Both the position numbers and the translations under genes were made by a program. This document shows, piece by piece, positions 1-64,000 of a stretch of DNA of 64,000 nucleotides; positions within the stretch are counted from its first letter, which is position 1, and the number at the start of each line of letters is the position of its first letter. The stretch is taken from the NCBI GenBank assembly GCA_038503065.1, contig JBCAMK010000019.1:930001-994000 (forward strand), written 5' to 3'. The notes beneath the pieces were generated by a model. That model saw nothing but the letters and a program-made list of their open reading frames with translations. It did not search any database and was not told where the DNA came from. The DNA comes from Paragyromitra xinjiangensis (taxonomy: Eukaryota > Ascomycota > Pezizomycetes > Pezizales > Discinaceae).

Positions 1-660
1 GTAGAGGCTGGGGAGAGGCGAGGATAGGTGGGAAGAAGGTGGATTTAAAAGCATTGCATTGTGCTTCGAAATTAGGTGCATTGTGTAGGGGTTGTATGGT
101 AGTGGGGGGTCTGCGTCCATTGGTTTGTTTGATGGCTTGCCATATTTGTTTGGGATCGTTGGTGGAGAGCCGTTGGTGCCAGTGGTGTTTTTTGGCTTCA
201 TTGATTTCGGTTTTCCATTGCACTCGAAGGTTTTTGAGGAGGCTTTTGGCGTGTTGTGGTGGGTTGGGTTGTTTGGTTATGTGATTGACGGCGTTTATTT
301 TCCTTTTTAATTTGGAGAGTTCGGTGGTCCACCAGCCTTTGGAGTGTTGGCTGGGTTTCGATAAAGGTATGGCTGTTATGGTGGCGAATTGTATGAGAGA
401 GGTGAGCTGTTCGCATTCTTTGGTGGTTTCACTGGCGTTGGTGGGCTGGGAATTATTGAGTGCTGATTGTCTTATTATGTTGTGGAATTGACTCCAGTTT
501 GCTTTGCTGAGGTTGCGTTTGGGTGTGGCTGTGGGTTTTGGTGGGAGAAATATGGTGGTTGTGATTAGGGTGTGATCAGAGTTATCCCTTAGTCCTTGAT
601 CGGATTGCCACGTTATGAGATATTGTTGTATGTTTTTGAATAGGGTGAGATCGATGATGG
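1..660 (-). pseudogene. LINE A ORF2, middle fragment (interrupted)
   Basis: This is the part of a reverse-strand LINE ORF2 that lies between the endonuclease and the reverse transcriptase core. It aligns by eye with about 30943-31600 of LINE C, roughly residues 198-417 of its ORF2, including the Ser-Lys-Pro-Ser-Gln and Trp-Trp-Thr stretches typical of this linker. The rest of the reverse transcriptase, the RNase H domain and the 3' end lie left of the window. The reading frame was cut by insertion of element J at 660/661 and resumes at 2917. With the reverse transcriptase split from the endonuclease, this copy cannot make a complete ORF2 protein. Confidence 0.8.
648..660. repeat. Target-site duplication of J, left copy
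   Basis: The 13-bp sequence AGATCGATGATGG is repeated exactly at 2904-2916. In the uninterrupted LINE C the same site occurs once, near 31591, which confirms it as the target. Confidence 0.92.
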
Positions 661-687
661 TTATTTATTTATTTATTTATTTATATT
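661..687 (-). repeat. TAAA-type 3' tail of J
   Basis: On the plus strand this reads as repeated TTTA; on the element strand it is a TAAA microsatellite tail abutting the target duplication, as expected for target-primed reverse transcription. LINE B ends the same way. Confidence 0.85.
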
Positions 688-975
688 TCATACTGCATAA
701 ATCCGAAACGGATATGGCATACATATAGAGAAAACCAAACAGAAAACAAAACAAAACGCAACTAACTACCCGATTCCTCCCACTGGGTCCAACTCAGCCC
801 TCTACGGCTAATCTTCAGTTTATGTGTTAATACCCCGATCTAGTGCCCTCTCTCACAGGACAAAACTACCCTGGGCATTCTTCTTTCACCAGCACATGCT
901 TTGTGCCTATAGCACGTCCCTCCAACAATCCGAGCACTGTCAAGGGAGGTGAAGTCGTAAGGGTGGGGGGGAGAC

Positions 976-2460
976 TTAGATTTGCATGCGATTCTGTCTT
1001 TCGCTTGCAGCTAGTCTTGCTGCTGTGAGTTTGAGGCACTCAGGGGAGTTACCACGATGTTGTTCACCACAGTTGGCGCAGCGGAGGATGGTGTGGAGGC
1101 AGGGAGATCCTTTGACATGGCAGGAAGGTTTGCCGCAGGTGTGTGTTGACACTGTATGAGGCCCAGCACAGATGGTACAGATGGGGGTCTTGCTGGTACA
1201 GCGTTGTTGGTGGTGGCCAAAGGCCAGGCAGTGGGTGCATTGGGTGTCCTGTCCAAAGCGAAGGTATTTGGAAACCTTGAGGCGGCGTCCGAAAAGGGAG
1301 AGCCCTCTCTCAAGGGCAGTGGTGGCAGGTTGTTTCCCCTGGATGGTCAAAACCATGGAGGAAGCCTGCTTGCCCTCTCTCTGCTCTGGTCTGGTGAGCC
1401 AGCGAGGGTCGCGCATGAGGGTAGTGCCAGGGTTGAACTGTTCAACCTCTGACCTGATGTGTTGGAATCCTTCTTCGCCAGAAGGAATGGAGGTGGGTAC
1501 GTTGTGCAAAACAACCTGGAAGAGAGTGACTTCTTTCTCCAGGCTGTTGGCATTGGGGATGGTGGATCTCACAATCTCCTCAAGCTTTGATCTCTGCTTG
1601 AGGAGTGTGTCGGAGGTGGTGGTGGTGACAGCAATGAGCTGCACATGGTGGGCAGGTGTAAATCGCACCTCTGCAATCAATGGGCTTTCTAAGGCTGCAT
1701 TGACTGCATTGCGAATGGTAAGTGGGGTAACATCATCAGGAATGGGTAGACCATTCCTGGTAATGATGAGGGTGCGGTCGCGCTTGGGAGGGTTGGTGGG
1801 TGGTTTGGGGGCCTTGGAGGCCTTGGGGGCGGGTCTGGAGGCCTTTTTAGAGGCAACCTGAGCCCATGAGTGAGGTGCAGGTGCTGGGGCAGCTGCTGGA
1901 GGTGGGGGAAGGTTGGCAGTGGCCAGAATGCTAGTTAAAGCGCGTTTCTGCTCCAAGTCTGCCACCTTGGTTGTGAGAGTTGCTACCTTCTCCACAAGTG
2001 CTGGGTCGTTGTGGATGGTAGGGGGAGGTGGGGGGTTCCTGGCTGCCTTCTGGAGGCGTCTGATTTCTCTCTCCAGTTGCTTCACATAGAGGCGATACTG
2101 GTGGAGGTCTCTGGCGATTTGGATCACAGCATCTGCGATCTTGGCTGTGGTGTTGAGGGTGGGAGCCACGAAATCATCCATGCTCTCATGCTCAGACTCA
2201 GACTCTGTCATCTCATGGTCTTGAGAATCAGGAGGGAGTGGGAGCGACTCATAGTCCTGAAGGGCAACAGCAGGACGCAGTGGGAGGGTCTGAGTAGGGG
2301 TCTGCTCTGGGTCTCCATGGTGGAGAGCAGAAAGTCGCGAATTGGGGGGTGTAGTGGGTGCTGTGGGTGTTGTGGGGGTGGTGAATGGCGAAATTGCGCC
2401 AGGAGAGGGAGACTGAAAGCCTCTCCCTCTCCCTCTGCCTCTGGACGAAGAGGAAGACAT
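976..2460 (-). CDS. Gag-like ORF1 protein of half-LINE J
   Basis: An intact 494-residue protein starting at an ATG preceded by GAAG. From the N-terminus it has a Ser/Arg/Gly-rich start, a Pro/Thr-rich and then acidic segment (about 80-105), a basic coiled coil (about 115-190), an Ala/Pro/Lys linker, an RRM-like region (about 235-330), a conserved Pro-Arg-Trp-Leu block (about 360), and zinc knuckles from about 425. The first knuckle is CX2CX3GHX4C, followed by two Cys/His clusters, as in LINE ORF1 proteins of the Tad1/I type. Such proteins bind LINE RNA and form the RNP. It is the only gene of its element. It is clearly diverged from the ORF1 proteins of LINEs A-H, so it is a separate lineage. 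That the frame is open implies recent activity or a need for ORF1 in cis. Confidence 0.9.
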   Translation of the reverse strand: MSSSSSRGRGRGRGFQSPSPGAISPFTTPTTPTAPTTPPNSRLSALHHGDPEQTPTQTLPLRPAVALQDYESLPLPPDSQDHEMTESESEHESMDDFVAPTLNTTAKIADAVIQIARDLHQYRLYVKQLEREIRRLQKAARNPPPPPTIHNDPALVEKVATLTTKVADLEQKRALTSILATANLPPPPAAAPAPAPHSWAQVASKKASRPAPKASKAPKPPTNPPKRDRTLIITRNGLPIPDDVTPLTIRNAVNAALESPLIAEVRFTPAHHVQLIAVTTTTSDTLLKQRSKLEEIVRSTIPNANSLEKEVTLFQVVLHNVPTSIPSGEEGFQHIRSEVEQFNPGTTLMRDPRWLTRPEQREGKQASSMVLTIQGKQPATTALERGLSLFGRRLKVSKYLRFGQDTQCTHCLAFGHHQQRCTSKTPICTICAGPHTVSTHTCGKPSCHVKGSPCLHTILRCANCGEQHRGNSPECLKLTAARLAASERQNRMQI

Positions 2461-2557
2461 GGAGGGGTCCTGAACCGACAGGAGGAGGTGGGGTGTAGTA
2501 GTAGGGCCCTGGGGGGGTCCCTGGCGGAGGGGGAGGGGGTGGAGAAGCAGGAAGTGT

Positions 2558-2903
2558 CAACAACTTCTGCAAATCTGCTCCGATCCGAACGAACGAGAGG
2601 GCGATCGAACGGGCACAGTGAGGGGACTCCAAAAAGCCCGGGGTCGAGTCAATCGGAGTAGTATTGGTGGAGATATGAGGTTTTGCAAAATCTCAAAATT
2701 TGAGGTGTAGGGGGGAAAAGAGGGGTAAAATAGCGAATTCGACAACAACTTTTGCAAATCGAGAGCGACCTCGACGTACAATAGCAGGATCGAACGAGGG
2801 CAGTGAGCTGATTCCGAATAATCAAAAATCTCGTTAATCGGAGTAGTATTGGTGGAGTTGTGACCAAAAAGTCACTTTGGCGTTGTTGTTGTCGGTTGGT
2901 GTT
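2558..2903 (-). repeat. Two tandem 185-bp units in the 5' region of J
   Basis: The block at 2558-2742 recurs from 2743 with many substitutions. Anchors are CAACAACTTYTGCAAATC (2558 and 2743) and AATCGGAGTAGTATTGGTGG (2651 and 2836), each offset by 185 bp. The unit at the very 5' end is shortened to 161 bp. Tandem 5' units that act as promoter monomers are known from mouse L1; a promoter role here is inference. Confidence 0.8.
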
Positions 2904-2916
2904 AGATCGATGATGG
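2904..2916. repeat. Target-site duplication of J, right copy
   Basis: Second copy of AGATCGATGATGG; base 2903 differs from base 647, so the duplication is exactly 13 bp. Confidence 0.92.
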
Positions 2917-3505
2917 AGTTCTGGTTGCCATTTCTGGGGAAGTGTGTGAGGGTTCCTGGGTGATTGATGAGTTGGTAATTGTGATCTTCTAGCCAGTCCA
3001 CGAGTTGGTTGGCTATTAGTCTGGTTCTGTTGATGGAGGTGCGGTGGGTGTCGGTTTCAAATCCGTACCACCATGTGTGGTGTAGATTGGTGTCTGCTAG
3101 TATCATGTGCATGGGGAGGAAGTGATGCATGTTGAGATAGGTATATGTTGTTGGTGTGTGATTGGCGTATATGTTGGAGATTTCGATGTCGCCTAAGGCC
3201 GTGGTGATGATGATGGAGATGGCGTTGTTGAAGAAGGAGGTTGAAATGCGTGGGTTGAGGTTCATGTTTGCATTGATGTAGGTGACGCATTTGGGATTCT
3301 GGTTTGTTGGTGAAAAGCGATGAAAGTTTGTGATGTTTGGCGGTAGGCCCTGGGCTTCTGACCATGGGTCTTGTAATGCGAGTATGGCGAGTTGAGTGTT
3401 AATGTTTGCGTGGTGGAGTACTGAGAGGGTGGAGGCCTTTCCTTTAGCGCAATTCAGTTGTTGCACTTGGGCTATGCCTGTAGTTTGTGTTGTGTGTTTA
3501 ATCAT
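2917..3505 (-). pseudogene. LINE A ORF2, endonuclease domain
   Basis: This encodes about 200 N-terminal residues of the ORF2 protein: an AP-like endonuclease with the start block Gln-Gln-Leu-Asn-Cys-Ala-Lys, a Gln-Asp-Pro-Trp block, the Asn-Leu-His-His-Thr-Trp-Trp-Tyr-Gly block and the His-Phe-Pro-Arg-Asn-Gly block followed by Ile-Ile-Asp-Leu-Thr, where J interrupts it. The expected ATG (3505-3503) overlaps the ORF1 stop (3500-3498) as ATGATTAA, the same arrangement as in LINE C. One acidic residue normally seen in the Gly-Asp-Phe-Asn motif of the other families is here Ala-Asp-Thr-Asn, and LINE C has the same change. Broken by insertion, so non-functional as it stands. Confidence 0.85.
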
Positions 3506-4933
3506 TACGGTTGTTCAGTTTTTGTGCGCGTTGAGCAAGGTAAAGTGCTCTGGTCTTGATTTTCTCTGGGCAGTCGATAGCAGTGTGTTGATTGGTGTTG
3601 CAGCAAGCGCATCTGAGTGGCATGTGTGTGCATCTGGCGCCTCCTTTGCATGTGATTTGGTCGCATTTGTGGTCTTTGGTGTGGTGGGCAAGTGCGCATA
3701 TGGCACAGGCGACTTCTTGCTTGCAGGTGGCGTCGTGGTGTCCAAGTTTTTGACAGTTGCGGCATTGGGTGGTGGGGTTGATTGGGTGGTATTCGCGGAT
3801 TTTGCAGGTGGCGTTGAGGATGTTGAGGTATGTGAAGCCTAGGGTCTTGAGAGTGTGTTTGGCTGGCAGAGCGATGACGATGGAGGAGGCTTTTTTGCCA
3901 ACGCGTTTTTCCTCCGTGGATAGCCATCTCGGGGCTTGGGCCAGTTGTACATCAGGTAGGGCGGCTTGAAGGGCCTTGGTGATGGTAGTGGGAGTGACGG
4001 GTTCAAGATTAAAGTTGAGGGGAACAGCGTCAATGATGAATTTGGACCATCTGCTATTGATTCTGATGTTGGTGATTGGGATCTTGAGGATATTGCAAAG
4101 GTGAGAGTGATTTCATGTTCGTATTGTTCAATGAATTTATCAGCGGCTTCGTTGGGTTTGGTGGTGAGGATGAGGTTGTCGTTGTTGGTTTTGCGAACGG
4201 CCAGGATGCATGTATTGACAGTTCCTAGACGATTGTTGATGGCATTGAGTATGGAATCAGGGGTGGCTGAGGCGGGAAGGGGTTCGGTAAGTTCAATTAT
4301 GATTTCTCTTTTGTCGGTGGTGAAATCGGGCTTGTATAGTGGTTGTATTTTTGGGGTTTTGCGGTTGGTGACGGTGGTGAAGTTGGCTTCGCCAGGTGCT
4401 GTTGTGGCTTTGCTGGCGTAGGTTTCTTGTGCTTTGTTGTTGGAGTTGGAGGGTTTGCTGGTGTTTGTGATGGGAGTTTTGTTGTTCGCGGCAGGGGTGT
4501 TGGCTTTTGCACTTTGGTTGGTTTGGAGATGTAGAAGTCTGGCGTCTAGTGAGCGTACGGTGTTTTGGAGGGAGATGTTTTGGGCTTTGATTTCAGCGAG
4601 TTTGGAGGTGGTGTTGGTGTTCTGGATGTTGTTGAACTTGATTTGTGCTAGGAGAGTGTCCATTTGTCTTTCAGATTCGTCTTTCATTGAATTGAATTGG
4701 CTTTGAATGAACCAGGCAAGATAGTTGGTGGAGGTGGAGTTGGTCATGTTTGCCATTTCTTCGGCGGGAATTTGGGTGAAATTGAGGTTGGAATGAAATT
4801 CCTGACCTCCGACGCTTTCATTATCGTCATGTTCGCTGGAGGAGCTGCTGTGGTTGGAGGCAGGTTTGTCTTCCATTGGAAGGTCTGCGGGATCGAAGGC
4901 AGAGAGGGCAGTACTGCCTTCAGGTGCAGACAT
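3498..4933 (-). pseudogene. LINE A ORF1 (gag-like), frameshifted
   Basis: The ORF starts at the ATG of the conserved start peptide containing Gly-Ser-Thr-Ala-Leu-Ser-Ala-Phe. It has the acidic segment, coiled coil and RRM-like region of its intact relative (32186-33619, LINE C). Near 4095-4110 a small length change, apparently a net +2, shifts the frame within the His-Glu-Ile-Thr block. The Trp-Ser-Lys-Phe, Pro-Arg-Trp-Leu and zinc-knuckle blocks are still recognisable down to 3498 but in other frames. The intact relative is 477 residues; here only about 270 can be read from the ATG. Decayed copy. Confidence 0.85.
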
Positions 4934-5019
4934 GTTGGAAGTTCGGGTGAGGTGGGGGGAGAGGTGGCTGGAGGTGCGTTTGCGCCCAGCAAGGGGTGTG
5001 GGTGTGATGGGTGCCCAAA

Positions 5020-5624
5020 CAAGTCGGATGGGAGTTGCAGGTGGTGATGGCGATACTCTGGGAGGAGTATTGGGAGCCAGGTTGATGGGGGAGCGATGGG
5101 AGTGATGAGTTCCCAGAAGCGAGATGGGGTGTGATGATGAACGAGGCCAAAGAGATAGAGACTTTTTGGTTTCATGAGATTCTGGGAGAGGTGGTTTGTG
5201 GTGTTGAGTTTGCGGTCGGAGATGATGAAGGGAAAAGTAGAAGCGAGGTGGGCGGTCGCTTATTATATACTGCCTTTAGTATGTGGAGTAGAATAGGGCC
5301 CCGGACTGATGGGACAGTAGGAATCAAAAGAGAAGTTCGGGCGAGACAACTGGCGTTGGCGAAGTGACGGACCAAACAAGTCGGACGGGAGTTGCAGGTG
5401 GTGATGGCGATACTCTGGGAGGAGTATTGGGAGCCAGGTTGATGGGGGAGCGATGGGAGTGATGAGTTCCCAGAAGCGAGATGGGGTGTGATGATGAACG
5501 AGGCCAAAGAGATAGAGACTTTTTGGTTTCGTGAGATTCTGGGAGAGGTGGTTGGTGGTGTTGAATTTGCGGTCGGAGATGATGAAGGGAAAAGTAGAAG
5601 CGAGGTGGGCGGTCGCTTATTATA
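5020..5624 (-). repeat. Duplicated LINE 5' UTR with an embedded LTR fragment
   Basis: About 245 bp of LINE 5' UTR (5020-5267) recurs at 5377-5624 with a 357-bp period. Between them, 5268-5325 matches the start of gypsy1's LTR from the LINE insertion point onward but with several substitutions; about 50 bp of unassigned sequence follows. The LTR fragment differs from the flanking LTR, so it is probably carried over from another LTR copy rather than a local duplication. It also creates a 177-codon open frame with no protein resemblance. Confidence 0.75.
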
Positions 5625-5904
5625 TACTGCCTCTAGCATGTGTAGTAGAATAGGGCCGGACTGATGGGACAGTAGGAGCCTGCATCGGTGGGGTTGCTCC
5701 CACATGCAGAGAGCTACCGCATCCCACTGATCTGGTTGATACAGAGGAACCGCATGTGCATAAGCTGACGAGCTGATGGCACATAGACGGCTGCATCTAC
5801 CACTCCGAGGAAGTGGTAGAGTTCTGAATCAACCTGTGCAGTATGCATCAGCGGAAGCTGATAGGCAACGCACTGGCAGCGCTATCTACAGATAATACAC
5901 ATGC
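5625..5904 (+). repeat. Gypsy1 5' LTR, segment 1
   Basis: It matches 33953-34230 of the 3' LTR with only two or three differences in about 270 bp. The LTR start (TGTAACGG) lies left of the window beyond LINE A. The segment ends at the LINE B insertion and continues at 11487. Confidence 0.88.
5894..5904. repeat. Target-site duplication of LINE B, left copy
   Basis: AATACACATGC recurs at 11476-11486. The uninterrupted LTR at about 34220-34230 carries this site once. Confidence 0.88.
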
Positions 5905-5943
5905 CACGACATCGCTGATTGAAATAGCCGAAAACACCAAATT

Positions 5944-6030
5944 CTGCGTTGCAACCGCGTTACACACAGCAAAAAGTTTTTAACTTTACTGCTTCTTTTC
6001 TCACCACTTTTACCCCGCTTCAGGAAATTT
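5944..6030 (+). promoter_or_regulatory. Conserved LINE 5' box (putative internal promoter)
   Basis: The segment has GTTGCAAC, GCGTTACACAC, then AAAAAGT, TTTAACT, CTTCNTTTCTCACCAC and ACCCCGCT. The same ordered words occur at the 5' ends of D, D', D'', H, F and G despite little other similarity in the UTRs. LINEs carry internal promoters at their 5' end; assigning that role here is inference. Confidence 0.45.
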
Positions 6031-6209
6031 ACCTCCTCCTGCATCGGAGCCATCACTCTGGATCCCCAAACTCCCCCCGGGAGATCCCCCTCACCCATCG
6101 CAACCCCAGTGCACTTTGTCCGCGTCCAAACAACCCCACCGAAGGTTGCTGGCCGCATAAGCAGACCTCCTCCCACCTCTCTCCTCCGATCCAACGCAAA
6201 ACTCTTCCA

Positions 6210-7643
6210 ATGTCCCAAGCTGAAGGCTCCACTGCGCTCTCTGCCTTTGACGCAGCTGACCTCCCCATGATGGACAAACCACCCTCCCACCACAGCAGCT
6301 CTTCTAGCGAAGCCGACGAAGATGAAGAAGACATCGGAGGACAAGACTATAACTCCGATATGAACTTCACCCAATTTGCGCCCGAGGAACTTCAAAACCT
6401 CAACCACGGCAAAGCCACCAACTACCTCGCCTGGCTCATCCAGAGCCAAATCGCAGACTTAAAGCTAGACTTTGAACAGCAGCTAAGCAGTCTCAAAACC
6501 CAGATTCAACTCAGCCATAAACAGCACGAATCTTCCCTCACCAAACTCGCCGACATCAAGGCACAAAACATCAGACTCCAAAATGATGTTCGCACCCTGG
6601 ACAACAGGCTACACAGCTTGCAAACAGCAAAAGCCACCCCAACTGCTCCCATCATTCCAACCATCCAAGCCCCCCAATTCACCAACCAAACCAAACCCAA
6701 ACAAGGAGCTCAAACCTCCTACACCAACATCACTGCCCCGGCATCAGGGGAACCATCATTCCAACAAGTCCAAAACAAAAAGGGCAAAAAACCAACACCC
6801 CAACCACTCTACAAACCAGAATACACCACAGACAAAAGAGAAATCATCCTGGAACTCACTGAACCCCTCCCAACAACCATCACCCCCGACGCAATCCTTG
6901 ACGCCATAAATAACAAACTAGGAGCACAGAAAACTTGCATCCTCGCAGTCAGGAAAACCAATGGAGACAACCTAATGCTCCTCACACGTCCCAACGAGCC
7001 AGCAGACACCTTCCTCACACAATACCAACACGAAATCACCTCTGCCTGCACACTACTCAAGATTCCCATCACCAACACCAGAGTCAACAGCAGATGGTCC
7101 AAATTCATCCTGGACAGCGTCCCAACTCACTTCAATGACAAACCAGTCCAAACCGCAGACATCACCAATGCACTTAAAGCAGCTCTCCCTGAAGTCGAAC
7201 TCGCGCAAGCACCCAGATGGCTCAGCACGGAAGAAGGCCGCAAAGGAAAAAAACACTCCTCCATCGTCATCGCCCTACCAGCCAAACACACCCTCAAATC
7301 ACTTGGATTCACATACCTCAACCTCTTCAATGCCACATGCAAAGCAAGAGAATACCACCCCATCAACCCCACCACCCAATGCCGAAACTGCCAGAAACTT
7401 GGTCACCATGACGCAACATGCAAAAACGACACTGCCTGCGCCATATGCGCCCAACCTCACCACACCAAAGATCACAAATGCTCCACTCCCACCTGCAAAG
7501 GAGGAGCAAGATGCACCCACATGCCCCTCTGCTGCGCTTGCTGCGACACCAATCAACACACAGCCATCGATTGCCCAGAAAAAGCCAAAACCAGAGCACT
7601 ATATCTAGTAAATCGCTCCAAAAAATCCAACACCATAAATTAA
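6210..7643 (+). CDS. LINE B ORF1, gag-like RNA-binding protein
   Basis: A 477-residue protein. I chose the ATG at 6210 because the N-terminal peptide with Gly-Ser-Thr-Ala-Leu-Ser-Ala-Phe matches the ATG starts of LINEs A and C and of D' and D''; the frame is open further upstream but has no earlier conserved ATG. It has an acidic Ser/Glu/Asp segment (about 25-45), a coiled coil (about 75-135), a Pro/Gln/Lys linker, an RRM-like region (about 205-300) with Trp-Ser-Lys-Phe, an Arg-Trp-Leu-Ser block (about 335), and three zinc knuckles from about 393 (CX2CX3GHX4C, then two Cys/His clusters). The stop TAA (7641-7643) abuts the ATG of ORF2. Its role is to bind LINE RNA in the transposition particle. 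Confidence 0.92.
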   Translation: MSQAEGSTALSAFDAADLPMMDKPPSHHSSSSSEADEDEEDIGGQDYNSDMNFTQFAPEELQNLNHGKATNYLAWLIQSQIADLKLDFEQQLSSLKTQIQLSHKQHESSLTKLADIKAQNIRLQNDVRTLDNRLHSLQTAKATPTAPIIPTIQAPQFTNQTKPKQGAQTSYTNITAPASGEPSFQQVQNKKGKKPTPQPLYKPEYTTDKREIILELTEPLPTTITPDAILDAINNKLGAQKTCILAVRKTNGDNLMLLTRPNEPADTFLTQYQHEITSACTLLKIPITNTRVNSRWSKFILDSVPTHFNDKPVQTADITNALKAALPEVELAQAPRWLSTEEGRKGKKHSSIVIALPAKHTLKSLGFTYLNLFNATCKAREYHPINPTTQCRNCQKLGHHDATCKNDTACAICAQPHHTKDHKCSTPTCKGGARCTHMPLCCACCDTNQHTAIDCPEKAKTRALYLVNRSKKSNTIN

Positions 7644-10600
7644 ATGACAACCAAATCATCAGGCATAGCCCAGGTACAGCAACTGAACTGTGCCAAAGGA
7701 ATGGCCTCCACCCACTCAGTAACCCAACACGCCGCAACGAACAAAAACTTAATAGCACTCTTACTACAAGACCCCTGGTGCCTACCAACTGGTCTACCGC
7801 CTCAAATTCCAAACTTCACATTATTCGCACCTCTATCACCGAACCCCAAGTGTGTCACTTACGTCAAGTCACACCTCAACCCAATACAAAAATCAACATA
7901 CTTCAACAACTGCCTAACAGTACAAATCAAACTCCCAAACTCAACGATTGACATAACCAACATCTACGCAAACCACCTACCATCATCGCACAATTACCTA
8001 TCCACCAACACCTTCCTACCCAACCACATCATCTGCGGAGACTTCAACCTCCATCACACATGGTGGTATGGCGCCAAAACACATCTACACTTTCCGACCA
8101 TCGACAGGACCAGACCAATGTCCAACCTCCTAGTCTCCTGGCTAGAAGAACAAGCATATCACCTCCACAATCACCCGGGAACATACACACATTTCCCACG
8201 CAACGGCAACAACCCCTCCATAATTGACCTCACACTATCCAAAGGCATCGAACACCTCGCCCAATTATGGGAAAGCGACTCGGGCCTTAAAGATGGCTCA
8301 GATCACGCAACCATCACTACAACATTTGTTCTAAATGCACACACCCACGCCCGCCCCAAAAGGGACATTCACAAAGCAGACTGGGACAAATTCCATCGCA
8401 TAATACAAAACCATCCCATACACAACATGCCACTCACAACCAAAGCGCAAACCACAACAGCATGCGAAACCCTCACTCTCCTACTACAACAAGCAACAGA
8501 GGCCGCAATCCCTCTCTCCAAACCCTCTCAAAAGTCCAAATCTTGGTGGACTAAAGAACTCACCAAATTGCGAAAGGCCCTCAGCGCCACAAACAAACAC
8601 AGCAGATCACACCCCACACCAGAAAACAAACTCACCGCCAAAAATCTACACAAAAAATGGCAAAAAGAAGTCAAGCTCGCCAAAGAACACCACTGGCAGC
8701 AAAGACTCAACACCAGCGACCCCAACACCTTATGGAAAACAATTAAACAATCCAAAGGACGCATTCCCCCCACCAACATCCCTTCACTCGAAAACAAATC
8801 CGAATTTCAGGACAAATGCCAAATCTTCACAAAGGCATTCTTTCCCCCCAACATTTCTACTCCACAACCAATACCACCGCAATGGCTACAACCCCCACAC
8901 ACAAACATCACACATGAACTCCCATATATCACAACAAATCACATCAGCAAACTCCTCGCCAAAACCAACAACAACTCAGCACCTGGCGCAGATGGCATAA
9001 CATACCCAATCATTACCCAAGCGCATCTCGCTGACCCCAACCTCATACCAAAAATTTTCAATCAAGCATTACTACATTCAGTTATGCCACCCTGTTGGAA
9101 ACACGCCCTCATCACTCCAATACCCAAGGCATCCAAACCCGATTATTCCACACCCAAATCCTACCGCCCCATCTCCCTACTTTCATGCTTAGGCAAACTC
9201 CTGGAAAAATGCGTAGCCAAAAAATTAGAGGCCTACGCAATCACCACAGGCGCCATCAACTCCCAACACACAGGAGCAAGAACCTCCATATCCGCCATTG
9301 ACCCCTTAGCCAACCTACTCACCACTGCTCAAGAGTGGCTCGACAGGAAAATCATCAGAAGCAAAAACAAAAGTGGCAACAGGGAAATTAGACCATCCCT
9401 CCTCACTTCAGACATAGAAGGAGCATTCAACTGCGTAATTCATTCACAAATGCTCCACATCCTCCAACATTACACATTCCCTAATTGGATCACCAATTGG
9501 TACAAAGAATTCAATAACAATCGCACAATTTCCTTTTCTTTTAATCAACAAAAGGAAAATCCCAAACCATTCCCGCAAGGCCTCCCACAAGGCTCACCAA
9601 TTTCATCCATTGCATTTACCATATACAGTGCAGCCCTAGACGCCACACCCTCCCCCTCAAACCTCCAACACTCATCCATCTATATAGATGACGATGCCCT
9701 CTTACAAGGAGCTTTCAGCACTAAATTCGCCAACATCACCCTGCAAAACAGATTTATGGGGAAGATCAACAGGGCCAAATACCTCAACATTAACTACTCA
9801 CCCCCCAAAACGGAACTTATACATTTCCTCACAAAAACCACACCCAGGAAACTGGACATTCCACTCATCATACCATCAATCAATCTTGAAATACTACCAT
9901 CGCAAGTAATTAAGTCACTTGGCATCCACATTGACGATAAACTCTCCTTCCTCCCACAAACAGACAAAGCTTCCAACCGACTCAGGGCGATTACACAACG
10001 CCTCAGCACCATGGCCAAAGCACATAATCTCACCCCATCCAATCTCCACCAACTCATCAATGCCCTAGCCATACCCAACTTCTTATGGGGCTCGCCCCTC
10101 TGGTGGACAGGCAAAGACAACCTCCTAGAAAGAATCAAACCAGCCTACCATTCGCTCGCCAGATTAATCACAGGACTTCCACGGCGAACCAAACTTGAAA
10201 AGCTACTCGCGGAAGCCGCCCTTCCACCATTAAACCTCCTACTAGACATGCATACTCAAAAATACGCCATCAGAATTCTAAAGACAGGACCCCACAATCC
10301 AGCCTTCCTCCCCTTAATAAAATTACTACCACAAAACCAAGAATACCAAGGAACTGGACTCAAACGCATCGCCTCACTTCTCACACCATTGTTCCAACAT
10401 TCTCCACCCCTTGAAAACCTTCTCCCTCCCTCCCTACCGATTTACCTTTCATCCGAAAACATTCTCATATCCTCCAAATCTAAAGAGGAAACAGCCCAAG
10501 AACACAAATCCTGGACTGGCACATTAGAAAACGCCTGGCTCCTATACTCCGATGGCTCTAAAGCCGAAGACGGAACTACATCTGTAGCAGCACACCTAAT

Positions 10601-11330
10601 TCACATCCGATATGGCATTGAAACACAAAGCTTCTCACATCAGTGTAACATCGCACACCACGCCGAAAACGAAGATGCAGAAATTCATGGCATACAAGAA
10701 GCCACTCATCTACTCATCAACCACATCATTTATCCCGCCCCAGTCTTCCTTTGCGTAGACAACCAAAACGCCCTACTGGCGCTAACAGGCGCAACCACAG
10801 CCAATAGGGAATACCTCTGGCATACCCTCACCAGCATACAAACCCTACAATCAATCGGCTGCCAAGTGATAGGCAAATGGACCCCATCACACACAAACAT
10901 CAAGGGTAACGAAATGGCAGATCGCTTAGCCAAAGAAGCCTACCATTCACCATCATGCAAATGGACGCGAACCACATTGAACTGGCTATCCCTCCAACCA
11001 CGCAAAATCCTACATCAAAAATGGATTCCCCCACATCCTTATTCCAAACGATTAAATCCAAAAATCGCTCAGTTGCCTTTATACCGCGCAAAAAGAATCT
11101 GGAAAGCCAGAAACGAACTTTCCAAAGCCGATCACCTACCGGGGCAACCCCCCACCATCTGTCAATGCGGAGAAGAAGACTCCACCAAACACCGCATTCT
11201 TTTCTGCCCACTTTACACTACAGAAAGAGCATTATTTTTTGAACAACGGGATATTAAATGGGATTTTCTTTTTGGAAATGATTTAAATATTGCGAATTGT
11301 TTTTCTTTTATGGACGCGCTTGATATTTGA
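7644..11330 (+). CDS. LINE B ORF2: endonuclease, reverse transcriptase, RNase H
   Basis: A 1228-residue intact protein. The AP-like endonuclease occupies about 1-225 (Gln-Asp-Pro-Trp near 38, Gly-Asp-Phe-Asn-Leu-His-His with Asp about 133, Ser-Asp-His near 218). The reverse transcriptase covers about 420-800 (Ala-Pro-Gly-Ala-Asp-Gly, Tyr-Arg-Pro-Ile-Ser-Leu-Leu, Gly-Leu-Pro-Gln-Gly-Ser and the catalytic Tyr-Ile-Asp-Asp-Asp at about 680). RNase H runs about 965-1095 (Ser-Asp-Gly-Ser-Lys, Glu-Asp-Ala-Glu, Asp-Asn-Gln-Asn-Ala, Pro-Ser-His-Thr, Ala-Asp-Arg-Leu-Ala). A terminal CXCX7HX4C knuckle lies near 1173-1188. This is the Tad1/I-type layout. It nicks the target and reverse-transcribes the RNA. 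Its start directly follows the ORF1 stop, so it is probably translated by reinitiation. Confidence 0.95.
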   Translation: MTTKSSGIAQVQQLNCAKGMASTHSVTQHAATNKNLIALLLQDPWCLPTGLPPQIPNFTLFAPLSPNPKCVTYVKSHLNPIQKSTYFNNCLTVQIKLPNSTIDITNIYANHLPSSHNYLSTNTFLPNHIICGDFNLHHTWWYGAKTHLHFPTIDRTRPMSNLLVSWLEEQAYHLHNHPGTYTHFPRNGNNPSIIDLTLSKGIEHLAQLWESDSGLKDGSDHATITTTFVLNAHTHARPKRDIHKADWDKFHRIIQNHPIHNMPLTTKAQTTTACETLTLLLQQATEAAIPLSKPSQKSKSWWTKELTKLRKALSATNKHSRSHPTPENKLTAKNLHKKWQKEVKLAKEHHWQQRLNTSDPNTLWKTIKQSKGRIPPTNIPSLENKSEFQDKCQIFTKAFFPPNISTPQPIPPQWLQPPHTNITHELPYITTNHISKLLAKTNNNSAPGADGITYPIITQAHLADPNLIPKIFNQALLHSVMPPCWKHALITPIPKASKPDYSTPKSYRPISLLSCLGKLLEKCVAKKLEAYAITTGAINSQHTGARTSISAIDPLANLLTTAQEWLDRKIIRSKNKSGNREIRPSLLTSDIEGAFNCVIHSQMLHILQHYTFPNWITNWYKEFNNNRTISFSFNQQKENPKPFPQGLPQGSPISSIAFTIYSAALDATPSPSNLQHSSIYIDDDALLQGAFSTKFANITLQNRFMGKINRAKYLNINYSPPKTELIHFLTKTTPRKLDIPLIIPSINLEILPSQVIKSLGIHIDDKLSFLPQTDKASNRLRAITQRLSTMAKAHNLTPSNLHQLINALAIPNFLWGSPLWWTGKDNLLERIKPAYHSLARLITGLPRRTKLEKLLAEAALPPLNLLLDMHTQKYAIRILKTGPHNPAFLPLIKLLPQNQEYQGTGLKRIASLLTPLFQHSPPLENLLPPSLPIYLSSENILISSKSKEETAQEHKSWTGTLENAWLLYSDGSKAEDGTTSVAAHLIHIRYGIETQSFSHQCNIAHHAENEDAEIHGIQEATHLLINHIIYPAPVFLCVDNQNALLALTGATTANREYLWHTLTSIQTLQSIGCQVIGKWTPSHTNIKGNEMADRLAKEAYHSPSCKWTRTTLNWLSLQPRKILHQKWIPPHPYSKRLNPKIAQLPLYRAKRIWKARNELSKADHLPGQPPTICQCGEEDSTKHRILFCPLYTTERALFFEQRDIKWDFLFGNDLNIANCFSFMDALDI

Positions 11331-11449
11331 AATTGTTTTTCATATTATTATTTGTTAAGTTTTTTTTAGTTTGTTTGTTTTGTTTGTTTTTGTTTTAGGG
11401 GAAGTTTTAGCGGTGGAAGTTGAGGCGATATACTTTGTATCAGGGCCGT

Positions 11450-11475
11450 ATAAAAATAAATAAATAAATAAATAA
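11450..11475 (+). repeat. TAAA tail of LINE B
   Basis: Five to six TAAA units form the 3' terminus of LINE B, immediately before the right target duplication. Confidence 0.85.
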
Positions 11476-11891
11476 AATACACATGCGGATTAGACTGAAC
11501 TGTGCCGCGCATGTAGGACTGCAGTGTGCAGGACTATGCCGGTGGTTCATAGAGTCTAGAGTGGTCAGATTGCTAATGGAGGTGCGGCAGCTCTTGGAGC
11601 ATAGCCCCCGGAAGTACGAAAGGTCTTCCGGAGTAGAACACCAGTCCATTTGGCAATGGGACTCCGGGTCAAACCCAGTCCCCCACTAGAGCACGGCAGA
11701 GCGAGGACTGCGGAACGCAGGTGTTAAATACATCGCGAATGCTCCACCCTGCTGCTCTATTCTTCAGCGATAGTTGAGCCCTTAAGATTCTTGAGTAGTT
11801 TGCACGAAAGAATCGGATTCTGAACTTGATCTATATCCATTTCGCAACGGCCGTACACCTAGCCTACCTACCTAGGCCTACCCCCGTTACA
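11476..11891 (+). repeat. Gypsy1 5' LTR, segment 2
   Basis: It starts with the right copy of the LINE B target duplication (11476-11486) and continues the LTR to its end in CCCCCGTTACA, the inverted counterpart of the LTR start TGTAACGGG. It matches 34221-34526 plus 38262-38379 of the 3' LTR almost exactly; the last bases of the 3' LTR read CCCCCATTACA. Confidence 0.9.
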
Positions 11892-12127
11892 GTAGAATCT
11901 TAGCTCTCTACTTCACCTTCAGAATCACTTCCTGTAGCCCACCGGTACATGAGTTGGCTTTCGGTCCTCTTCAGCTGTTTGAAGAGGAAACCTTCGATTC
12001 CTGACCACATCTATTGGCAGGAAACCTACCCTGAGTGGCTGGACGAGCAGTATCTGCAAAATCACTGTTCCAGCACCAGTACAATCGAACTACCACAGCG
12101 AGCACTCCTATACCCCAAGCTACAGCA
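11892..12127 (+). other. Gypsy1 leader between LTR and gag
   Basis: The 236 bp between the 5' LTR and the gag ATG should hold the primer-binding site. No TGG-initial tRNA primer site is seen next to the LTR, so either priming differs or the site has decayed. No gene is supported here. Confidence 0.5.
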
Positions 12128-14342
12128 ATGGCATCACGTTCTGGACGATCCTCCAGCCGCAACACCCCAGCGTTAGGAGCACCCGCTCCTCCCCTTCAGA
12201 TTCAATGGGAGAAGAAGACGCTGGCGGTTGGAGATGGAGAAGATGCACAGCTAGTCAAAGCCCCAAAGACAACCCTCGAGAAGTACATCCCAGGTGTCCA
12301 GACCAACTGGACAGACCGGTCCACGGTCACCATTGCTGAGTTCTTTGAGCACTACCAAGAGCACATGAAGAGCTACATCAACAGCACGGTTGCCCAGGCA
12401 GGACATGCCTTACGGATGTTAGAGGAACGGCAGTCAGCTGAGCAAACCCTCATGAAGGATGCCATGAACTACCTGAATGATCAGGCCCAACACCTACAGC
12501 AGCGAGTGCAACACCTGCTGCTGTCAAGGGACGAACTAAGCGGAACGGAACCTATGGACCTAGATCTACCGGAGCAGGCTGCTCCACCGGACTACCTAAC
12601 CATTGTGCAGGAAGCTATCCGGAGTGGACAGCTACACATCAAGGCTCCGGAAGAAAGGGTAGGAAGGCCCAGGTCTAACACTACGTTCCCTTTAGAGTCC
12701 TTTCCCATACCACTCGCACCCCCACCTCCAGCACCACAACCTCGACGAAGAGCACGAAGCCAGGCTCCTATAGACGAGTCCTGGATGCCCCTCGGCCTTT
12801 CTGGCTGATCCAGAACACCCCTACCTCCTTCACGCGGCTACGGCTCGAGTACCTGGGGACTTGGAGGATCTCAGCGCTCTGGTGGTGGTGGTCTGCCTCC
12901 TGTAACCCCTCAGGGCACATCAGGACGGGCACCACAGAGAACACCACCTGCTAATTCACCTCTGCCCCCCTTCGACCGGCCGGCAACACCAAGGGAGGAG
13001 AATAGAGGGGAAGGAGAAGCAGCAGGCAACGGAGGAGATAATGGTGGACAAGGAGGAGGTGGAGGAGGAGGCAGAAGGGTAGGAGGAGGTGGTGGTAGGG
13101 ACCCGGATTCCAGTGATAGCGACTCTGAACCTGAGGGTGCAGATCCTAAAGCCTGGAAGAGGTACTACCATCGCAAGATGAGGAAGCAGGAGAAGAGGAT
13201 GATGGAAATGATGGCCACGATGATGGGAGCAGGAGGCGGCATGTCTAACACTGCCAGCAGGACCCAAGAACCCAAGGCACCACAGCCTGCTAAGTTCAAG
13301 GGAGAAGCCCATGATGTCAACCGTTTCCTACGCCAGTGTGAGAACGTCTTCTCGATAGAAGCATCCTCCTTCCAACAAGATGTCATGAAGATCCGTTACA
13401 CTGGCAATCTCCTGGAAGGCAACGCAGTGCTCAACTGGTATGAGGCTTACTACAACCTCATCAACCAAGGAGCAGCTGATAGGGCCGCAGGGCGTCCAGT
13501 AGTCTTGGATGCTCACTGGTTCTCTTGGGCCACCTTCACGCTTTCATTCCGGTCTTCGTTTGGGGATAGAGTCACCAGGGAAGAAGCGGTAGCTAAGTGG
13601 GATAAGCTCTCACAGACCGCCGGTATCGATGCCATCTTGGACCAGATTGTGCAGTTGATGTGGAAGACAGGCTATAGCGGTGAGGTAGTGGATGATAAAA
13701 TATCCCAAGGTCTCAACGCAGAACTAGCCCTTGATTGGGCCAAGGTAGCTGTCAAACCCGCCTCTCTCCATGAGAGGATTCAACTAGTCCGGCACATGGG
13801 TCATGTTCTTGAGAGATACAAGAAGACAAGGCCCCCGGAACGGAAGGAAGAGAAGAAGGGTGGTGGCGAGAGTAGTGGAAAGAAGAAGGGTGAGCAGAAG
13901 GGTCAGAGTACCGCTGCTACCTCTGATAGAAAGGCCGCTGGTGAGAATAAAACTCCGCCAGCGAAGAAGGATAAAGCTGTGGAGCTAAAAGGTATGTCTG
14001 AGTACTACCTTCCTTTAAGACAAGTACCTGACTGACCCGTCCGCATTCACAGGAATACCAGAGAGTATCCTGGCAGAGAGGGGTAAGGCCGACGTCTGTT
14101 TAAAGTGCGGAAAGAAGGGCCATTCATGGGGAAAGTGTTGGACTCAGGTTCCTGTGGTAGCTAGAGTAGCAGCCACGAGGAAGAGGAAGAGAGCAGAAGA
14201 GCAAGAAGCCTCTGCTGTTCCACCAGAGTCTAAGAAGGGAAAAGCAGCCGCAGTAGCGGCAGTCCATAGTCCTGTTCCTCTCAAGGCAGAACCTGAGCGA
14301 TTGTTTGTAGTAGATGAGGATAGTGATCCTGAGATCTACTAG
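12128..14342 (+). pseudogene. Gypsy1 gag, one stop and one frameshift
   Basis: Capsid/nucleocapsid gene of a chromovirus. I start it at the ATG 12128 (Met-Ala-Ser-Arg-Ser-Gly). A coiled-coil N-terminal part is followed by a TGA at 12806-12808; the same frame continues through a Gly-rich and Asp/Ser/Glu segment into the gag domain (about 13260-13830, with the Lys-Phe-Lys-Gly-Glu start and Trp-Tyr motif). Near 14030-14036 an apparent TGAC duplication shifts the frame; the next frame carries the knuckle CX2CX4HX4C (near 14105-14150) and a basic tail ending at TAG 14340. The two lesions make the full protein impossible without recoding. I think they are mutations, but the TGA and the shift lie where gag recoding sometimes occurs, so this is not certain. 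Confidence 0.8.
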
Positions 14343-14427
14343 ATAGCCGTTCATTAGTCTTAATATCATCTCGTTCATACAACAGTTGTACTGAGGAGGC
14401 CTGATAGGCCGAAATCGCTGGATCGAT

Positions 14428-17094
14428 ATGCAACTTCTCCTAGTTAATACCCAGCTCAGAACCATAATTGATACCTGCACAGAAACCTGCTCAACGATCA
14501 TTGACATCGTTGGTTGCGCTAGTATCACAGTACAAACAGTCATGTCCACAGGCTACACCCCGTACAATGACGGCATGCGTAAGACCTTGTCCGAGAGACA
14601 AAAGGCAAAGCGTCAGCGAAGCCATAGCCCTAGTGGAAACCCACCATCGAAGAGAAGACTAGAAGAACCGCCAGCACAGCCAGTACATGGTCAGAGGCCT
14701 ATACTGAAGGCTGAGTTGAACTGGAAGGTGCGGAAGCATATCAACAGGTGCCATGGTAAGTTCCTGTTTGATACTGGCTGCACCGGACCTATCCTCAGCA
14801 AGGAGTTTGTGAGGAAGGAAGGGATACCAACAGAAAAGCGTGAGGTTCCCATTCAGATGCTTGATGCCCAGGGAGACCTGATGATGGGAGCTGGCGAGTA
14901 TTTTACTGCCCCCCTAGACATGGTCATGGGCAAGCATGAGGAACTGATCCGTTGGGAGGTTGGACCTCTAGAGGGAGGCATCTCCAGGTATCTACCTATC
15001 TCATGGGCACAGAAGCACAACCCAGACATCGATTGGCATACTGGCCGCATCCATTGGCGTTCTGATTACTGCCACAAGAACTGCATCCCCACTGACGTCC
15101 ACATAGAGGTGTGCGAAGACTGGGAGATGATGGCAGAAGACCAGACCAATGTGCATCAGATTGGAGCTGCGGTTTGGCATGATGATAGCGGAGGAGATGT
15201 GAGCCTGAGGCTACCAGCGGAGTACAGGGAATGGGCGGATGTCTTCAGCAATGAGAAGAGCTCAAAGCTGCCGGAGCATGGTGCTTTCGATCACCACATC
15301 AACCTACAACCAGGAACAAAGCCACCGTTCGGGCCCTTGTATGCTTGCTCTGAATCCGAGCTTAAGGCCCTCCGGGAGTTCCTGAACAAGGCCCTACCAT
15401 CTGGAAAGATATCCAGATCCAATTCCCCCGCCGCTGCGCCTATCCTGTTCGTTCCTAAGCCTAATGGTACTCTCCGCATCTGCGTTGACTACCGGGGCCT
15501 TAACAGGATCACAGTAAAGGACAAATACCCGCTACCGCTGATGTCTGAGTTGAGGGACAGGCTGAGAACCGCTAAGGTCTTTACCAAGATTGACCTGAAG
15601 GATGGGTTCAACCTGTTGAGGATAGCCAAAGGGGACGAGTGGAAGACGGCGTTCAGGACCCGGTATGGATTGTATGAGTACAATGTCATGCCCTTCGGCC
15701 TCTGTAATGCCCCTTCGTCGTTCCAGGCTATGATCAATGAGGTGTTGCATGACCTATTGGATCTGGGCGTGATAGTATACTTAGATGATATACTTATCTA
15801 CACAGAGACAATTGGGGAGCATCAACGCCTTGTTCAGAAGGTGCTGCAGAGGCTTCGAGAGGCAAGTCTGCATGCACACATAGACAAGACCTTCTTCCAC
15901 TTGAAGGAAGTTGAGTACTTGGGATACCAGATCTCCGAGCGTGGCATCTCTATGTCTAAAGAGAAGGTCAACGCCGTGAAGGACTGGCCAGTCCCTAGGA
16001 ATGTGAAAGATGTGCAAGCCTTCTTAGGCTTTGCCAACTTCTACCGCAGGTTCATCGCCGGGTTTAGCAAGGTGTGCAAACCATTAACTGACCTGCTGAG
16101 GAAAGAAGGGAAGTGGCACTGGACCGCTGCCTGTGACAGGGCTTTCGAGGAACTCAAGCAGCTGTTCACCAGCGAGCCTATCTTGGTCCACTTCCACCCA
16201 CAGAGACGCACAGTTGTAGAGACTGATGCTTCTGACTTTGCAAAGGGAGCTGTGATGTCCCAGTATGGCGAGGATGGCAAACTGCATCCTGTTGCTTTCT
16301 ATAGCAAGAAGCACTCGCCAGCTGAGATCAACTATGACATCCATGACAAGGAAATGGGTGCCATAGTAGCTGCGTTCCGGGAATGGGAGCACCTTCTTAA
16401 GTCCGTTGAGGGAGAGGTTGTGGTCTTCACCGATCATAAGAACCTAGAGTACTTCAACAGTACTAAGGTTTTGACCCGCCGGTAGGCCAGATGGGCTGAG
16501 GACCTGGCGGGGTTTGATTTCAAGGTCATCTACAGACCCGGTGAGTGGAATGGCAAGCCTGATGTCCTATCTAGATGTTGGGATCACCGTCTGGGAGAGG
16601 GAGGTGAACCTGCTGCTCCACAGCCGCAGTTGTTTTTCCGTCCTGGACAGCTTGTCATGAACTCAGCCAGACTCAGTGCTGTGAGAGTTCACCAGCTGCA
16701 ATCGCCGTTCCTGCAGAAGCTGAAAGATGCGTCGTTGGGAGATGAGCAGTGGCAAGGGATCCGTAAGGCTTTGGAGGAGAAGAAGACTGGACTCGACCAG
16801 GCGTTGTCCCTTTCCGAGGGACTGGTGTTCTTCAAGAACCGCTGGTATGTCCCGGAAGGCAGAGACCTCCGGCAAGAGATCTTCTCTGAGAACCATGATA
16901 GCAGGATTGCTGGGCACTTTGGGCAGTACAAGACCGCTGAGAGGATCAAGGCGAACTTCTACTGGCCCAACATGGACAAGGACATAGAGGAATACGTCCG
17001 CAGCTGTGATAGCTGTCAGAGGAATAAGACAGCTCGCCATAAGAAGTATGGAGAGCTGCTTCCCTTGGAGATTCCCTATCGCCCTTGGGCCTCA
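14428..17094 (+). pseudogene. Gypsy1 pol, part 1: protease, RT, RNase H, integrase N-terminus
   Basis: The reading frame opens at ATG 14428, 85 bp after gag and in another frame. It encodes an aspartic protease (Phe-Asp-Thr-Gly near residue 115), a reverse transcriptase (Phe-Val-Pro-Lys-Pro-Asn-Gly, then Tyr-Leu-Asp-Asp-Ile-Leu-Ile near 450) and a Ty3-type RNase H (Thr-Asp-Ala-Ser-Asp, Thr-Asp-His-Lys-Asn-Leu). A TAG at 16483-16485 replaces a Gln codon, and the frame then continues into the integrase HHCC zinc finger (His-X-His and Cys-X2-Cys near 16890-17030). At 17094 it is interrupted by the D/D'/D'' cluster and resumes at 26985 in frame, rebuilding the Pro-Trp-Ala-Ser-Ile-Ser-Met-Asp block. 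One nonsense codon and the insertions inactivate it. Confidence 0.92.
17085..17094. repeat. Target duplication TTGGGCCTCA, copy 1
   Basis: First of four copies (17085, 22806, 24892, 26975) that bound the three tandem elements. The first two to four bases may overlap the GAAATTG tail repeats, so the minimal duplication is GGGCCTCA. Confidence 0.88.
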
Positions 17095-17132
17095 TCCTGC
17101 ACGCGAAAAAGATCCCTGCAAAACTCCAAAAG

Positions 17133-17156
17133 CTACGTTGCAACGGCGTTACACAC
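17133..17156 (+). promoter_or_regulatory. LINE 5' box of D (putative promoter element)
   Basis: The words CTACGTTGCAAC and GGCGTTACACAC are shared with D' (about 22854) and D'' (about 24940) and, in reverse orientation, with H (about 44727-44750), F (about 50459-50482) and G (about 56190-56213). A role in transcription or in RNP assembly is inferred only from conservation. Confidence 0.45.
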
Positions 17157-17405
17157 TGCAAAAAGTCTCTAAATCTTCGGCTTCATTTCTCACCACTTCC
17201 CCGCACTCGCAATCTTTCATCGGGCGCATTGCCCCAACTCATCCTGGATCCGCCCCAAACTCCTCCCAGGAGATCCCGCACACCCTCCCCATCCCCTGTG
17301 AAGCTGGTGACCTTTGGCACCAACTTCACCCTCCCCCTCATCGGCAAGAAACGCACCCTTTCCAACCCCTCACCAGCCCCCGCCCGCTCAGGATCACCAA
17401 CTAAA

Positions 17406-18818
17406 ATGGCGACCCCTGGACCCTCCACTGGACAATCTCTCTTTGCTTCAGCAGCTCCTGCTGGACCCTCCACCGATTCCCAGTACATCGACGAAGCTCT
17501 AATGCAGGAGCTCCCCGATGACTCCACTCCCAACTGGCTCAGAGACTTCAACAAGCATGAGGACTACATGCCCGACGTAGACACAGAAGATTCTACTGAA
17601 CAATACCTTGCCTGGCTCTCCAAATCCAGTTTCGCCCGTCTTCACTCCCAAGTGGAGGAAAACAACACCCACCTCCTTGCAAAAGTCGCCATGCAGGAGA
17701 ACGACATCCTTAGACTCACGGATCAAACCAAGATCCTCCAGGAAATGGTTGGAAAACTTTCCACCACCCTCAACAACATGGCCAGGTCCCTTCAAACCAT
17801 CGACAAGAACACCAGCCAACCCACTCGCACCCCGGCACCAGCCAACAACCAGCAGCAAAAACCACCTGCACAAAAACCCCAAACCCCCCTCCTCAACGAC
17901 GGAAAGCCCATGACATATGCACAAGCTGCAAATGCACCCGCAGCCCCCTTCACCAAAGTCAACAAGGGTAAAAAGAAGAAGGCCCTCCCTCCCAAGCTCT
18001 TCCAACCCCAATTCACCACCATCAACCGTCAAATCATCTTGGAAACCTCCGCCGACATTCCACCATCAGTTGAAACTTCTTCCCTCCTAACCGCAATAAA
18101 CAAGGAGCTCGCTCCACGTAACACTTCCATCCTCATGTGCACTAAAACCGCCAGGCACAACTTTGTTCTAACCACCCGCCCTGATGAATCTGCCGAACAA
18201 ATTTGCCAAGCTTATCAGAAGGAAATTGAGATGGCATGCGCCCTGCTTAAGGTCCCCCTCGGCGAAGCCAGACCAAACTCCAAGTGGTCTAAATTCATCA
18301 TTCACGGCATCCCCACCAAAGCAACAATGGCAGAAGTCACAGAACAAATGACCATTTCCGTACCTACTTTCACCCTTGCCCAAACCCCCCGCTGACTCAC
18401 AACTCCAGAAGCTAGAGCCAACAAAACCCATTCAGCAATCGTCATCGCCCTACCACAGAAATTCACCATGGAAACACTCGGCCTCTCACAAATCCCCCTC
18501 TTCAACTCCTTCTGTCGAGTACAGGAATACATTGCCGTTTCCCCTACCACACAATGCAGAAGGTGCCAAGAATATGGTCACCATCAACAAACATGCAAGA
18601 AGGACTTCAAATGCGCAGTATGTGCGGAAGCCCACGAAACATTCAAGCACCCCTGTACCACCTCCGGATGCCCAGCAGGCACCAAATGCACTCACCCCCC
18701 AATCCGCTGCGCCAACTGCAATCAAGGACATAAAGCCTATGAACGCAAAGTCTGCATCGCCTACACAAAGCTCACCGAGAGCCTCAAATCCTCCCGAATT
18801 AACACCAACACTGCTTAA
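17406..18818 (+). pseudogene. LINE D ORF1 with one premature TGA
   Basis: It starts at ATG 17406 (context AAAATGG), aligned with the starts of F and G. It has an acidic segment, a coiled coil (near residues 75-130), a Pro/Gln linker, an RRM-like region and then Ala-Gln-Thr-Pro-Arg, where the expected Trp codon of the Arg-Trp-Leu-Thr block is TGA (18393-18395). The same frame then runs uninterrupted through all three zinc knuckles to TAA 18816-18818. A single TGG to TGA change is the only lesion seen. The stop overlaps the ORF2 ATG as TAATG. Without the knuckles the truncated product would probably not bind RNA well. Confidence 0.9.
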
Positions 18819-21800
18819 TGCAGCCACACCCAATTTCATCAGGCATAGCCATAGTGCAGCAACTGAACTGCGCCAAAGGACAGGCCTCTACTCTTTCAGT
18901 AATTCGGGACATTGATTCATCAAATAATATTCTTATCCAAATGCTACAGGAACCTTGGGTAGACCATAATGGCCTACCTCCAGCAGCAAGCAACTTCGAC
19001 ATATATTTTCCTTGTGTTTTTCCTAAAGTCGTCATTTATATTCGAAAAAATCTCAACATAAAAACGACAGTCACACTTAAACCGAATCCAAATATGATTG
19101 CGGTCATCCTTCAAACTGCACACACCAAATTGGAAGTTTGCAACTTATATCTTCAACCACGCACCAATGATAACCATTATCTTCCATTATTATCACATTC
19201 TTTTCACACAAATTCTATTTTAGCGGGAGACTTCAATCTACACCACCCGTGGTGGTATGGAGAAGAAGCCGAAACCTCCCATCGATATTTTTCCAGGCAT
19301 TTACACCTTACAGAAACAGTAACAGAATGGCTAGAGGAAAACAATTTCAGACTCCTCAACAAACCAGGCACATTCACACACTTCCCGCGAAATGGAAACT
19401 CCCCCTCCATTATTGACCTAACCTTCGTTAGAGGCCTTACAGACATACTAGGTCCATGGTCAGCACCTGCCACGGACGACCACAACTCTGACCATATCAC
19501 ATTGAAAACCGTCTTATATCTACACCCCCCCTCCTATTCACCCCGACTCCTCTATTCCAAAACTAATTGGCCCACTTTCCACAAGACCATACAAGATGGA
19601 ATCATCCCCTTCGACTACAGCAACACACAGGCAACTGAAACCACTCTCGACCACATCGAGAGCTTAATTAACAAAGCCATTCAAAATGCAGTCCCCTTCT
19701 CCAAACTCAAAACACAAGCCAAAGCCTGGTGGACACCTCACCTCTCCACTCTCAAGCGCAAACTAGCCTGGCTAGAAAAACAGCGACGAAAACCAAATTC
19801 CCCACCCATCATCCGACACCAAGCCAATGAAACGAGACGCATCTGGAAAGCCGAAATTATCCAAGCAAAATGGAATCACTGGCACCTCACTCTCAAAGGC
19901 ATGAACCCAAGCGCGGCATGGAATTTACTAAATAAATCCTCCGCCCGCAACAAATCCACAATCCCAGCCATACAAAACAACACAACCAATGAAGACATCG
20001 GGGCATCATTCCGCCAAACCTTCTTCCCTCCCCAAAACGAACCTCCACCCCTCCCGAATGATTTCCTACCTCCCCCCCTCATAGATACCAGCGAACACAC
20101 ACACATCATCACATCTCAGGAAATAGAAAATCTACTCCAACATTCCAACATGCGTACAGCAGTGGGAGCGGACGGCTTCAACTACCTCACCCTTAGGGAG
20201 GTACACAGAGCCCGACCAGCACTCCTTGTCGCCCTATTCAATAATCTCCTACAGTCAGGCCATATGCCCGACAGATGGAAAATCACACATTGCGTCCCCA
20301 TTCCTAAATCGAACAAGGCAGACTACTCGGATCCCAAAAGCTATCGCCCGGTATCCCTACTATCTTGCCTAGGGAAACTTCTTGAAAAAATAGTAGCAAA
20401 AAGTCTGGAACGGTATGCCACCCTCAACGGAGCTATCCGACAACACCACACAGGAGCCAGAACGGGCATATCTGCCATCGATTCACTCCATCTGATACTC
20501 ACTCCCACACAAAAACAACTCCTCATACCAATCACCAACAATGATCGAAAAACCCAGCGCCTACCTCCCCGACCCACCCTCCTAGCAACAGATATAGATG
20601 GAGCCTTCAATTGCGTCTCTCATCCCCATCTAATCCAAATCCTCCAACATTATCGATTTCCAAACTGGTGCATCAAATGGATGTCCAGCTTCACTTCCAA
20701 TCGAACCCTCGCCTTCAGAATAAATGGCAATCTGGAACCACCTCTCCCACTCAAAATCGGCCTTCCCCAAGGATCACCACTTTCATCAATCACATTCGTT
20801 ATCTACGCAGCCGCATTGGACTGCCCAAATGCCCCCACTAACGAATTGTCTACCATATACATTGATGACGACACTGCACTACAACTTGCAAAAACTCCGC
20901 TATATGCCACGAAGAGGCTAACCGAAAGACACAAAGCCAAAACCCAAAGGGCAAACTTCCTCAACATATCCTTTTCCGAGTCCAAAACCGAGCTGCTCCA
21001 CCTAATTCCTTCCAGCAGCAGCCTATCAATAAAACAAAGCATATATCTTTTCGACAAAACCATCGACCCATCTCCTCAAATCAAGGTCCTAGGCATTACA
21101 CTGGACCAAAGATTGAACTTTCACACACACTGCCAGAAAGCAGCCTCCAGACTACGAACATCGCTATATTTAGTCAACAACCTCGTAAAGAGCAAGGGCC
21201 CAACACCACACCTCCTACATCAATTGGCCCTCACCATCATCCTCCCAGCAGCCCTGTTTGGCTCAGAGGTTTGGTGGACTGGCACTTCAGACATTCTTAA
21301 TCGACTTAATCCCCCATACCATAGGGTTGCCCGACTCATAACCGGCCTCCCCAAATTCACCCCCATCAATAAACTCCTGCCAGAGGCAGGACTGCCCCCC
21401 CTCAACTTATTACTGGATATGCGCACACAACTTTACGCAATACGCATCCTACGCAATCCCAATAACCCCCTTCACCACATTCTACAACAATACATACAAC
21501 ACAATAAATTCACAGGCACAGGCCTACAAAGAGTTGGCAACGTTCTTTCTAAACTCCTCCAAGGACCCCCACTCGAAGCCCTCCCCCTCCCCGCACACCC
21601 ATATCTTCCTCATAACAACATCCACATAGTGGGCACCAAACAATCGGCGACCCTATCCCACAAAGATTGGATAAATTCCCTCTCCAATGCCTGGGTAGTC
21701 TATTCGGACGGATCTAAATCCGAAACAGGCACCACCGCAGCAGGCTGGAACATACAACACATCTTTGCCGGAACAACCCTCCAGTCACACTCAGGCAACT

Positions 21801-22540
21801 GCAACCTCGGACATCAATGTGAAAACGAAGATGCCGAACTCCATGGTATACAGGAAGCCACTTCATATCTTATCCAAAATTTACCAATAGACAATGCCGA
21901 CATTTACCTTTGCATTGACAATCAAAACGCAATCAGAGCCCTAACTGGAGGACCCACATCCAACCGACAATTTTTGAACGACACCCTATCACACATCAAA
22001 ACCCTCCATAATCTAAACTGTTCGATCACCGCACGCTGGACCCCATCCCACATGGGCATAGCAGGCAACGAGATAGCAGATCGCCTGGCCAAGGAAGGGC
22101 TAACAAAACATCCATGCAAACACACCTGCACGACATTGGGCTGGCTATGCCTACAACCCAAATTACAACTCCTAAGAGAATGGCAGCGGAATGCTTCCAT
22201 TCCAGTCTCCCTACATCCTCCTCACGTCATCAGATTCCTCCGACGATCACAAGCACAAGCTATTTCCCTATTACGCACGAATCAAACCAAAGCGGATCCA
22301 AACCCACTAACTCCTCCAACAACATGTGCATGCGGAGAAATATCATCATCAGTCCACCTAGCCTTACACTGTCCGCTAAACCTTTCTTCACGCCCACAAT
22401 GGGGAAGCAACTGGCACACAGCAATATTGGACAATACCAATGCAACCGATTTACTTCACTTCATTCGTATGAATAATTTAGTTCAGCTTTCCTCAAATTC
22501 ATATTTGGATGCAATTTCCAATTGTAACTTGCTTGATTAA
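18818..22540 (+). CDS. LINE D ORF2: endonuclease, reverse transcriptase, RNase H
   Basis: A 1240-residue open frame. It has an endonuclease (Gln-Glu-Pro-Trp near 40, Gly-Asp-Phe-Asn-Leu-His-His near 136, Ser-Asp-His near 225), a reverse transcriptase (Val-Gly-Ala-Asp-Gly, Tyr-Arg-Pro-Val-Ser-Leu-Leu, Gly-Leu-Pro-Gln-Gly-Ser and Tyr-Ile-Asp-Asp-Asp near 680), an RNase H (Ser-Asp-Gly-Ser-Lys near 963, Glu-Asp-Ala-Glu, Asp-Asn-Gln-Asn-Ala, Pro-Ser-His-Met-Gly) and the terminal CXCX7HX4C. All catalytic positions I can check are present. Its ATG shares one base with the ORF1 stop. Because D shares its 3' end with D' and D'', this or a sister ORF2 protein is the obvious candidate to have mobilised them. 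Confidence 0.94.
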   Translation: MQPHPISSGIAIVQQLNCAKGQASTLSVIRDIDSSNNILIQMLQEPWVDHNGLPPAASNFDIYFPCVFPKVVIYIRKNLNIKTTVTLKPNPNMIAVILQTAHTKLEVCNLYLQPRTNDNHYLPLLSHSFHTNSILAGDFNLHHPWWYGEEAETSHRYFSRHLHLTETVTEWLEENNFRLLNKPGTFTHFPRNGNSPSIIDLTFVRGLTDILGPWSAPATDDHNSDHITLKTVLYLHPPSYSPRLLYSKTNWPTFHKTIQDGIIPFDYSNTQATETTLDHIESLINKAIQNAVPFSKLKTQAKAWWTPHLSTLKRKLAWLEKQRRKPNSPPIIRHQANETRRIWKAEIIQAKWNHWHLTLKGMNPSAAWNLLNKSSARNKSTIPAIQNNTTNEDIGASFRQTFFPPQNEPPPLPNDFLPPPLIDTSEHTHIITSQEIENLLQHSNMRTAVGADGFNYLTLREVHRARPALLVALFNNLLQSGHMPDRWKITHCVPIPKSNKADYSDPKSYRPVSLLSCLGKLLEKIVAKSLERYATLNGAIRQHHTGARTGISAIDSLHLILTPTQKQLLIPITNNDRKTQRLPPRPTLLATDIDGAFNCVSHPHLIQILQHYRFPNWCIKWMSSFTSNRTLAFRINGNLEPPLPLKIGLPQGSPLSSITFVIYAAALDCPNAPTNELSTIYIDDDTALQLAKTPLYATKRLTERHKAKTQRANFLNISFSESKTELLHLIPSSSSLSIKQSIYLFDKTIDPSPQIKVLGITLDQRLNFHTHCQKAASRLRTSLYLVNNLVKSKGPTPHLLHQLALTIILPAALFGSEVWWTGTSDILNRLNPPYHRVARLITGLPKFTPINKLLPEAGLPPLNLLLDMRTQLYAIRILRNPNNPLHHILQQYIQHNKFTGTGLQRVGNVLSKLLQGPPLEALPLPAHPYLPHNNIHIVGTKQSATLSHKDWINSLSNAWVVYSDGSKSETGTTAAGWNIQHIFAGTTLQSHSGNCNLGHQCENEDAELHGIQEATSYLIQNLPIDNADIYLCIDNQNAIRALTGGPTSNRQFLNDTLSHIKTLHNLNCSITARWTPSHMGIAGNEIADRLAKEGLTKHPCKHTCTTLGWLCLQPKLQLLREWQRNASIPVSLHPPHVIRFLRRSQAQAISLLRTNQTKADPNPLTPPTTCACGEISSSVHLALHCPLNLSSRPQWGSNWHTAILDNTNATDLLHFIRMNNLVQLSSNSYLDAISNCNLLD

Positions 22541-22805
22541 AGAATGAAAACTGGTAATCCGGGCGGGGGAAGTTTTTCTTTTGTTTCCGGTTATTGGGGA
22601 TATTTTATTTATTTTCGCTTTGATTTTGAGTCGTTTGAGTGTGTTTGTTCGTTATGTTTTGTTTTGAGTTTTTCTTTATTATGTATGATTTTAACGGGGA
22701 AGAAGAGGCTGGCGGTGGATGAGGTCATGTATTCTTATACTCGTACCATTCGGTAGCTAGTTAGGTTAGCGATCGTCTAAATTAAATGAAATTGGAAATT
22801 GGAAA

Positions 22806-22815
22806 TTGGGCCTCA
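22806..22815. repeat. Target duplication TTGGGCCTCA, copy 2
   Basis: Junction between the tail of D and the 5' end of D'. Confidence 0.85.
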
Positions 22816-23153
22816 TCCTGCACACGAAAAAGATCCCTGCAAAACTCCAAAAGCTACGTTGCAACGGCGTTACACACAGCAAAAAGTCTTTAACTCTTCG
22901 GCTTCATTTCTCACCACCTTTACCCCGCTCTCAGTTTTCACGGTCGCAACCCGTGGAAATCATACTGGATCCTCCACAAACACCTCCTAGACGTTCAGCT
23001 TCACCCTCCCCATCACCTGTCAAGTTGGTGGACGTGCGCCTGCCACCCATCTTCACCAAAGGGAACGGCCGCAAGAAAGGCCCCATCCCCAGGAAGCGCC
23101 AGCTCTCCGACCCTTCACCCCAACCAGCCAGAACCCCATCTCCCTCAAAAGAG

Positions 23154-24473
23154 ATGGCTCTCTTTGGCTCCACTGCATTGTCTGCCTTTGCAGAAGATCT
23201 CGACATGGGGGAATCTTCCTCCTCAGCCCTCCCACCCCAGCAAACCAGCGCCCCCCCTTCCCACCTCCCTTTCTCCCCTGAACAAGACTACGCTCCCGAA
23301 GTCCCAGCAGAAGAGGATGGCAAAGATGTCCAGCAATATATGCTCTGGACCATCCAGAACAGCTTTGCAGCCTTAACGGAGCAAATGCAACTCAACCAGC
23401 AAGCACTCATCAACAGACTGGAGCACCAGGCATCCGACATTCTCACCCTCACCTCCCGCATCAACGAGCTCTCTAGAGCCAACAATGCCCTCTCCTCCCT
23501 GGTTAGAGACATCTCTACCAAACCCAGCACCCCTCTCGTCCCACACCCAGCTCCTGTTTCCCCACAGGCTCCTGGTCCAAAAGCCACTACATATGCGCAA
23601 GCCGCCGCTGCTCCCGCCACCACTACCACGAACAAAACCAAGAAGCCTAAGGTCACCCCCCTCTATAACCCCGAGTACACAAAGATCAATCGCGAGATCA
23701 TTGTGGAAACCTCAACCTCCTCCCACGAAATCACTAGTGATGCCCTTTTGAAGGCCATCAACATCACTCTTTCCCCTCGCAATTCTTCCATCCTTATGTG
23801 CACCAGAACAGAAAGATACAATTTTGTTCTCCTCACCCGACCCACAGAATCTGGCAAACAAGTCTGCTCTCTCTATCAAAGAGAGATTGAAGAAGCCTGC
23901 AATCTCCTTCACCTATCTATCTCTGACGTGCGACCCAACTCCAGATGGTCCAAGTTCATCATCCACGGCGTTCCCACCACCACCACCATGAAAGAGGCAC
24001 AGGAGGCCATTGCCACCGCTGCACCTTCCCTCACTCTTGCCCAAATCCCACGCTGGCTCACAACTGAAGCCCAGAGAGCTGGGAAAACAGCCTCAGCTAT
24101 TGTTATCGCCCTTCCCAAAAAATACACCATGGCAACACTTGGATTAACCTACATCCCCATGTTCAACAAATCCTGCCACGTCCAGGAATACTTCTCAATT
24201 TCTCCCACCACACAATGTCGGAAATGTCAGCAATATGGTCACCATCAGCAGACTTGCCACAATACCATTGCCTGTGCTATCTGTGCTGAGCCCCATCCAA
24301 CGGCCCAGCACCCATGCAGTACCAAAGGATGCCAAAAAGGAGCCAAGTGCACCCATCCCCCCATTAGATGTGTCAACTGCAAACAGGGACATCGCACCTT
24401 TGAGCGTTCCTCCTGCACCCACTTTGCCAAACTCACTCTGGCAAAACGCACCCCTCATCCGGCAAACACCTAA
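23154..24473 (+). CDS. ORF1 protein of non-autonomous element D'
   Basis: A 439-residue protein from ATG 23154 (context GAGATGG). It starts with Met-Ala-Leu-Phe and the conserved Gly-Ser-Thr-Ala-Leu-Ser-Ala-Phe. It has an acidic/Ser/Pro segment, a coiled coil (about 75-120), a Pro/Thr linker, an RRM-like region (about 175-275) with Trp-Ser-Lys-Phe-Ile-Ile-His, an Arg-Trp-Leu-Thr block, and knuckles from about 350 (CX2CX3GHX4C, two further Cys/His clusters). The frame is also open upstream for 116 codons; that part (Pro-Ser-Pro-Ser-Pro-Val-Lys-Leu-Val) is conserved in D, F and G, so translation from a non-ATG upstream start is conceivable. It is likely an RNA-binding protein acting in cis on its own transcript. 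Confidence 0.9.
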   Translation: MALFGSTALSAFAEDLDMGESSSSALPPQQTSAPPSHLPFSPEQDYAPEVPAEEDGKDVQQYMLWTIQNSFAALTEQMQLNQQALINRLEHQASDILTLTSRINELSRANNALSSLVRDISTKPSTPLVPHPAPVSPQAPGPKATTYAQAAAAPATTTTNKTKKPKVTPLYNPEYTKINREIIVETSTSSHEITSDALLKAINITLSPRNSSILMCTRTERYNFVLLTRPTESGKQVCSLYQREIEEACNLLHLSISDVRPNSRWSKFIIHGVPTTTTMKEAQEAIATAAPSLTLAQIPRWLTTEAQRAGKTASAIVIALPKKYTMATLGLTYIPMFNKSCHVQEYFSISPTTQCRKCQQYGHHQQTCHNTIACAICAEPHPTAQHPCSTKGCQKGAKCTHPPIRCVNCKQGHRTFERSSCTHFAKLTLAKRTPHPANT

Positions 24474-24519
24474 TCTGCCTACTTTGCCTACACCTCTTAC
24501 CAACAACAATGATTTCCTG

Positions 24520-24767
24520 CCTGTAAAAAGGATGTGCGGTTGGTAAGAGACCATACTTACTGTTTTCTTGTTGCATTGTTTTTACATTCCTATTTGGCAA
24601 GTTTCGTTTACTTTGATTAAGTCTTCTTTTTAGCCTATCTTTTGTCTTCCTTTCTTATTCGCTAAGCTTGAATCTCCCTGCGTGGTGTTCTTGTATGCTT
24701 TCTTTTGTGCTTCCTTGTGGCCTGTCCTGTAACGGAACGTGCGGTTGGTCTCGCACCATAGAGACTG
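24520..24767 (+). other. Paired RNA-like motif in the D' 3' UTR
   Basis: Two copies, at 24520-24562 and 24726-24767. Each has a short stem (CCT/AGG or TCC/GGA around a GTAA-type loop), then GTGCGGTTGGT, five variable bases, ACCATA and ACTG. TGGT and ACCA can pair around the variable bases. The spacing is about 200 nt. I know no family that fits. Confidence 0.6.
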
Positions 24768-24891
24768 TAACTTGGGAGTGTAGGGGTCGAGAGGTTGGCG
24801 GTGGATGAGGCCATGTATTCTTATATGCGTGCCATTCAGTAGCTAGTTAGGTTAGCGACTGTCTAAATAAATTGAAATTGGAAATTGGAAA

Positions 24892-24901
24892 TTGGGCCTC
24901 A
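24892..24901. repeat. Target duplication TTGGGCCTCA, copy 3
   Basis: Junction between the tail of D' and the 5' end of D''. Confidence 0.85.
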
Positions 24902-25239
24902 TCCTGCACGCGAAAAAGATCCCTGCAAAACTCCAAAAGCTACGTTGCAACGGCGTTACACACAGCAAAAAGTCTTTAACTCTTCGGCTTCATTTCTCAC
25001 CACCTTTACCCCGCTCTCAGTTTCCACGGTCGCAACCCGTGGAAATCACACTGGATCCCCCACAAACACCTCCTAGACGTTCAGCTTCACCCTCCCCATC
25101 ACCTGTCAAGTTGGTGGACGTGCGCCTGCCACCCATCTTCACCAAAGGGAACGGCCGCAAGAAAGGCCCCATCCCCAGGAAGCGCCAGCTCTCCAACCCT
25201 TCACCACAACCAGCCAGAACCCCATCTCCCTCAAAAGAG

Positions 25240-26559
25240 ATGGCTCTCTTTGGCTCCACTGCATTATCTGCCTTCACAGAAGATCTCGACATGGGGGAAT
25301 CCTCCTCCTCAGCCCTCCCACCCCAGCAAACCAGCGCCCCCCCCTCCCACCTCCCTTTCTCCCCTGAACAAGACTACGCCCCCGAAGTCCCAGCAGAAGA
25401 GGATGGCAAAGACGTCCAGCAATACATGCTCTGGACCATTCAGAACAGCTTTGCAGCCTTAACGGAGCAAATGCAACTTAACCAGCAAGCACTCATCAAC
25501 AGACTGGAGCACCAGGCATCCGACATTCTCACTCTAACCTCCCGCATCAACGAGCTCTCTAGAGCCAACAATGCCCTCTCCTCCCTGGTTAGAGATATCT
25601 CTACCAAACCCAGCACCCCTCTCGTCCCACACCCAGCTCCTGTTCCCCCACAGGCTCCTGGCCCAAAAGTCACCACATATGCGCAAGCCGCCGCTGCTCC
25701 CGCCACCACTACCACGAACAAGACCAAGAAGCCTAAGGTCACTCCCCTCTATAACCCCGAGTACACAAAGATCAATCGCGAGATCATTGTGGAAACCTCA
25801 ACCTCCTCCCACGAAATCACTAGTGATGCCCTTTTGAAGGCCATCAACATCACTCTTTCCCCTCGCAATTCTTCCATCCTTATGTGCACCAGAACAGAAA
25901 GATACAATTTTGTTCTCCTCACCCGACCCACAGAATCTGGCGAACAGGTCTGCTCCCTTTATCAGAGAGAGATCGAAGAAGCCTGCAACCTCCTCCACCT
26001 ACCCATCTCCGATGTGCGACCCAACTCCAGATGGTCTAAGTTCATCATCCACGGCGTTCCCACCACCACCACCATGAAAGAGGCACAGGAGGCTATTGCC
26101 ACTGCCGCACCTTCCCTCACTCTTGCCCAAATCCCACACTGGCTCACAACTGAAGCCCAGAGAGCTGGGAAAGCAGCCTCAGCCATTGTTATCGCCCTTC
26201 CCAAAAAATATACCATGGCAACCCTTGGGTTAACCTACATCCCCATGTTCAACAAATCCTGCCGCGTCCAGGAATACTTTTCAATTTCTCCCACCACACA
26301 ATGTCGGAAATGTCAGCAATATGGTCATCACCAGCAGACTTGCCACAACACCATTGCCTGTGCCATCTGCGCTGAGCCCCACCCAACGGCCCAACACCCA
26401 TGCAGTACCAAAGGATGCCAAAAAGGAGCCAAGTGCACCCATCCCCCCATCAGATGCGTCAACTGTAAACAGGGACACCACGCCTTTGAGCGTTCCTCCT
26501 GCACTCACTTTGCCAAACTCAATCTGGCGAAACGCACCCCTCATCCGGCAAACGCCTGA
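25240..26559 (+). CDS. ORF1 protein of non-autonomous element D''
   Basis: A 439-residue protein from ATG 25240, collinear with the D' protein and differing at roughly a dozen positions (for example Arg to His just before the Trp-Leu-Thr block, and His to Arg before the Val-Gln-Glu-Tyr block). Coiled coil, RRM-like region and the three zinc knuckles are all retained with every Cys and His ligand that I can align. The frame has stayed open without an ORF2 partner in two independent copies, which suggests that the protein is needed by the element itself or that the amplification is recent. Confidence 0.9.
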   Translation: MALFGSTALSAFTEDLDMGESSSSALPPQQTSAPPSHLPFSPEQDYAPEVPAEEDGKDVQQYMLWTIQNSFAALTEQMQLNQQALINRLEHQASDILTLTSRINELSRANNALSSLVRDISTKPSTPLVPHPAPVPPQAPGPKVTTYAQAAAAPATTTTNKTKKPKVTPLYNPEYTKINREIIVETSTSSHEITSDALLKAINITLSPRNSSILMCTRTERYNFVLLTRPTESGEQVCSLYQREIEEACNLLHLPISDVRPNSRWSKFIIHGVPTTTTMKEAQEAIATAAPSLTLAQIPHWLTTEAQRAGKAASAIVIALPKKYTMATLGLTYIPMFNKSCRVQEYFSISPTTQCRKCQQYGHHQQTCHNTIACAICAEPHPTAQHPCSTKGCQKGAKCTHPPIRCVNCKQGHHAFERSSCTHFAKLNLAKRTPHPANA

Positions 26560-26605
26560 TCTGCTTACTTTGCCCACCCCTCATACCAACAACAACGATT
26601 TCCTG

Positions 26606-26857
26606 CCTGTAAAAAGGATGTGCGGTTGGTAAGAGACCATACTTACTGTTTTCATTGTTGCATTGTTTTTATATTTCTGTTAGGCAAGTTTCGTTTACCT
26701 TGATCATGTTTTCTTTTAGCCTACCTTTTGTCTTACTTTTTTTTTTATTCGCTAAGCTTGAATTTCCCTTCGTGGTGTTCTTGTATGCTTTCTTTTGTGC
26801 TTCCTAGTGGCCTGTCCTGTAACGGAACGTGCGGTTGGTCTCGTACCATAGAGACTG
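26606..26857 (+). other. Paired RNA-like motif in the D'' 3' UTR
   Basis: Copies at 26606-26648 and 26816-26857, equivalent to those of D'. One loop base differs (CTCGT against CTCGC) while both flanking arms are unchanged. Confidence 0.6.
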
Positions 26858-26974
26858 CAACTTGGGAGTGTAGGGGTCGTGAGGTTGGCGGTGGATGAGG
26901 CCATGTATTCTTATACGCGTGCCATTCAGTAGCTAGTTAGGTTAGCGATTGTCTAAATAAATTGAAATTGGAAA

Positions 26975-26984
26975 TTGGGCCTCA
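26975..26984. repeat. Target duplication TTGGGCCTCA, copy 4
   Basis: Rightmost copy, after which gypsy1's integrase frame resumes. Confidence 0.88.
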
Positions 26985-28079
26985 ATTTCTATGGACTTCA
27001 TTGTGGGACTACCTGAGTCCAATGGGTACACCAAGGTGTGGGTCATAGTTGACCGCTTCTCCAAGATGGCTCACTTTATTCCGCTGCCAACGCTGAATAA
27101 GACTGAGGACATGGCGAAGCTCTTCCTTACTGAGGTATGGAAGCACCACGGGCTCCCTGAGGACATAGTCTCAGACAGAGACAGCAAGTTCCTGTCCCAC
27201 TTCTGGCAATCATTGATGGACCTCCTCTCAGTTAAGCTGAACCTATCGACGGCCTTCCACCCACAGACAGATGGCCAAACGGAACGGGTTAATCAGACGC
27301 TAGAGCAGTACATGCGTACGTACTGTTCCTATCAACAGGACGACTGGGCAGAGTCACTACCTCTTGCGGAGTATGCCTACAACTCTGCCATCTCCAAGGC
27401 CACAAAGTACTCGCCGTTCTGCGCCAACTATGGGTTCGAACCTAGAACCAACTGGCCCAAACCGAAGCCGTCTACTGAGTGGAGCAATCCAGCGAGCGAG
27501 GTGATCATTTCACAGTGGGAGACTATCTGGGGACACATGAACGCAAACCTGGCAAAGGCAAGACTCCGGATGGCCTGGTGGTATGATAAACACCACATGA
27601 AGGCGCCAGAGGTAAAGCCTGGGGATGAAGTGATGCTTGACCGCCGCAATGTGCAAACAAAGCGGCCGATGAACAAGCTGGACCGCAAGAAGCTCGGTCC
27701 CTTCAAGGTTGTGAAGGCTGTAGGCAAGCGGGCTTATCAGCTAGACCTACCCCCGCAGATGAAGATTCATCCTGTGTTCCATGTCAGCCTACTGGAGCCA
27801 TACAAGGCTCCTGAAGACCCGCTGAGAAGAGTGCCCCCACCGGAGCCAGAGGAGATAGAAGGCCAGGAGAACTGGGTGGTCAACGAGGTGGTGGATTTGA
27901 GGGTGAACAGGCAGGTGAAGAGGGTGGAATACCTAGTGCTTTGGGAAGGATTCGAACAGGAGGACGCTACTTGGGAACCATGGGAGAACCTGAAGAGGAC
28001 TGCGGAGGACGCACTCCTGGACTTCCACAAACGCTACCCCAAGAAGCCTAGGAATGCTCGAGTGAAGGGGCTATCATAG
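26985..28079 (+). pseudogene. Gypsy1 pol, part 2: integrase core and chromodomain
   Basis: About 365 codons continuing pol after the D cluster. The catalytic core starts at Met-Asp-Phe-Ile-Val-Gly, with the second Asp in Val-Ser-Asp-Arg-Asp and the Glu in Gln-Thr-Asp-Gly-Gln-Thr-Glu-Arg-Val. A GPY-like block (Lys-Leu-Gly-Pro-Phe-Lys-Val) and a C-terminal chromodomain (Val-Glu-Tyr-Leu-Val-Leu-Trp-Glu-Gly, then Ala-Thr-Trp-Glu-Pro) follow, ending at TAG 28077-28079. Chromodomains steer integration to marked chromatin. The segment itself is free of lesions, but it is cut off from the rest of pol. Confidence 0.92.
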
Positions 28080-28253
28080 CCATGTTTCCTGTGTCTCTAT
28101 TTCCTATCAATGATACTGGCTATCTTTCCTGCATTTCGATCATTTCCTATCGGCGGTATTCTCTTTTCATTTTAATTCACCTGTACAACACCATCATAGA
28201 CCTAGACCTAGATATAGAACGAGCATTGTAACTAGACCCTGAGGGCAGGTTCT

Positions 28254-28268
28254 TGGAGAGGGAGGTAC
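28254..28268 (+). promoter_or_regulatory. Gypsy1 polypurine tract
   Basis: The purine run GGAGAGGGAGG lies three to four bases before the LTR start TGTAACGGG, as expected for the plus-strand primer. Gypsy2 has the same tract at about 56556-56567. Confidence 0.85.
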
Positions 28269-28302
28269 TGTAACGGGTACGCCGTTACTGCCTCTAGCGT
28301 GT
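28269..28302 (+). repeat. Gypsy1 3' LTR, segment 1
   Basis: LTR start with TGTAACGGG, cut by LINE C. The last 17 bp (28286-28302, TACTGCCTCTAGCGTGT) are the left copy of LINE C's target duplication. The full LTR adds up to about 702 bp. Confidence 0.88.
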
Positions 28303-28500
28303 TTTTTAGTGTTTTTAGTGTTTTAATTCTACGGCCCTAATACTAAAGTATATCGCCTCATCCGCCGCCAACTACAAAAATAAATCCTCCCCGTTAAAAA
28401 TAACTAACTAAAAGAAAAATAAATAATAATAAAAATTTCCGAGGAAAGAAAGATAACTGAAAGAAAAGCAAATCAATCATTCCCTACTATTCGCGCATAC

Positions 28501-31500
28501 TTATAATCCAATGGAATCAATATAAGAAAAGAAATCAGAAAAATTTAACTTAGGCGAAAAGAAAATATCCCAATTTGGTTCCAAATCTTTAAAGAAATCT
28601 TGTCGTTCTTTATTTCTAAGTTTGCAAGACATGATGCGGTGATGGGAGCCATCCTGTTCGCCGCATGCGCATGTGAGGGGGTCAGTCAATCCGGTGGGAT
28701 CAATGAAGTGTACTTGGTTGCGTATTTTCGCGAGTTTGGAGAATCGTTTGCGTGAAAGCGGTGTGAGGTGTTGTGCAATGTGGAAGGCGGTGGGCTCTGT
28801 GGTGTTGAAAGCCCATGTTTTAAGTAAATGTTTTTTGGGTAAGAGTGAAAGGTGTCCAAGAGTGAGGCGATGCCATGGGCAGAGGGGTTTGTTGTGGGCG
28901 ATCGTAGCTAATTGATCGGCTTTTTCGTTACCGAATATTTGCGTGTGGGAAGGGGTCCATACTCCATTAATGGAGCAGCCTATGTTCTGGAGTGAATTGC
29001 ATGCGTTGAGTGCGTGCCATAAATATTCTTTGTTGTGTGTAGGTCCTCCTATAAGTGACTTGAGGGCGTTTTGGTTATCGACACATAGGTAAATGGATGT
29101 TGGATAGATGATGTGTTGAAGTAGTAGAGATAGAGCTTCTTGCATGGCGTGGATTTCAGCATCTTCATTTTCGGCGTGATGTCCGAGAGCGCAAGAATGT
29201 GTGTAGGTTTGGGTGGTGATGCCGTAGCGTATGTGGGCGATGTAGACTCCAGAAGATGTGTGTCCGTTTTCGCTGAGGGAGCCATCAGTGTATAGAAGCC
29301 AGGCGTTTGTGAGGGTGCCTGTCCAGCTGATGTGTTGTGTGGCTGTTTGTTGTTTAGAAAGTTGGGAAATTCGTAGGGAATTTGGTGTGAGGAAGTGTGG
29401 TTGGAAGGGAAAGTCAAGTCTTTCGAGGGGTTGATTGTTGATGAGGGGTTGAAGTAGGGAGGCTATTCTTTTGAGCCCTGTGCCTTTATAATTTGTTTTT
29501 TGTGGAAGGAATTTTAGTAGTGGAAGGAAGGCTGGATTATGTGCATTGTTTTTTAGAATGCGGATGCCATATTTTTGTGTGTGATAATCCAGGAGTAAGT
29601 TGAGTGGTGGTAAGGAGGCTTCACGTAGTAGCTGGGGGATTTTGGTGTTCCTGGGGAGGCCAGTGATGAGGCGAGCAAGGCTGTGATATGCTGGTTGAAT
29701 GTTGTCTATGATGGTGGGGGCGCCCATCCACCATATGGGGGAGCCCCATAGCATTTTGGGAATGTGAACTATGTGCAGTATGTGATGTATCGTGGCGGGG
29801 GTGAGATGTATGGATTTGAGAAGGGGATAGATGATTCCTTTGGTTTTGAGAAGGGAAGCAACAATGTGATGAGTGTGTTGGTGAAAGGTTAATCTTCGAT
29901 CGATTATGAGGCCAAGCATGCGGTTTTGTTCAGAGGGTAGGATGCTTTGATCATAGAGTGTGATGGGGGTAGGTGTGGGGTCTTTTGCTCTGGAGCTAAG
30001 TCGCAAGTGCATGAGTTCTGTTTTTGGCGGGGAGAAGAGGATGTTGAGGTATGATCCTCTTTGGATTTTAGAGTTTAGGCGTTGTTGTAGTGTCATGGTG
30101 GCGAATTTTTGCGAAAAGCTTGCTTGTAGCATGGCGTTATCGTCAATGTAAGTGTTGGAATAAGTGAGGTTGGAGGGTGAAGGTTCGGTGTCTAGGGCAG
30201 CGCTGTATATAGTGAAGGCAATGGAGGAGACGGCGGATCCTTGTGGGAGTCCACTGTTGAAGGGTGTTGTTGGACTTGTGGTGTTGTTGAATCTAAAAGC
30301 TATGGTTCGGTTGGTAGTGAAAGTTCGGTACCATTGTATGAGGTATGTGGGGAATTTGAAGTGAAGAAAAATGGCAATCATTTGTTGATGGATGACGCAG
30401 TTGAATGCTCCTTCGATGTCTGTGGTGAGGATGGAGGGTCGGAGTTGTTTTTGGTGTCCTGTTGTGGCAGGGGTGTCGAGCCAGGATTGAGAAGGTGTGA
30501 TGATTTGTTGCAGGGCATCTATTGCTGAGATTCCTGTTCGTCCACCTGTGTGCTGATGATTGATTGCGCCTGAATTTATTGCAGCAAGTTCTAATTGTCT
30601 GGTGATGATGCGTTCTAGTAGCTTGCCAAGGCATGATAGCAGTGAGATGGGCCGATAGGCATTGGGTTTGGCGTAGTCATCTTTGCCTGATTTGGGTATG
30701 GGTGTGGCGATTGCTTGTTTCCATATATCAGGAAAGGCACCAAAGTGGAGGGCGGCTGTGAAGATTTTGGGTATGAGTGAGGGGGCGGCTTGATGAACGT
30801 GTTGTATGTGAGGATAAAGGATCCCATCTGGTCCTGGTGCAGACGCAGGAGAGGTTTTGGCGAGTAATTTTGAGATTAACTCTGGGGTGATGTGGGGTGT
30901 ATTGAAGGATTGATCTGATGCGGGTGGAGGGAGCCAGTTTTGTGGTAGTGGCTGAGGGGAGGCAGTGATGGGGGGAAAGAAAGCAGATTTAAAAGCATTG
31001 CATTGTGTTTCAAAGTTGGGTGCGTTATGTAATGCTTGTATGGTGGTGGGGGGTCTTCGGCCATTGGTTTGTTTGATGGCTTGCCATATTTGCCTGGGGT
31101 CATTGGTGGAAAGGCGTTGGTGCCAGTGATGTTTTTTTGCTTCAATGATTTCGGATTTCCATTGTGTGCGGAGGAGTTGAAGGGTTTTCCTGGCGTTTTG
31201 TGGTGGGTTGGGTAATCTGAGTGTGTGATTTATGGTGTTTATTTTCCTTTTGAGTTTGGAAAGTTCGTTGGTCCACCAACCTTTGGAGTGTTGGCTGGGC
31301 TTTGATAATGGTATGGCTGTGATTGTGGCGAATTGTATGAGGGATGTGAGCTGTTCGCATTCTTTTGTGGTTTCGCTGGCGTTGGTGGGTTGGGAATTGT
31401 TGAGTGCTGATTGTTGTATTATGGTGTGGAATAAGGTCCAGTTTGCTTTGCTGAGGTTGCGTTTGGGTGTGGCTGTGGGTTTTGGTGGAAGGAATATTGT

Positions 31501-32193
31501 TGTTGTGATTAAGGTGTGGTCGGAGTTGTCCCTGAGGTTCTGATCAGATTGCCACGTTATAAGATATTGTTGTATGTTTCTGAAAAGGGTGAGATCGATG
31601 ATGGAATTTTTGTTGCCGTTTCTAGGAAAATGTGTGAAGGTTCCTGGGTGGTTGATGAGTTGGTAATTATGGTCTTCGAGCCAGTCAACGAGCTGGTTGG
31701 CCGTTGGTCTGGTGTTGTTGATGGAGGAAGTGTGATAATCAGTTTCAGAGCCGTACCACCATGTGTGGTGTAGGTTAGTGTCTGCTAGTATCATGTGCAT
31801 GGGAAGGAAGTTGTGCATGTTGAGGTAGGTGTGTGTTGTTGGTGTGTGGTTGGCGTAGATGTTGGAGATTTCGATCTCACCTATCGCGGTGGTTATGATG
31901 ATTGAAATGGCGTTGTTGAAATAAGAGGTTGAAATGCGCGGATTTAGGTTCATGTTTGCGTTTATGTATGTGACGCATTTGGGATTTTGATTGGTTGGTG
32001 AAAAACGGTGAAAGTTCGGAATGTTAGGTGGTAGGCCTTGGGTTTCTGACCATGGGTCCTGTAGTGCGAGTACGGCGAGTTGAGTGTTAATGTTTGCGTG
32101 ATGGAGTACTGAAAGAGTGGAGGCCTTTCCTTTAGCGCAATTCAGTTGTTGCACTTGGGCTATGCCTGTGATTTGTGTTGTGTGTTTAATCAT
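28501..32193 (-). CDS. LINE C ORF2: endonuclease, reverse transcriptase, RNase H
   Basis: A 1230-residue open frame from ATG 32193 (Met-Ile-Lys-His). A longer frame upstream to 32226 is open, but the ATG overlapping the ORF1 stop (ATGATTAA) matches the arrangement of LINE A. It has an endonuclease (Gln-Asp-Pro-Trp; Ala-Asp-Thr-Asn-Leu-His-His in place of Gly-Asp-Phe-Asn), a reverse transcriptase with Ala-Pro-Gly-Pro-Asp-Gly and Tyr-Ile-Asp-Asp-Asn (the two catalytic Asp kept, the following Asp changed to Asn), an RNase H (Thr-Asp-Gly-Ser-Leu, Glu-Asp-Ala-Glu, Asp-Asn-Gln-Asn-Ala, Pro-Ser-His-Thr) and CXCX7HX4C near the end. Potentially active. Confidence 0.94.
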   Translation of the reverse strand: MIKHTTQITGIAQVQQLNCAKGKASTLSVLHHANINTQLAVLALQDPWSETQGLPPNIPNFHRFSPTNQNPKCVTYINANMNLNPRISTSYFNNAISIIITTAIGEIEISNIYANHTPTTHTYLNMHNFLPMHMILADTNLHHTWWYGSETDYHTSSINNTRPTANQLVDWLEDHNYQLINHPGTFTHFPRNGNKNSIIDLTLFRNIQQYLITWQSDQNLRDNSDHTLITTTIFLPPKPTATPKRNLSKANWTLFHTIIQQSALNNSQPTNASETTKECEQLTSLIQFATITAIPLSKPSQHSKGWWTNELSKLKRKINTINHTLRLPNPPQNARKTLQLLRTQWKSEIIEAKKHHWHQRLSTNDPRQIWQAIKQTNGRRPPTTIQALHNAPNFETQCNAFKSAFFPPITASPQPLPQNWLPPPASDQSFNTPHITPELISKLLAKTSPASAPGPDGILYPHIQHVHQAAPSLIPKIFTAALHFGAFPDIWKQAIATPIPKSGKDDYAKPNAYRPISLLSCLGKLLERIITRQLELAAINSGAINHQHTGGRTGISAIDALQQIITPSQSWLDTPATTGHQKQLRPSILTTDIEGAFNCVIHQQMIAIFLHFKFPTYLIQWYRTFTTNRTIAFRFNNTTSPTTPFNSGLPQGSAVSSIAFTIYSAALDTEPSPSNLTYSNTYIDDNAMLQASFSQKFATMTLQQRLNSKIQRGSYLNILFSPPKTELMHLRLSSRAKDPTPTPITLYDQSILPSEQNRMLGLIIDRRLTFHQHTHHIVASLLKTKGIIYPLLKSIHLTPATIHHILHIVHIPKMLWGSPIWWMGAPTIIDNIQPAYHSLARLITGLPRNTKIPQLLREASLPPLNLLLDYHTQKYGIRILKNNAHNPAFLPLLKFLPQKTNYKGTGLKRIASLLQPLINNQPLERLDFPFQPHFLTPNSLRISQLSKQQTATQHISWTGTLTNAWLLYTDGSLSENGHTSSGVYIAHIRYGITTQTYTHSCALGHHAENEDAEIHAMQEALSLLLQHIIYPTSIYLCVDNQNALKSLIGGPTHNKEYLWHALNACNSLQNIGCSINGVWTPSHTQIFGNEKADQLATIAHNKPLCPWHRLTLGHLSLLPKKHLLKTWAFNTTEPTAFHIAQHLTPLSRKRFSKLAKIRNQVHFIDPTGLTDPLTCACGEQDGSHHRIMSCKLRNKERQDFFKDLEPNWDIFFSPKLNFSDFFSYIDSIGL

Positions 32194-33619
32194 TATGGTT
32201 GTTGAGTTTATGTGCGCGTTGAGCAAGGTAGAGTGCTCTGGTTTTCATTTTTTCGGGGCAGTCGATGGCGGTGTGTTGATTAGTGTTGCAGCATGCGCAT
32301 CTGAGGGGCATGTGCGTGCATCTGGCGCCTCCTTTGCAGGTGATTTGATCGCATCTGTGGTCATTGGTGTGGTGAGCAAGTGCGCAGATGGCGCAGGCGA
32401 TTTCTTGTTTGCATGTGGCGTCATGGTGTCCTAGTTTTTGACAGTTGCGACATTGGGTGGTTGGGTTTATGGGGTGATATTCGCGGATTTTGCATGTGGC
32501 GTTTAGGATGTTGAGGTAGGTAAAGCCCAGGGATTTGAGGGTGTGTCTGGCTGGTAGGGCGATGACGATGGAGGAGGCTTTCTTGCCGACTCGCTTTTCT
32601 TCTGTGGAGAGCCACCTTGGGGCTTGGGCTAGCTGTACGTCAGGAATGGCGGCTTGGAGGGCATTGGTAATAGTGGTGGGTGTGACAGGTTCGAGGTTGA
32701 AGTTAAGGGGGACGGCGTCAATGATGAATTTGGACCATCTGCTGTTGACTCTGATGTTGGTGATTGGGATTTTGAGGAGATTGCATGCTGAGGTGATTTC
32801 ATGTTCAAATTGTTCGATGAATTTGTCAGCGGCTTCATTTGGTTTGGTGGTGAGGATGAGGTTGTCATTGTTGGTTTTTCGGACTGCTAGGATGCATGTG
32901 TTGACGGATCCTAGTCGGTTGTTGATGGCGTTCAGTATGGAGTCTGGAGTGGCTGAGATGGGTAGGGGTTCTGTGAGTTCGACGATGATTTCCCTTTTGT
33001 CGGTGGTGAACTCAGGTTTGTATAATGGCTGAATTTTCGGGGTCTTTTTGTGGGTGACGGTTGTGAAGTTTGCTTCGCCAGGTGCAGCTGTGATTTTGCT
33101 GGCGTAGGATTCTTGTGCTTTGGCGGGGTTGATGGGTGGTTTGGTGGTGTTTGTGGTGGAAGGTTTGCTGTTTATGTTGGAGGGGGTGGTTTGAACATTT
33201 TGGTTGGTTTGAATGTGGAGGAGTCTGGCGTCTAAGGAGCGGACTGTGTTTTGAAGGGAGATGTTTTGTGCCTTAATTTCGGCGAGTTTTGAGGTGGTGT
33301 TTGTGTTTTGGATGTTGTTGAATTTGATCTGGGCTTGGAGGCTGTCCATTTGTCTTTCAAATTCATCTTTCATGGTGTTGAATTGGGTTTGGATGAACCA
33401 GGCAAGGTAATTGGTGGAGGTGGCATTGGTCATATTCGCCATGTCTTCGGCAGGGATTTGAGTAAAGTTGAGGTTGGAATTGTATGCTTGGCCTCCGACG
33501 CTTTCGTCGTCATCGTGTTCGCTGGAGGAGCTGCTGTGGTTGGAGGTGGGTTTATCTTCCGTTGGGAGATCAGTGGGATCAAAGGCGGAGAGGGCGGTGC
33601 TGCCTTCAAGTGCAGACAT
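32186..33619 (-). CDS. LINE C ORF1, gag-like RNA-binding protein
   Basis: A 477-residue protein, exactly the length of LINE B ORF1, from ATG 33619. The frame is open upstream through the 5' UTR into the flanking LTR, which is not conserved as protein. It has Gly-Ser-Thr-Ala-Leu-Ser-Ala-Phe at the N-terminus, an acidic Ser/Glu/Asp stretch, a coiled coil (about 70-130), an Asn/Thr/Lys linker, an RRM-like region (about 205-300) with Trp-Ser-Lys-Phe-Ile-Ile-Asp, Arg-Trp-Leu-Ser, and three zinc knuckles from about 390. The stop (32188-32186) lies inside the ORF2 start region, an overlap of 8 bases. Confidence 0.93.
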   Translation of the reverse strand: MSALEGSTALSAFDPTDLPTEDKPTSNHSSSSSEHDDDESVGGQAYNSNLNFTQIPAEDMANMTNATSTNYLAWFIQTQFNTMKDEFERQMDSLQAQIKFNNIQNTNTTSKLAEIKAQNISLQNTVRSLDARLLHIQTNQNVQTTPSNINSKPSTTNTTKPPINPAKAQESYASKITAAPGEANFTTVTHKKTPKIQPLYKPEFTTDKREIIVELTEPLPISATPDSILNAINNRLGSVNTCILAVRKTNNDNLILTTKPNEAADKFIEQFEHEITSACNLLKIPITNIRVNSRWSKFIIDAVPLNFNLEPVTPTTITNALQAAIPDVQLAQAPRWLSTEEKRVGKKASSIVIALPARHTLKSLGFTYLNILNATCKIREYHPINPTTQCRNCQKLGHHDATCKQEIACAICALAHHTNDHRCDQITCKGGARCTHMPLRCACCNTNQHTAIDCPEKMKTRALYLAQRAHKLNNHND

Positions 33620-33952
33620 GTTGGAAGTGCGGGTGAGGTGGGGAGAGAAGTGGCTGGAGGTGCGTTTGCACCCAGCGAGAGGTGTGGGTGTGATGGGTGC
33701 CCAAACAAGTTGGACGGGAGTTGCAGGTGGTGATGGCGATACTCTGGGAGGAGTATTGGGAGCCAGGATGATGGGGGAGCGATGGGAGTGATGAGTTCCC
33801 AGAAGCGAGGTGGGGTGTAGTGATACACGAGGCCAAAGAGATAAAGACTTTTTGGTTTCGTGAGGTTCTGGGAGAGGTAGTTTGTGGTGTTGAGTTTGCG
33901 GTCGGAGATGATGGAGGAAAAGTAGAAGCGAGGTGGGCGTTCGCTTGTTATA

Positions 33953-34526
33953 TACTGCCTCTAGCATGTGTAGTAGCATAGGGCCGGACTGATGGGACAG
34001 TAGGAGCCTGCATCGGTGGGGTTGCTCCCACATGCAGAGAGCTACCGCATCCCACTGATCTGGTTGATACAGAGGAACCGCATGTGCATAAGCTGACGAG
34101 CTGATGGCACATAGACGGCTGCATCTACCACTCCGAGGAAGTGGTAGAGTTCTGAATCAACCTGTGCTGTATGCATCAGCGGAAGCTGATAGGCAACGCA
34201 CTGGCAGCGCTATCTACAGATAATACACATGCGGATTAGACTGAACTGTGCCGCGCATGTAGGACTGCAGTGTGCAGGACTATGCCGGTGGTTCATAGAG
34301 TCTAGAGTGGTCAGATTGCTAATGGAGGTGCGGCAGCTCTTGGAGCATAGCCCCCGGAAGTACGAAAGGTCTTCCGGAGTAGAACACCAGTCCATTTGGC
34401 AATGGGACTCCGGGTCAAACCCAGTCCCCCACTAGAGCACGGCAGAGCGAGGACTGCGGAACGCAGGTGTTAAATACATCGCGAATGCTCCACCCTGCTG
34501 CTCTATTCTTCAGTGATAGTTGAGCC
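33953..34526 (+). repeat. Gypsy1 3' LTR, segment 2
   Basis: It resumes after LINE C with the right target copy (33953-33969) and runs to TTGAGCC (34520-34526), where E1 is inserted. It contains the LINE B target sequence uninterrupted. Confidence 0.9.
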
Positions 34527-34763
34527 TTCGAAACCACCGCCTAACCTTCGGGTTTTGCGACATCGTGGGTTTTCCCTCTTTAATTTCCCCTTCATCGATC
34601 ATGGATAAGTACCTCGCCGGTGCTATATCGCTCTATCCATACCCCATTCACCCGTACGAGCGTTCTGTCGACCCCAGTATCACCTATGGTCACTGCTGGT
34701 TCATGTTCGCCATCAAACTCTACGGTACCAGTGCTTAGCGAGCACTACAACACCTCGACAACT

Positions 34764-35635
34764 CCACTCACGAAACTTCGTTTCGCCTGAGTGGTACCAT
34801 TACAACCGGATTCTCTTGGAGAATCCATCCCCGTTTGAATGGAGTTAATATCTTGACTCCTTCCCCGTCTATTCGAGAGCAACGTTCGCGTCCTTGCTCT
34901 CACCCATTTCACGATACCCCAACTCCTTTGGAGGTTGGGGCCCCCATTTGACCCTGTTGCGCAACTCAACCGAGCCATGCGTAGCAACCCCGCTTTTCGG
35001 GGAACATCGGTTCCCCACCCGCATACAGCGCCACACCTGTTCGCTAGTGTGGCAACCCGTTCGAAAACCCCCCGCTCCGCCTCATTTGCACTTTAGTCGT
35101 TCCCTTCTGTACCTTAGGGATCGTGCTGGGCTTCTATTGTGTTAAATTACCTCCTCACCGACGCGAATATATTGGATGTCTGTCTCGTACCTTAGGGATC
35201 ATATTCAGCATCTTCAATCTCCCTCCGTCATTCTCCTCCTTGGCCGTGGTTGCCTAACCACCCCCCTTTCCGAGACGTACCTCGTAAGGTACAACCCATC
35301 AACTACGGGCGCAAGCAGCCCTTAAACTTTTACACGGTCAGAGAGGACAACGCCTGGGACCGTTCAATAAACCAGAGACCACCCCGCTCTACTGACTCCC
35401 CCAGAGTCACCCAGCTTCAACCGATGATTACGTTCGCCAGATCATCACCCCATTGACCGAGGTTCTGTTTAGCTTAACCTCACCCCATCCCGTCTCCTTG
35501 GAGACACCCCAGTAAGACCAATGATTCCCAGGAATCATTACCCTGTTTACCGAGAGTTTCGTCCGCCAGACTCTCACCCCTTTTTTCCGAGAAGTGCTTG
35601 CACTTTTCACCCAGTTTGACCGTCTCTTCGGAGAC
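34764..35635 (+). other. Array of short hairpins, each followed by a C-run
   Basis: Perfect or near-perfect stems start at 34764, 34808, 34841, 34875, 34917, 34988, 35031, 35246, 35277, 35307, 35393, 35423, 35459, 35492, 35520, 35552, 35590 and 35622. Examples are a 9-bp stem with a 2-nt loop (35520-35539), an 8-bp stem (34875-34901) and a UUCG-loop stem (35622-35635). The stem sequences are unrelated, but most are followed within three bases by ACCC, ACCCC or another C-run, and neighbours are mostly 28-42 nt apart. Confidence 0.75.
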
Positions 35636-35666
35636 ACCCTGTTGTTTGAACTATTCTCTCGGCCTG

Positions 35667-35842
35667 CCTTGTAACAGGAAGTGCGGTTGATGGCATACCA
35701 TAGTCATTGTAGTTTGATAGTTCCCCCCGTTTGAAGATCCCCACGACCTCGCCAGTTCTTGTGGGTAACCCGTTGAATGCGTGGATTTCCTTTGCCCTGC
35801 TCTTTGACGAGATGTGCGGTTGGTAGCAAACCATAGTTACTG
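35667..35842 (+). other. Paired RNA-like motif in the E1 3' region
   Basis: Copies at about 35667-35709 and 35800-35842 match those of D' and D''. The upstream stem differs but still pairs (CCT/AGG and CTC/GAG), and GTGCGGTTG, ACCATAG and a final TTG or CTG are conserved. The spacing is shorter, about 135 nt. Confidence 0.55.
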
Positions 35843-35995
35843 GAGTTAGGATTTCTGTTTGATGTTTACCGAAGGTTTTGATTTCATTTGGCCGTGTTAT
35901 CTTTTCTCCTTCATGTACGTTCATTTATGTTTTGTGACCTTCGGGTCTTACGCCATATGTATTTTAGTACATCAATGCGGACACCAATATTAATT

Positions 35996-36017
35996 GAAAA
36001 AAAAAAAAAAAAAAAAA
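35996..36017 (+). repeat. Poly(A) tail of E1
   Basis: Run of about 22 A after ATATTAATTG, directly followed by TTGAGC. Confidence 0.85.
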
Positions 36018-36464
36018 TTGAGCACCCGAACCGAACCCACACCTTCCCCATTAGGAAACCCAACCACCACGCAACCTACAACAACACACCAAAATCTCAC
36101 GATAAGTCTTTAGTGAAAGGCTTCAAGCTACCCCGCACGCAACGAAAGTGGTGAACTATCGCCACCACAACAACTTCGTTTCGCCTAGCGAGTATCTTTA
36201 CAAAGCCCTCTCTTCCCTCTTTCAAACGCACTACTCTTAGTACGGTCGGCCTCCCAGCCTGGCGTACCAATTCACTTTCGACGACTACGCCGCTATGGCA
36301 CCCAACAAGAAACGAGGCCAGGCCTCACAAGATAAACGCCAGGGCCAACCAGCTCAGGCTCCCATTCAAGCTACACTCCCCTTCTCCCAAGCATAAAGCC
36401 TCCCCGTCAGGCCACCCCTCAGGAGGCCCAACAGTTAGCAGAACTTCAGCAAGCCCGCGACGAG

Positions 36465-38015
36465 ATGGCAAAGGCTCTAGAAGCCTCACCCGCCTTGTTC
36501 AGCATCCCAGCTGAGAACCCCCTCCCAAATGGATGCCTAGCAGCAAACAACGGGAAAATGTTTGTCACTATTCAATCCGATTTACACCCAGCAAACCCCG
36601 CCTTCTACAGGAGACCTAGCGAACAACAGGCCATACTACTCCAACACCAAAACCAGCAATTACTCCCAGCCGATACGGAAATGAGCACTGAGATCCCAGA
36701 AACTCAGGCACCCTCGAGCGAAGAGCAAACCCAAACCCCGACACAACAATCTGACCTCCCACTCACTGAACCAAGGGATGAGAGAACTGGCATCCGCCCA
36801 CCCACAGACGATGATTTCCTCTCAGGTTTCAACATGTTAGTTGACTACACTGGTTGTAAGGAAACCTTCCCCGTACACGACCTCTGGATCATGGCCAACT
36901 TCCAGGCCTGGTCCTCACACCACGCCACACTTCCGTTGCTCAGACAAGTCACCCAGCTCAGCGGCGAGGTTACTCGCTTAAACTCCGAAATACGCGACCT
37001 ACGGTCGCAAGTTACAAAATTAAACACCCGCCCTCCCCCAGTCCCGCCCAGGCCTGCACCAAATGCCCCCCAAGGCAAAGCAGCTCCTCCCCCGCTCAAT
37101 TATGTTGATAACCCTACCAACCATACCAACTGGGCAGCAGTGGCGGCTGCCGCCCCTCCCCTCCCTAAAAAGAAGATAGAACCCCTCATCAAACCCGATT
37201 ACACCAGGGTAAACCGTGAACTAGTGGTACAAGTCGACGGGGAAATACCCACCCCTCCTACCGATGACGACATTAAAGACATCGTCAACAAAGTCCTGCA
37301 AAACACCAGCACCTCAGTCATTATGGCCAGGCGCACCCCACGTCGGAATATTATCCTCGAGACCCCCATGGATATCTCTGCCACAGCAGTGGAAGCATAC
37401 GGAGCAGAGATAGGAGAAGCCCTACAGGAAGCAGGCATAGCAGTCTCTTCCATCCACGTCAACCAAGTCTGGTCAAAATTTATTGTCCATGGCGTTCCAA
37501 CCACAATCGCAGAAGGTACAGATGCTGGTAATCTTATGGCCTCGGAGCTTAAGATATCCTACCCGAAACTCACCCTCGCCCAACTACCCCGCTGGCTCAG
37601 TTCACCTGAAGTCAGAAAAGATAAACAACATTCTTCAATGGTGATTTCTCTCAACGGGTCATACAATATGTCAACCCTCGGAATCAGGAACTTCATCATC
37701 TTTAATCGTACCTGCAAGGTACAACCTTATGTTTCTTTCAGCCCGGACACCCAATGCAAGAAGTGCAACGTCTTCGGACACGCTACCTCGATGTGCAAGC
37801 ACCCCACTGGAATCTGCGCAGTTTGCGCTCTCCCACACCAAACCCGCCAACACGAATGCAAACTCTGTAAAGGAGGCCACTCTTGCACTCACCCACCCAT
37901 TCGATGCGCCAACTGCCCAGGCAGCCCTGGACACAAAGCAACTGACCCTAACTGCCCGGCACGAGCTAAGCTTACCCTCTTGAAGGGTAAAGGAAAGGAA
38001 GTAGACATGGCCTAG
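36465..38015 (+). CDS. ORF1 protein of E2 (N-terminus possibly frameshifted)
   Basis: A 516-residue open frame from ATG 36465. The N-terminal third is Pro/Gln/Glu-rich; a heptad-like segment lies near 160-185, an Ala/Pro linker near 190-240, an RRM-like region near 245-350 (Val-Trp-Ser-Lys-Phe-Ile-Val-His), an Arg-Trp-Leu-Ser block near 375, and zinc knuckles from about 427 (CX2CX3GHX4C and two more). It is a distinct lineage from the D, F and B types. A conserved-looking basic start at ATG 36295 ends after 33 codons in TAA 36394, and the frame of this ORF is open from about 36390, so the original protein may have begun at 36295 and suffered a one-base shift. No ORF2 follows. Confidence 0.85.
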   Translation: MAKALEASPALFSIPAENPLPNGCLAANNGKMFVTIQSDLHPANPAFYRRPSEQQAILLQHQNQQLLPADTEMSTEIPETQAPSSEEQTQTPTQQSDLPLTEPRDERTGIRPPTDDDFLSGFNMLVDYTGCKETFPVHDLWIMANFQAWSSHHATLPLLRQVTQLSGEVTRLNSEIRDLRSQVTKLNTRPPPVPPRPAPNAPQGKAAPPPLNYVDNPTNHTNWAAVAAAAPPLPKKKIEPLIKPDYTRVNRELVVQVDGEIPTPPTDDDIKDIVNKVLQNTSTSVIMARRTPRRNIILETPMDISATAVEAYGAEIGEALQEAGIAVSSIHVNQVWSKFIVHGVPTTIAEGTDAGNLMASELKISYPKLTLAQLPRWLSSPEVRKDKQHSSMVISLNGSYNMSTLGIRNFIIFNRTCKVQPYVSFSPDTQCKKCNVFGHATSMCKHPTGICAVCALPHQTRQHECKLCKGGHSCTHPPIRCANCPGSPGHKATDPNCPARAKLTLLKGKGKEVDMA

Positions 38016-38237
38016 TTTCCTACTCAGATTGATCGAAGGTTTCTTTGTTTTCCCTTTATTAAAGTTTGATGAACAATTTGGAAAGTTTACGTTTCAGCGG
38101 AGGTTTCTTTATTTTCCTCTATCCAGTTTGCATGGGTTAAGATTGTTTCCCGGTTATGCTTGTATTTAAATTTTCTTTGGGGGTGATGAGGCGCGCCATA
38201 AGTATTTTAGTACTTCAATGCGATAAAATATTAATTG

Positions 38238-38261
38238 AAAAAAAAAAAAAAAAAAAAAAAA
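38238..38261 (+). repeat. Poly(A) tail of E2
   Basis: Run of about 23-24 A after ATATTAATTG, followed by TTGAGCCC of the LTR. Confidence 0.85.
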
Positions 38262-38379
38262 TTGAGCCCTTAAGATTCTTGAGTAGTTTGCACGAAAGAA
38301 TCGGATTCTGAACTTGATCTATATCCATTTCGCAACGGCCGTACACCTAGCCTACCTACCTAGGCCTACCCCCATTACA
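38262..38379 (+). repeat. Gypsy1 3' LTR, segment 3
   Basis: It starts with the right copy of the E1/E2 target (TTGAGCC) and ends in CCCCCATTACA, where the 5' LTR has CCCCCGTTACA. The sequence is otherwise identical to 11775-11891 by eye. The next base begins gypsy2's integrase. Confidence 0.9.
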
Positions 38380-39068
38380 GCATTTCATCCACAAACCGAT
38401 GGTCAAACCGAGAGGGTTAACCAGGTTCTGGAGCAGTATATGCGGAGCTATTGTTCCTTCCAACAGGATGATTGGTCAGATCTCCTCCCCCTCGCCGAGT
38501 ATGCCTACAACTCTGCTATCTCCGAGTCCACCAAGGTATCACCCTTCTGTGCAAACTATGGGTTTGAACCTCGGACCAATTGGCCAAATGCAAAGCCAAG
38601 AGCAGATTGGGATAACCCGGCGAGTCAAGTTAAGGTATCTCAGTGGGAAGCCATTTGGCATGCCATGCAGGAGAACCTGGGGAAGGCTAGGGTCCAGATG
38701 GCCCGCTGGTATGATAAGCATCACCAGAAGGGACCGGAACTCAAGCCAGGTGATGAGGTTATGCTTGATCGGCGCAATGTACAGACAAAGCGGCCGATGA
38801 ACAAGCTGGATCAGAAGAAGTTTGGGCCCTTTAAGGTCAAGAAGGCAGTGGGGAAGCGAGCCTTTGAGCTTGTCTTGCCTCCGGGTATGAAGATACACCC
38901 GGTATTCCACATCAGCCTCTTGGAACCTTACAGAGCGCCAGCAGACTCTCTGAGAAGAGAACCCCCACCGGAGATGGAGATGGTAGATGAGGAAGAGAAC
39001 TGGGTGATGAGGGAGATAGCAGACTGCAGGGTTAACCGCAAAAAGAAGAGAGTGGAGTATCTTGTGTT
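38380..39068 (+). pseudogene. Gypsy2 integrase C-terminal part (split gene)
   Basis: In-frame coding for the integrase core from Ala-Phe-His-Pro-Gln-Thr-Asp-Gly-Gln-Thr-Glu-Arg-Val onward, the GPY-like block (Lys-Phe-Gly-Pro-Phe-Lys-Val) and the start of the chromodomain up to Val-Glu-Tyr-Leu-Val-Leu. About three quarters of residues match gypsy1's integrase. Upstream it is cut by gypsy1; its N-terminal parts should lie left of this window. Downstream it is cut by LINE H at 39068 and completed at 56259. No stop or shift is seen in the segment itself, so gypsy2 was probably intact when it was hit. Confidence 0.92.
39064..39068. repeat. Target GTGTT at the left end of the H/F/G cluster
   Basis: First of four GTGTT(G) copies (39064, 44791, 50522, 56253). 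Short, so on its own weak; the junction context makes it convincing. Confidence 0.7.
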
Positions 39069-39336
39069 ATTTTTTTTTTTTTTTTTTTTTTTTTTTTGAA
39101 TCGATTTAGATTTGCTATCTACCTACTAGCTAGCAAAAATGGCACGGTATACAAAAATACATGGCCTCATCCACCACCAACCTCATAACATCCTCATGAA
39201 AACTCATAAACGTAAAAGGAAATACAAAACAAAACATAAAACACAAAACAAACAACAATAATAAATAATAATTCATAACAAAATTTTGAAACCTTTCCGG
39301 ATACAAAGGAAAAACTTCCCCCGCCCGGATAACCAG

Positions 39337-42300
39337 TTACATATAATCAAGCAAATTTAAATCCGATACACGGTCATAATAAAGATTTGAAGAAAGAGTT
39401 GCCAGATTATTGTCTCGGATGAAGGCTAACAAGGCAGTAACATCAGAATTATGTAAGATGGATTGAGTCCAACTTTGAGAAAAGTTGGGCCGTGTTGTTG
39501 CGTTGAGAGGGCAGTGTAGTGCCAAATGCCGAGAGGATGAAAGAGCGCCGCAGTTGCATGTTGCTGCTGGGCGGAGAGGATTTGGATCTGCGTTGGTGAG
39601 TTCAGTGCGCAGGAGGGAAATGGCTCTCGCTTGTGAACGTCTTAGGAAGCGGGTAGTTTGTGGAGGATGCAAGGATACTAGAAGGGCGCTTTGTGATTGC
39701 CATTCGTGTAGGAGGTGAAGTTTTGGTTGAAGTGTGAGCCATCCTAAGGTGGTAACGGTGTGCCTGCAGGGGGGGGAATTTGCTCCCTTTTTTGCTTGGG
39801 TGTCGGCGGTTTCATTGCCTGGGATGCCCATGTGAGATGGGGTCCAGATTGCATTGACGTCGCATTGTAAATTGTGAAGTGTTTGGATGTGACTGAGTGC
39901 GGCTGACAAAAATTGTCTATTGGAAGTGGGATTGCCTGCTAGGGCCAGGAGTGCATTTTGATTATCAACGCAGAGGTAAACCGGGAGAGGAAGATCGATA
40001 AGATTTTTCAGCAGATATGAAAGAGCTTCCTGTATGCCATGTATTTCGGCATCCTCATTTTCACAGTGAGGGCCAAGGCAGCAGGAATCTGCGTAGGAGG
40101 ATATGGGGGTGCCATTCTGGTACCGAAGGATGTTCCATCCTGCCGAGGTGATGCCATTTTCTTGTTTGGAACCGTCAGAATATAGTACCCATGCGCCATG
40201 CAGAGTTTGGAGCCAATCAAGGTGGGTGAGGGAGGCAGATTGTTTCGTGCCTGATATGTGAATATTGGTGTTTGCAAGGTAAGGAGAAGTAGGGGGGGTA
40301 AGAGTTTCCAGGGGGGGCCCATTAAGAAATCTTGTTATGAGGGAGCCAATACGTTGTAGGCCTGTTCCTTGTTTGTTAGAAGGATGCAGGTATGTGAGGA
40401 GGGATTGGTGTAGGGGGTGTTGCGCATTCCTTAAGAGTCGGATGCCATAGCGTTGGGAATGCATATCCAATAAGAGGTGAAGTGGAGGTAGGCCTGATTC
40501 GGGGAGGAGTTTGTTGATTGGGGTCCACCGGGAGAGGCCTGTAATTAGGCGAGCCAATTTGTGGTAGGCGGGATTGAGACGGTCGAGAATTGATTGACTT
40601 CCTGTCCACCAGACTTCGGCCCCATATAGGGCTCCGGGAAGGGCAATAGAATTTGACAGTTGATGAAGGAGGTTGGGGGTTGGGCCTTTGTTTCGAACCA
40701 ATTTTCGGATTAATTCAGTGGTGGAGCGAAGACAAGATGCCGCTTTAAAGGCATGTTTGTGAAAAAGAAGGCGTTGATCAACGATGATGCCTAGGGTTTT
40801 GATGTGCGTGGAGGGAGTTATGCTGTTCCCTAGGATATTGATTGGGGTATCCATGCCTGCTTGTGAAAGCTTGGCTTGGGTTGGGATGATGTGCATGAGT
40901 TCAGTTTTTGGAGGAGAACGTAATGTTGAGATGTGAGGCCCTATTGAGCTTACACTTGAAGCGCTCTTCCAGTCTTTTGACAGCAAAGGGGCGGGTGCGT
41001 GCATTTTGAAGCATGGTGTCATCGTCAATATAGATGGTTGAAAGCTCTGTATTTGTTTGTGACGCAGTTGGAGAATCTAGTGCGCTTGCATATATGGTGA
41101 AGGCTATGGATGATATTGGAGAGCCTTGAGGAAGGCCCGTTGATAAGGTGTTGGTGGGGCCTATTTCTCCATTGATGCGAAAGGCAATTGTGCGGTTGGA
41201 AGTAAAACTGGTGAGCCATCGGATGCACCATGTGGGAAAAGTGTAATGTTTTAAAATATCTAAAAATCTAGGATAAGAGACGCAGTTGAAGGCGCCTTCT
41301 ATGTCTGTTGCAAGTAAGGTGGGACGTAAAGACTTGTCCATGTTTGACTTGAAATTGTTGTGGTATTGAAATGTGTTTTGTGGCATTGGTAAGGAGAGAA
41401 AGAAGGGAATCAGAGGCAGAAATGCCTGATCTTGCGCCCGTGTGATGGGGTTGGAGTGCTCCGTTTTGGGAAGCTATTGATTCGAGTCTTCTGGCCATGA
41501 GTTTCTCGAGTAGTTTCCCTAGGCAAGAGAGAAGGGAAACCGGTCGATGACTCTTGGCTTGTGTATAATCGGGTTTATTGGCTTTGGGTATGGGAACACA
41601 ATGTGCGTGTTTCCATTCATTTGGCATAATGCCATGAGTGAGGAGTGCGCTGAATAATGATGTGAGAAGTTGTGGTCTCGCTCGATGGAGTTCTCTGAGT
41701 GATAGGTAGTTGATGCCATCTGGACCTACTGCGGTGGAAAGATTGGCTTTCTGCAGGAATTTTTCTATTTCTAGCGGAAATATTGAGGGGAGTGTTGGAT
41801 GTGTCCCTCATTGGGGGGAAGAAAGTTTTGAGGAAAAGGAGGGGATCTTCTGTGTGTCGAGGAAAGAATGCAGCATGGAAGGCTTGTGCTATGTCATGAG
41901 TGGATGTGTTTCCTTCAATATTGTGTATTGAGGGTTTGTTCCGGGCTTGTGAGCCCTTGATGAGGTTGTAGGCAGAGGAAGCTGTTGCGTTTTTCAAAGA
42001 GGTGTGCCAATGGTTCCATTGTGCGAGCCTGACTTCTTGTTTCCAAGTGGCGCGGAGGGCGGTGGCTTTGTCTTTCCAATGAAGGGGGGCATTAGGTTTC
42101 CGTGCTTGCCTTAGAAGCCATGCGAGCTTTCGTTTGATGTTTGTGAGTGTGGGCGTCCACCAGTTTTTGGTGTGAGTTGCCGGTTTGGACATTGGTACAG
42201 CAATTTGAATCGCCTCTTGTAGGCATTGCATTATGGATTGGAGAGATGTTAAGGTGCTTTCGGGTGTGGAATATGATAAGTGGAGATTCGCATTGCGGAT

Positions 42301-43074
42301 GGCTTCGTGAAATGCAGGCCAATTCGTTTTGGAAAAGAGGAATCGAGATATGTAAGAAGGTGGTTGTAGGTTTAGGATATTTTGAATTAAAAGGTGATCA
42401 GAATTGTGTTGATTGTTTGCTATGGCAGCCCATTGACCCAGCTGGGCATCTAATCCTTTCGCAAAGGAAAGATCGATGGCCGTGGGAGAGGAGCCATTCC
42501 TGGGAAAGTGAGTTAGGGTGCCTGGCTTATTGAGGAGAGTGAAATGGTTGTCTTCCAGGAAATCGATGAGGGTTTGGGTGGTGCTTCCATATTTGGGAAA
42601 CAAATGTTGGTAGGCTTCAGAATTGGGTCCATACCACCAAGGGTGATGGAGGTTGAAGTCCCCTACAAGGAGGGTGTTACGGTGAAAGTGATATTTGAAG
42701 ATAGGAAGATGTAGATTCTTTGTTGGTTGTAGGTAGAGGTTGCAAAGGTCCAAAGTGGTGAGGCTGAGGGTGCAACGAGTTATCATGAGGTTGGGGTTCG
42801 GTTGAGCGGTGACTATAGTTTTGATGCCCCGATGTTTGTGAACGTAAGTTGCTACTTTGGGGGGTAAATTTGGATGTGAAGGGAAAAAGACATCGAATTG
42901 CCGAGCAAGCGGGGGAAGGTTGTTGTGATCTAGCCATGGTTCCTGAAGTAAAAGAAAAATAATTGAAGAATTGTTATTCGCGTCAGTGATTGCTGAAAGG
43001 GTGGAGGCCTGTCCTTTGGCACAGTTCAACTGCTGTACCAGGGTGTTGCCGTTCGTGTTTGGTTGTTGATTCAT
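39337..43074 (-). pseudogene. LINE H ORF2 with several frameshifts
   Basis: It is full length by alignment to F and G (stop after Leu-Leu-Asp-Tyr-Met), but the frame breaks at about 41790 (before Asn-Ile-Ser), at about 41640, at about 41340 (before Leu-Leu-Ala-Thr-Asp-Ile-Glu-Gly) and at about 40915-41028 (before Pro-Pro-Lys-Thr-Glu-Leu). Endonuclease (43074-42350), Tyr-Ile-Asp-Asp-Asp (near 41030) and RNase H motifs (near 40170-39800) are still readable. The ATG overlaps the ORF1 stop as TAATG. At least three length mutations mean it cannot make ORF2 protein. Confidence 0.9.
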
Positions 43075-44478
43075 TAAACTGTGAGGGTGTCTTTATTGGT
43101 AGAGCGGATGTTGGCAATGATTTTTGCATAATGTGTGCAAGAGTTGCGTTCGAAAGCTTTGTGGGATTGGTTGCAGTTAATGCACCTGATTGGGGGGTGG
43201 GAGCATTTGGTGCCGGTGGGGCAGTTGGGAGTGTTGCATGGATGCTTGGAGGTTTCATGAGGTTCCGCGCAGATTGCGCAGACAGTGTCCTTTTTGCAGG
43301 TTTGTTGATGGTGGCCGTAGGCTTGACATTTGCGGCATTGGGTGGTGGGAGTGACGGAGAAATATTCTTGGATGCGGCACATGGAGTTGAAGAGGGGGAT
43401 TTGTGAGAAACCAAGTGTTTCTGGTGAATTTCTGAGGGAGGGAGATGACGATGGCAGAGTGGGTTTTGTTGGCCCTTGCTTCTGGGGTTGTGAGCCATCT
43501 TGGGGTTTGAGCGAGGATGATTGTGGGGATGGCTGTTGTGAGGGCGGTGACGATGTCTGGCATGGTGACAGTGGTGGGGACGTTGTGGATGATGAATTTG
43601 GACCAGCGGGAATTAGGACGGGCTTCTGTGATGGGCACCTTGAGGAGGGTGCATGCCTTTTCAATTTCTTTGGAATAGGCGGAGCAGATTTGTTCTGCGG
43701 ATTCATCAGGTCTGGTGGTGAGCACGAGGTTTTGTCGTGCTGTTTTGGTGCAGATGAGGAGGGAGGTGTTGCGGGGGGCAAGTTCTTTGTTTATGGCTGT
43801 GAGGATTGCGCCATTGGTGAGTTCTTCAGGAATGTCACCAGAGGTTTCTATGACAATTTGACGATTGATGGTTGTGAATTGAGGTTGAAAGAGCTTTGGC
43901 ACTGGGGCTTTCTTCTTGCGGCCATTGTTTTTGGTTTGTGGTGCTGCAGGTTTTTGGGCTGCCTGGGCATAGGTGATGGGTTTGCCATTATTGACCAAGG
44001 GAATATTACGCGCTGGAGGGGGGGTTGTGTTGGTGTTGGTGTTTTGGTGAGGGGGGGTGGTGTTGAGTTTCTTGTCCATCTTGTGAAGAAGGGAGGACAT
44101 GCCATTCATGGCGGTGGACAAAGAGGCAACCATTTGTTGCAAGTGTTGAGTCTCTTTTTTGAGAGCGTCAATGTTGTCCCTTTGTTCAGAGACTTTGTGG
44201 AGGAGGAACTGGTTGTCTTCAACCATTTTGGCGTCAATGCGGGCGAAACTGCTTTTCATGAGCCAGGATTGATACTGGCCACAGTCTTCGCCAGAGGGGA
44301 GTTCGGGCATGTAGTCTTCAGCAGAGTCAAAGTCTTTTAGCCAGTTGGGGGTGGAGTCAACTGGGATTTCTCCCATGTGCTCCTCGTCGATGTATTGAGA
44401 ATCGGTAGTGAGATTGGCTGGTCCTGCGGTAGCAGGGTCGCCAAACATGGAGAGGCCAGTAGATCCTGGAAGGGACAT
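43074..44478 (-). pseudogene. LINE H ORF1 with a 2-bp deletion
   Basis: It starts at ATG 44478 with the Gly-Ser-Thr-Gly-Leu-Ser-Met-Phe peptide. It is collinear with the intact F and G proteins through the coiled coil, the Pro/Thr linker, the RRM-like region and the Pro-Arg-Trp-Leu-Thr block. Near 43421 two bases are missing compared with F and G (within the Lys-Phe-Thr-Ser-Glu-Thr block), which moves the three zinc knuckles out of frame. They are otherwise complete to TAA 43074. A single lesion, but it removes the nucleic-acid-binding end. Confidence 0.88.
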
Positions 44479-44790
44479 CTTGGTAGGTGATCCGGAGCGA
44501 GCTGGGGCAGGTGAGGGGTTTGAGAGTTCTCTTTTGCGGCCGATAATGGGGAGGGTGAAGCTGGGGCCAAGGCCTACAAGCTTCACAGGAGATGGGGATG
44601 GGGTTCTGGAATGCCTCGGTGGAGTTTGAGGAGGATCCAGTGTGTTGTGGGGCAATGCGCCCGTGCTTTGTGAAAGCGGGGTAGAGGTGGTGATAAATGA
44701 AGCGCGAGAGTTAAAGACTTTTGGGTGTGTGTAACGCCGTTGCAACGTAGAATTTGTAGTTTTGCAGGGATTATTTTAGTCGCGAGGACG

Positions 44791-44796
44791 GTGTTG
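44791..44796. repeat. Target GTGTTG between H and F
   Basis: It lies between the 5' end of H (ending GACG) and the poly-T of F. Confidence 0.75.
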
Positions 44797-45059
44797 TTTT
44801 TTTTTTTTTTTTTTTTTTTGAATCGATTTAGATTGTTTAACTACCTACTAGCTAAACAAAATGGCACGGTATACAAAAATACATGGCCTCATCCACCACC
44901 AGCCTCATAACATCCCCAATAAACAACATAAAAACATAAATGAAAATACAAAACTCTTAACCGATAAAAGAAAAACTAAACACTAAACAAATCAAAACAA
45001 TTTTAATTAGAAACCAATTCCGGATACAAAGGAAAAACTTCCCCCGCCCGGATAACCAG

Positions 45060-48000
45060 TTACATATAATCAAGCAAATTTAAATTCGTAAGTCGATCGA
45101 AGAAATTTTTTGAAGTAAGAGTTGCCAGGTTGTTGTCTCGAATGAAGGCAAGCAAGGCTGTGACATCAGAATTATGTAAAATAGCTTGAGACCAATCTTG
45201 AGGAAAATTTTGACGCGTTGTAATATTTAGTGGGCAATGCAGTACTAAGTGTCGTGACGATAGGAGAGCGCCGCAATTGCAGATTGCTGCAGGTCGGAGA
45301 GGATTTGGATCTGCGTTGGTGAGTTCTGTGCGCAGCAGCGATATGGCTCTTGCTTGTGATCTTCTTAAGAAGCGAATGGTTTGTGGCGGATGTAGGGAAA
45401 CTAGCGAGGCAGTTTGTGATTGCCATTCGTCTAGGGCATTACGTTTGGGTTGGAGGGCGAGCCAGCCTAGAGTGGTGACTGTGTGACGGCAGGTGGGAAG
45501 GTTTGCGCCCATTTTTGCTTGATTGTCTGCCATCTCATTGCCTGGAATTCCCATGTGAGATGGGGTCCAGAGTCCATGGACGTCGCATTGAAGATTGTGG
45601 AGCGTTTGAATATGGTTTAGCGCCGCGGAAAGGAATTGTCTATTTGAGGTGGGGTGACCTGCGAGTGCTAGGAGTGCGTTCTGATTATCGATGCATAAAT
45701 AGACTGGAAGAGGTAAGGTGATGAGTTTCTGAAGAAGGAAAAATAAGGCTTCTTGTATGCCATGTATTTCGGCATCCTCGTTTTCGCAGTATGGGCCGAG
45801 GCAGCAAGAACCTGTATAGGAGGAAATGGCAATGCCATTTTGGTAGCGAAGGATGTTCCAACCTGCGGCAGTAATGCCATTTTCTTGTTTTGAACCGTCG
45901 GAGTATAGTAGCCATGCTCCTTGTAGGGATTGGAGCCAGTCTAAATGGGTGAGGGAGGCGGATTGTTTTGTGCCTGAAATGTGAATGTTTTTGATCGACA
46001 GGAAGGGGGAAGAGGGTAACTTTAGATTTTCCAATGGGGAATCAGGGATGAGGTTCGCAAGGAGAGAACCAACGCGTTGGATGCCTGTGCCTTGCGTTGT
46101 TGAGGGGTGTAAATTTGCTAGGAGGAGAATATGTAGAGGATTTCGTGGATTTTTCAGCACCCGAATGCCATATTGTTGGGAATGAAGGTTAAGAAGAAGA
46201 TGTAATGGAAGCAGGCCTGCTTCGGGAAGAAGTTTGCTTATTGGAGTCCAGCGGGGAAGGCCTGTAATTAGGCGTGCAAGTCGATGATAAGCGGGATTAA
46301 GACGATCTAGGATTGTCTGGCTGCCAGTCCACCAGACTTCGGCTCCATAGAGAGCGCCAGGAAGGGAAATTGAATTTGCCAATTGATGAATAAGGTTGGG
46401 AGTTGGACCTTTGTTCCGAACTAATTTTCGGATTAATTCAGTGGTGTGGCGGAGGGAGGTTGCTGCTTTAGCTGCATGCTTGTGGAAGAGTAGGCGTTGA
46501 TCAACGATTATGCCTAGAGTTTTGATGTGTGATGTTGGGTGTACGAAGTTTCCTTGAATATTGATGGGGGTGTTTAGTCCCGCCTGTTGCAATTTGGCTT
46601 GGACCGGAATTAAATGCATGAGTTCGGTTTTAGGAGGGGAAAAAGTGATGTTGAGGTGGGTGGCTCTGTTCATTTTAATTGTGAACCTCTCCTCTAATCT
46701 TTTGATTGCGAAGGGACAAGTGCGTGCGTTTTGCAGCATTGTGTCGTCATCAATGTAAATGGTGGAAAGTTCAGTATCACTTTGTTGCGAAAGAGGAGAA
46801 TCCAGGGCGCCTGCATATATTGTGAAGGCTATGGAAGATATGGGAGAGCCTTGTGGGAGGCCTGTTGCTAAGGTGTTGATAGGGCCCATTTCACCATTGA
46901 TTCGAAAGGCGATGGAGCGATTGGAAGTGAAAGAAGTGAACCAATGTATGCACCAGTTTGGAAAGGTATAATGTTTGAGGATGTCTAGGAACCTGGGATA
47001 GGAGACGCAGTTGAAGGCGCCTTCTATGTCCGTGGCGAGTAAGGTGGGTCGAAGGGGTTGGCCATGTTTAACTTGAAATTTCTGTGGAATTGCGAGCTGG
47101 TTGCGTGCGTTGGATAGTAGTAGCAAGAGAGAATCAGAGGCGGAAATGCCTGATCTGGCTCCTGTGTGATGGTTTTGGAGAGCTCCGTTTAGGGAGGCTA
47201 TTCGTTCGAGTCGTTTTGCCATGAGTTTTTCAAGAAGTTTGCCCAGACATGATAGGAGGGAGACCGGCCGATAGCTTTTGGCCTGGGTGTAGTTGGGTTT
47301 GTTGGCTTTGGGTATGGGAACGCAGTGGGCTAGTTTCCATTCCTCTGGCATAATGCCATGGGTGAGAAGCGCTGTGAAGAGTAGGGTGAGAAGTTCTGGT
47401 CTGGCTCGGTGGAGTTCTCTGAGTGAAAGGTAGTTTATTCCATCCGGTCCTACTGCAGTCGAAAGGTTGGCTTTTTGAAGTAGCTTCTCAATTTCGCTTG
47501 CCGAGATGTCTAAAGGAACATCATGGGTGTTGGTTTTGGGAGGGGGTAGGAAATTTGGTGGAAAAGAAGGAGGATCAAATATTTTGGATGGGAAAAAAGT
47601 AGAATGAAAAACTTGGGCCATGCCGGTGGTAGTGGTTTGACCTTCGATGTTGTGTAGGGTCGGTTTGTTTCTTGCTTGGGAGCCTTTGACGAGGTTGTAG
47701 GCTGAACTTGCAGTTGTGTTTTGGAGGGAGGTGTGCCAATGGTTCCATTGTGCAAGTTTGATTTCCTGTTTCCACAGGGAACGAAGGGAATTGGCTCGGC
47801 TTCTCCAATGCGAAGGAGCATTAGGCTTCCTTGATTGTCTGAGTAGCCATGCTAATTTGCGCTTGATGTTGGTGAGGGTGGGTGTCCACCAGTTCTTGGT
47901 GTGGGTTTTTGGCTGGGACATGGGGACTGCGGTGTGAATGGCCTGTTGAAGGCATTTTGTGATTGAATTGAGTGATGACAGCGTGGTTTCGGGTGTGCCA

Positions 48001-48803
48001 AAGTGAAGAGGTATAGTGGCATCTTGGACGGACCTGTGGAAAGCAGGCCAGTCTGTTTTAGAGAAGAGGGGCCGTGATATGTAGCACGGAGGTTGTAGGT
48101 TGATGATGGTCTGGGTGAGAAGGTGATCGGAGTTGTGTTGGTTGTTTGCCAGAGCTGCCCAGTGACCTAGGTGGGTATCTAGCCCTCTGGCAAAGGTGAG
48201 ATCTATTGCTGTGGGGGAAGAGCCGTTTCTGGGGAAATGGGTCAAGGTGCCTGGCTTGTTGAGGAGAGAAAAGTGATTGTCTTCGAGGAAGTCGATGAGG
48301 CGTGTGGTTACGTTATTGTATTTGGGAAAGAGGTGTTGATATGAATCTGCTTTAGGTCCATACCACCAGGGGTGGTGAAGGTTGAAGTCTCCTGTGAGGA
48401 TCGTGCTGCGATGGAAGGGGTGAGTGAAGATTGGGAGATGTAGATCTTTCGTGGGCTGCAGGTAGAGGTTGCATAGATCTATGGTTGTGAAATTGAGAGT
48501 ACAGCGAGTTGTAATAACATTCGAATTTGGTTGCATAGTGACTAGGGTTTTGATGCCCAAGTGTTTGCGAACGTAGGTTACTACTTTAGGAGGAAAATTT
48601 GTGTTCGAGGGAAAGAAAGCATCAAATTGATGTGCAAGCGGGGGAAGATTATTGTGGTCTAGCCAAGGTTCTTGCAACAGTAGGAAAATTATGGAAGAAT
48701 TATTATTCGCGTCTAAGATTGCTGAAAGGGTGGAGGCTTGCCCTTTGGCACAGTTCAGTTGCTGTGCCAGAGTTACGCCGGGTGCGTTTGGTTGTGTATT
48801 CAT
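45060..48803 (-). CDS. LINE F ORF2: endonuclease, reverse transcriptase, RNase H
   Basis: A 1247-residue intact protein. Endonuclease: Gln-Glu-Pro-Trp near 45, Gly-Asp-Phe-Asn-Leu-His-His-Pro-Trp-Trp near 138, Ser-Asp-His near 226. Reverse transcriptase: Val-Gly-Pro-Asp-Gly, Tyr-Arg-Pro-Val-Ser-Leu-Leu, Gly-Leu-Pro-Gln-Gly-Ser, and Tyr-Ile-Asp-Asp-Asp near 683. RNase H: Ser-Asp-Gly-Ser-Lys near 967, Glu-Asp-Ala-Glu, Asp-Asn-Gln-Asn-Ala, Pro-Ser-His-Met-Gly. A CXCX7HX4C-type knuckle lies near 1180. The first ATG shares its A with the ORF1 stop TAA (TAATG at 48803), pointing to coupled translation. All catalytic residues that I can align are present, so the copy may be active. Confidence 0.95.
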   Translation of the reverse strand: MNTQPNAPGVTLAQQLNCAKGQASTLSAILDANNNSSIIFLLLQEPWLDHNNLPPLAHQFDAFFPSNTNFPPKVVTYVRKHLGIKTLVTMQPNSNVITTRCTLNFTTIDLCNLYLQPTKDLHLPIFTHPFHRSTILTGDFNLHHPWWYGPKADSYQHLFPKYNNVTTRLIDFLEDNHFSLLNKPGTLTHFPRNGSSPTAIDLTFARGLDTHLGHWAALANNQHNSDHLLTQTIINLQPPCYISRPLFSKTDWPAFHRSVQDATIPLHFGTPETTLSSLNSITKCLQQAIHTAVPMSQPKTHTKNWWTPTLTNIKRKLAWLLRQSRKPNAPSHWRSRANSLRSLWKQEIKLAQWNHWHTSLQNTTASSAYNLVKGSQARNKPTLHNIEGQTTTTGMAQVFHSTFFPSKIFDPPSFPPNFLPPPKTNTHDVPLDISASEIEKLLQKANLSTAVGPDGINYLSLRELHRARPELLTLLFTALLTHGIMPEEWKLAHCVPIPKANKPNYTQAKSYRPVSLLSCLGKLLEKLMAKRLERIASLNGALQNHHTGARSGISASDSLLLLLSNARNQLAIPQKFQVKHGQPLRPTLLATDIEGAFNCVSYPRFLDILKHYTFPNWCIHWFTSFTSNRSIAFRINGEMGPINTLATGLPQGSPISSIAFTIYAGALDSPLSQQSDTELSTIYIDDDTMLQNARTCPFAIKRLEERFTIKMNRATHLNITFSPPKTELMHLIPVQAKLQQAGLNTPINIQGNFVHPTSHIKTLGIIVDQRLLFHKHAAKAATSLRHTTELIRKLVRNKGPTPNLIHQLANSISLPGALYGAEVWWTGSQTILDRLNPAYHRLARLITGLPRWTPISKLLPEAGLLPLHLLLNLHSQQYGIRVLKNPRNPLHILLLANLHPSTTQGTGIQRVGSLLANLIPDSPLENLKLPSSPFLSIKNIHISGTKQSASLTHLDWLQSLQGAWLLYSDGSKQENGITAAGWNILRYQNGIAISSYTGSCCLGPYCENEDAEIHGIQEALFFLLQKLITLPLPVYLCIDNQNALLALAGHPTSNRQFLSAALNHIQTLHNLQCDVHGLWTPSHMGIPGNEMADNQAKMGANLPTCRHTVTTLGWLALQPKRNALDEWQSQTASLVSLHPPQTIRFLRRSQARAISLLRTELTNADPNPLRPAAICNCGALLSSRHLVLHCPLNITTRQNFPQDWSQAILHNSDVTALLAFIRDNNLATLTSKNFFDRLTNLNLLDYM

Positions 48804-50209
48804 TAAACGGTGGGGGTTTCTTTATTGGTTGAGCGGATGTTGGCAATGATCTTTGCGTAGTGAGTGCAGGAATTGCGCTCAAATGCCTTGTGGGACTGGT
48901 TGCAGTTGATGCAACGAATTGGGGGGTGAGAACATTTTGTGCCCATGGGGCAGTTGGGGGTGCTGCATGGGTGTTTGGAAGTTTCGTGAGGTTCAGCGCA
49001 AATGGCGCAGACAGAGTCCTTTTTGCAGGTTTGCTGATGGTGTCCATAGGCCTGGCATTTGCGACATTGGGTGGTGGGGGTGACCGAAAAGTATTCTTGA
49101 ATTCGGCACATTGCGTTGAAGAGGGGAATTTGAGAGAAACCAAGGGTTTCGGAGGTGAATTTCTGTGGGAGGGAGATGACGATTGCGGAATGAGTTTTGT
49201 TGGCCCTGGCCTCTGGGGTGGTTAGCCATCTGGGGACTTGGGCAAGGACGATGGTTGGGATTGCTGTAGTGAGAGCCTCAGTGACGTTCTCCATGGTTAC
49301 GGTGGTGGGAATGTTGTGAATGATGAATTTCGACCAGCGAGAGTTGGGTCGTGTTTCAGTGACGGGTACTTTCAGGAGGTTGCAGGCTGCCTCAATTTCC
49401 TTGGAGAAGGCAGAGCAGATTTGCTCTGCGGATTCATCGGGTCTGGTGGTGAGGACAAGGTTCTGTCTTGCTGTCTTCGTGCAAATGAGGAGGGAGGTTT
49501 TGCGAGGGGCGAGTTCCTTGTTGATTGCGGTGAGGATTGCACCATTGGTGAGTGTATCGGGGATATCTCCAGAGGTTTCTACGATGATCTGGCGATTGAT
49601 AGTGGTGAATTGGGGCTGGAAGAGTTTAGGGACGGGAGTTTTCTTTTTGCGTCCATTGCCTTTGGTCTGTGGTGCTGCGGGCTTCTGGGCTGCTTGTGCA
49701 TAGGTGATGGGCTTGCCGTTATTGACAAGAGGGATATCGCGTGCTGGGGGCAGATTGGTGTGGGTGTTGGAGGTTTGGGGAGAGGGGGCGGTTCCGAGCT
49801 TCTTGTCCATTTTGTGTAGGAGGGAGGACATGCCATTCATTGTGGTGGAAAGAGAGGCAACCATTTTCTGGAGGTGTTGGGTCTCTTTTTTGAGTGCGTC
49901 GATGTTGTCCCTTTGATCAGAGACTTTCTGGAGGAGGAATTGGTTGTCTTCAATCATTTTTGCATCAATGCGAGCAAAGCTGCTTTTCATGAGCCAGGAG
50001 TGGTACTGGCCACAGTCTTCGCCAGAGGAAAGTTCGGGCATGTAGTCTTCGGCAGAGTCGAAGTCTTTGAGCCAGTTGGGGGTGGAGTCACCTGGGACTT
50101 CTCCCATGTGCTCCTCATCGATGTATTGGGAGTCAGTGGTGAGGGCAGCTGGGCCCGCGGTAGCAGGGTCAGCGAACATGGAGAGGCCAGTAGATCCTGG
50201 AAGGGACAT
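48803..50209 (-). CDS. LINE F ORF1, gag-like RNA-binding protein
   Basis: A 468-residue protein from ATG 50209 (Met-Ser-Leu-Pro-Gly-Ser-Thr-Gly-Leu-Ser). The upstream frame is conserved in G but interrupted in F by a TAA at about 50402, where G has CAA; this supports the ATG at 50209 as the real start. It has an acidic region (about 30-65), a coiled coil (about 85-140), a Pro/Thr linker, an RRM-like region (about 195-300) with Trp-Ser-Lys-Phe-Ile-Ile-His, Pro-Arg-Trp-Leu-Thr, and zinc knuckles from about 380 (CX2CX3GHX4C and two further clusters). Confidence 0.93.
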   Translation of the reverse strand: MSLPGSTGLSMFADPATAGPAALTTDSQYIDEEHMGEVPGDSTPNWLKDFDSAEDYMPELSSGEDCGQYHSWLMKSSFARIDAKMIEDNQFLLQKVSDQRDNIDALKKETQHLQKMVASLSTTMNGMSSLLHKMDKKLGTAPSPQTSNTHTNLPPARDIPLVNNGKPITYAQAAQKPAAPQTKGNGRKKKTPVPKLFQPQFTTINRQIIVETSGDIPDTLTNGAILTAINKELAPRKTSLLICTKTARQNLVLTTRPDESAEQICSAFSKEIEAACNLLKVPVTETRPNSRWSKFIIHNIPTTVTMENVTEALTTAIPTIVLAQVPRWLTTPEARANKTHSAIVISLPQKFTSETLGFSQIPLFNAMCRIQEYFSVTPTTQCRKCQAYGHHQQTCKKDSVCAICAEPHETSKHPCSTPNCPMGTKCSHPPIRCINCNQSHKAFERNSCTHYAKIIANIRSTNKETPTV

Positions 50210-50521
50210 CTTAGTAGGTGAACCGGAGCGAGCTGGGGCAGGTGAGGGGTTTGAAAGTTCTCTTTTGCGGCCGATGATGGGGAGGGTGAAGCTGGGGCCA
50301 AGGCCTACAAGCTTCACAGGAGATGGGGATGGGGTTCTGGAATGCCTTGGTGGAGTTTGAGGAGACTCCAGTGTGTTGTGGGGCAATGCGCCCGTGCTTT
50401 ATGAAAGCGGGGTAAGGGTGGTGATAAATGAAGCGCGAGAGTTAAAGACTTTTGGGTGTGTGTAACGCCGTTGCAACGTAGATTTTGGTGTTTTGCAGGG
50501 ATCTTTTTAGTCGCGGGGACG

Positions 50522-50527
50522 GTGTTG
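50522..50527. repeat. Target GTGTTG between F and G
   Basis: It lies between the 5' end of F (GACG) and the poly-T of G, as at the H/F junction. Confidence 0.75.
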
Positions 50528-50790
50528 TTTTTTTTTTTTTTTTTTTTTTGAATCGATTTAGATTGATTAACTACCTACTAGCTAAGCAAAATGGCACGGT
50601 ATACAAAAATACATGGCCTCATCCACCACCAACCTCATAACATCCCCGATAAACATCATAAACATAAAAGGAAAAATACAAAAACTCTTAAACACAAACA
50701 AAACCCTAAATAATACTAAATCAATCAAACAATTTTTATTGAAACCCTTTCCGGATACAAAGGAAAAACTTCCCCCGCCCGGATAACCAG

Positions 50791-53700
50791 TTACATATAA
50801 TCGAGCAAATTTAAATTCGTAAGTCGATCGAAAAAATTTTTAGAGGTGAGGGTTGCCAGGTTGTTGTCTCGAATGAAGGCAAGCAAGGCTGTGACGTCGG
50901 GATTGTGTAGAACGGCTTGGGACCAATCTGGAGGAAAGTTCTGGCGCGTTGTGATGTTTAACGGGCAATGCAATGCTAGATGTCGTGATGATAAGAGAGT
51001 ACCACAATTGCAAGTTTCTGCGGGTCGAAGAGGATTTGGATCTGCGTTGGTGAGTTCTGTGCGCAGCAGAGATATTGCTCTTGCCTGGGATCTTCTTAGG
51101 AAGCGGGTGGTTTGTGGCGGATGTAAAGACACTAGCGAATCAGTTTGTGATTGCCATTCGTCTAGGGCGTTGCGTTTAGGTTGAAGGGTGAGCCAGCCTA
51201 GGGTGGTAACTGTGTGGCGGCAGGGAGGAAGATTTGCTCCCATTTTTGCTTGATTATCTGCCATCTCGTTGCCTGGAATTCCCATGTGAGATGGGGTCCA
51301 GAGTCCATAGACGTCGCATTGGAGATTGTGGAGCGTTTGTATATGATTTAACGCAGCGGAAAGAAACTGTCTATTCGAAGTGGAATGACCTGAGAGTGCT
51401 AAAAGTGCATTCTGATTGTCGACGCATAAATAAACTGGGAGAGGTAAAATGATAAGTTTCCGTAGAAGGAAGAATAGGGCTTCTTGTATGCCATGTATTT
51501 CGGCATCCTCGTTTTCACAATATGAGCCGAGGCAGCAAGAACCTGTGTAGGAAGAGATGGGGGTGCCATTCTGATAGCGAAGGATGTTCCATCCTGCAGA
51601 GGTGATGCCATTTTCCTGTTTCGAACCGTCGGAATATAACAGCCATGCTTCTTGCAGAGATTGGAGCCAAGCTAAATGGGTGAGGGAAGCAGATTGTTTT
51701 GTGCCTGAAATGTGGATGTTTTTAATTGATAAAAAGCGGGAGGTGGGTAGATTTAGATTTTCTAATGGAAAATCAGGGATGAGGTTCGCAATGAGGGAGC
51801 CGATGCGTTGGATGCCTGTGCCTTGCGTTGTTGAAGGATGTAGATTCGCTAGGAGGAGAGTATGTAACGGGTTTTGTGGATTTCTCAGTACCCGAATGCC
51901 GTATTGTTGAGAGCGAAGGTTGAGAAGAAGATGTAATGGGAGAAAGCCCGCTTCGGGGAGAAGTTTGCTTATTGGAGTCCAGCGGGGAAGGCCTGTAATT
52001 AGGCGTGCGAGTCGATGATAAGCGGGACTGAGGCGATCTAAAATCGTCTGACTGCCAGTCCACCAGACTTCGGCTCCATAGAGAGCGCCAGGAAGGGAAA
52101 TTGAATTTGCCAGTTGATGGATGAGGTTGGGAGTTGGGCCTTTGTTTCGAATTAATTTTCGGATTAATTCGGTGGTGTGGCGGAGGGAAGTTGCTGCTTT
52201 AGTTGCATGTTTGTGGAAAAGTAGGCGTTGATCAACGATTATGCCTAGGGTCTTGATATGTGTTGTTGGATGCACAAGGTTTCCTTGGATATTGATGGGG
52301 GTATTTAGGCCCGCTTGTTGCAATTTGGCCTGGACCGGAATTATGTGCATGAGTTCGGTTTTGGGGGGGGAGAAGGTAATATTGAGGTGGGTGGCCCTGT
52401 TTGTTTTTATTGTGAACCTCTCCTCTAATCTTTTGATTGCGAAGGGACGAGTGCGTGCGTTCTGCAGCATTGTATCATCGTCGATGTAGATGGTGGAGAG
52501 TTCAGTGTCGCTCTGTTGCGAATGAGGGGAATCCAGGGCGCCTGCATATATTGTAAAGGCTATGGAAGATATGGGGGAGCCTTGTGGGAGGCCTGTTGCT
52601 AAGGTGTTAATGGGGCCCATTTCGCCATTGATTCGAAAGGCGATGGAGCGGTTGGAGGTGAAGGAGGTAAACCAATGTATGCACCAATTTGGAAAAGTAT
52701 AGTGTTTAAGAATATCTAAAAATCTGGGATAAGAAACACAGTTGAAGGCGCCTTCTATGTCCGTGGCAAGCAAGGTAGGACGAAGAGGTTGACCATGTTT
52801 GACTTGAAATCTGTGTGGAATTGCGAGCTGGTTGCGTGCATTGGATAATAATAGCAGGAGGGAATCGGAGGCGGAAATGCCTGATCTGGCTCCTGTGTGG
52901 TGGTTTTGGAGAGCTCCATTTAGGGAAGCTATTCGTTCGAGTCGTTTCGCCATGAGTTTTTCGAGGAGTTTGCCCAGGCATGATAAGAGGGATACCGGCC
53001 GGTAGCTTTTGGCCTGGGTGTAGTTAGGTTTGTTGGCTTTAGGTATGGGAACGCAGTGGGCTAGTTTCCATTCCTCTGGCATGATTCCATGGGTGAGAAG
53101 TGCTGTAAAGAGTAGGGTGAGAAGTTCTGGTCTAGCTCGGTGGAATTCTCTGAGTGAAAGGTAATTTATTCCATCTGGTCCTACTGCAGTCGAGAGGTTG
53201 GCTTTTTGAAGTAGCTTCTCAATTTCGTTTGCCGAAATGTCTAACGGGACATCATGGGTGTTTGCTTTGGGAGGGGGTAGGAAGTTTGGTGGAAAAGGAG
53301 GAGGATCAAATGTTTTAGGTGGAAAGAAGGTGGAGTGAAAAATATGGGCAATGCCAGTGGTAGTGGTTTGACCTTCGATGTTGTGTAGGGTGGGTTTGTT
53401 TCTTGCTTGGGAGCCTTTGACGAGATTGTAGGCTGAGCTTGCAGTTGTGTTTTGGAGGGAAGTGTGCCAATGGTTCCATTGTGCGAGTTTGATTTCTTGT
53501 TTCCACAGGGAACGGAGGGAGTTGGCTCGACTCCTCCAGTGCGAGGGAGCGTTGGGCTTTCTTGATTGTCTGAGCATCCATGCTAGTTTGCGCTTGATGT
53601 TGGTGAGGGTGGGTGTCCACCAGTTCTTGGTGTGGGTTTTTGGCTGGGACATGGGAACTGCGGTGTGTATGGCTTGTTGGAGGCATTTTGTGATTGAATT

Positions 53701-54534
53701 GAGTGATGACAGCGTGGTTTCAGGTGTGCCAAAGTGAAGAGGTATGATGGCGCCTTGGACGGACTTGTGGAAGGCAGGCCAGTCTGTTTTTGAAAAAAGG
53801 GGACGTGATATGTATGAGGGAGGTTGCAGATTGATGATGGTCTGGGTGAGGAGGTGGTCAGAGTTGTGTTGGTTGTTTACTAGAGCCGCCCAGTGTCCCA
53901 GGTGTGCGTCTAGCCCCCTGGCAAAAGTAAGATCTATTGCTGTGGGGGAGGAGCCGTTTCTGGGGAAGTGGGTCAGGGTGCCTGGCTTATTGAGGAGGGA
54001 AAAATGATTGTCTTCGAGGAAGTCAATGAGGCATGTGGTTACGTTGTTGTATTTGGGAAAGAGGTGCTGATATGAATCTGCTTTAGGTCCATACCACCAA
54101 GGATGGTGAAGGTTGAAATCTCCTGTAAGGATGGTGCTACGATGAAAAGAATGAGTGAAAATTGGAAGGTGTAAATCTTTCGTAGGCTGCAGGTAAAGAT
54201 TGCATAAATCTATGGTTGTGAAATCGAGGGTGCAGCGAGTTGTAATGACATTCGGATTTGGTTGCATAGTGACTAGGGTTTTGATGCCCAAGTGTTTGCG
54301 AATGTAGGTTACTACTTTAGGAGGCGAATTTGTATTTGAAGGAAAGAAAGCATCAAACTGATGTGCAAGCGGAGGAAAGTTATTATGGTCTAACCAAGGT
54401 TCTTGTAACAATAGGAAAATTATAGAAGAATTATTATTCGCGTCTAAGATTGCTGAAAGGGTGGAGGCTTGCCCTTTGGCGCAGTTCAGTTGCTGTGCCA
54501 GGGTTACGCCGGGTGCGTTTAGTTGTGGATTCAT
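50791..54534 (-). CDS. LINE G ORF2: endonuclease, reverse transcriptase, RNase H
   Basis: A 1247-residue intact protein, collinear with LINE F ORF2 without gaps. The same endonuclease, reverse transcriptase (Tyr-Ile-Asp-Asp-Asp near 683), RNase H and terminal Cys/His knuckle are present. Differences from F are scattered conservative replacements (for example Tyr-Cys to Tyr-Ser and Val to Ile changes) rather than clusters. The start overlaps the ORF1 stop as TAATG at 54534. With F, it is the best candidate in the window for a currently active LINE protein. Confidence 0.95.
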   Translation of the reverse strand: MNPQLNAPGVTLAQQLNCAKGQASTLSAILDANNNSSIIFLLLQEPWLDHNNFPPLAHQFDAFFPSNTNSPPKVVTYIRKHLGIKTLVTMQPNPNVITTRCTLDFTTIDLCNLYLQPTKDLHLPIFTHSFHRSTILTGDFNLHHPWWYGPKADSYQHLFPKYNNVTTCLIDFLEDNHFSLLNKPGTLTHFPRNGSSPTAIDLTFARGLDAHLGHWAALVNNQHNSDHLLTQTIINLQPPSYISRPLFSKTDWPAFHKSVQGAIIPLHFGTPETTLSSLNSITKCLQQAIHTAVPMSQPKTHTKNWWTPTLTNIKRKLAWMLRQSRKPNAPSHWRSRANSLRSLWKQEIKLAQWNHWHTSLQNTTASSAYNLVKGSQARNKPTLHNIEGQTTTTGIAHIFHSTFFPPKTFDPPPFPPNFLPPPKANTHDVPLDISANEIEKLLQKANLSTAVGPDGINYLSLREFHRARPELLTLLFTALLTHGIMPEEWKLAHCVPIPKANKPNYTQAKSYRPVSLLSCLGKLLEKLMAKRLERIASLNGALQNHHTGARSGISASDSLLLLLSNARNQLAIPHRFQVKHGQPLRPTLLATDIEGAFNCVSYPRFLDILKHYTFPNWCIHWFTSFTSNRSIAFRINGEMGPINTLATGLPQGSPISSIAFTIYAGALDSPHSQQSDTELSTIYIDDDTMLQNARTRPFAIKRLEERFTIKTNRATHLNITFSPPKTELMHIIPVQAKLQQAGLNTPINIQGNLVHPTTHIKTLGIIVDQRLLFHKHATKAATSLRHTTELIRKLIRNKGPTPNLIHQLANSISLPGALYGAEVWWTGSQTILDRLSPAYHRLARLITGLPRWTPISKLLPEAGFLPLHLLLNLRSQQYGIRVLRNPQNPLHTLLLANLHPSTTQGTGIQRIGSLIANLIPDFPLENLNLPTSRFLSIKNIHISGTKQSASLTHLAWLQSLQEAWLLYSDGSKQENGITSAGWNILRYQNGTPISSYTGSCCLGSYCENEDAEIHGIQEALFFLLRKLIILPLPVYLCVDNQNALLALSGHSTSNRQFLSAALNHIQTLHNLQCDVYGLWTPSHMGIPGNEMADNQAKMGANLPPCRHTVTTLGWLTLQPKRNALDEWQSQTDSLVSLHPPQTTRFLRRSQARAISLLRTELTNADPNPLRPAETCNCGTLLSSRHLALHCPLNITTRQNFPPDWSQAVLHNPDVTALLAFIRDNNLATLTSKNFFDRLTNLNLLDYM

Positions 54535-55940
54535 TAGACGGTGGGGGTTTCTTTATTGGTCGAGCGGGTGTTGGCAATGATCTTCGCGTAGTGAGTGCAG
54601 GAATTGCGCTCAAATGCCTTGTGGGATTGGTTGCAGTTGGCGCAACGGATCGGGGGGTGGGAGCACTTTGTGCCCATGGGGCAGTTGGGGGTACTGCATG
54701 GGTGTTTGGAGGTTTCGTGAAGTTCGGCACAAATGGCACAGACAGAGTCCTTTTTGCAGGTTTGCTGATGGTGTCCATAGGCCTGACATTTTCGACATTG
54801 GGTGGTGGGGGTGACCGAAAAGTATTCTTGGATTCGGCACATCGCGTTGAAGAGGGGAACTTGGGAGAAGCCAAGGGTTTCGGAGGTAAATTTCTGTGGG
54901 AGGGCGATAACGACTGCGGAGTGGGTTTTCTTGGATCTGGCCTCTGGGGTGGTTAACCATCTGGGGATCTGGGCAAGAACGATGGTCGGGATTGCTGTGG
55001 TGAGAGCCTCAGTGACGTTCTCCATGGTTACAGTGGTGGGGATGTTGTGAATGATGAATTTGGACCAGCGGGAGTTAGGGCGTGCTTCGGTGATGGGTAC
55101 TTTGAGGAGGTTGCAGGCTGTTTCGATTTCCTTGGAAAAGGCAGAGCAGATTTGCTCTGCGGATTCGTCGGGTCTGGTGGTGAGGACAAGGTTTTGTCTT
55201 GCTGTCTTCGTGCAGATGAGGAGAGAGGTGTTGCGGGGGGCAAGTTCTTTGTTGATTGCAGTGAGGATTGCACCGTTGGTAAGGGCTTCAGGGATGTCCC
55301 CAGAAGTTTCAACGATGATTTGTCGATTTACGGTGGTGAATTGAGGTTGGAAGAGTTTGGGGGCGGGTGTTTTCTTCTTGCGCCCATTGCCTTTGGTCTG
55401 TGGTGCCGCGGGCTTCTGGGCTGCTTGGGCGTAGGTGATGGGCTTGCCGTTGTTGACAAGAGGGATGTCGCGTGCTGGAGGAGGATTGATGTGGGTGTTG
55501 GAAGTCTGGGGAGAGGGGGTAGTTGCGAGTTTCTTGTCCATTTTGTGCAGAAGAGAGGACATGCCATTCATTGCAGTGGAAAGAGACGCAACCATTTTCT
55601 GAAGGTGTTGGGTTTCTTTTTTGAGTGCGTCGATGTTGTCTCTTTGATCGGAGACTTTTTGGAGGAGGAATTGGTTGTCTTCAACCATCTTTGCGTCGAT
55701 TCGGGCAAAGCTGCTTTTCATGAGCCAGGATTGATACTGGCCACAGTCTTCTCCAGATGGGAGTTCAGGCATGTAGTCTTCGGTAGAATCGAAGTCCTTG
55801 AGCCAGTTGGGGGTGGAGTCAGCTGGGATTTCTCCCATGTGCTCCTCGTCGATGTATTGGGAATCGGTTGTGAGGCCTGCTGGGCCTGCGGTGGCAGGGT
55901 CCGCGAACATCGAAAGGCCAGTGGATCCAGGAAGAGACAT
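54534..55940 (-). CDS. LINE G ORF1, gag-like RNA-binding protein
   Basis: A 468-residue protein from ATG 55940, the same length as F. The frame is open for another 89 codons upstream, reaching into the 5' UTR, and includes the conserved Pro-Ser-Pro-Ser-Pro-Val-Lys-Leu-Val segment. It has acidic, coiled-coil and linker segments, an RRM-like region and three zinc knuckles as in F; one Glu-Pro-His of the second cluster is Glu-Leu-His here, which leaves the His ligand intact. It should form the RNP with LINE RNA. Confidence 0.93.
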   Translation of the reverse strand: MSLPGSTGLSMFADPATAGPAGLTTDSQYIDEEHMGEIPADSTPNWLKDFDSTEDYMPELPSGEDCGQYQSWLMKSSFARIDAKMVEDNQFLLQKVSDQRDNIDALKKETQHLQKMVASLSTAMNGMSSLLHKMDKKLATTPSPQTSNTHINPPPARDIPLVNNGKPITYAQAAQKPAAPQTKGNGRKKKTPAPKLFQPQFTTVNRQIIVETSGDIPEALTNGAILTAINKELAPRNTSLLICTKTARQNLVLTTRPDESAEQICSAFSKEIETACNLLKVPITEARPNSRWSKFIIHNIPTTVTMENVTEALTTAIPTIVLAQIPRWLTTPEARSKKTHSAVVIALPQKFTSETLGFSQVPLFNAMCRIQEYFSVTPTTQCRKCQAYGHHQQTCKKDSVCAICAELHETSKHPCSTPNCPMGTKCSHPPIRCANCNQSHKAFERNSCTHYAKIIANTRSTNKETPTV

Positions 55941-56252
55941 TTTGGTGGGTGAGCCGGAGCGAGCTGGAGCAGGTGAGGGGTTTGAGAGTTCTCTTTTGCG
56001 GCCGATGATGGGGAGGGTGAAGCTGGGGCCAAGGCCTACAAGCTTCACAGGAGATGGGGATGGGGTTCTGGAATGCCTCGGTGGAGTTTGAGGAGGATCC
56101 AGTGTGTTGTGGGGCAATGCGCCCGTGCTTTGTGAAAGCGGGGTAAGGGTGGTGATAAATGAAGCGCGAGAGTTAAAGACTTTTGGGTGCGTGTAACGCC
56201 GTTGCAACGTAGATTTTGGTGTTTTGCAGGGATCTTTTTAGTCGCGGGGACG

Positions 56253-56258
56253 GTGTTG
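56253..56258. repeat. Target GTGTTG at the right end of the H/F/G cluster
   Basis: It continues straight into gypsy2's coding sequence (Leu-Trp-Glu-Gly), so this copy is in its native context. Confidence 0.78.
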
Positions 56259-56396
56259 TGGGAAGGATATGACCAGGAAGAGGCTACATGGGAACCATGG
56301 GAACATCTTAGGAATAGTGCCGAAGAGGCCCTTTCAGATTTCCACAAGAGGTACCCTAAGAAGCCCCGAGACAGGAGGATTGCGGGGCCAGAGTAG
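56259..56396 (+). pseudogene. Gypsy2 chromodomain C-terminal part (split gene)
   Basis: It completes the chromodomain begun at 39068: Trp-Glu-Gly-Tyr, Ala-Thr-Trp-Glu-Pro-Trp-Glu, a helix with Phe-His-Lys-Arg-Tyr-Pro-Lys-Lys-Pro-Arg, then TAG at 56394-56396. It is very similar to the end of gypsy1 pol. It is in frame with the left part when the three LINEs and the extra target copies are ignored. Confidence 0.9.
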
Positions 56397-56554
56397 CCCA
56401 TTTCCTTATAGTTCTTGTTTTCCTTTGTTCAAATTCATTTCCGCTATGTACACGAGAATTTCCTATTGAAGTACTAGAGTAAGTAGACCCAGAAGTTTAG
56501 AAGAATAGACTAGACTATAGAACTCAAGCAGTAAAAGATCCCGAAGACAGGATC

Positions 56555-56570
56555 TAGGAGAGGGAGGTAC
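56555..56570 (+). promoter_or_regulatory. Gypsy2 polypurine tract
   Basis: The tract AGGAGAGGGAGG precedes TAC and the LTR start TGTAACGG, as in gypsy1. Confidence 0.85.
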
Positions 56571-57303
56571 TGTAACGGACCCACAAGGCTGTTACATGCG
56601 AAAGGTAGAATAGACCCGGGCAGACGGAGAGGTACAAGGACCAGCATGAGTGGAGTAGCTACCACATGCTAGGGAACACCAGTACCCCGCTGACCTGGTG
56701 GTTAGGAACATCCGGAGGTGCTAAGGCTGACGGGCCTGTAGCAGATCTCCGATGACATCAAACACTCAGAGATGTGGTTGAGTTCCAAATCCACCTGTGC
56801 ATGCCCCACCAGCTATGGCTGATAGGCGGCGCAACTGGGAGAACTATTCTAGCAGACACCTGACGCAACTATGGACTGATCAGCGCCATGCAAGTAGTCC
56901 TACAGGACTAGGCTGGCGGATCATAGAGTCCTGACTGGTAGAGCAGTGCATGAGGAGCGGTTGCACATGAGGTGCAGAACTCCAGCGGAATGTGAGAGAA
57001 CACTTCCGAAGGGAACCGCCCATGATCACTGACAGGATTCAGGGTTAACCGGATCCCCCAGCTGAGTAGAACTGAGTAGAGGCGGCGAGCACGCAGTACT
57101 ACAAGTACTGGCAAGCCCCGCCACCAGTTGCTCTTCTCCATCTTCAACCAGAGACCTAGTGACGAGAATTACCGAGTTCCGCCCTTAAGATTATTAAGTA
57201 TACTGCACGAAAATACTTTAAGATCTCAGCCTGACTTTAGTATAAGCAACGGCCGTTTTCCTACCTAGCCTTAGCAGTTGTCTAGAGGACCACCCCCGTT
57301 ACA
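56571..57303 (+). repeat. Gypsy2 3' LTR
   Basis: A 733-bp LTR starting TGTAACGGAC and ending CCCCCGTTACA, with 8-bp terminal inverted repeats. It is recognisably related to gypsy1's LTR (the CCCTTAAGATT and GCAACGGCCGT blocks near its end) but much diverged. Uninterrupted. Confidence 0.9.
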
Positions 57304-58494
57304 CGAAGCTTTAGATAGCTCTCTAGACTCTGTAACTCGACCGGCTACTATCCGTAGCACAATACCCGAGCGCACGTCCTGACAACTTCTTATGAACCGC
57401 ACAAAGGCAACGATAGTTTAAGCGAGATAAGGGTCAGGCTGTTCCGTTGAAAGAACTTTCTCAATAGGAAGGACACGAGTGTTGAAGCGCGAAGCTATAC
57501 TAAACAACTCGATACGATGGAGAATTTATCACGGAACAAAGTATGTTGGTAACAAAATAATATTGATAAGGCTCGTTCTTCCTCGATGATGATCGACTCA
57601 GAATTGACGTCCAATGCAAGAGTATTTATATCCCGTCCTTTTTACTACTGTGTGTTCTTTGTAGCTTGGCTCGACGGACTAAACTATCTACTATTACAAA
57701 TTGAACTAACTCGCTTATCCATTTATCTGACATCCTATCGGCGAAGCCAATATCTCCAACTTACGACACTTACCCCTCGTTCAGTAATCCTCAGATCGCC
57801 TCGGTTCGACGTGGTGATGATACGGTTGCGACGGTTGCGTTCGCCCGATCGAGTAGGTGGTTACACGATATCGTTTTGTTGCGACAGCTGGTGTTTGGAG
57901 CCCCGTAGCGCGGGCAGGAGACCTCTGATGACTAATCCGAATCGCCCACGTGACTCGGCGCCCCAAGTTGCCCTATGAAGACCTCTCATACATACCCTCC
58001 GGGTCACGTTCCGCGGGAAGGGCGCGGTTGACGACCCAGGGGTTACTTTTAGTCTCCGGGACGCGGATATTTTGCGGGTGTCCCCCCTTCTCGATCCAGC
58101 GCTGCAGGCAGCGCAAGCGAAGGCAGGGTAACGGCCGGGTAACCGGGGAAGGCAGGGTAACTGCCTGGGAATAGGCTGGGAAGTCAATAGGCAGCCACAG
58201 AGGAGTCCAACGAAGACGGGTAGGTGACCAAATGGAAGGTAGGGTAACTCCCTACGTAGGTAGGGTAACAGGGAGACCACTGCACGCCTATAGCCATAGG
58301 TATAACATACCTCTACCCCTGAACTAGAGTCTGATGGCAGGCGTACTCCAAGAAACGAAAGCGGAGGGTACGGCAGAAGGCAGGGTCTGGGGGACGGATC
58401 GTCTCAATTCTCGGGGCAAAGTAGTACTAATTCTACCCCACCGCCGCAGCGTCGAAGTAGTGAGGAGGGGGATGAGAACCTTGATTCGATCGCA
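57304..58494. other. Region without a recognisable gene
   Basis: About 1.2 kb with only short frames in all readings and no protein resemblance that I can name. The first 25 bp resemble the leader after gypsy1's 5' LTR. A GGGTAAC-type repeat lies at 58121-58270. The rest could hold the promoter or an untranslated first exon of the gene at 58495. Confidence 0.5.
58121..58270 (+). repeat. Dispersed RGGGTAAC repeats
   Basis: At least five copies of GGGTAAC (58126, 58137, about 58154, about 58241 and 58262), mostly as GGYAGGGTAAC, within 150 bp and unevenly spaced. A degenerate minisatellite. Confidence 0.65.
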
Positions 58495-59510
58495 ATGCCT
58501 CAGCAAAATAGGTTTGTCTACAAGTATGCTAAGAGTTTCCTCCACGCAGACATACTTTTGTTCCAGCCTTGGCCGGGCCCATCTGGCCAGGAGGCATTGA
58601 TCGTAAAAGCGTGGAGCTCGGCCCTATCGTTTTACGAAACAGCCATTCTCAACGATCATGTGATGAGGCCAGGAGGTCCGGAGACCATACAACCAGATAG
58701 GCAGCCGGACCCTGTATCTTGTAAGGCAGTGAGTTCTCTCTATCATTCTCGATAACTTGTACTGATGAACCTTAGTTGAAGAAAAGGATTGCAGCGTACC
58801 GATCGTACCTGGTTGGCAACGCACATGATTCGATTATTGTTTTGTATGGATTACGAGTACACAATCCCGAGGCCTGTCGTTCAACTGTCAGAGAGTTGCT
58901 GGAGGGCGATAGATTTATGTTTAAGGAGATACAATCCGTAAGTACCGAAGTCCAAAGCAGTCCATGTGAACGACTAACAAAGCAAGGGCGATGGACCTGC
59001 GAAAAAAGCTTGGTTCATGCATCCGGCTATCAGGCACCTCATCGAGGACCACTTCTTTGTGTCTGAAACGACCCTAGGTCGAATGGATGTCACCGCTGAT
59101 CAGTTTCTGCCGATTCGTTGGCCGACAGTATTAGTGGTCTGTACCGCACTGCGGTGTGCATTGACGGACTATGAGTTGACAGGAGTCAAGGCGAGCCCTG
59201 TTATCGGGTTTGAACGTGAGCGGATGATAGGTAAAAATGCTCATTCGTCACATTTTCTTTGGCTGACTGTACCATAGATCACTATGAGCGCTATAAGAAT
59301 ACTATGTTGAAGGTGAGTAATCTGCAATCTCTCTAGAGCAATAACTAATGAACCTAGATGTCGAAGACAAGACAAGATGCCGTTCTCAAGAAGATCAAAG
59401 AAGGCATCAAGAAACGTTTCCGGCTGCAGGATAACGTTGTGCAGACCACGGGGTACGAGGATGAACTAGGTAGCGATATCGAGGACCTGAGAGATAGCGA
59501 CGGGGAATAG
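58495..59510 (+). CDS. Five-exon DUF6532-like gene
   Basis: Predicted exons are 58495-58713, 58776-58937, 58987-59230, 59278-59312 and 59358-59510, giving about 270 residues. The introns are 45-62 bp with GT and AG ends and branch-like CTGAT, CTAAC, CTGAC and CTAAT near their 3' ends. All four junctions preserve the frame and rebuild sensible peptides, such as Asp-His-Tyr-Glu-Arg-Tyr-Lys-Asn across intron 3. Intron 1 needs the less usual GTATCT donor; the nearby GTAAGG would break the frame. The block His-Pro-Ala-Ile-Arg-His-Leu-Ile, with Pro-Ile-Arg-Trp-Pro-Thr and a later Tyr-Glu-Arg-Tyr, resembles DUF6532 proteins common in Agaricomycetes, whose function is unknown. The family call comes from memory. 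An upstream exon is possible. Confidence 0.6.
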
Positions 59511-59808
59511 GGGTCCATGTACGAATTAGTGTACTGATAGGGTAGGCAATAATGGGTAGTGGAGGGGCCTGAGTGATATATCTTGTAAGCGAATAATAAT
59601 AGACGGAGGCAACGGTGTCGGAATATGCGCGTATTAGGGTCATTTTGTATTATAGGCGGAGTATTTTAATAGAAACGTACGGTCCAAAAGTCAAACCAAG
59701 CCTGAACCTCGGGGTCAAAACCAGAAGGGTCCGTCATTGTGCGTGGTTTCGCGGATGGTCCGGAAATCTAGGAGAGGGGTCCGCGAAGATACACGTAAAG
59801 TACAAGGC

Positions 59809-59927
59809 GATCCGGGAAGATGCATACCTTTATGAGGAGTCCTTGGAGCTGGAGATCATCGATCCGGGAAGATGCGAAGCTTTATCAGGAGTCCTTGGAG
59901 CTGGAGATCATCGATCCAGGAAAAATG
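59809..59927 (+). repeat. 52-bp minisatellite, about 2.3 units
   Basis: GATCCGGGAAGATGC starts units at 59809 and 59861, and a partial third unit starts at 59913 (GATCCAGGAA). Units share AGGAGTCCTTGGAGCTGG and differ at only a few positions. Confidence 0.85.
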
Positions 59928-60104
59928 AGCAGAAAACCAGGAACTCGAAGGGATTGAGGAACGATGGGATGCGGTCCCAGGGATCAAAGAGACAGACCAT
60001 ACGGTCTGGAAGTTATCGATTGGGGTACGGTATCCCAGGGAGAAGGAGTCACTTGTCCAGAGCGGTCCCCAAAGAATGGTTCGTGATCTAAGAAGAGCAA
60101 CAGA

Positions 60105-60310
60105 TGCTACAGGAGCACCACGGTGGTCCAAGAAGAAGGGGTGAAGGTCCACGACGGTCCAGGAGGACCATGAAGTGGTCCACAGGGGTCCGGGGTCTGT
60201 GCGGTGAAGTACTGGGTCCGTGTGCCACGATCCACGGGATATGCCTGTTCCATGGACTGGCACTTGCCTCCATCCGGTCCGCGCTGTCCATGAGGGTCCA
60301 GGAGCGCCCG
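60105..60310 (+). repeat. GGTCC-rich degenerate repeat
   Basis: About ten GGTCC words in 200 bp with irregular spacing, just outside the broken end of LINE I. On the reverse strand it extends the LINE I reading frame with unrelated low-complexity residues. Confidence 0.6.
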
Positions 60311-60334
60311 GGAGCCGAGAATCGGTTTTGCTGA

Positions 60335-62623
60335 TGTTGTGACTTTAGCTTCATCAAAGGTGTCAGTTGTTCGTCTGGAGTGGAAGTGGGTGAGTTCTGT
60401 CTTTGGATTGTCAAAGTACAAGGCATTTTTCTCACCCCATTCGGAGGAGGTGAGTGCCATTGCTTCCAATGTTCGAGAGTTTTCTGCTTCAGACTTTCCT
60501 GTAACCAGGAGGCCTACATCATCGACGTAGCTGGGGCAGGTGGAATCAGGATATTTTTCTTCTAGCTCGTTGAACAACGGAGCCAGGTAGAGGAGGAAGA
60601 GGATAGGGGAGGTGGGAGATCCTTGAGGGATGCCAGTTTGAATGGGTGCCATGGCTTCAATTTCACCGTCAAATGCCATACAGGCTGTTCGATTGCTGAG
60701 GAAGGAGTCCACCCATCGACAGATGGGAAGTGGGAGGTCCAGTTCAATCATGGTCTTGATCAGTCGTCGTTTGAATACAAAATCATATGCACCTTTCACA
60801 TCCATGCAAAGTGCAGAGAGTGTGAGGCCTTTCTTTTTGGCTGCATCGGCAAGCGTGCTGATAAGCATGCAAGCGTCCACAGCTGATCTTTTTGGTCGTC
60901 CTCCAATTTGCCATCTATGGAGAAGGTGGTATCTTTCTGCCATAAATGCTAATCGGGTTGCTATGATCTTTTCTGAGACTTTGCCAAGGCAGTTGAGGAG
61001 TGATACTGGTCGGTAGGCTTTTGCTATCCTATAGTCAGGTTTGTTGGCCTTTCTAATGATTGCAATTGTAGCTTTGCGCCATATGGTTGGGTGGTATCCT
61101 TCTTTCATGGTTGCTTTGTAGAAGGAATTGAACTGCGTTGGGTCAACTTGGTATGCTTTTTGAATGCATAGGAAGCCGATTCCATCCGGTCCAGGGGCTT
61201 TCTTTGGTGCTGTGGTCATGATTGCTTTCCGAATCTCGTCATTGGTGAGGTCTTTCCATGGAATCTTGTGTTTGCCTGCTGGAACGGGTTCATCAAGTTC
61301 CACTGAGGGAGGGGGAGGGAATAGAGTTGCTCAGAAGAGATTGGCTTTCTCTTCAAAGGTTTTGGACTCTTGGAGGGTGGTGGGATTGTGTAGGGTGGGG
61401 GTGCGTTCACATCAGCGAGGCTTGGTGTACCTCATTGCTGTGGAGACATCTTTTCTGTGAGCTTCTTCCAGGAATGTATTCCAGTGTTCACTCTTTGCTG
61501 TTCGGATTCGTCTCAAGTAGGATGTTCGCAGGTTTTTGAATCTTCGCCACATGGCTGGAGTCTGATCAGTTCTCCAGTCCCTGAGGGCTGTCTTCATGTG
61601 TCTGCGTCCTTCTCTGATGTCTTCATTCCACCAAGGTTTGGCGAAGGGCGATGGTTTTCGTTTGGGTACATGGATGTTGGCAGCTGTTATGATTGAATCT
61701 CGTAGGTGTTGAGCTGCCTCATCTAGGTTTGAATGGGTTGGGTGGGAGTGTAGGAACTCCCAGGTGTCTTTAGAAGTGATGGAGGAAAGGGTGAAAGTTT
61801 GTTGGAAGCCGTCCCAGTCCATCTTGGCCCAATTAAATTGTTCCGTTGATGGTGGGGGGGCACATTCCAAAGAGTTGGAAGCAATTTCAAACTGAACAAC
61901 TTCATGGTCAGATCCTGTTGCAAGGTCTTCCATGACTGCCCAGTTCATAATCAAGTCTGTCATCGGTGAGGAGGAGAAGGCAAGATCCAAAACGGATTTG
62001 CCAGTGCCTGTAGGGTAGTTGTAGGTATAAATATCAGGCTCGTTAATGAGGGTGTAGTTGAATTCTTCTAGTATAGCTAGAAGTGCTTCATGTCTTTTTG
62101 GTGAACAGACTCGTGAGTCCCAGAGAGGATGGTGGGCATTGAAGTCACCTGCCATGATACAGTGTTCTGGTAGCTTTAGTCCCACAAGTACACGTTCAAC
62201 TGTGTATTGCGCGTGGCTGTCAGGAGTTCGTTGTGATGCTGCAGGTTGTTCATTGTAGATGTTGAAGAGGATAAAGGAAGGAATGGAGTGGGTTGACAGC
62301 TCTATGGCCTGTACATCTTCGTTATTGATGATGTCGGGCCTTGGCTGATATTTCAGGAAGAGGTTGGATTTTGATATAAAGGTCATGGTTCGAGGGCGGT
62401 TAATACAGCTCGGAATCATTCTTGCGAATGACCCATGAGATATTGATGTCCAGGAGTTTGGTGGTGCGTCAGGGGAAGTGTCGGGCATAACAAAGGGTTC
62501 TTGAATAATAACTATATCAGCCGTTTCTGAGGCTGAGTCGAGGAGGGATAACATAACATTTTGGTTTCTTCGGCAGTTGTGTTGCATCAGGCGAATCTTG
62601 TGTGGGTTTGGTTGCACAATCAT
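60335..62623 (-). pseudogene. LINE I ORF2: endonuclease and partial reverse transcriptase
   Basis: It starts at ATG 62623, overlapping the ORF1 stop as ATGA. The endonuclease has Gln-Glu-Pro-Phe, Gly-Asp-Phe-Asn-Ala-His-His and Ser-Asp-His (62623-61860). The frame then meets a TGA at 61414-61412 and a second TGA about 27 codons later (near 61333), and continues into the reverse transcriptase: Ala-Pro-Gly-Pro-Asp-Gly, Tyr-Arg-Pro-Val-Ser-Leu-Leu-Asn, Asp-Val-Lys-Gly-Ala-Tyr-Asp, Gly-Ile-Pro-Gln-Gly-Ser and Tyr-Val-Asp-Asp-Val (near 60515). Past Asn-Pro-Lys-Thr-Glu-Leu-Thr-His-Phe it runs into GGTCC-rich sequence. Tyr-Val-Asp-Asp, against Tyr-Ile-Asp-Asp in A-H, marks the separate lineage. Two stops and loss of the 3' half mean it is dead. 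Confidence 0.88.
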
Positions 62624-64000
62624 TGTTCCACCATGATGTCTTTTTCAGTTCGGGAGAGGTCTGGGCGTGCAACACAGGATCTGTCAGTGGCTTTATGTGT
62701 GCCACCACAGTTGATGCATTTGGGAGGCATGTGGGCGCAGGAGTCAGTGGCTCTGCAAGTCCCACAGAAGTGCTTATTGGTAGCATGGTCGTGTCCACAG
62801 TAGGCACAGGCTGGCTTGGTGGAGGGGCATCTCTGGAACTTGTGTCCAAACTTTTGACAGTTAGAACATTGGTCACCAGGGCGCGCAGTCAAATAGGCTC
62901 CAGTCCTGTGTCTCTGGCCGAAGATGAGGATTCCGTTTTTGATCAGTTTGTTGTACATGCTTTTGCTGGTGATAGCAATCATTACCAAGCTGTGGGACTT
63001 TCCGTTTCTCTTGTCTGGGTGGGTCATGTAGCGAGGAGGTGCTGCCAGTTTGAGATCACTGTTTTGGTATTCCAGTTCGTTTTGCAGGTCGCTCATGCCG
63101 GTACGATTATCAGGGTATTCCATGATTAGGACTCCGTGAATGGCAACCTTGTGCCAGGACTCCTGTTTGGAGAGAAAGAGAGTTTTCTCATCGCTTTCCT
63201 TCACAACTTTCTCAATGGTGGCCTTGTGCAGGTCAAAATCAGTGCTGGTGAATCCATTGCGAGTGTAAAGCAAGAGGTTGGCTTTCAGGTTCCAGGAGAT
63301 TCCTGAGATCTGGAGGCTTTCTGGTGCTTGAGCAGTCAGGAGTTCTTTGTTGATGGTGTTGCGCAGGACAAGGAGGTTGAGGCTTTCTTCTTTCTGATCA
63401 CCACTGCGCTGGACAATCATGTTCTTTGTGAGTTCTGGGGTTGGGGTTGTGGGGGTGTCAGTGTTGGCCTTCACAGGCTTTCCATCTTTCGCCACAGTGG
63501 CCCAAGTCTTTGGTGCAGGAGGTGAAGGAGGTGGAGGAGGTGCTGGTGCGTTTTCAGTTGCCTTTCCCTTTCCCTTGTTCTTCTTGGGTTGTTGGGGTGT
63601 GTTGGGGAGGGTTGTTGCTGTGATTGCTGGTACTGCTGGAGTTGCTTTCAGGGTGCGGTGGATTGAATCCACTTTCCTGATCACAGTGTGGCTCATGGAG
63701 CCCAGGGAGGTTGAGATTTGGGTGGTGAGGTTGCTAACCATCATCTTGAGCTCAGCGATTTCCTTGTTCAGGTGTTCATTCTGTGCCATGAGGTGTTGGT
63801 TGATATCGTTTTGACTCATTGGGAGTGCAAAGTAGCTGGGAGTGCGTTTGGGAGGGGGAGCAGATTGCTGTTGGTTGCCAAAGGTTCTCTTTGACAGGCC
63901 AGCTGCGGATCTGTTGCTGGTCATTGGTTCTGGCTCGTAGGTGAGGTCAATTCCTCCCAAAGTGTTCCTAAATGATAGAGGATATGTGGGGGAGTTGCCT
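62620..64000 (-). CDS. LINE I ORF1, gag-like protein (5' end beyond window)
   Basis: An open frame of at least 460 codons to TGA 62622-62620, still open at the window edge; the first ATG inside the window is at about 63924. It has a coiled coil (Asn/Glu/Leu heptads near 63810-63730), an Ala/Pro/Lys linker with Trp-Ala-Thr-Val-Ala, an RRM-like region (about 63420-63140), Pro-Pro-Arg-Tyr-Met-Thr in place of Pro-Arg-Trp-Leu-Thr, and three zinc knuckles (CX2CX3GHX4C then two Cys/His clusters, about 62870-62660). It is intact as far as seen, in contrast to its ORF2. Its last codons overlap the ORF2 start by four bases. Confidence 0.88.
   Translation of the reverse strand, partial: GNSPTYPLSFRNTLGGIDLTYEPEPMTSNRSAAGLSKRTFGNQQQSAPPPKRTPSYFALPMSQNDINQHLMAQNEHLNKEIAELKMMVSNLTTQISTSLGSMSHTVIRKVDSIHRTLKATPAVPAITATTLPNTPQQPKKNKGKGKATENAPAPPPPPSPPAPKTWATVAKDGKPVKANTDTPTTPTPELTKNMIVQRSGDQKEESLNLLVLRNTINKELLTAQAPESLQISGISWNLKANLLLYTRNGFTSTDFDLHKATIEKVVKESDEKTLFLSKQESWHKVAIHGVLIMEYPDNRTGMSDLQNELEYQNSDLKLAAPPRYMTHPDKRNGKSHSLVMIAITSKSMYNKLIKNGILIFGQRHRTGAYLTARPGDQCSNCQKFGHKFQRCPSTKPACAYCGHDHATNKHFCGTCRATDSCAHMPPKCINCGGTHKATDRSCVARPDLSRTEKDIMVEQ

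Follow-up and report, generated by a model that had tools for sequence, protein, structure and literature searches.

We report that the serial hairpins of a noncoding retroelement, here called E1, form an RNA structure maintained by selection, the evidence being compensated changes in their stems. A preliminary description of the window (the whole 64-kb stretch of DNA under analysis) had regarded the array as a modular RNA constrained in structure over sequence, and compensated stem changes both within E1 and between E1 and a sister family, E2, bear out that reading. A 3′ tail unites E1 with autonomous LINEs and ORF1-only elements in one site-specific LINE clan. How LINE proteins come to choose RNAs besides their own messenger has long been asked, and here the hairpin order of a noncoding RNA has survived heavy change of sequence in two target-specific clans; the length, spacing and C-runs of the array therefore constitute a directly testable code.

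E1 and its insertion target

Searching the genome (48.2 Mb in 22 contigs) for E1 returned at least seven near-full copies, including the one in the window (Table 1). The earlier classification as a noncoding retroelement is upheld by these copies, by the poly(A), by TTGAG at both ends and by a 3′ end in common with LINE-type elements. On the sense strand, which is C-rich, the longest ATG-initiated ORF of E1 spans 49 aa, and on the antisense strand 105 aa; E2 has no ORF either. All seven E1 copies lie directly behind TTGAG, six of them at one position of an LTR and one behind another E1 (contig C21), and TTGAG is also found on both sides at the other E1 junctions inspected. After the last E1 the LTR resumes at four LTR sites, and a LINE-type element comes first at the two others (contig C19, which holds the window, and C15), so that the order in the window is 5′ part of the LTR, E1, ORF1-only element and 3′ part of the LTR.

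The LTR is about 703 bp long and has the ends TGTAACGGG...CCCGTTACA; a 485-bp portion of it (34035-34519) has at least 40 genome copies at 95-100%. Empty LTR sites read TTGAG, with one reading TAGAG, and at another locus (L011) the LTR copy holding E1 has ACACC on either flank, as judged by eye. The TATA-like sequence TTAAATAC (34470-34477) starts 50 nt upstream of TTGAG and is probably a promoter element of the LTR.

ARAGORN found no tRNA in E1. Rfam returned no family at gathering score for the window, which had only two sub-threshold chance matches, and no match up to E 1 for E2. A retroposed tRNA or a described RNA as the origin of E1 is thus unsupported by these searches.

Near its 5′ end the same LTR also contains an antisense LINE (28298-33952), with TACTGCCTCTAGC on either side (28269-28297 and 33953-34000), and two further loci (L025 and L026) have a junction at this LTR position; because this LINE and the TTGAG clan share the LTR, two LINE families occupy two fixed points of it. 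Elsewhere in the window, a short tandem repeat (52 bp) lies at 59808-59942.

Table 1. Coordinates of E1, its internal features and its neighbours in the window
Feature	Position	Strand	Remarks
T1, 5′ part of LTR, insertion target	33953..34519	+	Matches 703-bp LTR copies
TTGAG, 5′ junction (target-site duplication)	34520..34524	+	Second TTGAG at 36018-36022, after poly(A)
E1, noncoding non-autonomous retroelement, 1493 nt	34525..36017	+	Six other near-full copies, 91-93% identity
Hairpin array, block 1	34730..35053	+	9 hairpins, C-run in 7
Hairpin array, block 2	35246..35635	+	12 hairpins, C-run in 10
D1 motif, first copy	35660..35715	+	Covariation, 17 copies
D1 motif, second copy	35793..35848	+	Covariation, 17 copies
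3′-tail hairpin, common to E1, E2, ORF1-only and autonomous elements	35950..35980	+	Alignment
Poly(A) tail	35997..36017	+	
ORF1-only element, same clan, same TTGAG	36023..38261	+	ORF1 open 36465-38015, interrupted nearer start
3′ part of same LTR	38262..38380	+	

Extent and statistics of the hairpin array

The six hairpins first quoted for E1 are all present, with the one at 35592-35605 lying inside a longer stem that spans 35589-35608, and the initial count of at least 17 is extended to 21 by a hand-set list covering 34730-35635. The trailing C-run ascribed to nearly all hairpins takes the form of CCC within 8 nt downstream of the stem, beginning 0-2 nt past it, in 17 of the 21. Hairpin starts are mostly 27-44 nt apart, as expected from the periodic spacing reported for the array, apart from two longer steps of 59 and 216 nt. 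Stem lengths are about 6-9 bp and stem sequences vary, and loops are short and of several kinds. The stems had been called unrelated, which does not hold throughout: a GTCTC/GAGAC stem is present twice, there are short repeat families, and a few stems recur. Tandem Repeats Finder reported no array at the hairpin region, in keeping with the view that these are not ordinary tandem repeats. A pattern derived from the linkers had eight genome matches against six for its reversed control; the linker is therefore not a tight motif, the pattern being barely commoner than the control.

Hairpins were also counted with a strict automatic test, which accepts perfect Watson-Crick stems of at least 6 pairs with loops of 3-14 and scores CCC within 7 nt. 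Over 34527-36017 the test finds 14 hairpins, 12 of them with CCC; 300 dinucleotide shuffles average 2.67 ± 1.50 hairpins (maximum 7) and 0.47 with CCC (maximum 3). Over 34764-35635 the corresponding figures are 13 against 1.43 (maximum 6) and 12 against 0.26 (maximum 4). The comparison with shuffled sequence proposed in the preliminary description therefore favours the array, since dinucleotide shuffles never reach either count. Both strands of the whole 64-kb window contain 34 hairpin-plus-CCC sites, 12 of which are on the + strand of E1; such sites number 11 in the densest 872-nt segment, the + strand average being 0.32, and segments of that length outside E1 never hold more than two, with nothing E1-like elsewhere in the window. 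Local folding z-scores on the sense strand range from -0.9 to -3.9 in block 1 and from -1.5 to -2.7 in block 2. Folding energy alone is weak evidence here, because scores of -2 to -3 are equally found in some antisense and control windows.

Conservation of the array in the sister family E2

E2 is represented by at least nine near-full copies, which were aligned, and by further partial ones. It resides in a different repeat, inserted 66 nt downstream of TATATAAG, frequently forms tandems with other E2 copies and with ORF1-only elements, and belongs to a clan parallel to that of E1. At the DNA level the two families align mainly over E1 positions 132-430, with 74-77% identity. Their hairpins follow the same order at near-identical coordinates with partly different stem letters. 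Paired by order, the starts in E1/E2 are 211/210, 245/241, 289/290, 322/323, 356/357, 398/399, 436/437, 480/482 and 511/517 in block 1, and 727/717, 758/745, 788/777, 815/802, 874/857, 904/887 and 940/933 later on, the last ones being paired by judgement. E1 exceeds E2 by five hairpins.

Selection was assessed on an alignment of 7 E1 and 9 E2 copies (15 distinct rows), using six hairpins with 41 pairs that were set by hand after viewing both families; block 2 as a whole and three hairpins of block 1 (34917, 34955 and 34999) were excluded. In this set 99.2% of 615 cells are paired. Ten of the 41 pairs have changed on both sides (7.4 in shuffles; reached in 1/500), and 48 cells carry a two-sided change (20.8 in shuffles; reached in 0/500). 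The 28 invariant pairs are uninformative because they never vary, and there is no excess of pair types, with 13 observed and 12.5 in shuffles. When the partner is slid by 1-3 columns, 35-53% of cells are paired, with at most one two-sided pair. When the E1 pairs are projected onto E2 automatically the result is weaker, because diverged stems misalign: in E2, 75.1% of cells pair over 34720-35066, with 32-54% for slides, and over 35236-35420 the share is 70.2%, with 30-63% for slides. Since hand-setting favours structure, the two-sided changes constitute the strongest evidence.

Two-sided changes can also be read from the alignment within a single family, at 14/26 and 97/113 in E1 and at 129/148 and 130/147 in E2. 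Across 17 hairpins within E1, stem columns vary at 9.4% against 16.6% elsewhere, and the changed pair cells comprise 21 compensated, 13 one-sided yet paired and 13 broken. For nine hairpins within E2 the variation is 16.4% against 23.0%, and 3 changed cells are compensated, 7 are one-sided and paired and 10 are broken, so that broken and kept pairs are equal in number. The compensation in other copies that the preliminary description had called for is thus present within E1 and between the families, whereas within E2 broken pairs are as frequent as kept ones.

The D1 motif and the 3′-tail hairpin

Clear covariation also marks another RNA motif of E1, the 55-nt D1, which occurs in two copies near the 3′ end of both E1 and E2 and also behind ORF1 elsewhere, including 24510/24715 and 26596/26805 in the window. 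Over 17 copies, 98.5% of cells are paired with the register of helix 2 set by eye (another register gave 76.5%), and two-sided changes affect 7 of 8 pairs (4.3 in shuffles; reached in 7/500). The strict D1 pattern matches 80 genome sites, with none for the reversed control and none in viral contigs.

The 3′-tail hairpin overlaps a stretch over which E1 (35951-36017) and the ORF1-only element (38194-38258) are 91% identical along 67 nt, and it is also found in the autonomous LINE L035. All of its 120 cells in E1, E2, ORF1-only and autonomous elements are paired; only two pairs co-vary, a number reached in 301/500 shuffles, and its 11 two-sided cells are reached in 0/500. Pair-type measures show no excess for the tail hairpin or for D1.

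Two ORF1-only elements of a third family, 95% identical, stand head to tail at 22704-26978 with a D1 pair behind each ORF1, and outside the clusters an ORF1-type element with D1 and CCHC knuckles stands alone (L045:1170-1450, at 288 kb of C19).

LINE partners and their ORF1

Members of the clan have one insertion site in common, the TTGAG that follows the TATA-like box in the LTR, and E1 and the autonomous LINE share the start CCTTCGAA behind TTGAG. The nearest named relatives of ORF2 come from Morchella sextelata, at 33% identity, and among the matches listed for an RNA polymerase III subunit the closest named one is from Tuber melanosporum, at 87%; together they point to a Pezizales-like fungus. 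No LTR-targeting LINE clan was found in the literature searched, which lay mostly outside subscription journals. The 5′ UTRs of the LINEs carry no such array, and RNAalifold found almost no common fold in them.

ORF1 of the ORF1-only elements is under strong purifying selection (dN/dS 0.02-0.15). At one locus (L043:718-6775) three such elements with open frames stand head to tail, two of which differ at 44% of silent sites and 1.5% of amino-acid-changing sites. The ORF1 protein (ORF1p) of the partners carries CCHC knuckles and is predicted, from a mostly low-confidence model, to have a coiled coil and an RRM-like domain. Comparison with PDB sequences gave no useful relative, with one match at E 0.21, and Foldseek ranked aspartokinases at the top for the low-confidence model. 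The structural reading is confined to the RRM-like region, for which the best Z is 8.4, a near tie with HMG-CoA reductase domains. A single sub-cut-off Pfam match to SRP-alpha_N on the autonomous ORF1 was set aside.

Hairpins in ORF1 were counted over the first 600 nt of 12 sequences, with 200 synonymous shuffles each. Six (L043a, b and c, L044, L027 and L014), all of them ORF1-only elements of clan 2, have 8-12 hairpins, reached in 0 or 1 of 200 shuffles. The excess is weaker in L042, L039, the window ORF1 (read from an upstream start) and L035, where 5, 6, 18 and 19 of 200 shuffles reach the observed number; in autonomous ORF1s it is weak. Two intact ORF1-only elements of clan 1, L037 and L038, have three hairpins each against expected 2.6 and 3.1 (reached in 103 and 130 of 200 shuffles). 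Hairpins with CCC exceed every shuffle in 3 of the 12 (L043b, L043c and L014). Hairpin positions are not conserved among nine clan-2 sequences, of which L018 and L042 have only five hairpins each. Beyond 600 nt there is no excess in L043b and L043c and a weak one at 600-1200 in L043a; windows of ORF2 and gypsy pol mostly match expectation, with a few exceptions. In two other ORF1s of the window the initial 600 nt are also enriched, to a smaller degree (5 against 1.8 and 6 against 2.2). In the ORF1 starts at L043:2889-3488 and L014:4086-4685, many of the hairpins above synonymous shuffles are followed by C-runs.

Discussion

The account we put forward is that E1 is a noncoding non-autonomous retroelement riding a site-specific LINE, and that its array docks ORF1p; taken as a whole, we give it slightly less than an even chance. 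The RNA would start at the LTR promoter just upstream, as its position and the TATA-like box suggest, and satellites that insert shortly behind LTR promoters would find a promoter ready for use. ORF2p, presumably that of the LINE, would then recognize the shared 3′ hairpin of the polyadenylated E1 RNA and copy it into the TTGAG of the LTR or of an already resident element. Mobilization of E1 in trans through the tail it shares with the LINE is well supported and very probable. The hairpin array, kept by selection as RNA structure, would form a multivalent landing platform for the ORF1p of the LINE and of the ORF1-only satellites, its hairpins holding C-rich linkers open at regular spacing, and an RNA with no ORF1p of its own would thereby gain a coat and access to the machinery.

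Docking of ORF1p is our best guess because the partners encode an ORF1p with CCHC knuckles and a modelled coiled coil and RRM-like domain, and we infer this putative role tentatively. Against it stands the lack of a hairpin excess in L037 and L038, the nearest intact ORF1-only relatives of E1, a pattern that would fit a satellite forced to gain affinity in trans or, just as well, another role such as ribosome shielding. The hairpin excess in six clan-2 ORF1 starts speaks for docking; the weak excess in autonomous ORF1s, the shifting positions of coding hairpins, the array-less LINE 5′ UTRs and the equal numbers of broken and kept pairs within E2 count against the account. With greater reserve still, E1 and E2 may be viewed as a putative new class of structured RNA satellite, in which some 16-21 hairpin-plus-C-run modules multivalently recruit ORF1p from an LTR-targeting LINE consortium of three tiers, namely the autonomous LINE, the ORF1-only satellite under purifying selection and the noncoding array. 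Neither Rfam nor the literature searched, mostly other than subscription journals, yielded a hairpin-array design of this kind; this is weak evidence of absence.

Many short, stable hairpins of varied sequence, with short loops of several kinds, in two families devoid of ORFs would also suit an array that spares a capped, polyadenylated, ORF-less RNA from scanning or degradation with no specific protein involved. We consider this unlikely, as by itself it leaves the regular C-runs, the near-constant spacing and the same order in E2 unexplained. It is improbable that E1 and E2 are derivatives of a structured noncoding RNA of the host, copied by a LINE and retaining its old host function or none: E1 copies are found at one target and have LINE-like ends, no separate host gene is among the E1 or E2 genome matches listed, and Rfam gives no match, even though the hairpin order is old and a precedent exists in Magnaporthe WEIRD, presented in the accessible part of its report as a 1.1-kb noncoding RNA fused to LINE pieces (PMC2104539). 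A role as a small-RNA source or silencing decoy, with host RNA interference enzymes processing the hairpins or being titrated by them, is more doubtful again; serial hairpins in a transcribed repeat would in principle be a natural substrate, but stems of this length are short for dicing and processing would harm an element that keeps its hairpins. The precursor hairpins suggested at the outset are likewise disfavoured because the stems are short. A chance product of composition, in the form of C-rich sequence folding by accident or of degraded tandem repeats, has next to no standing, since a C-rich sense strand and a few recurring stems are opposed by the dinucleotide shuffles, the rest of the window, the compensated changes and the lack of a Tandem Repeats Finder array.

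Having no ORF, a shared 3′ end with poly(A) and a target-site duplication, E1 fits the LINE-mobilized non-LTR type, and with 7/7 copies behind TTGAG it is site-specific; it works like a LINE-dependent SINE and is classed with non-autonomous site-specific non-LTR elements. In Magnaporthe, Mg-SINE depends on the LINE MGL and shares its 3′ tail, according to the accessible part of that report (PMC2104539). E1 is also noncoding, probably mobilized in trans, and has a 3′ end in common with a LINE; as far as that part of the report describes Mg-SINE, E1 differs in its 1.49-kb length, its lack of a tRNA head, its LINE-like start, its one target and its being largely a hairpin array. The same part reports WEIRD only within MINE chimeras, and as not a transposable element (PMC2104539). 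WEIRD resembles E1 in being a lengthy noncoding RNA of a fungus that a LINE has copied, and is set apart by description, no hairpin array being described for it in that part of the text.

Several other systems invite comparison. Classical SINEs are usually shorter than about 700 nt, whereas E1 is 1493 nt long and has no tRNA-, 5S- or 7SL-type head by ARAGORN and Rfam. HAL1 or half-LINE elements are ORF1-only, like the partners of E1, which keep ORF1 and lack ORF2; these partners differ in being lineages under strong purifying selection beside a noncoding third tier, and E1 itself has no ORF1. R2, SART1 and TRAS1 are target-specific non-LTR elements of rDNA or telomeres. The E1 clan, like them, inserts at one exact sequence and has poly(A) or a shared 3′ tail, but it targets one point within an LTR (and a second repeat), and E1 makes no protein. 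The double-hairpin elements of Allomyces, offered in the preliminary description as the nearest idea, are short, mitochondrial and composed of two adjacent hairpins. Beyond being mobile DNA with hairpins, the likeness does not hold: with its 21 different hairpins, E1 is a long retroelement of the nucleus that ends in poly(A), lies on large contigs and is flanked by LTR sequence. In small viruses, multiple RNA packaging signals consist of repeated degenerate hairpins. The hairpins of E1 could similarly recruit a coat protein in series, although E1 has no capsid and its stems, unlike those signals, are followed by a regular C-run.
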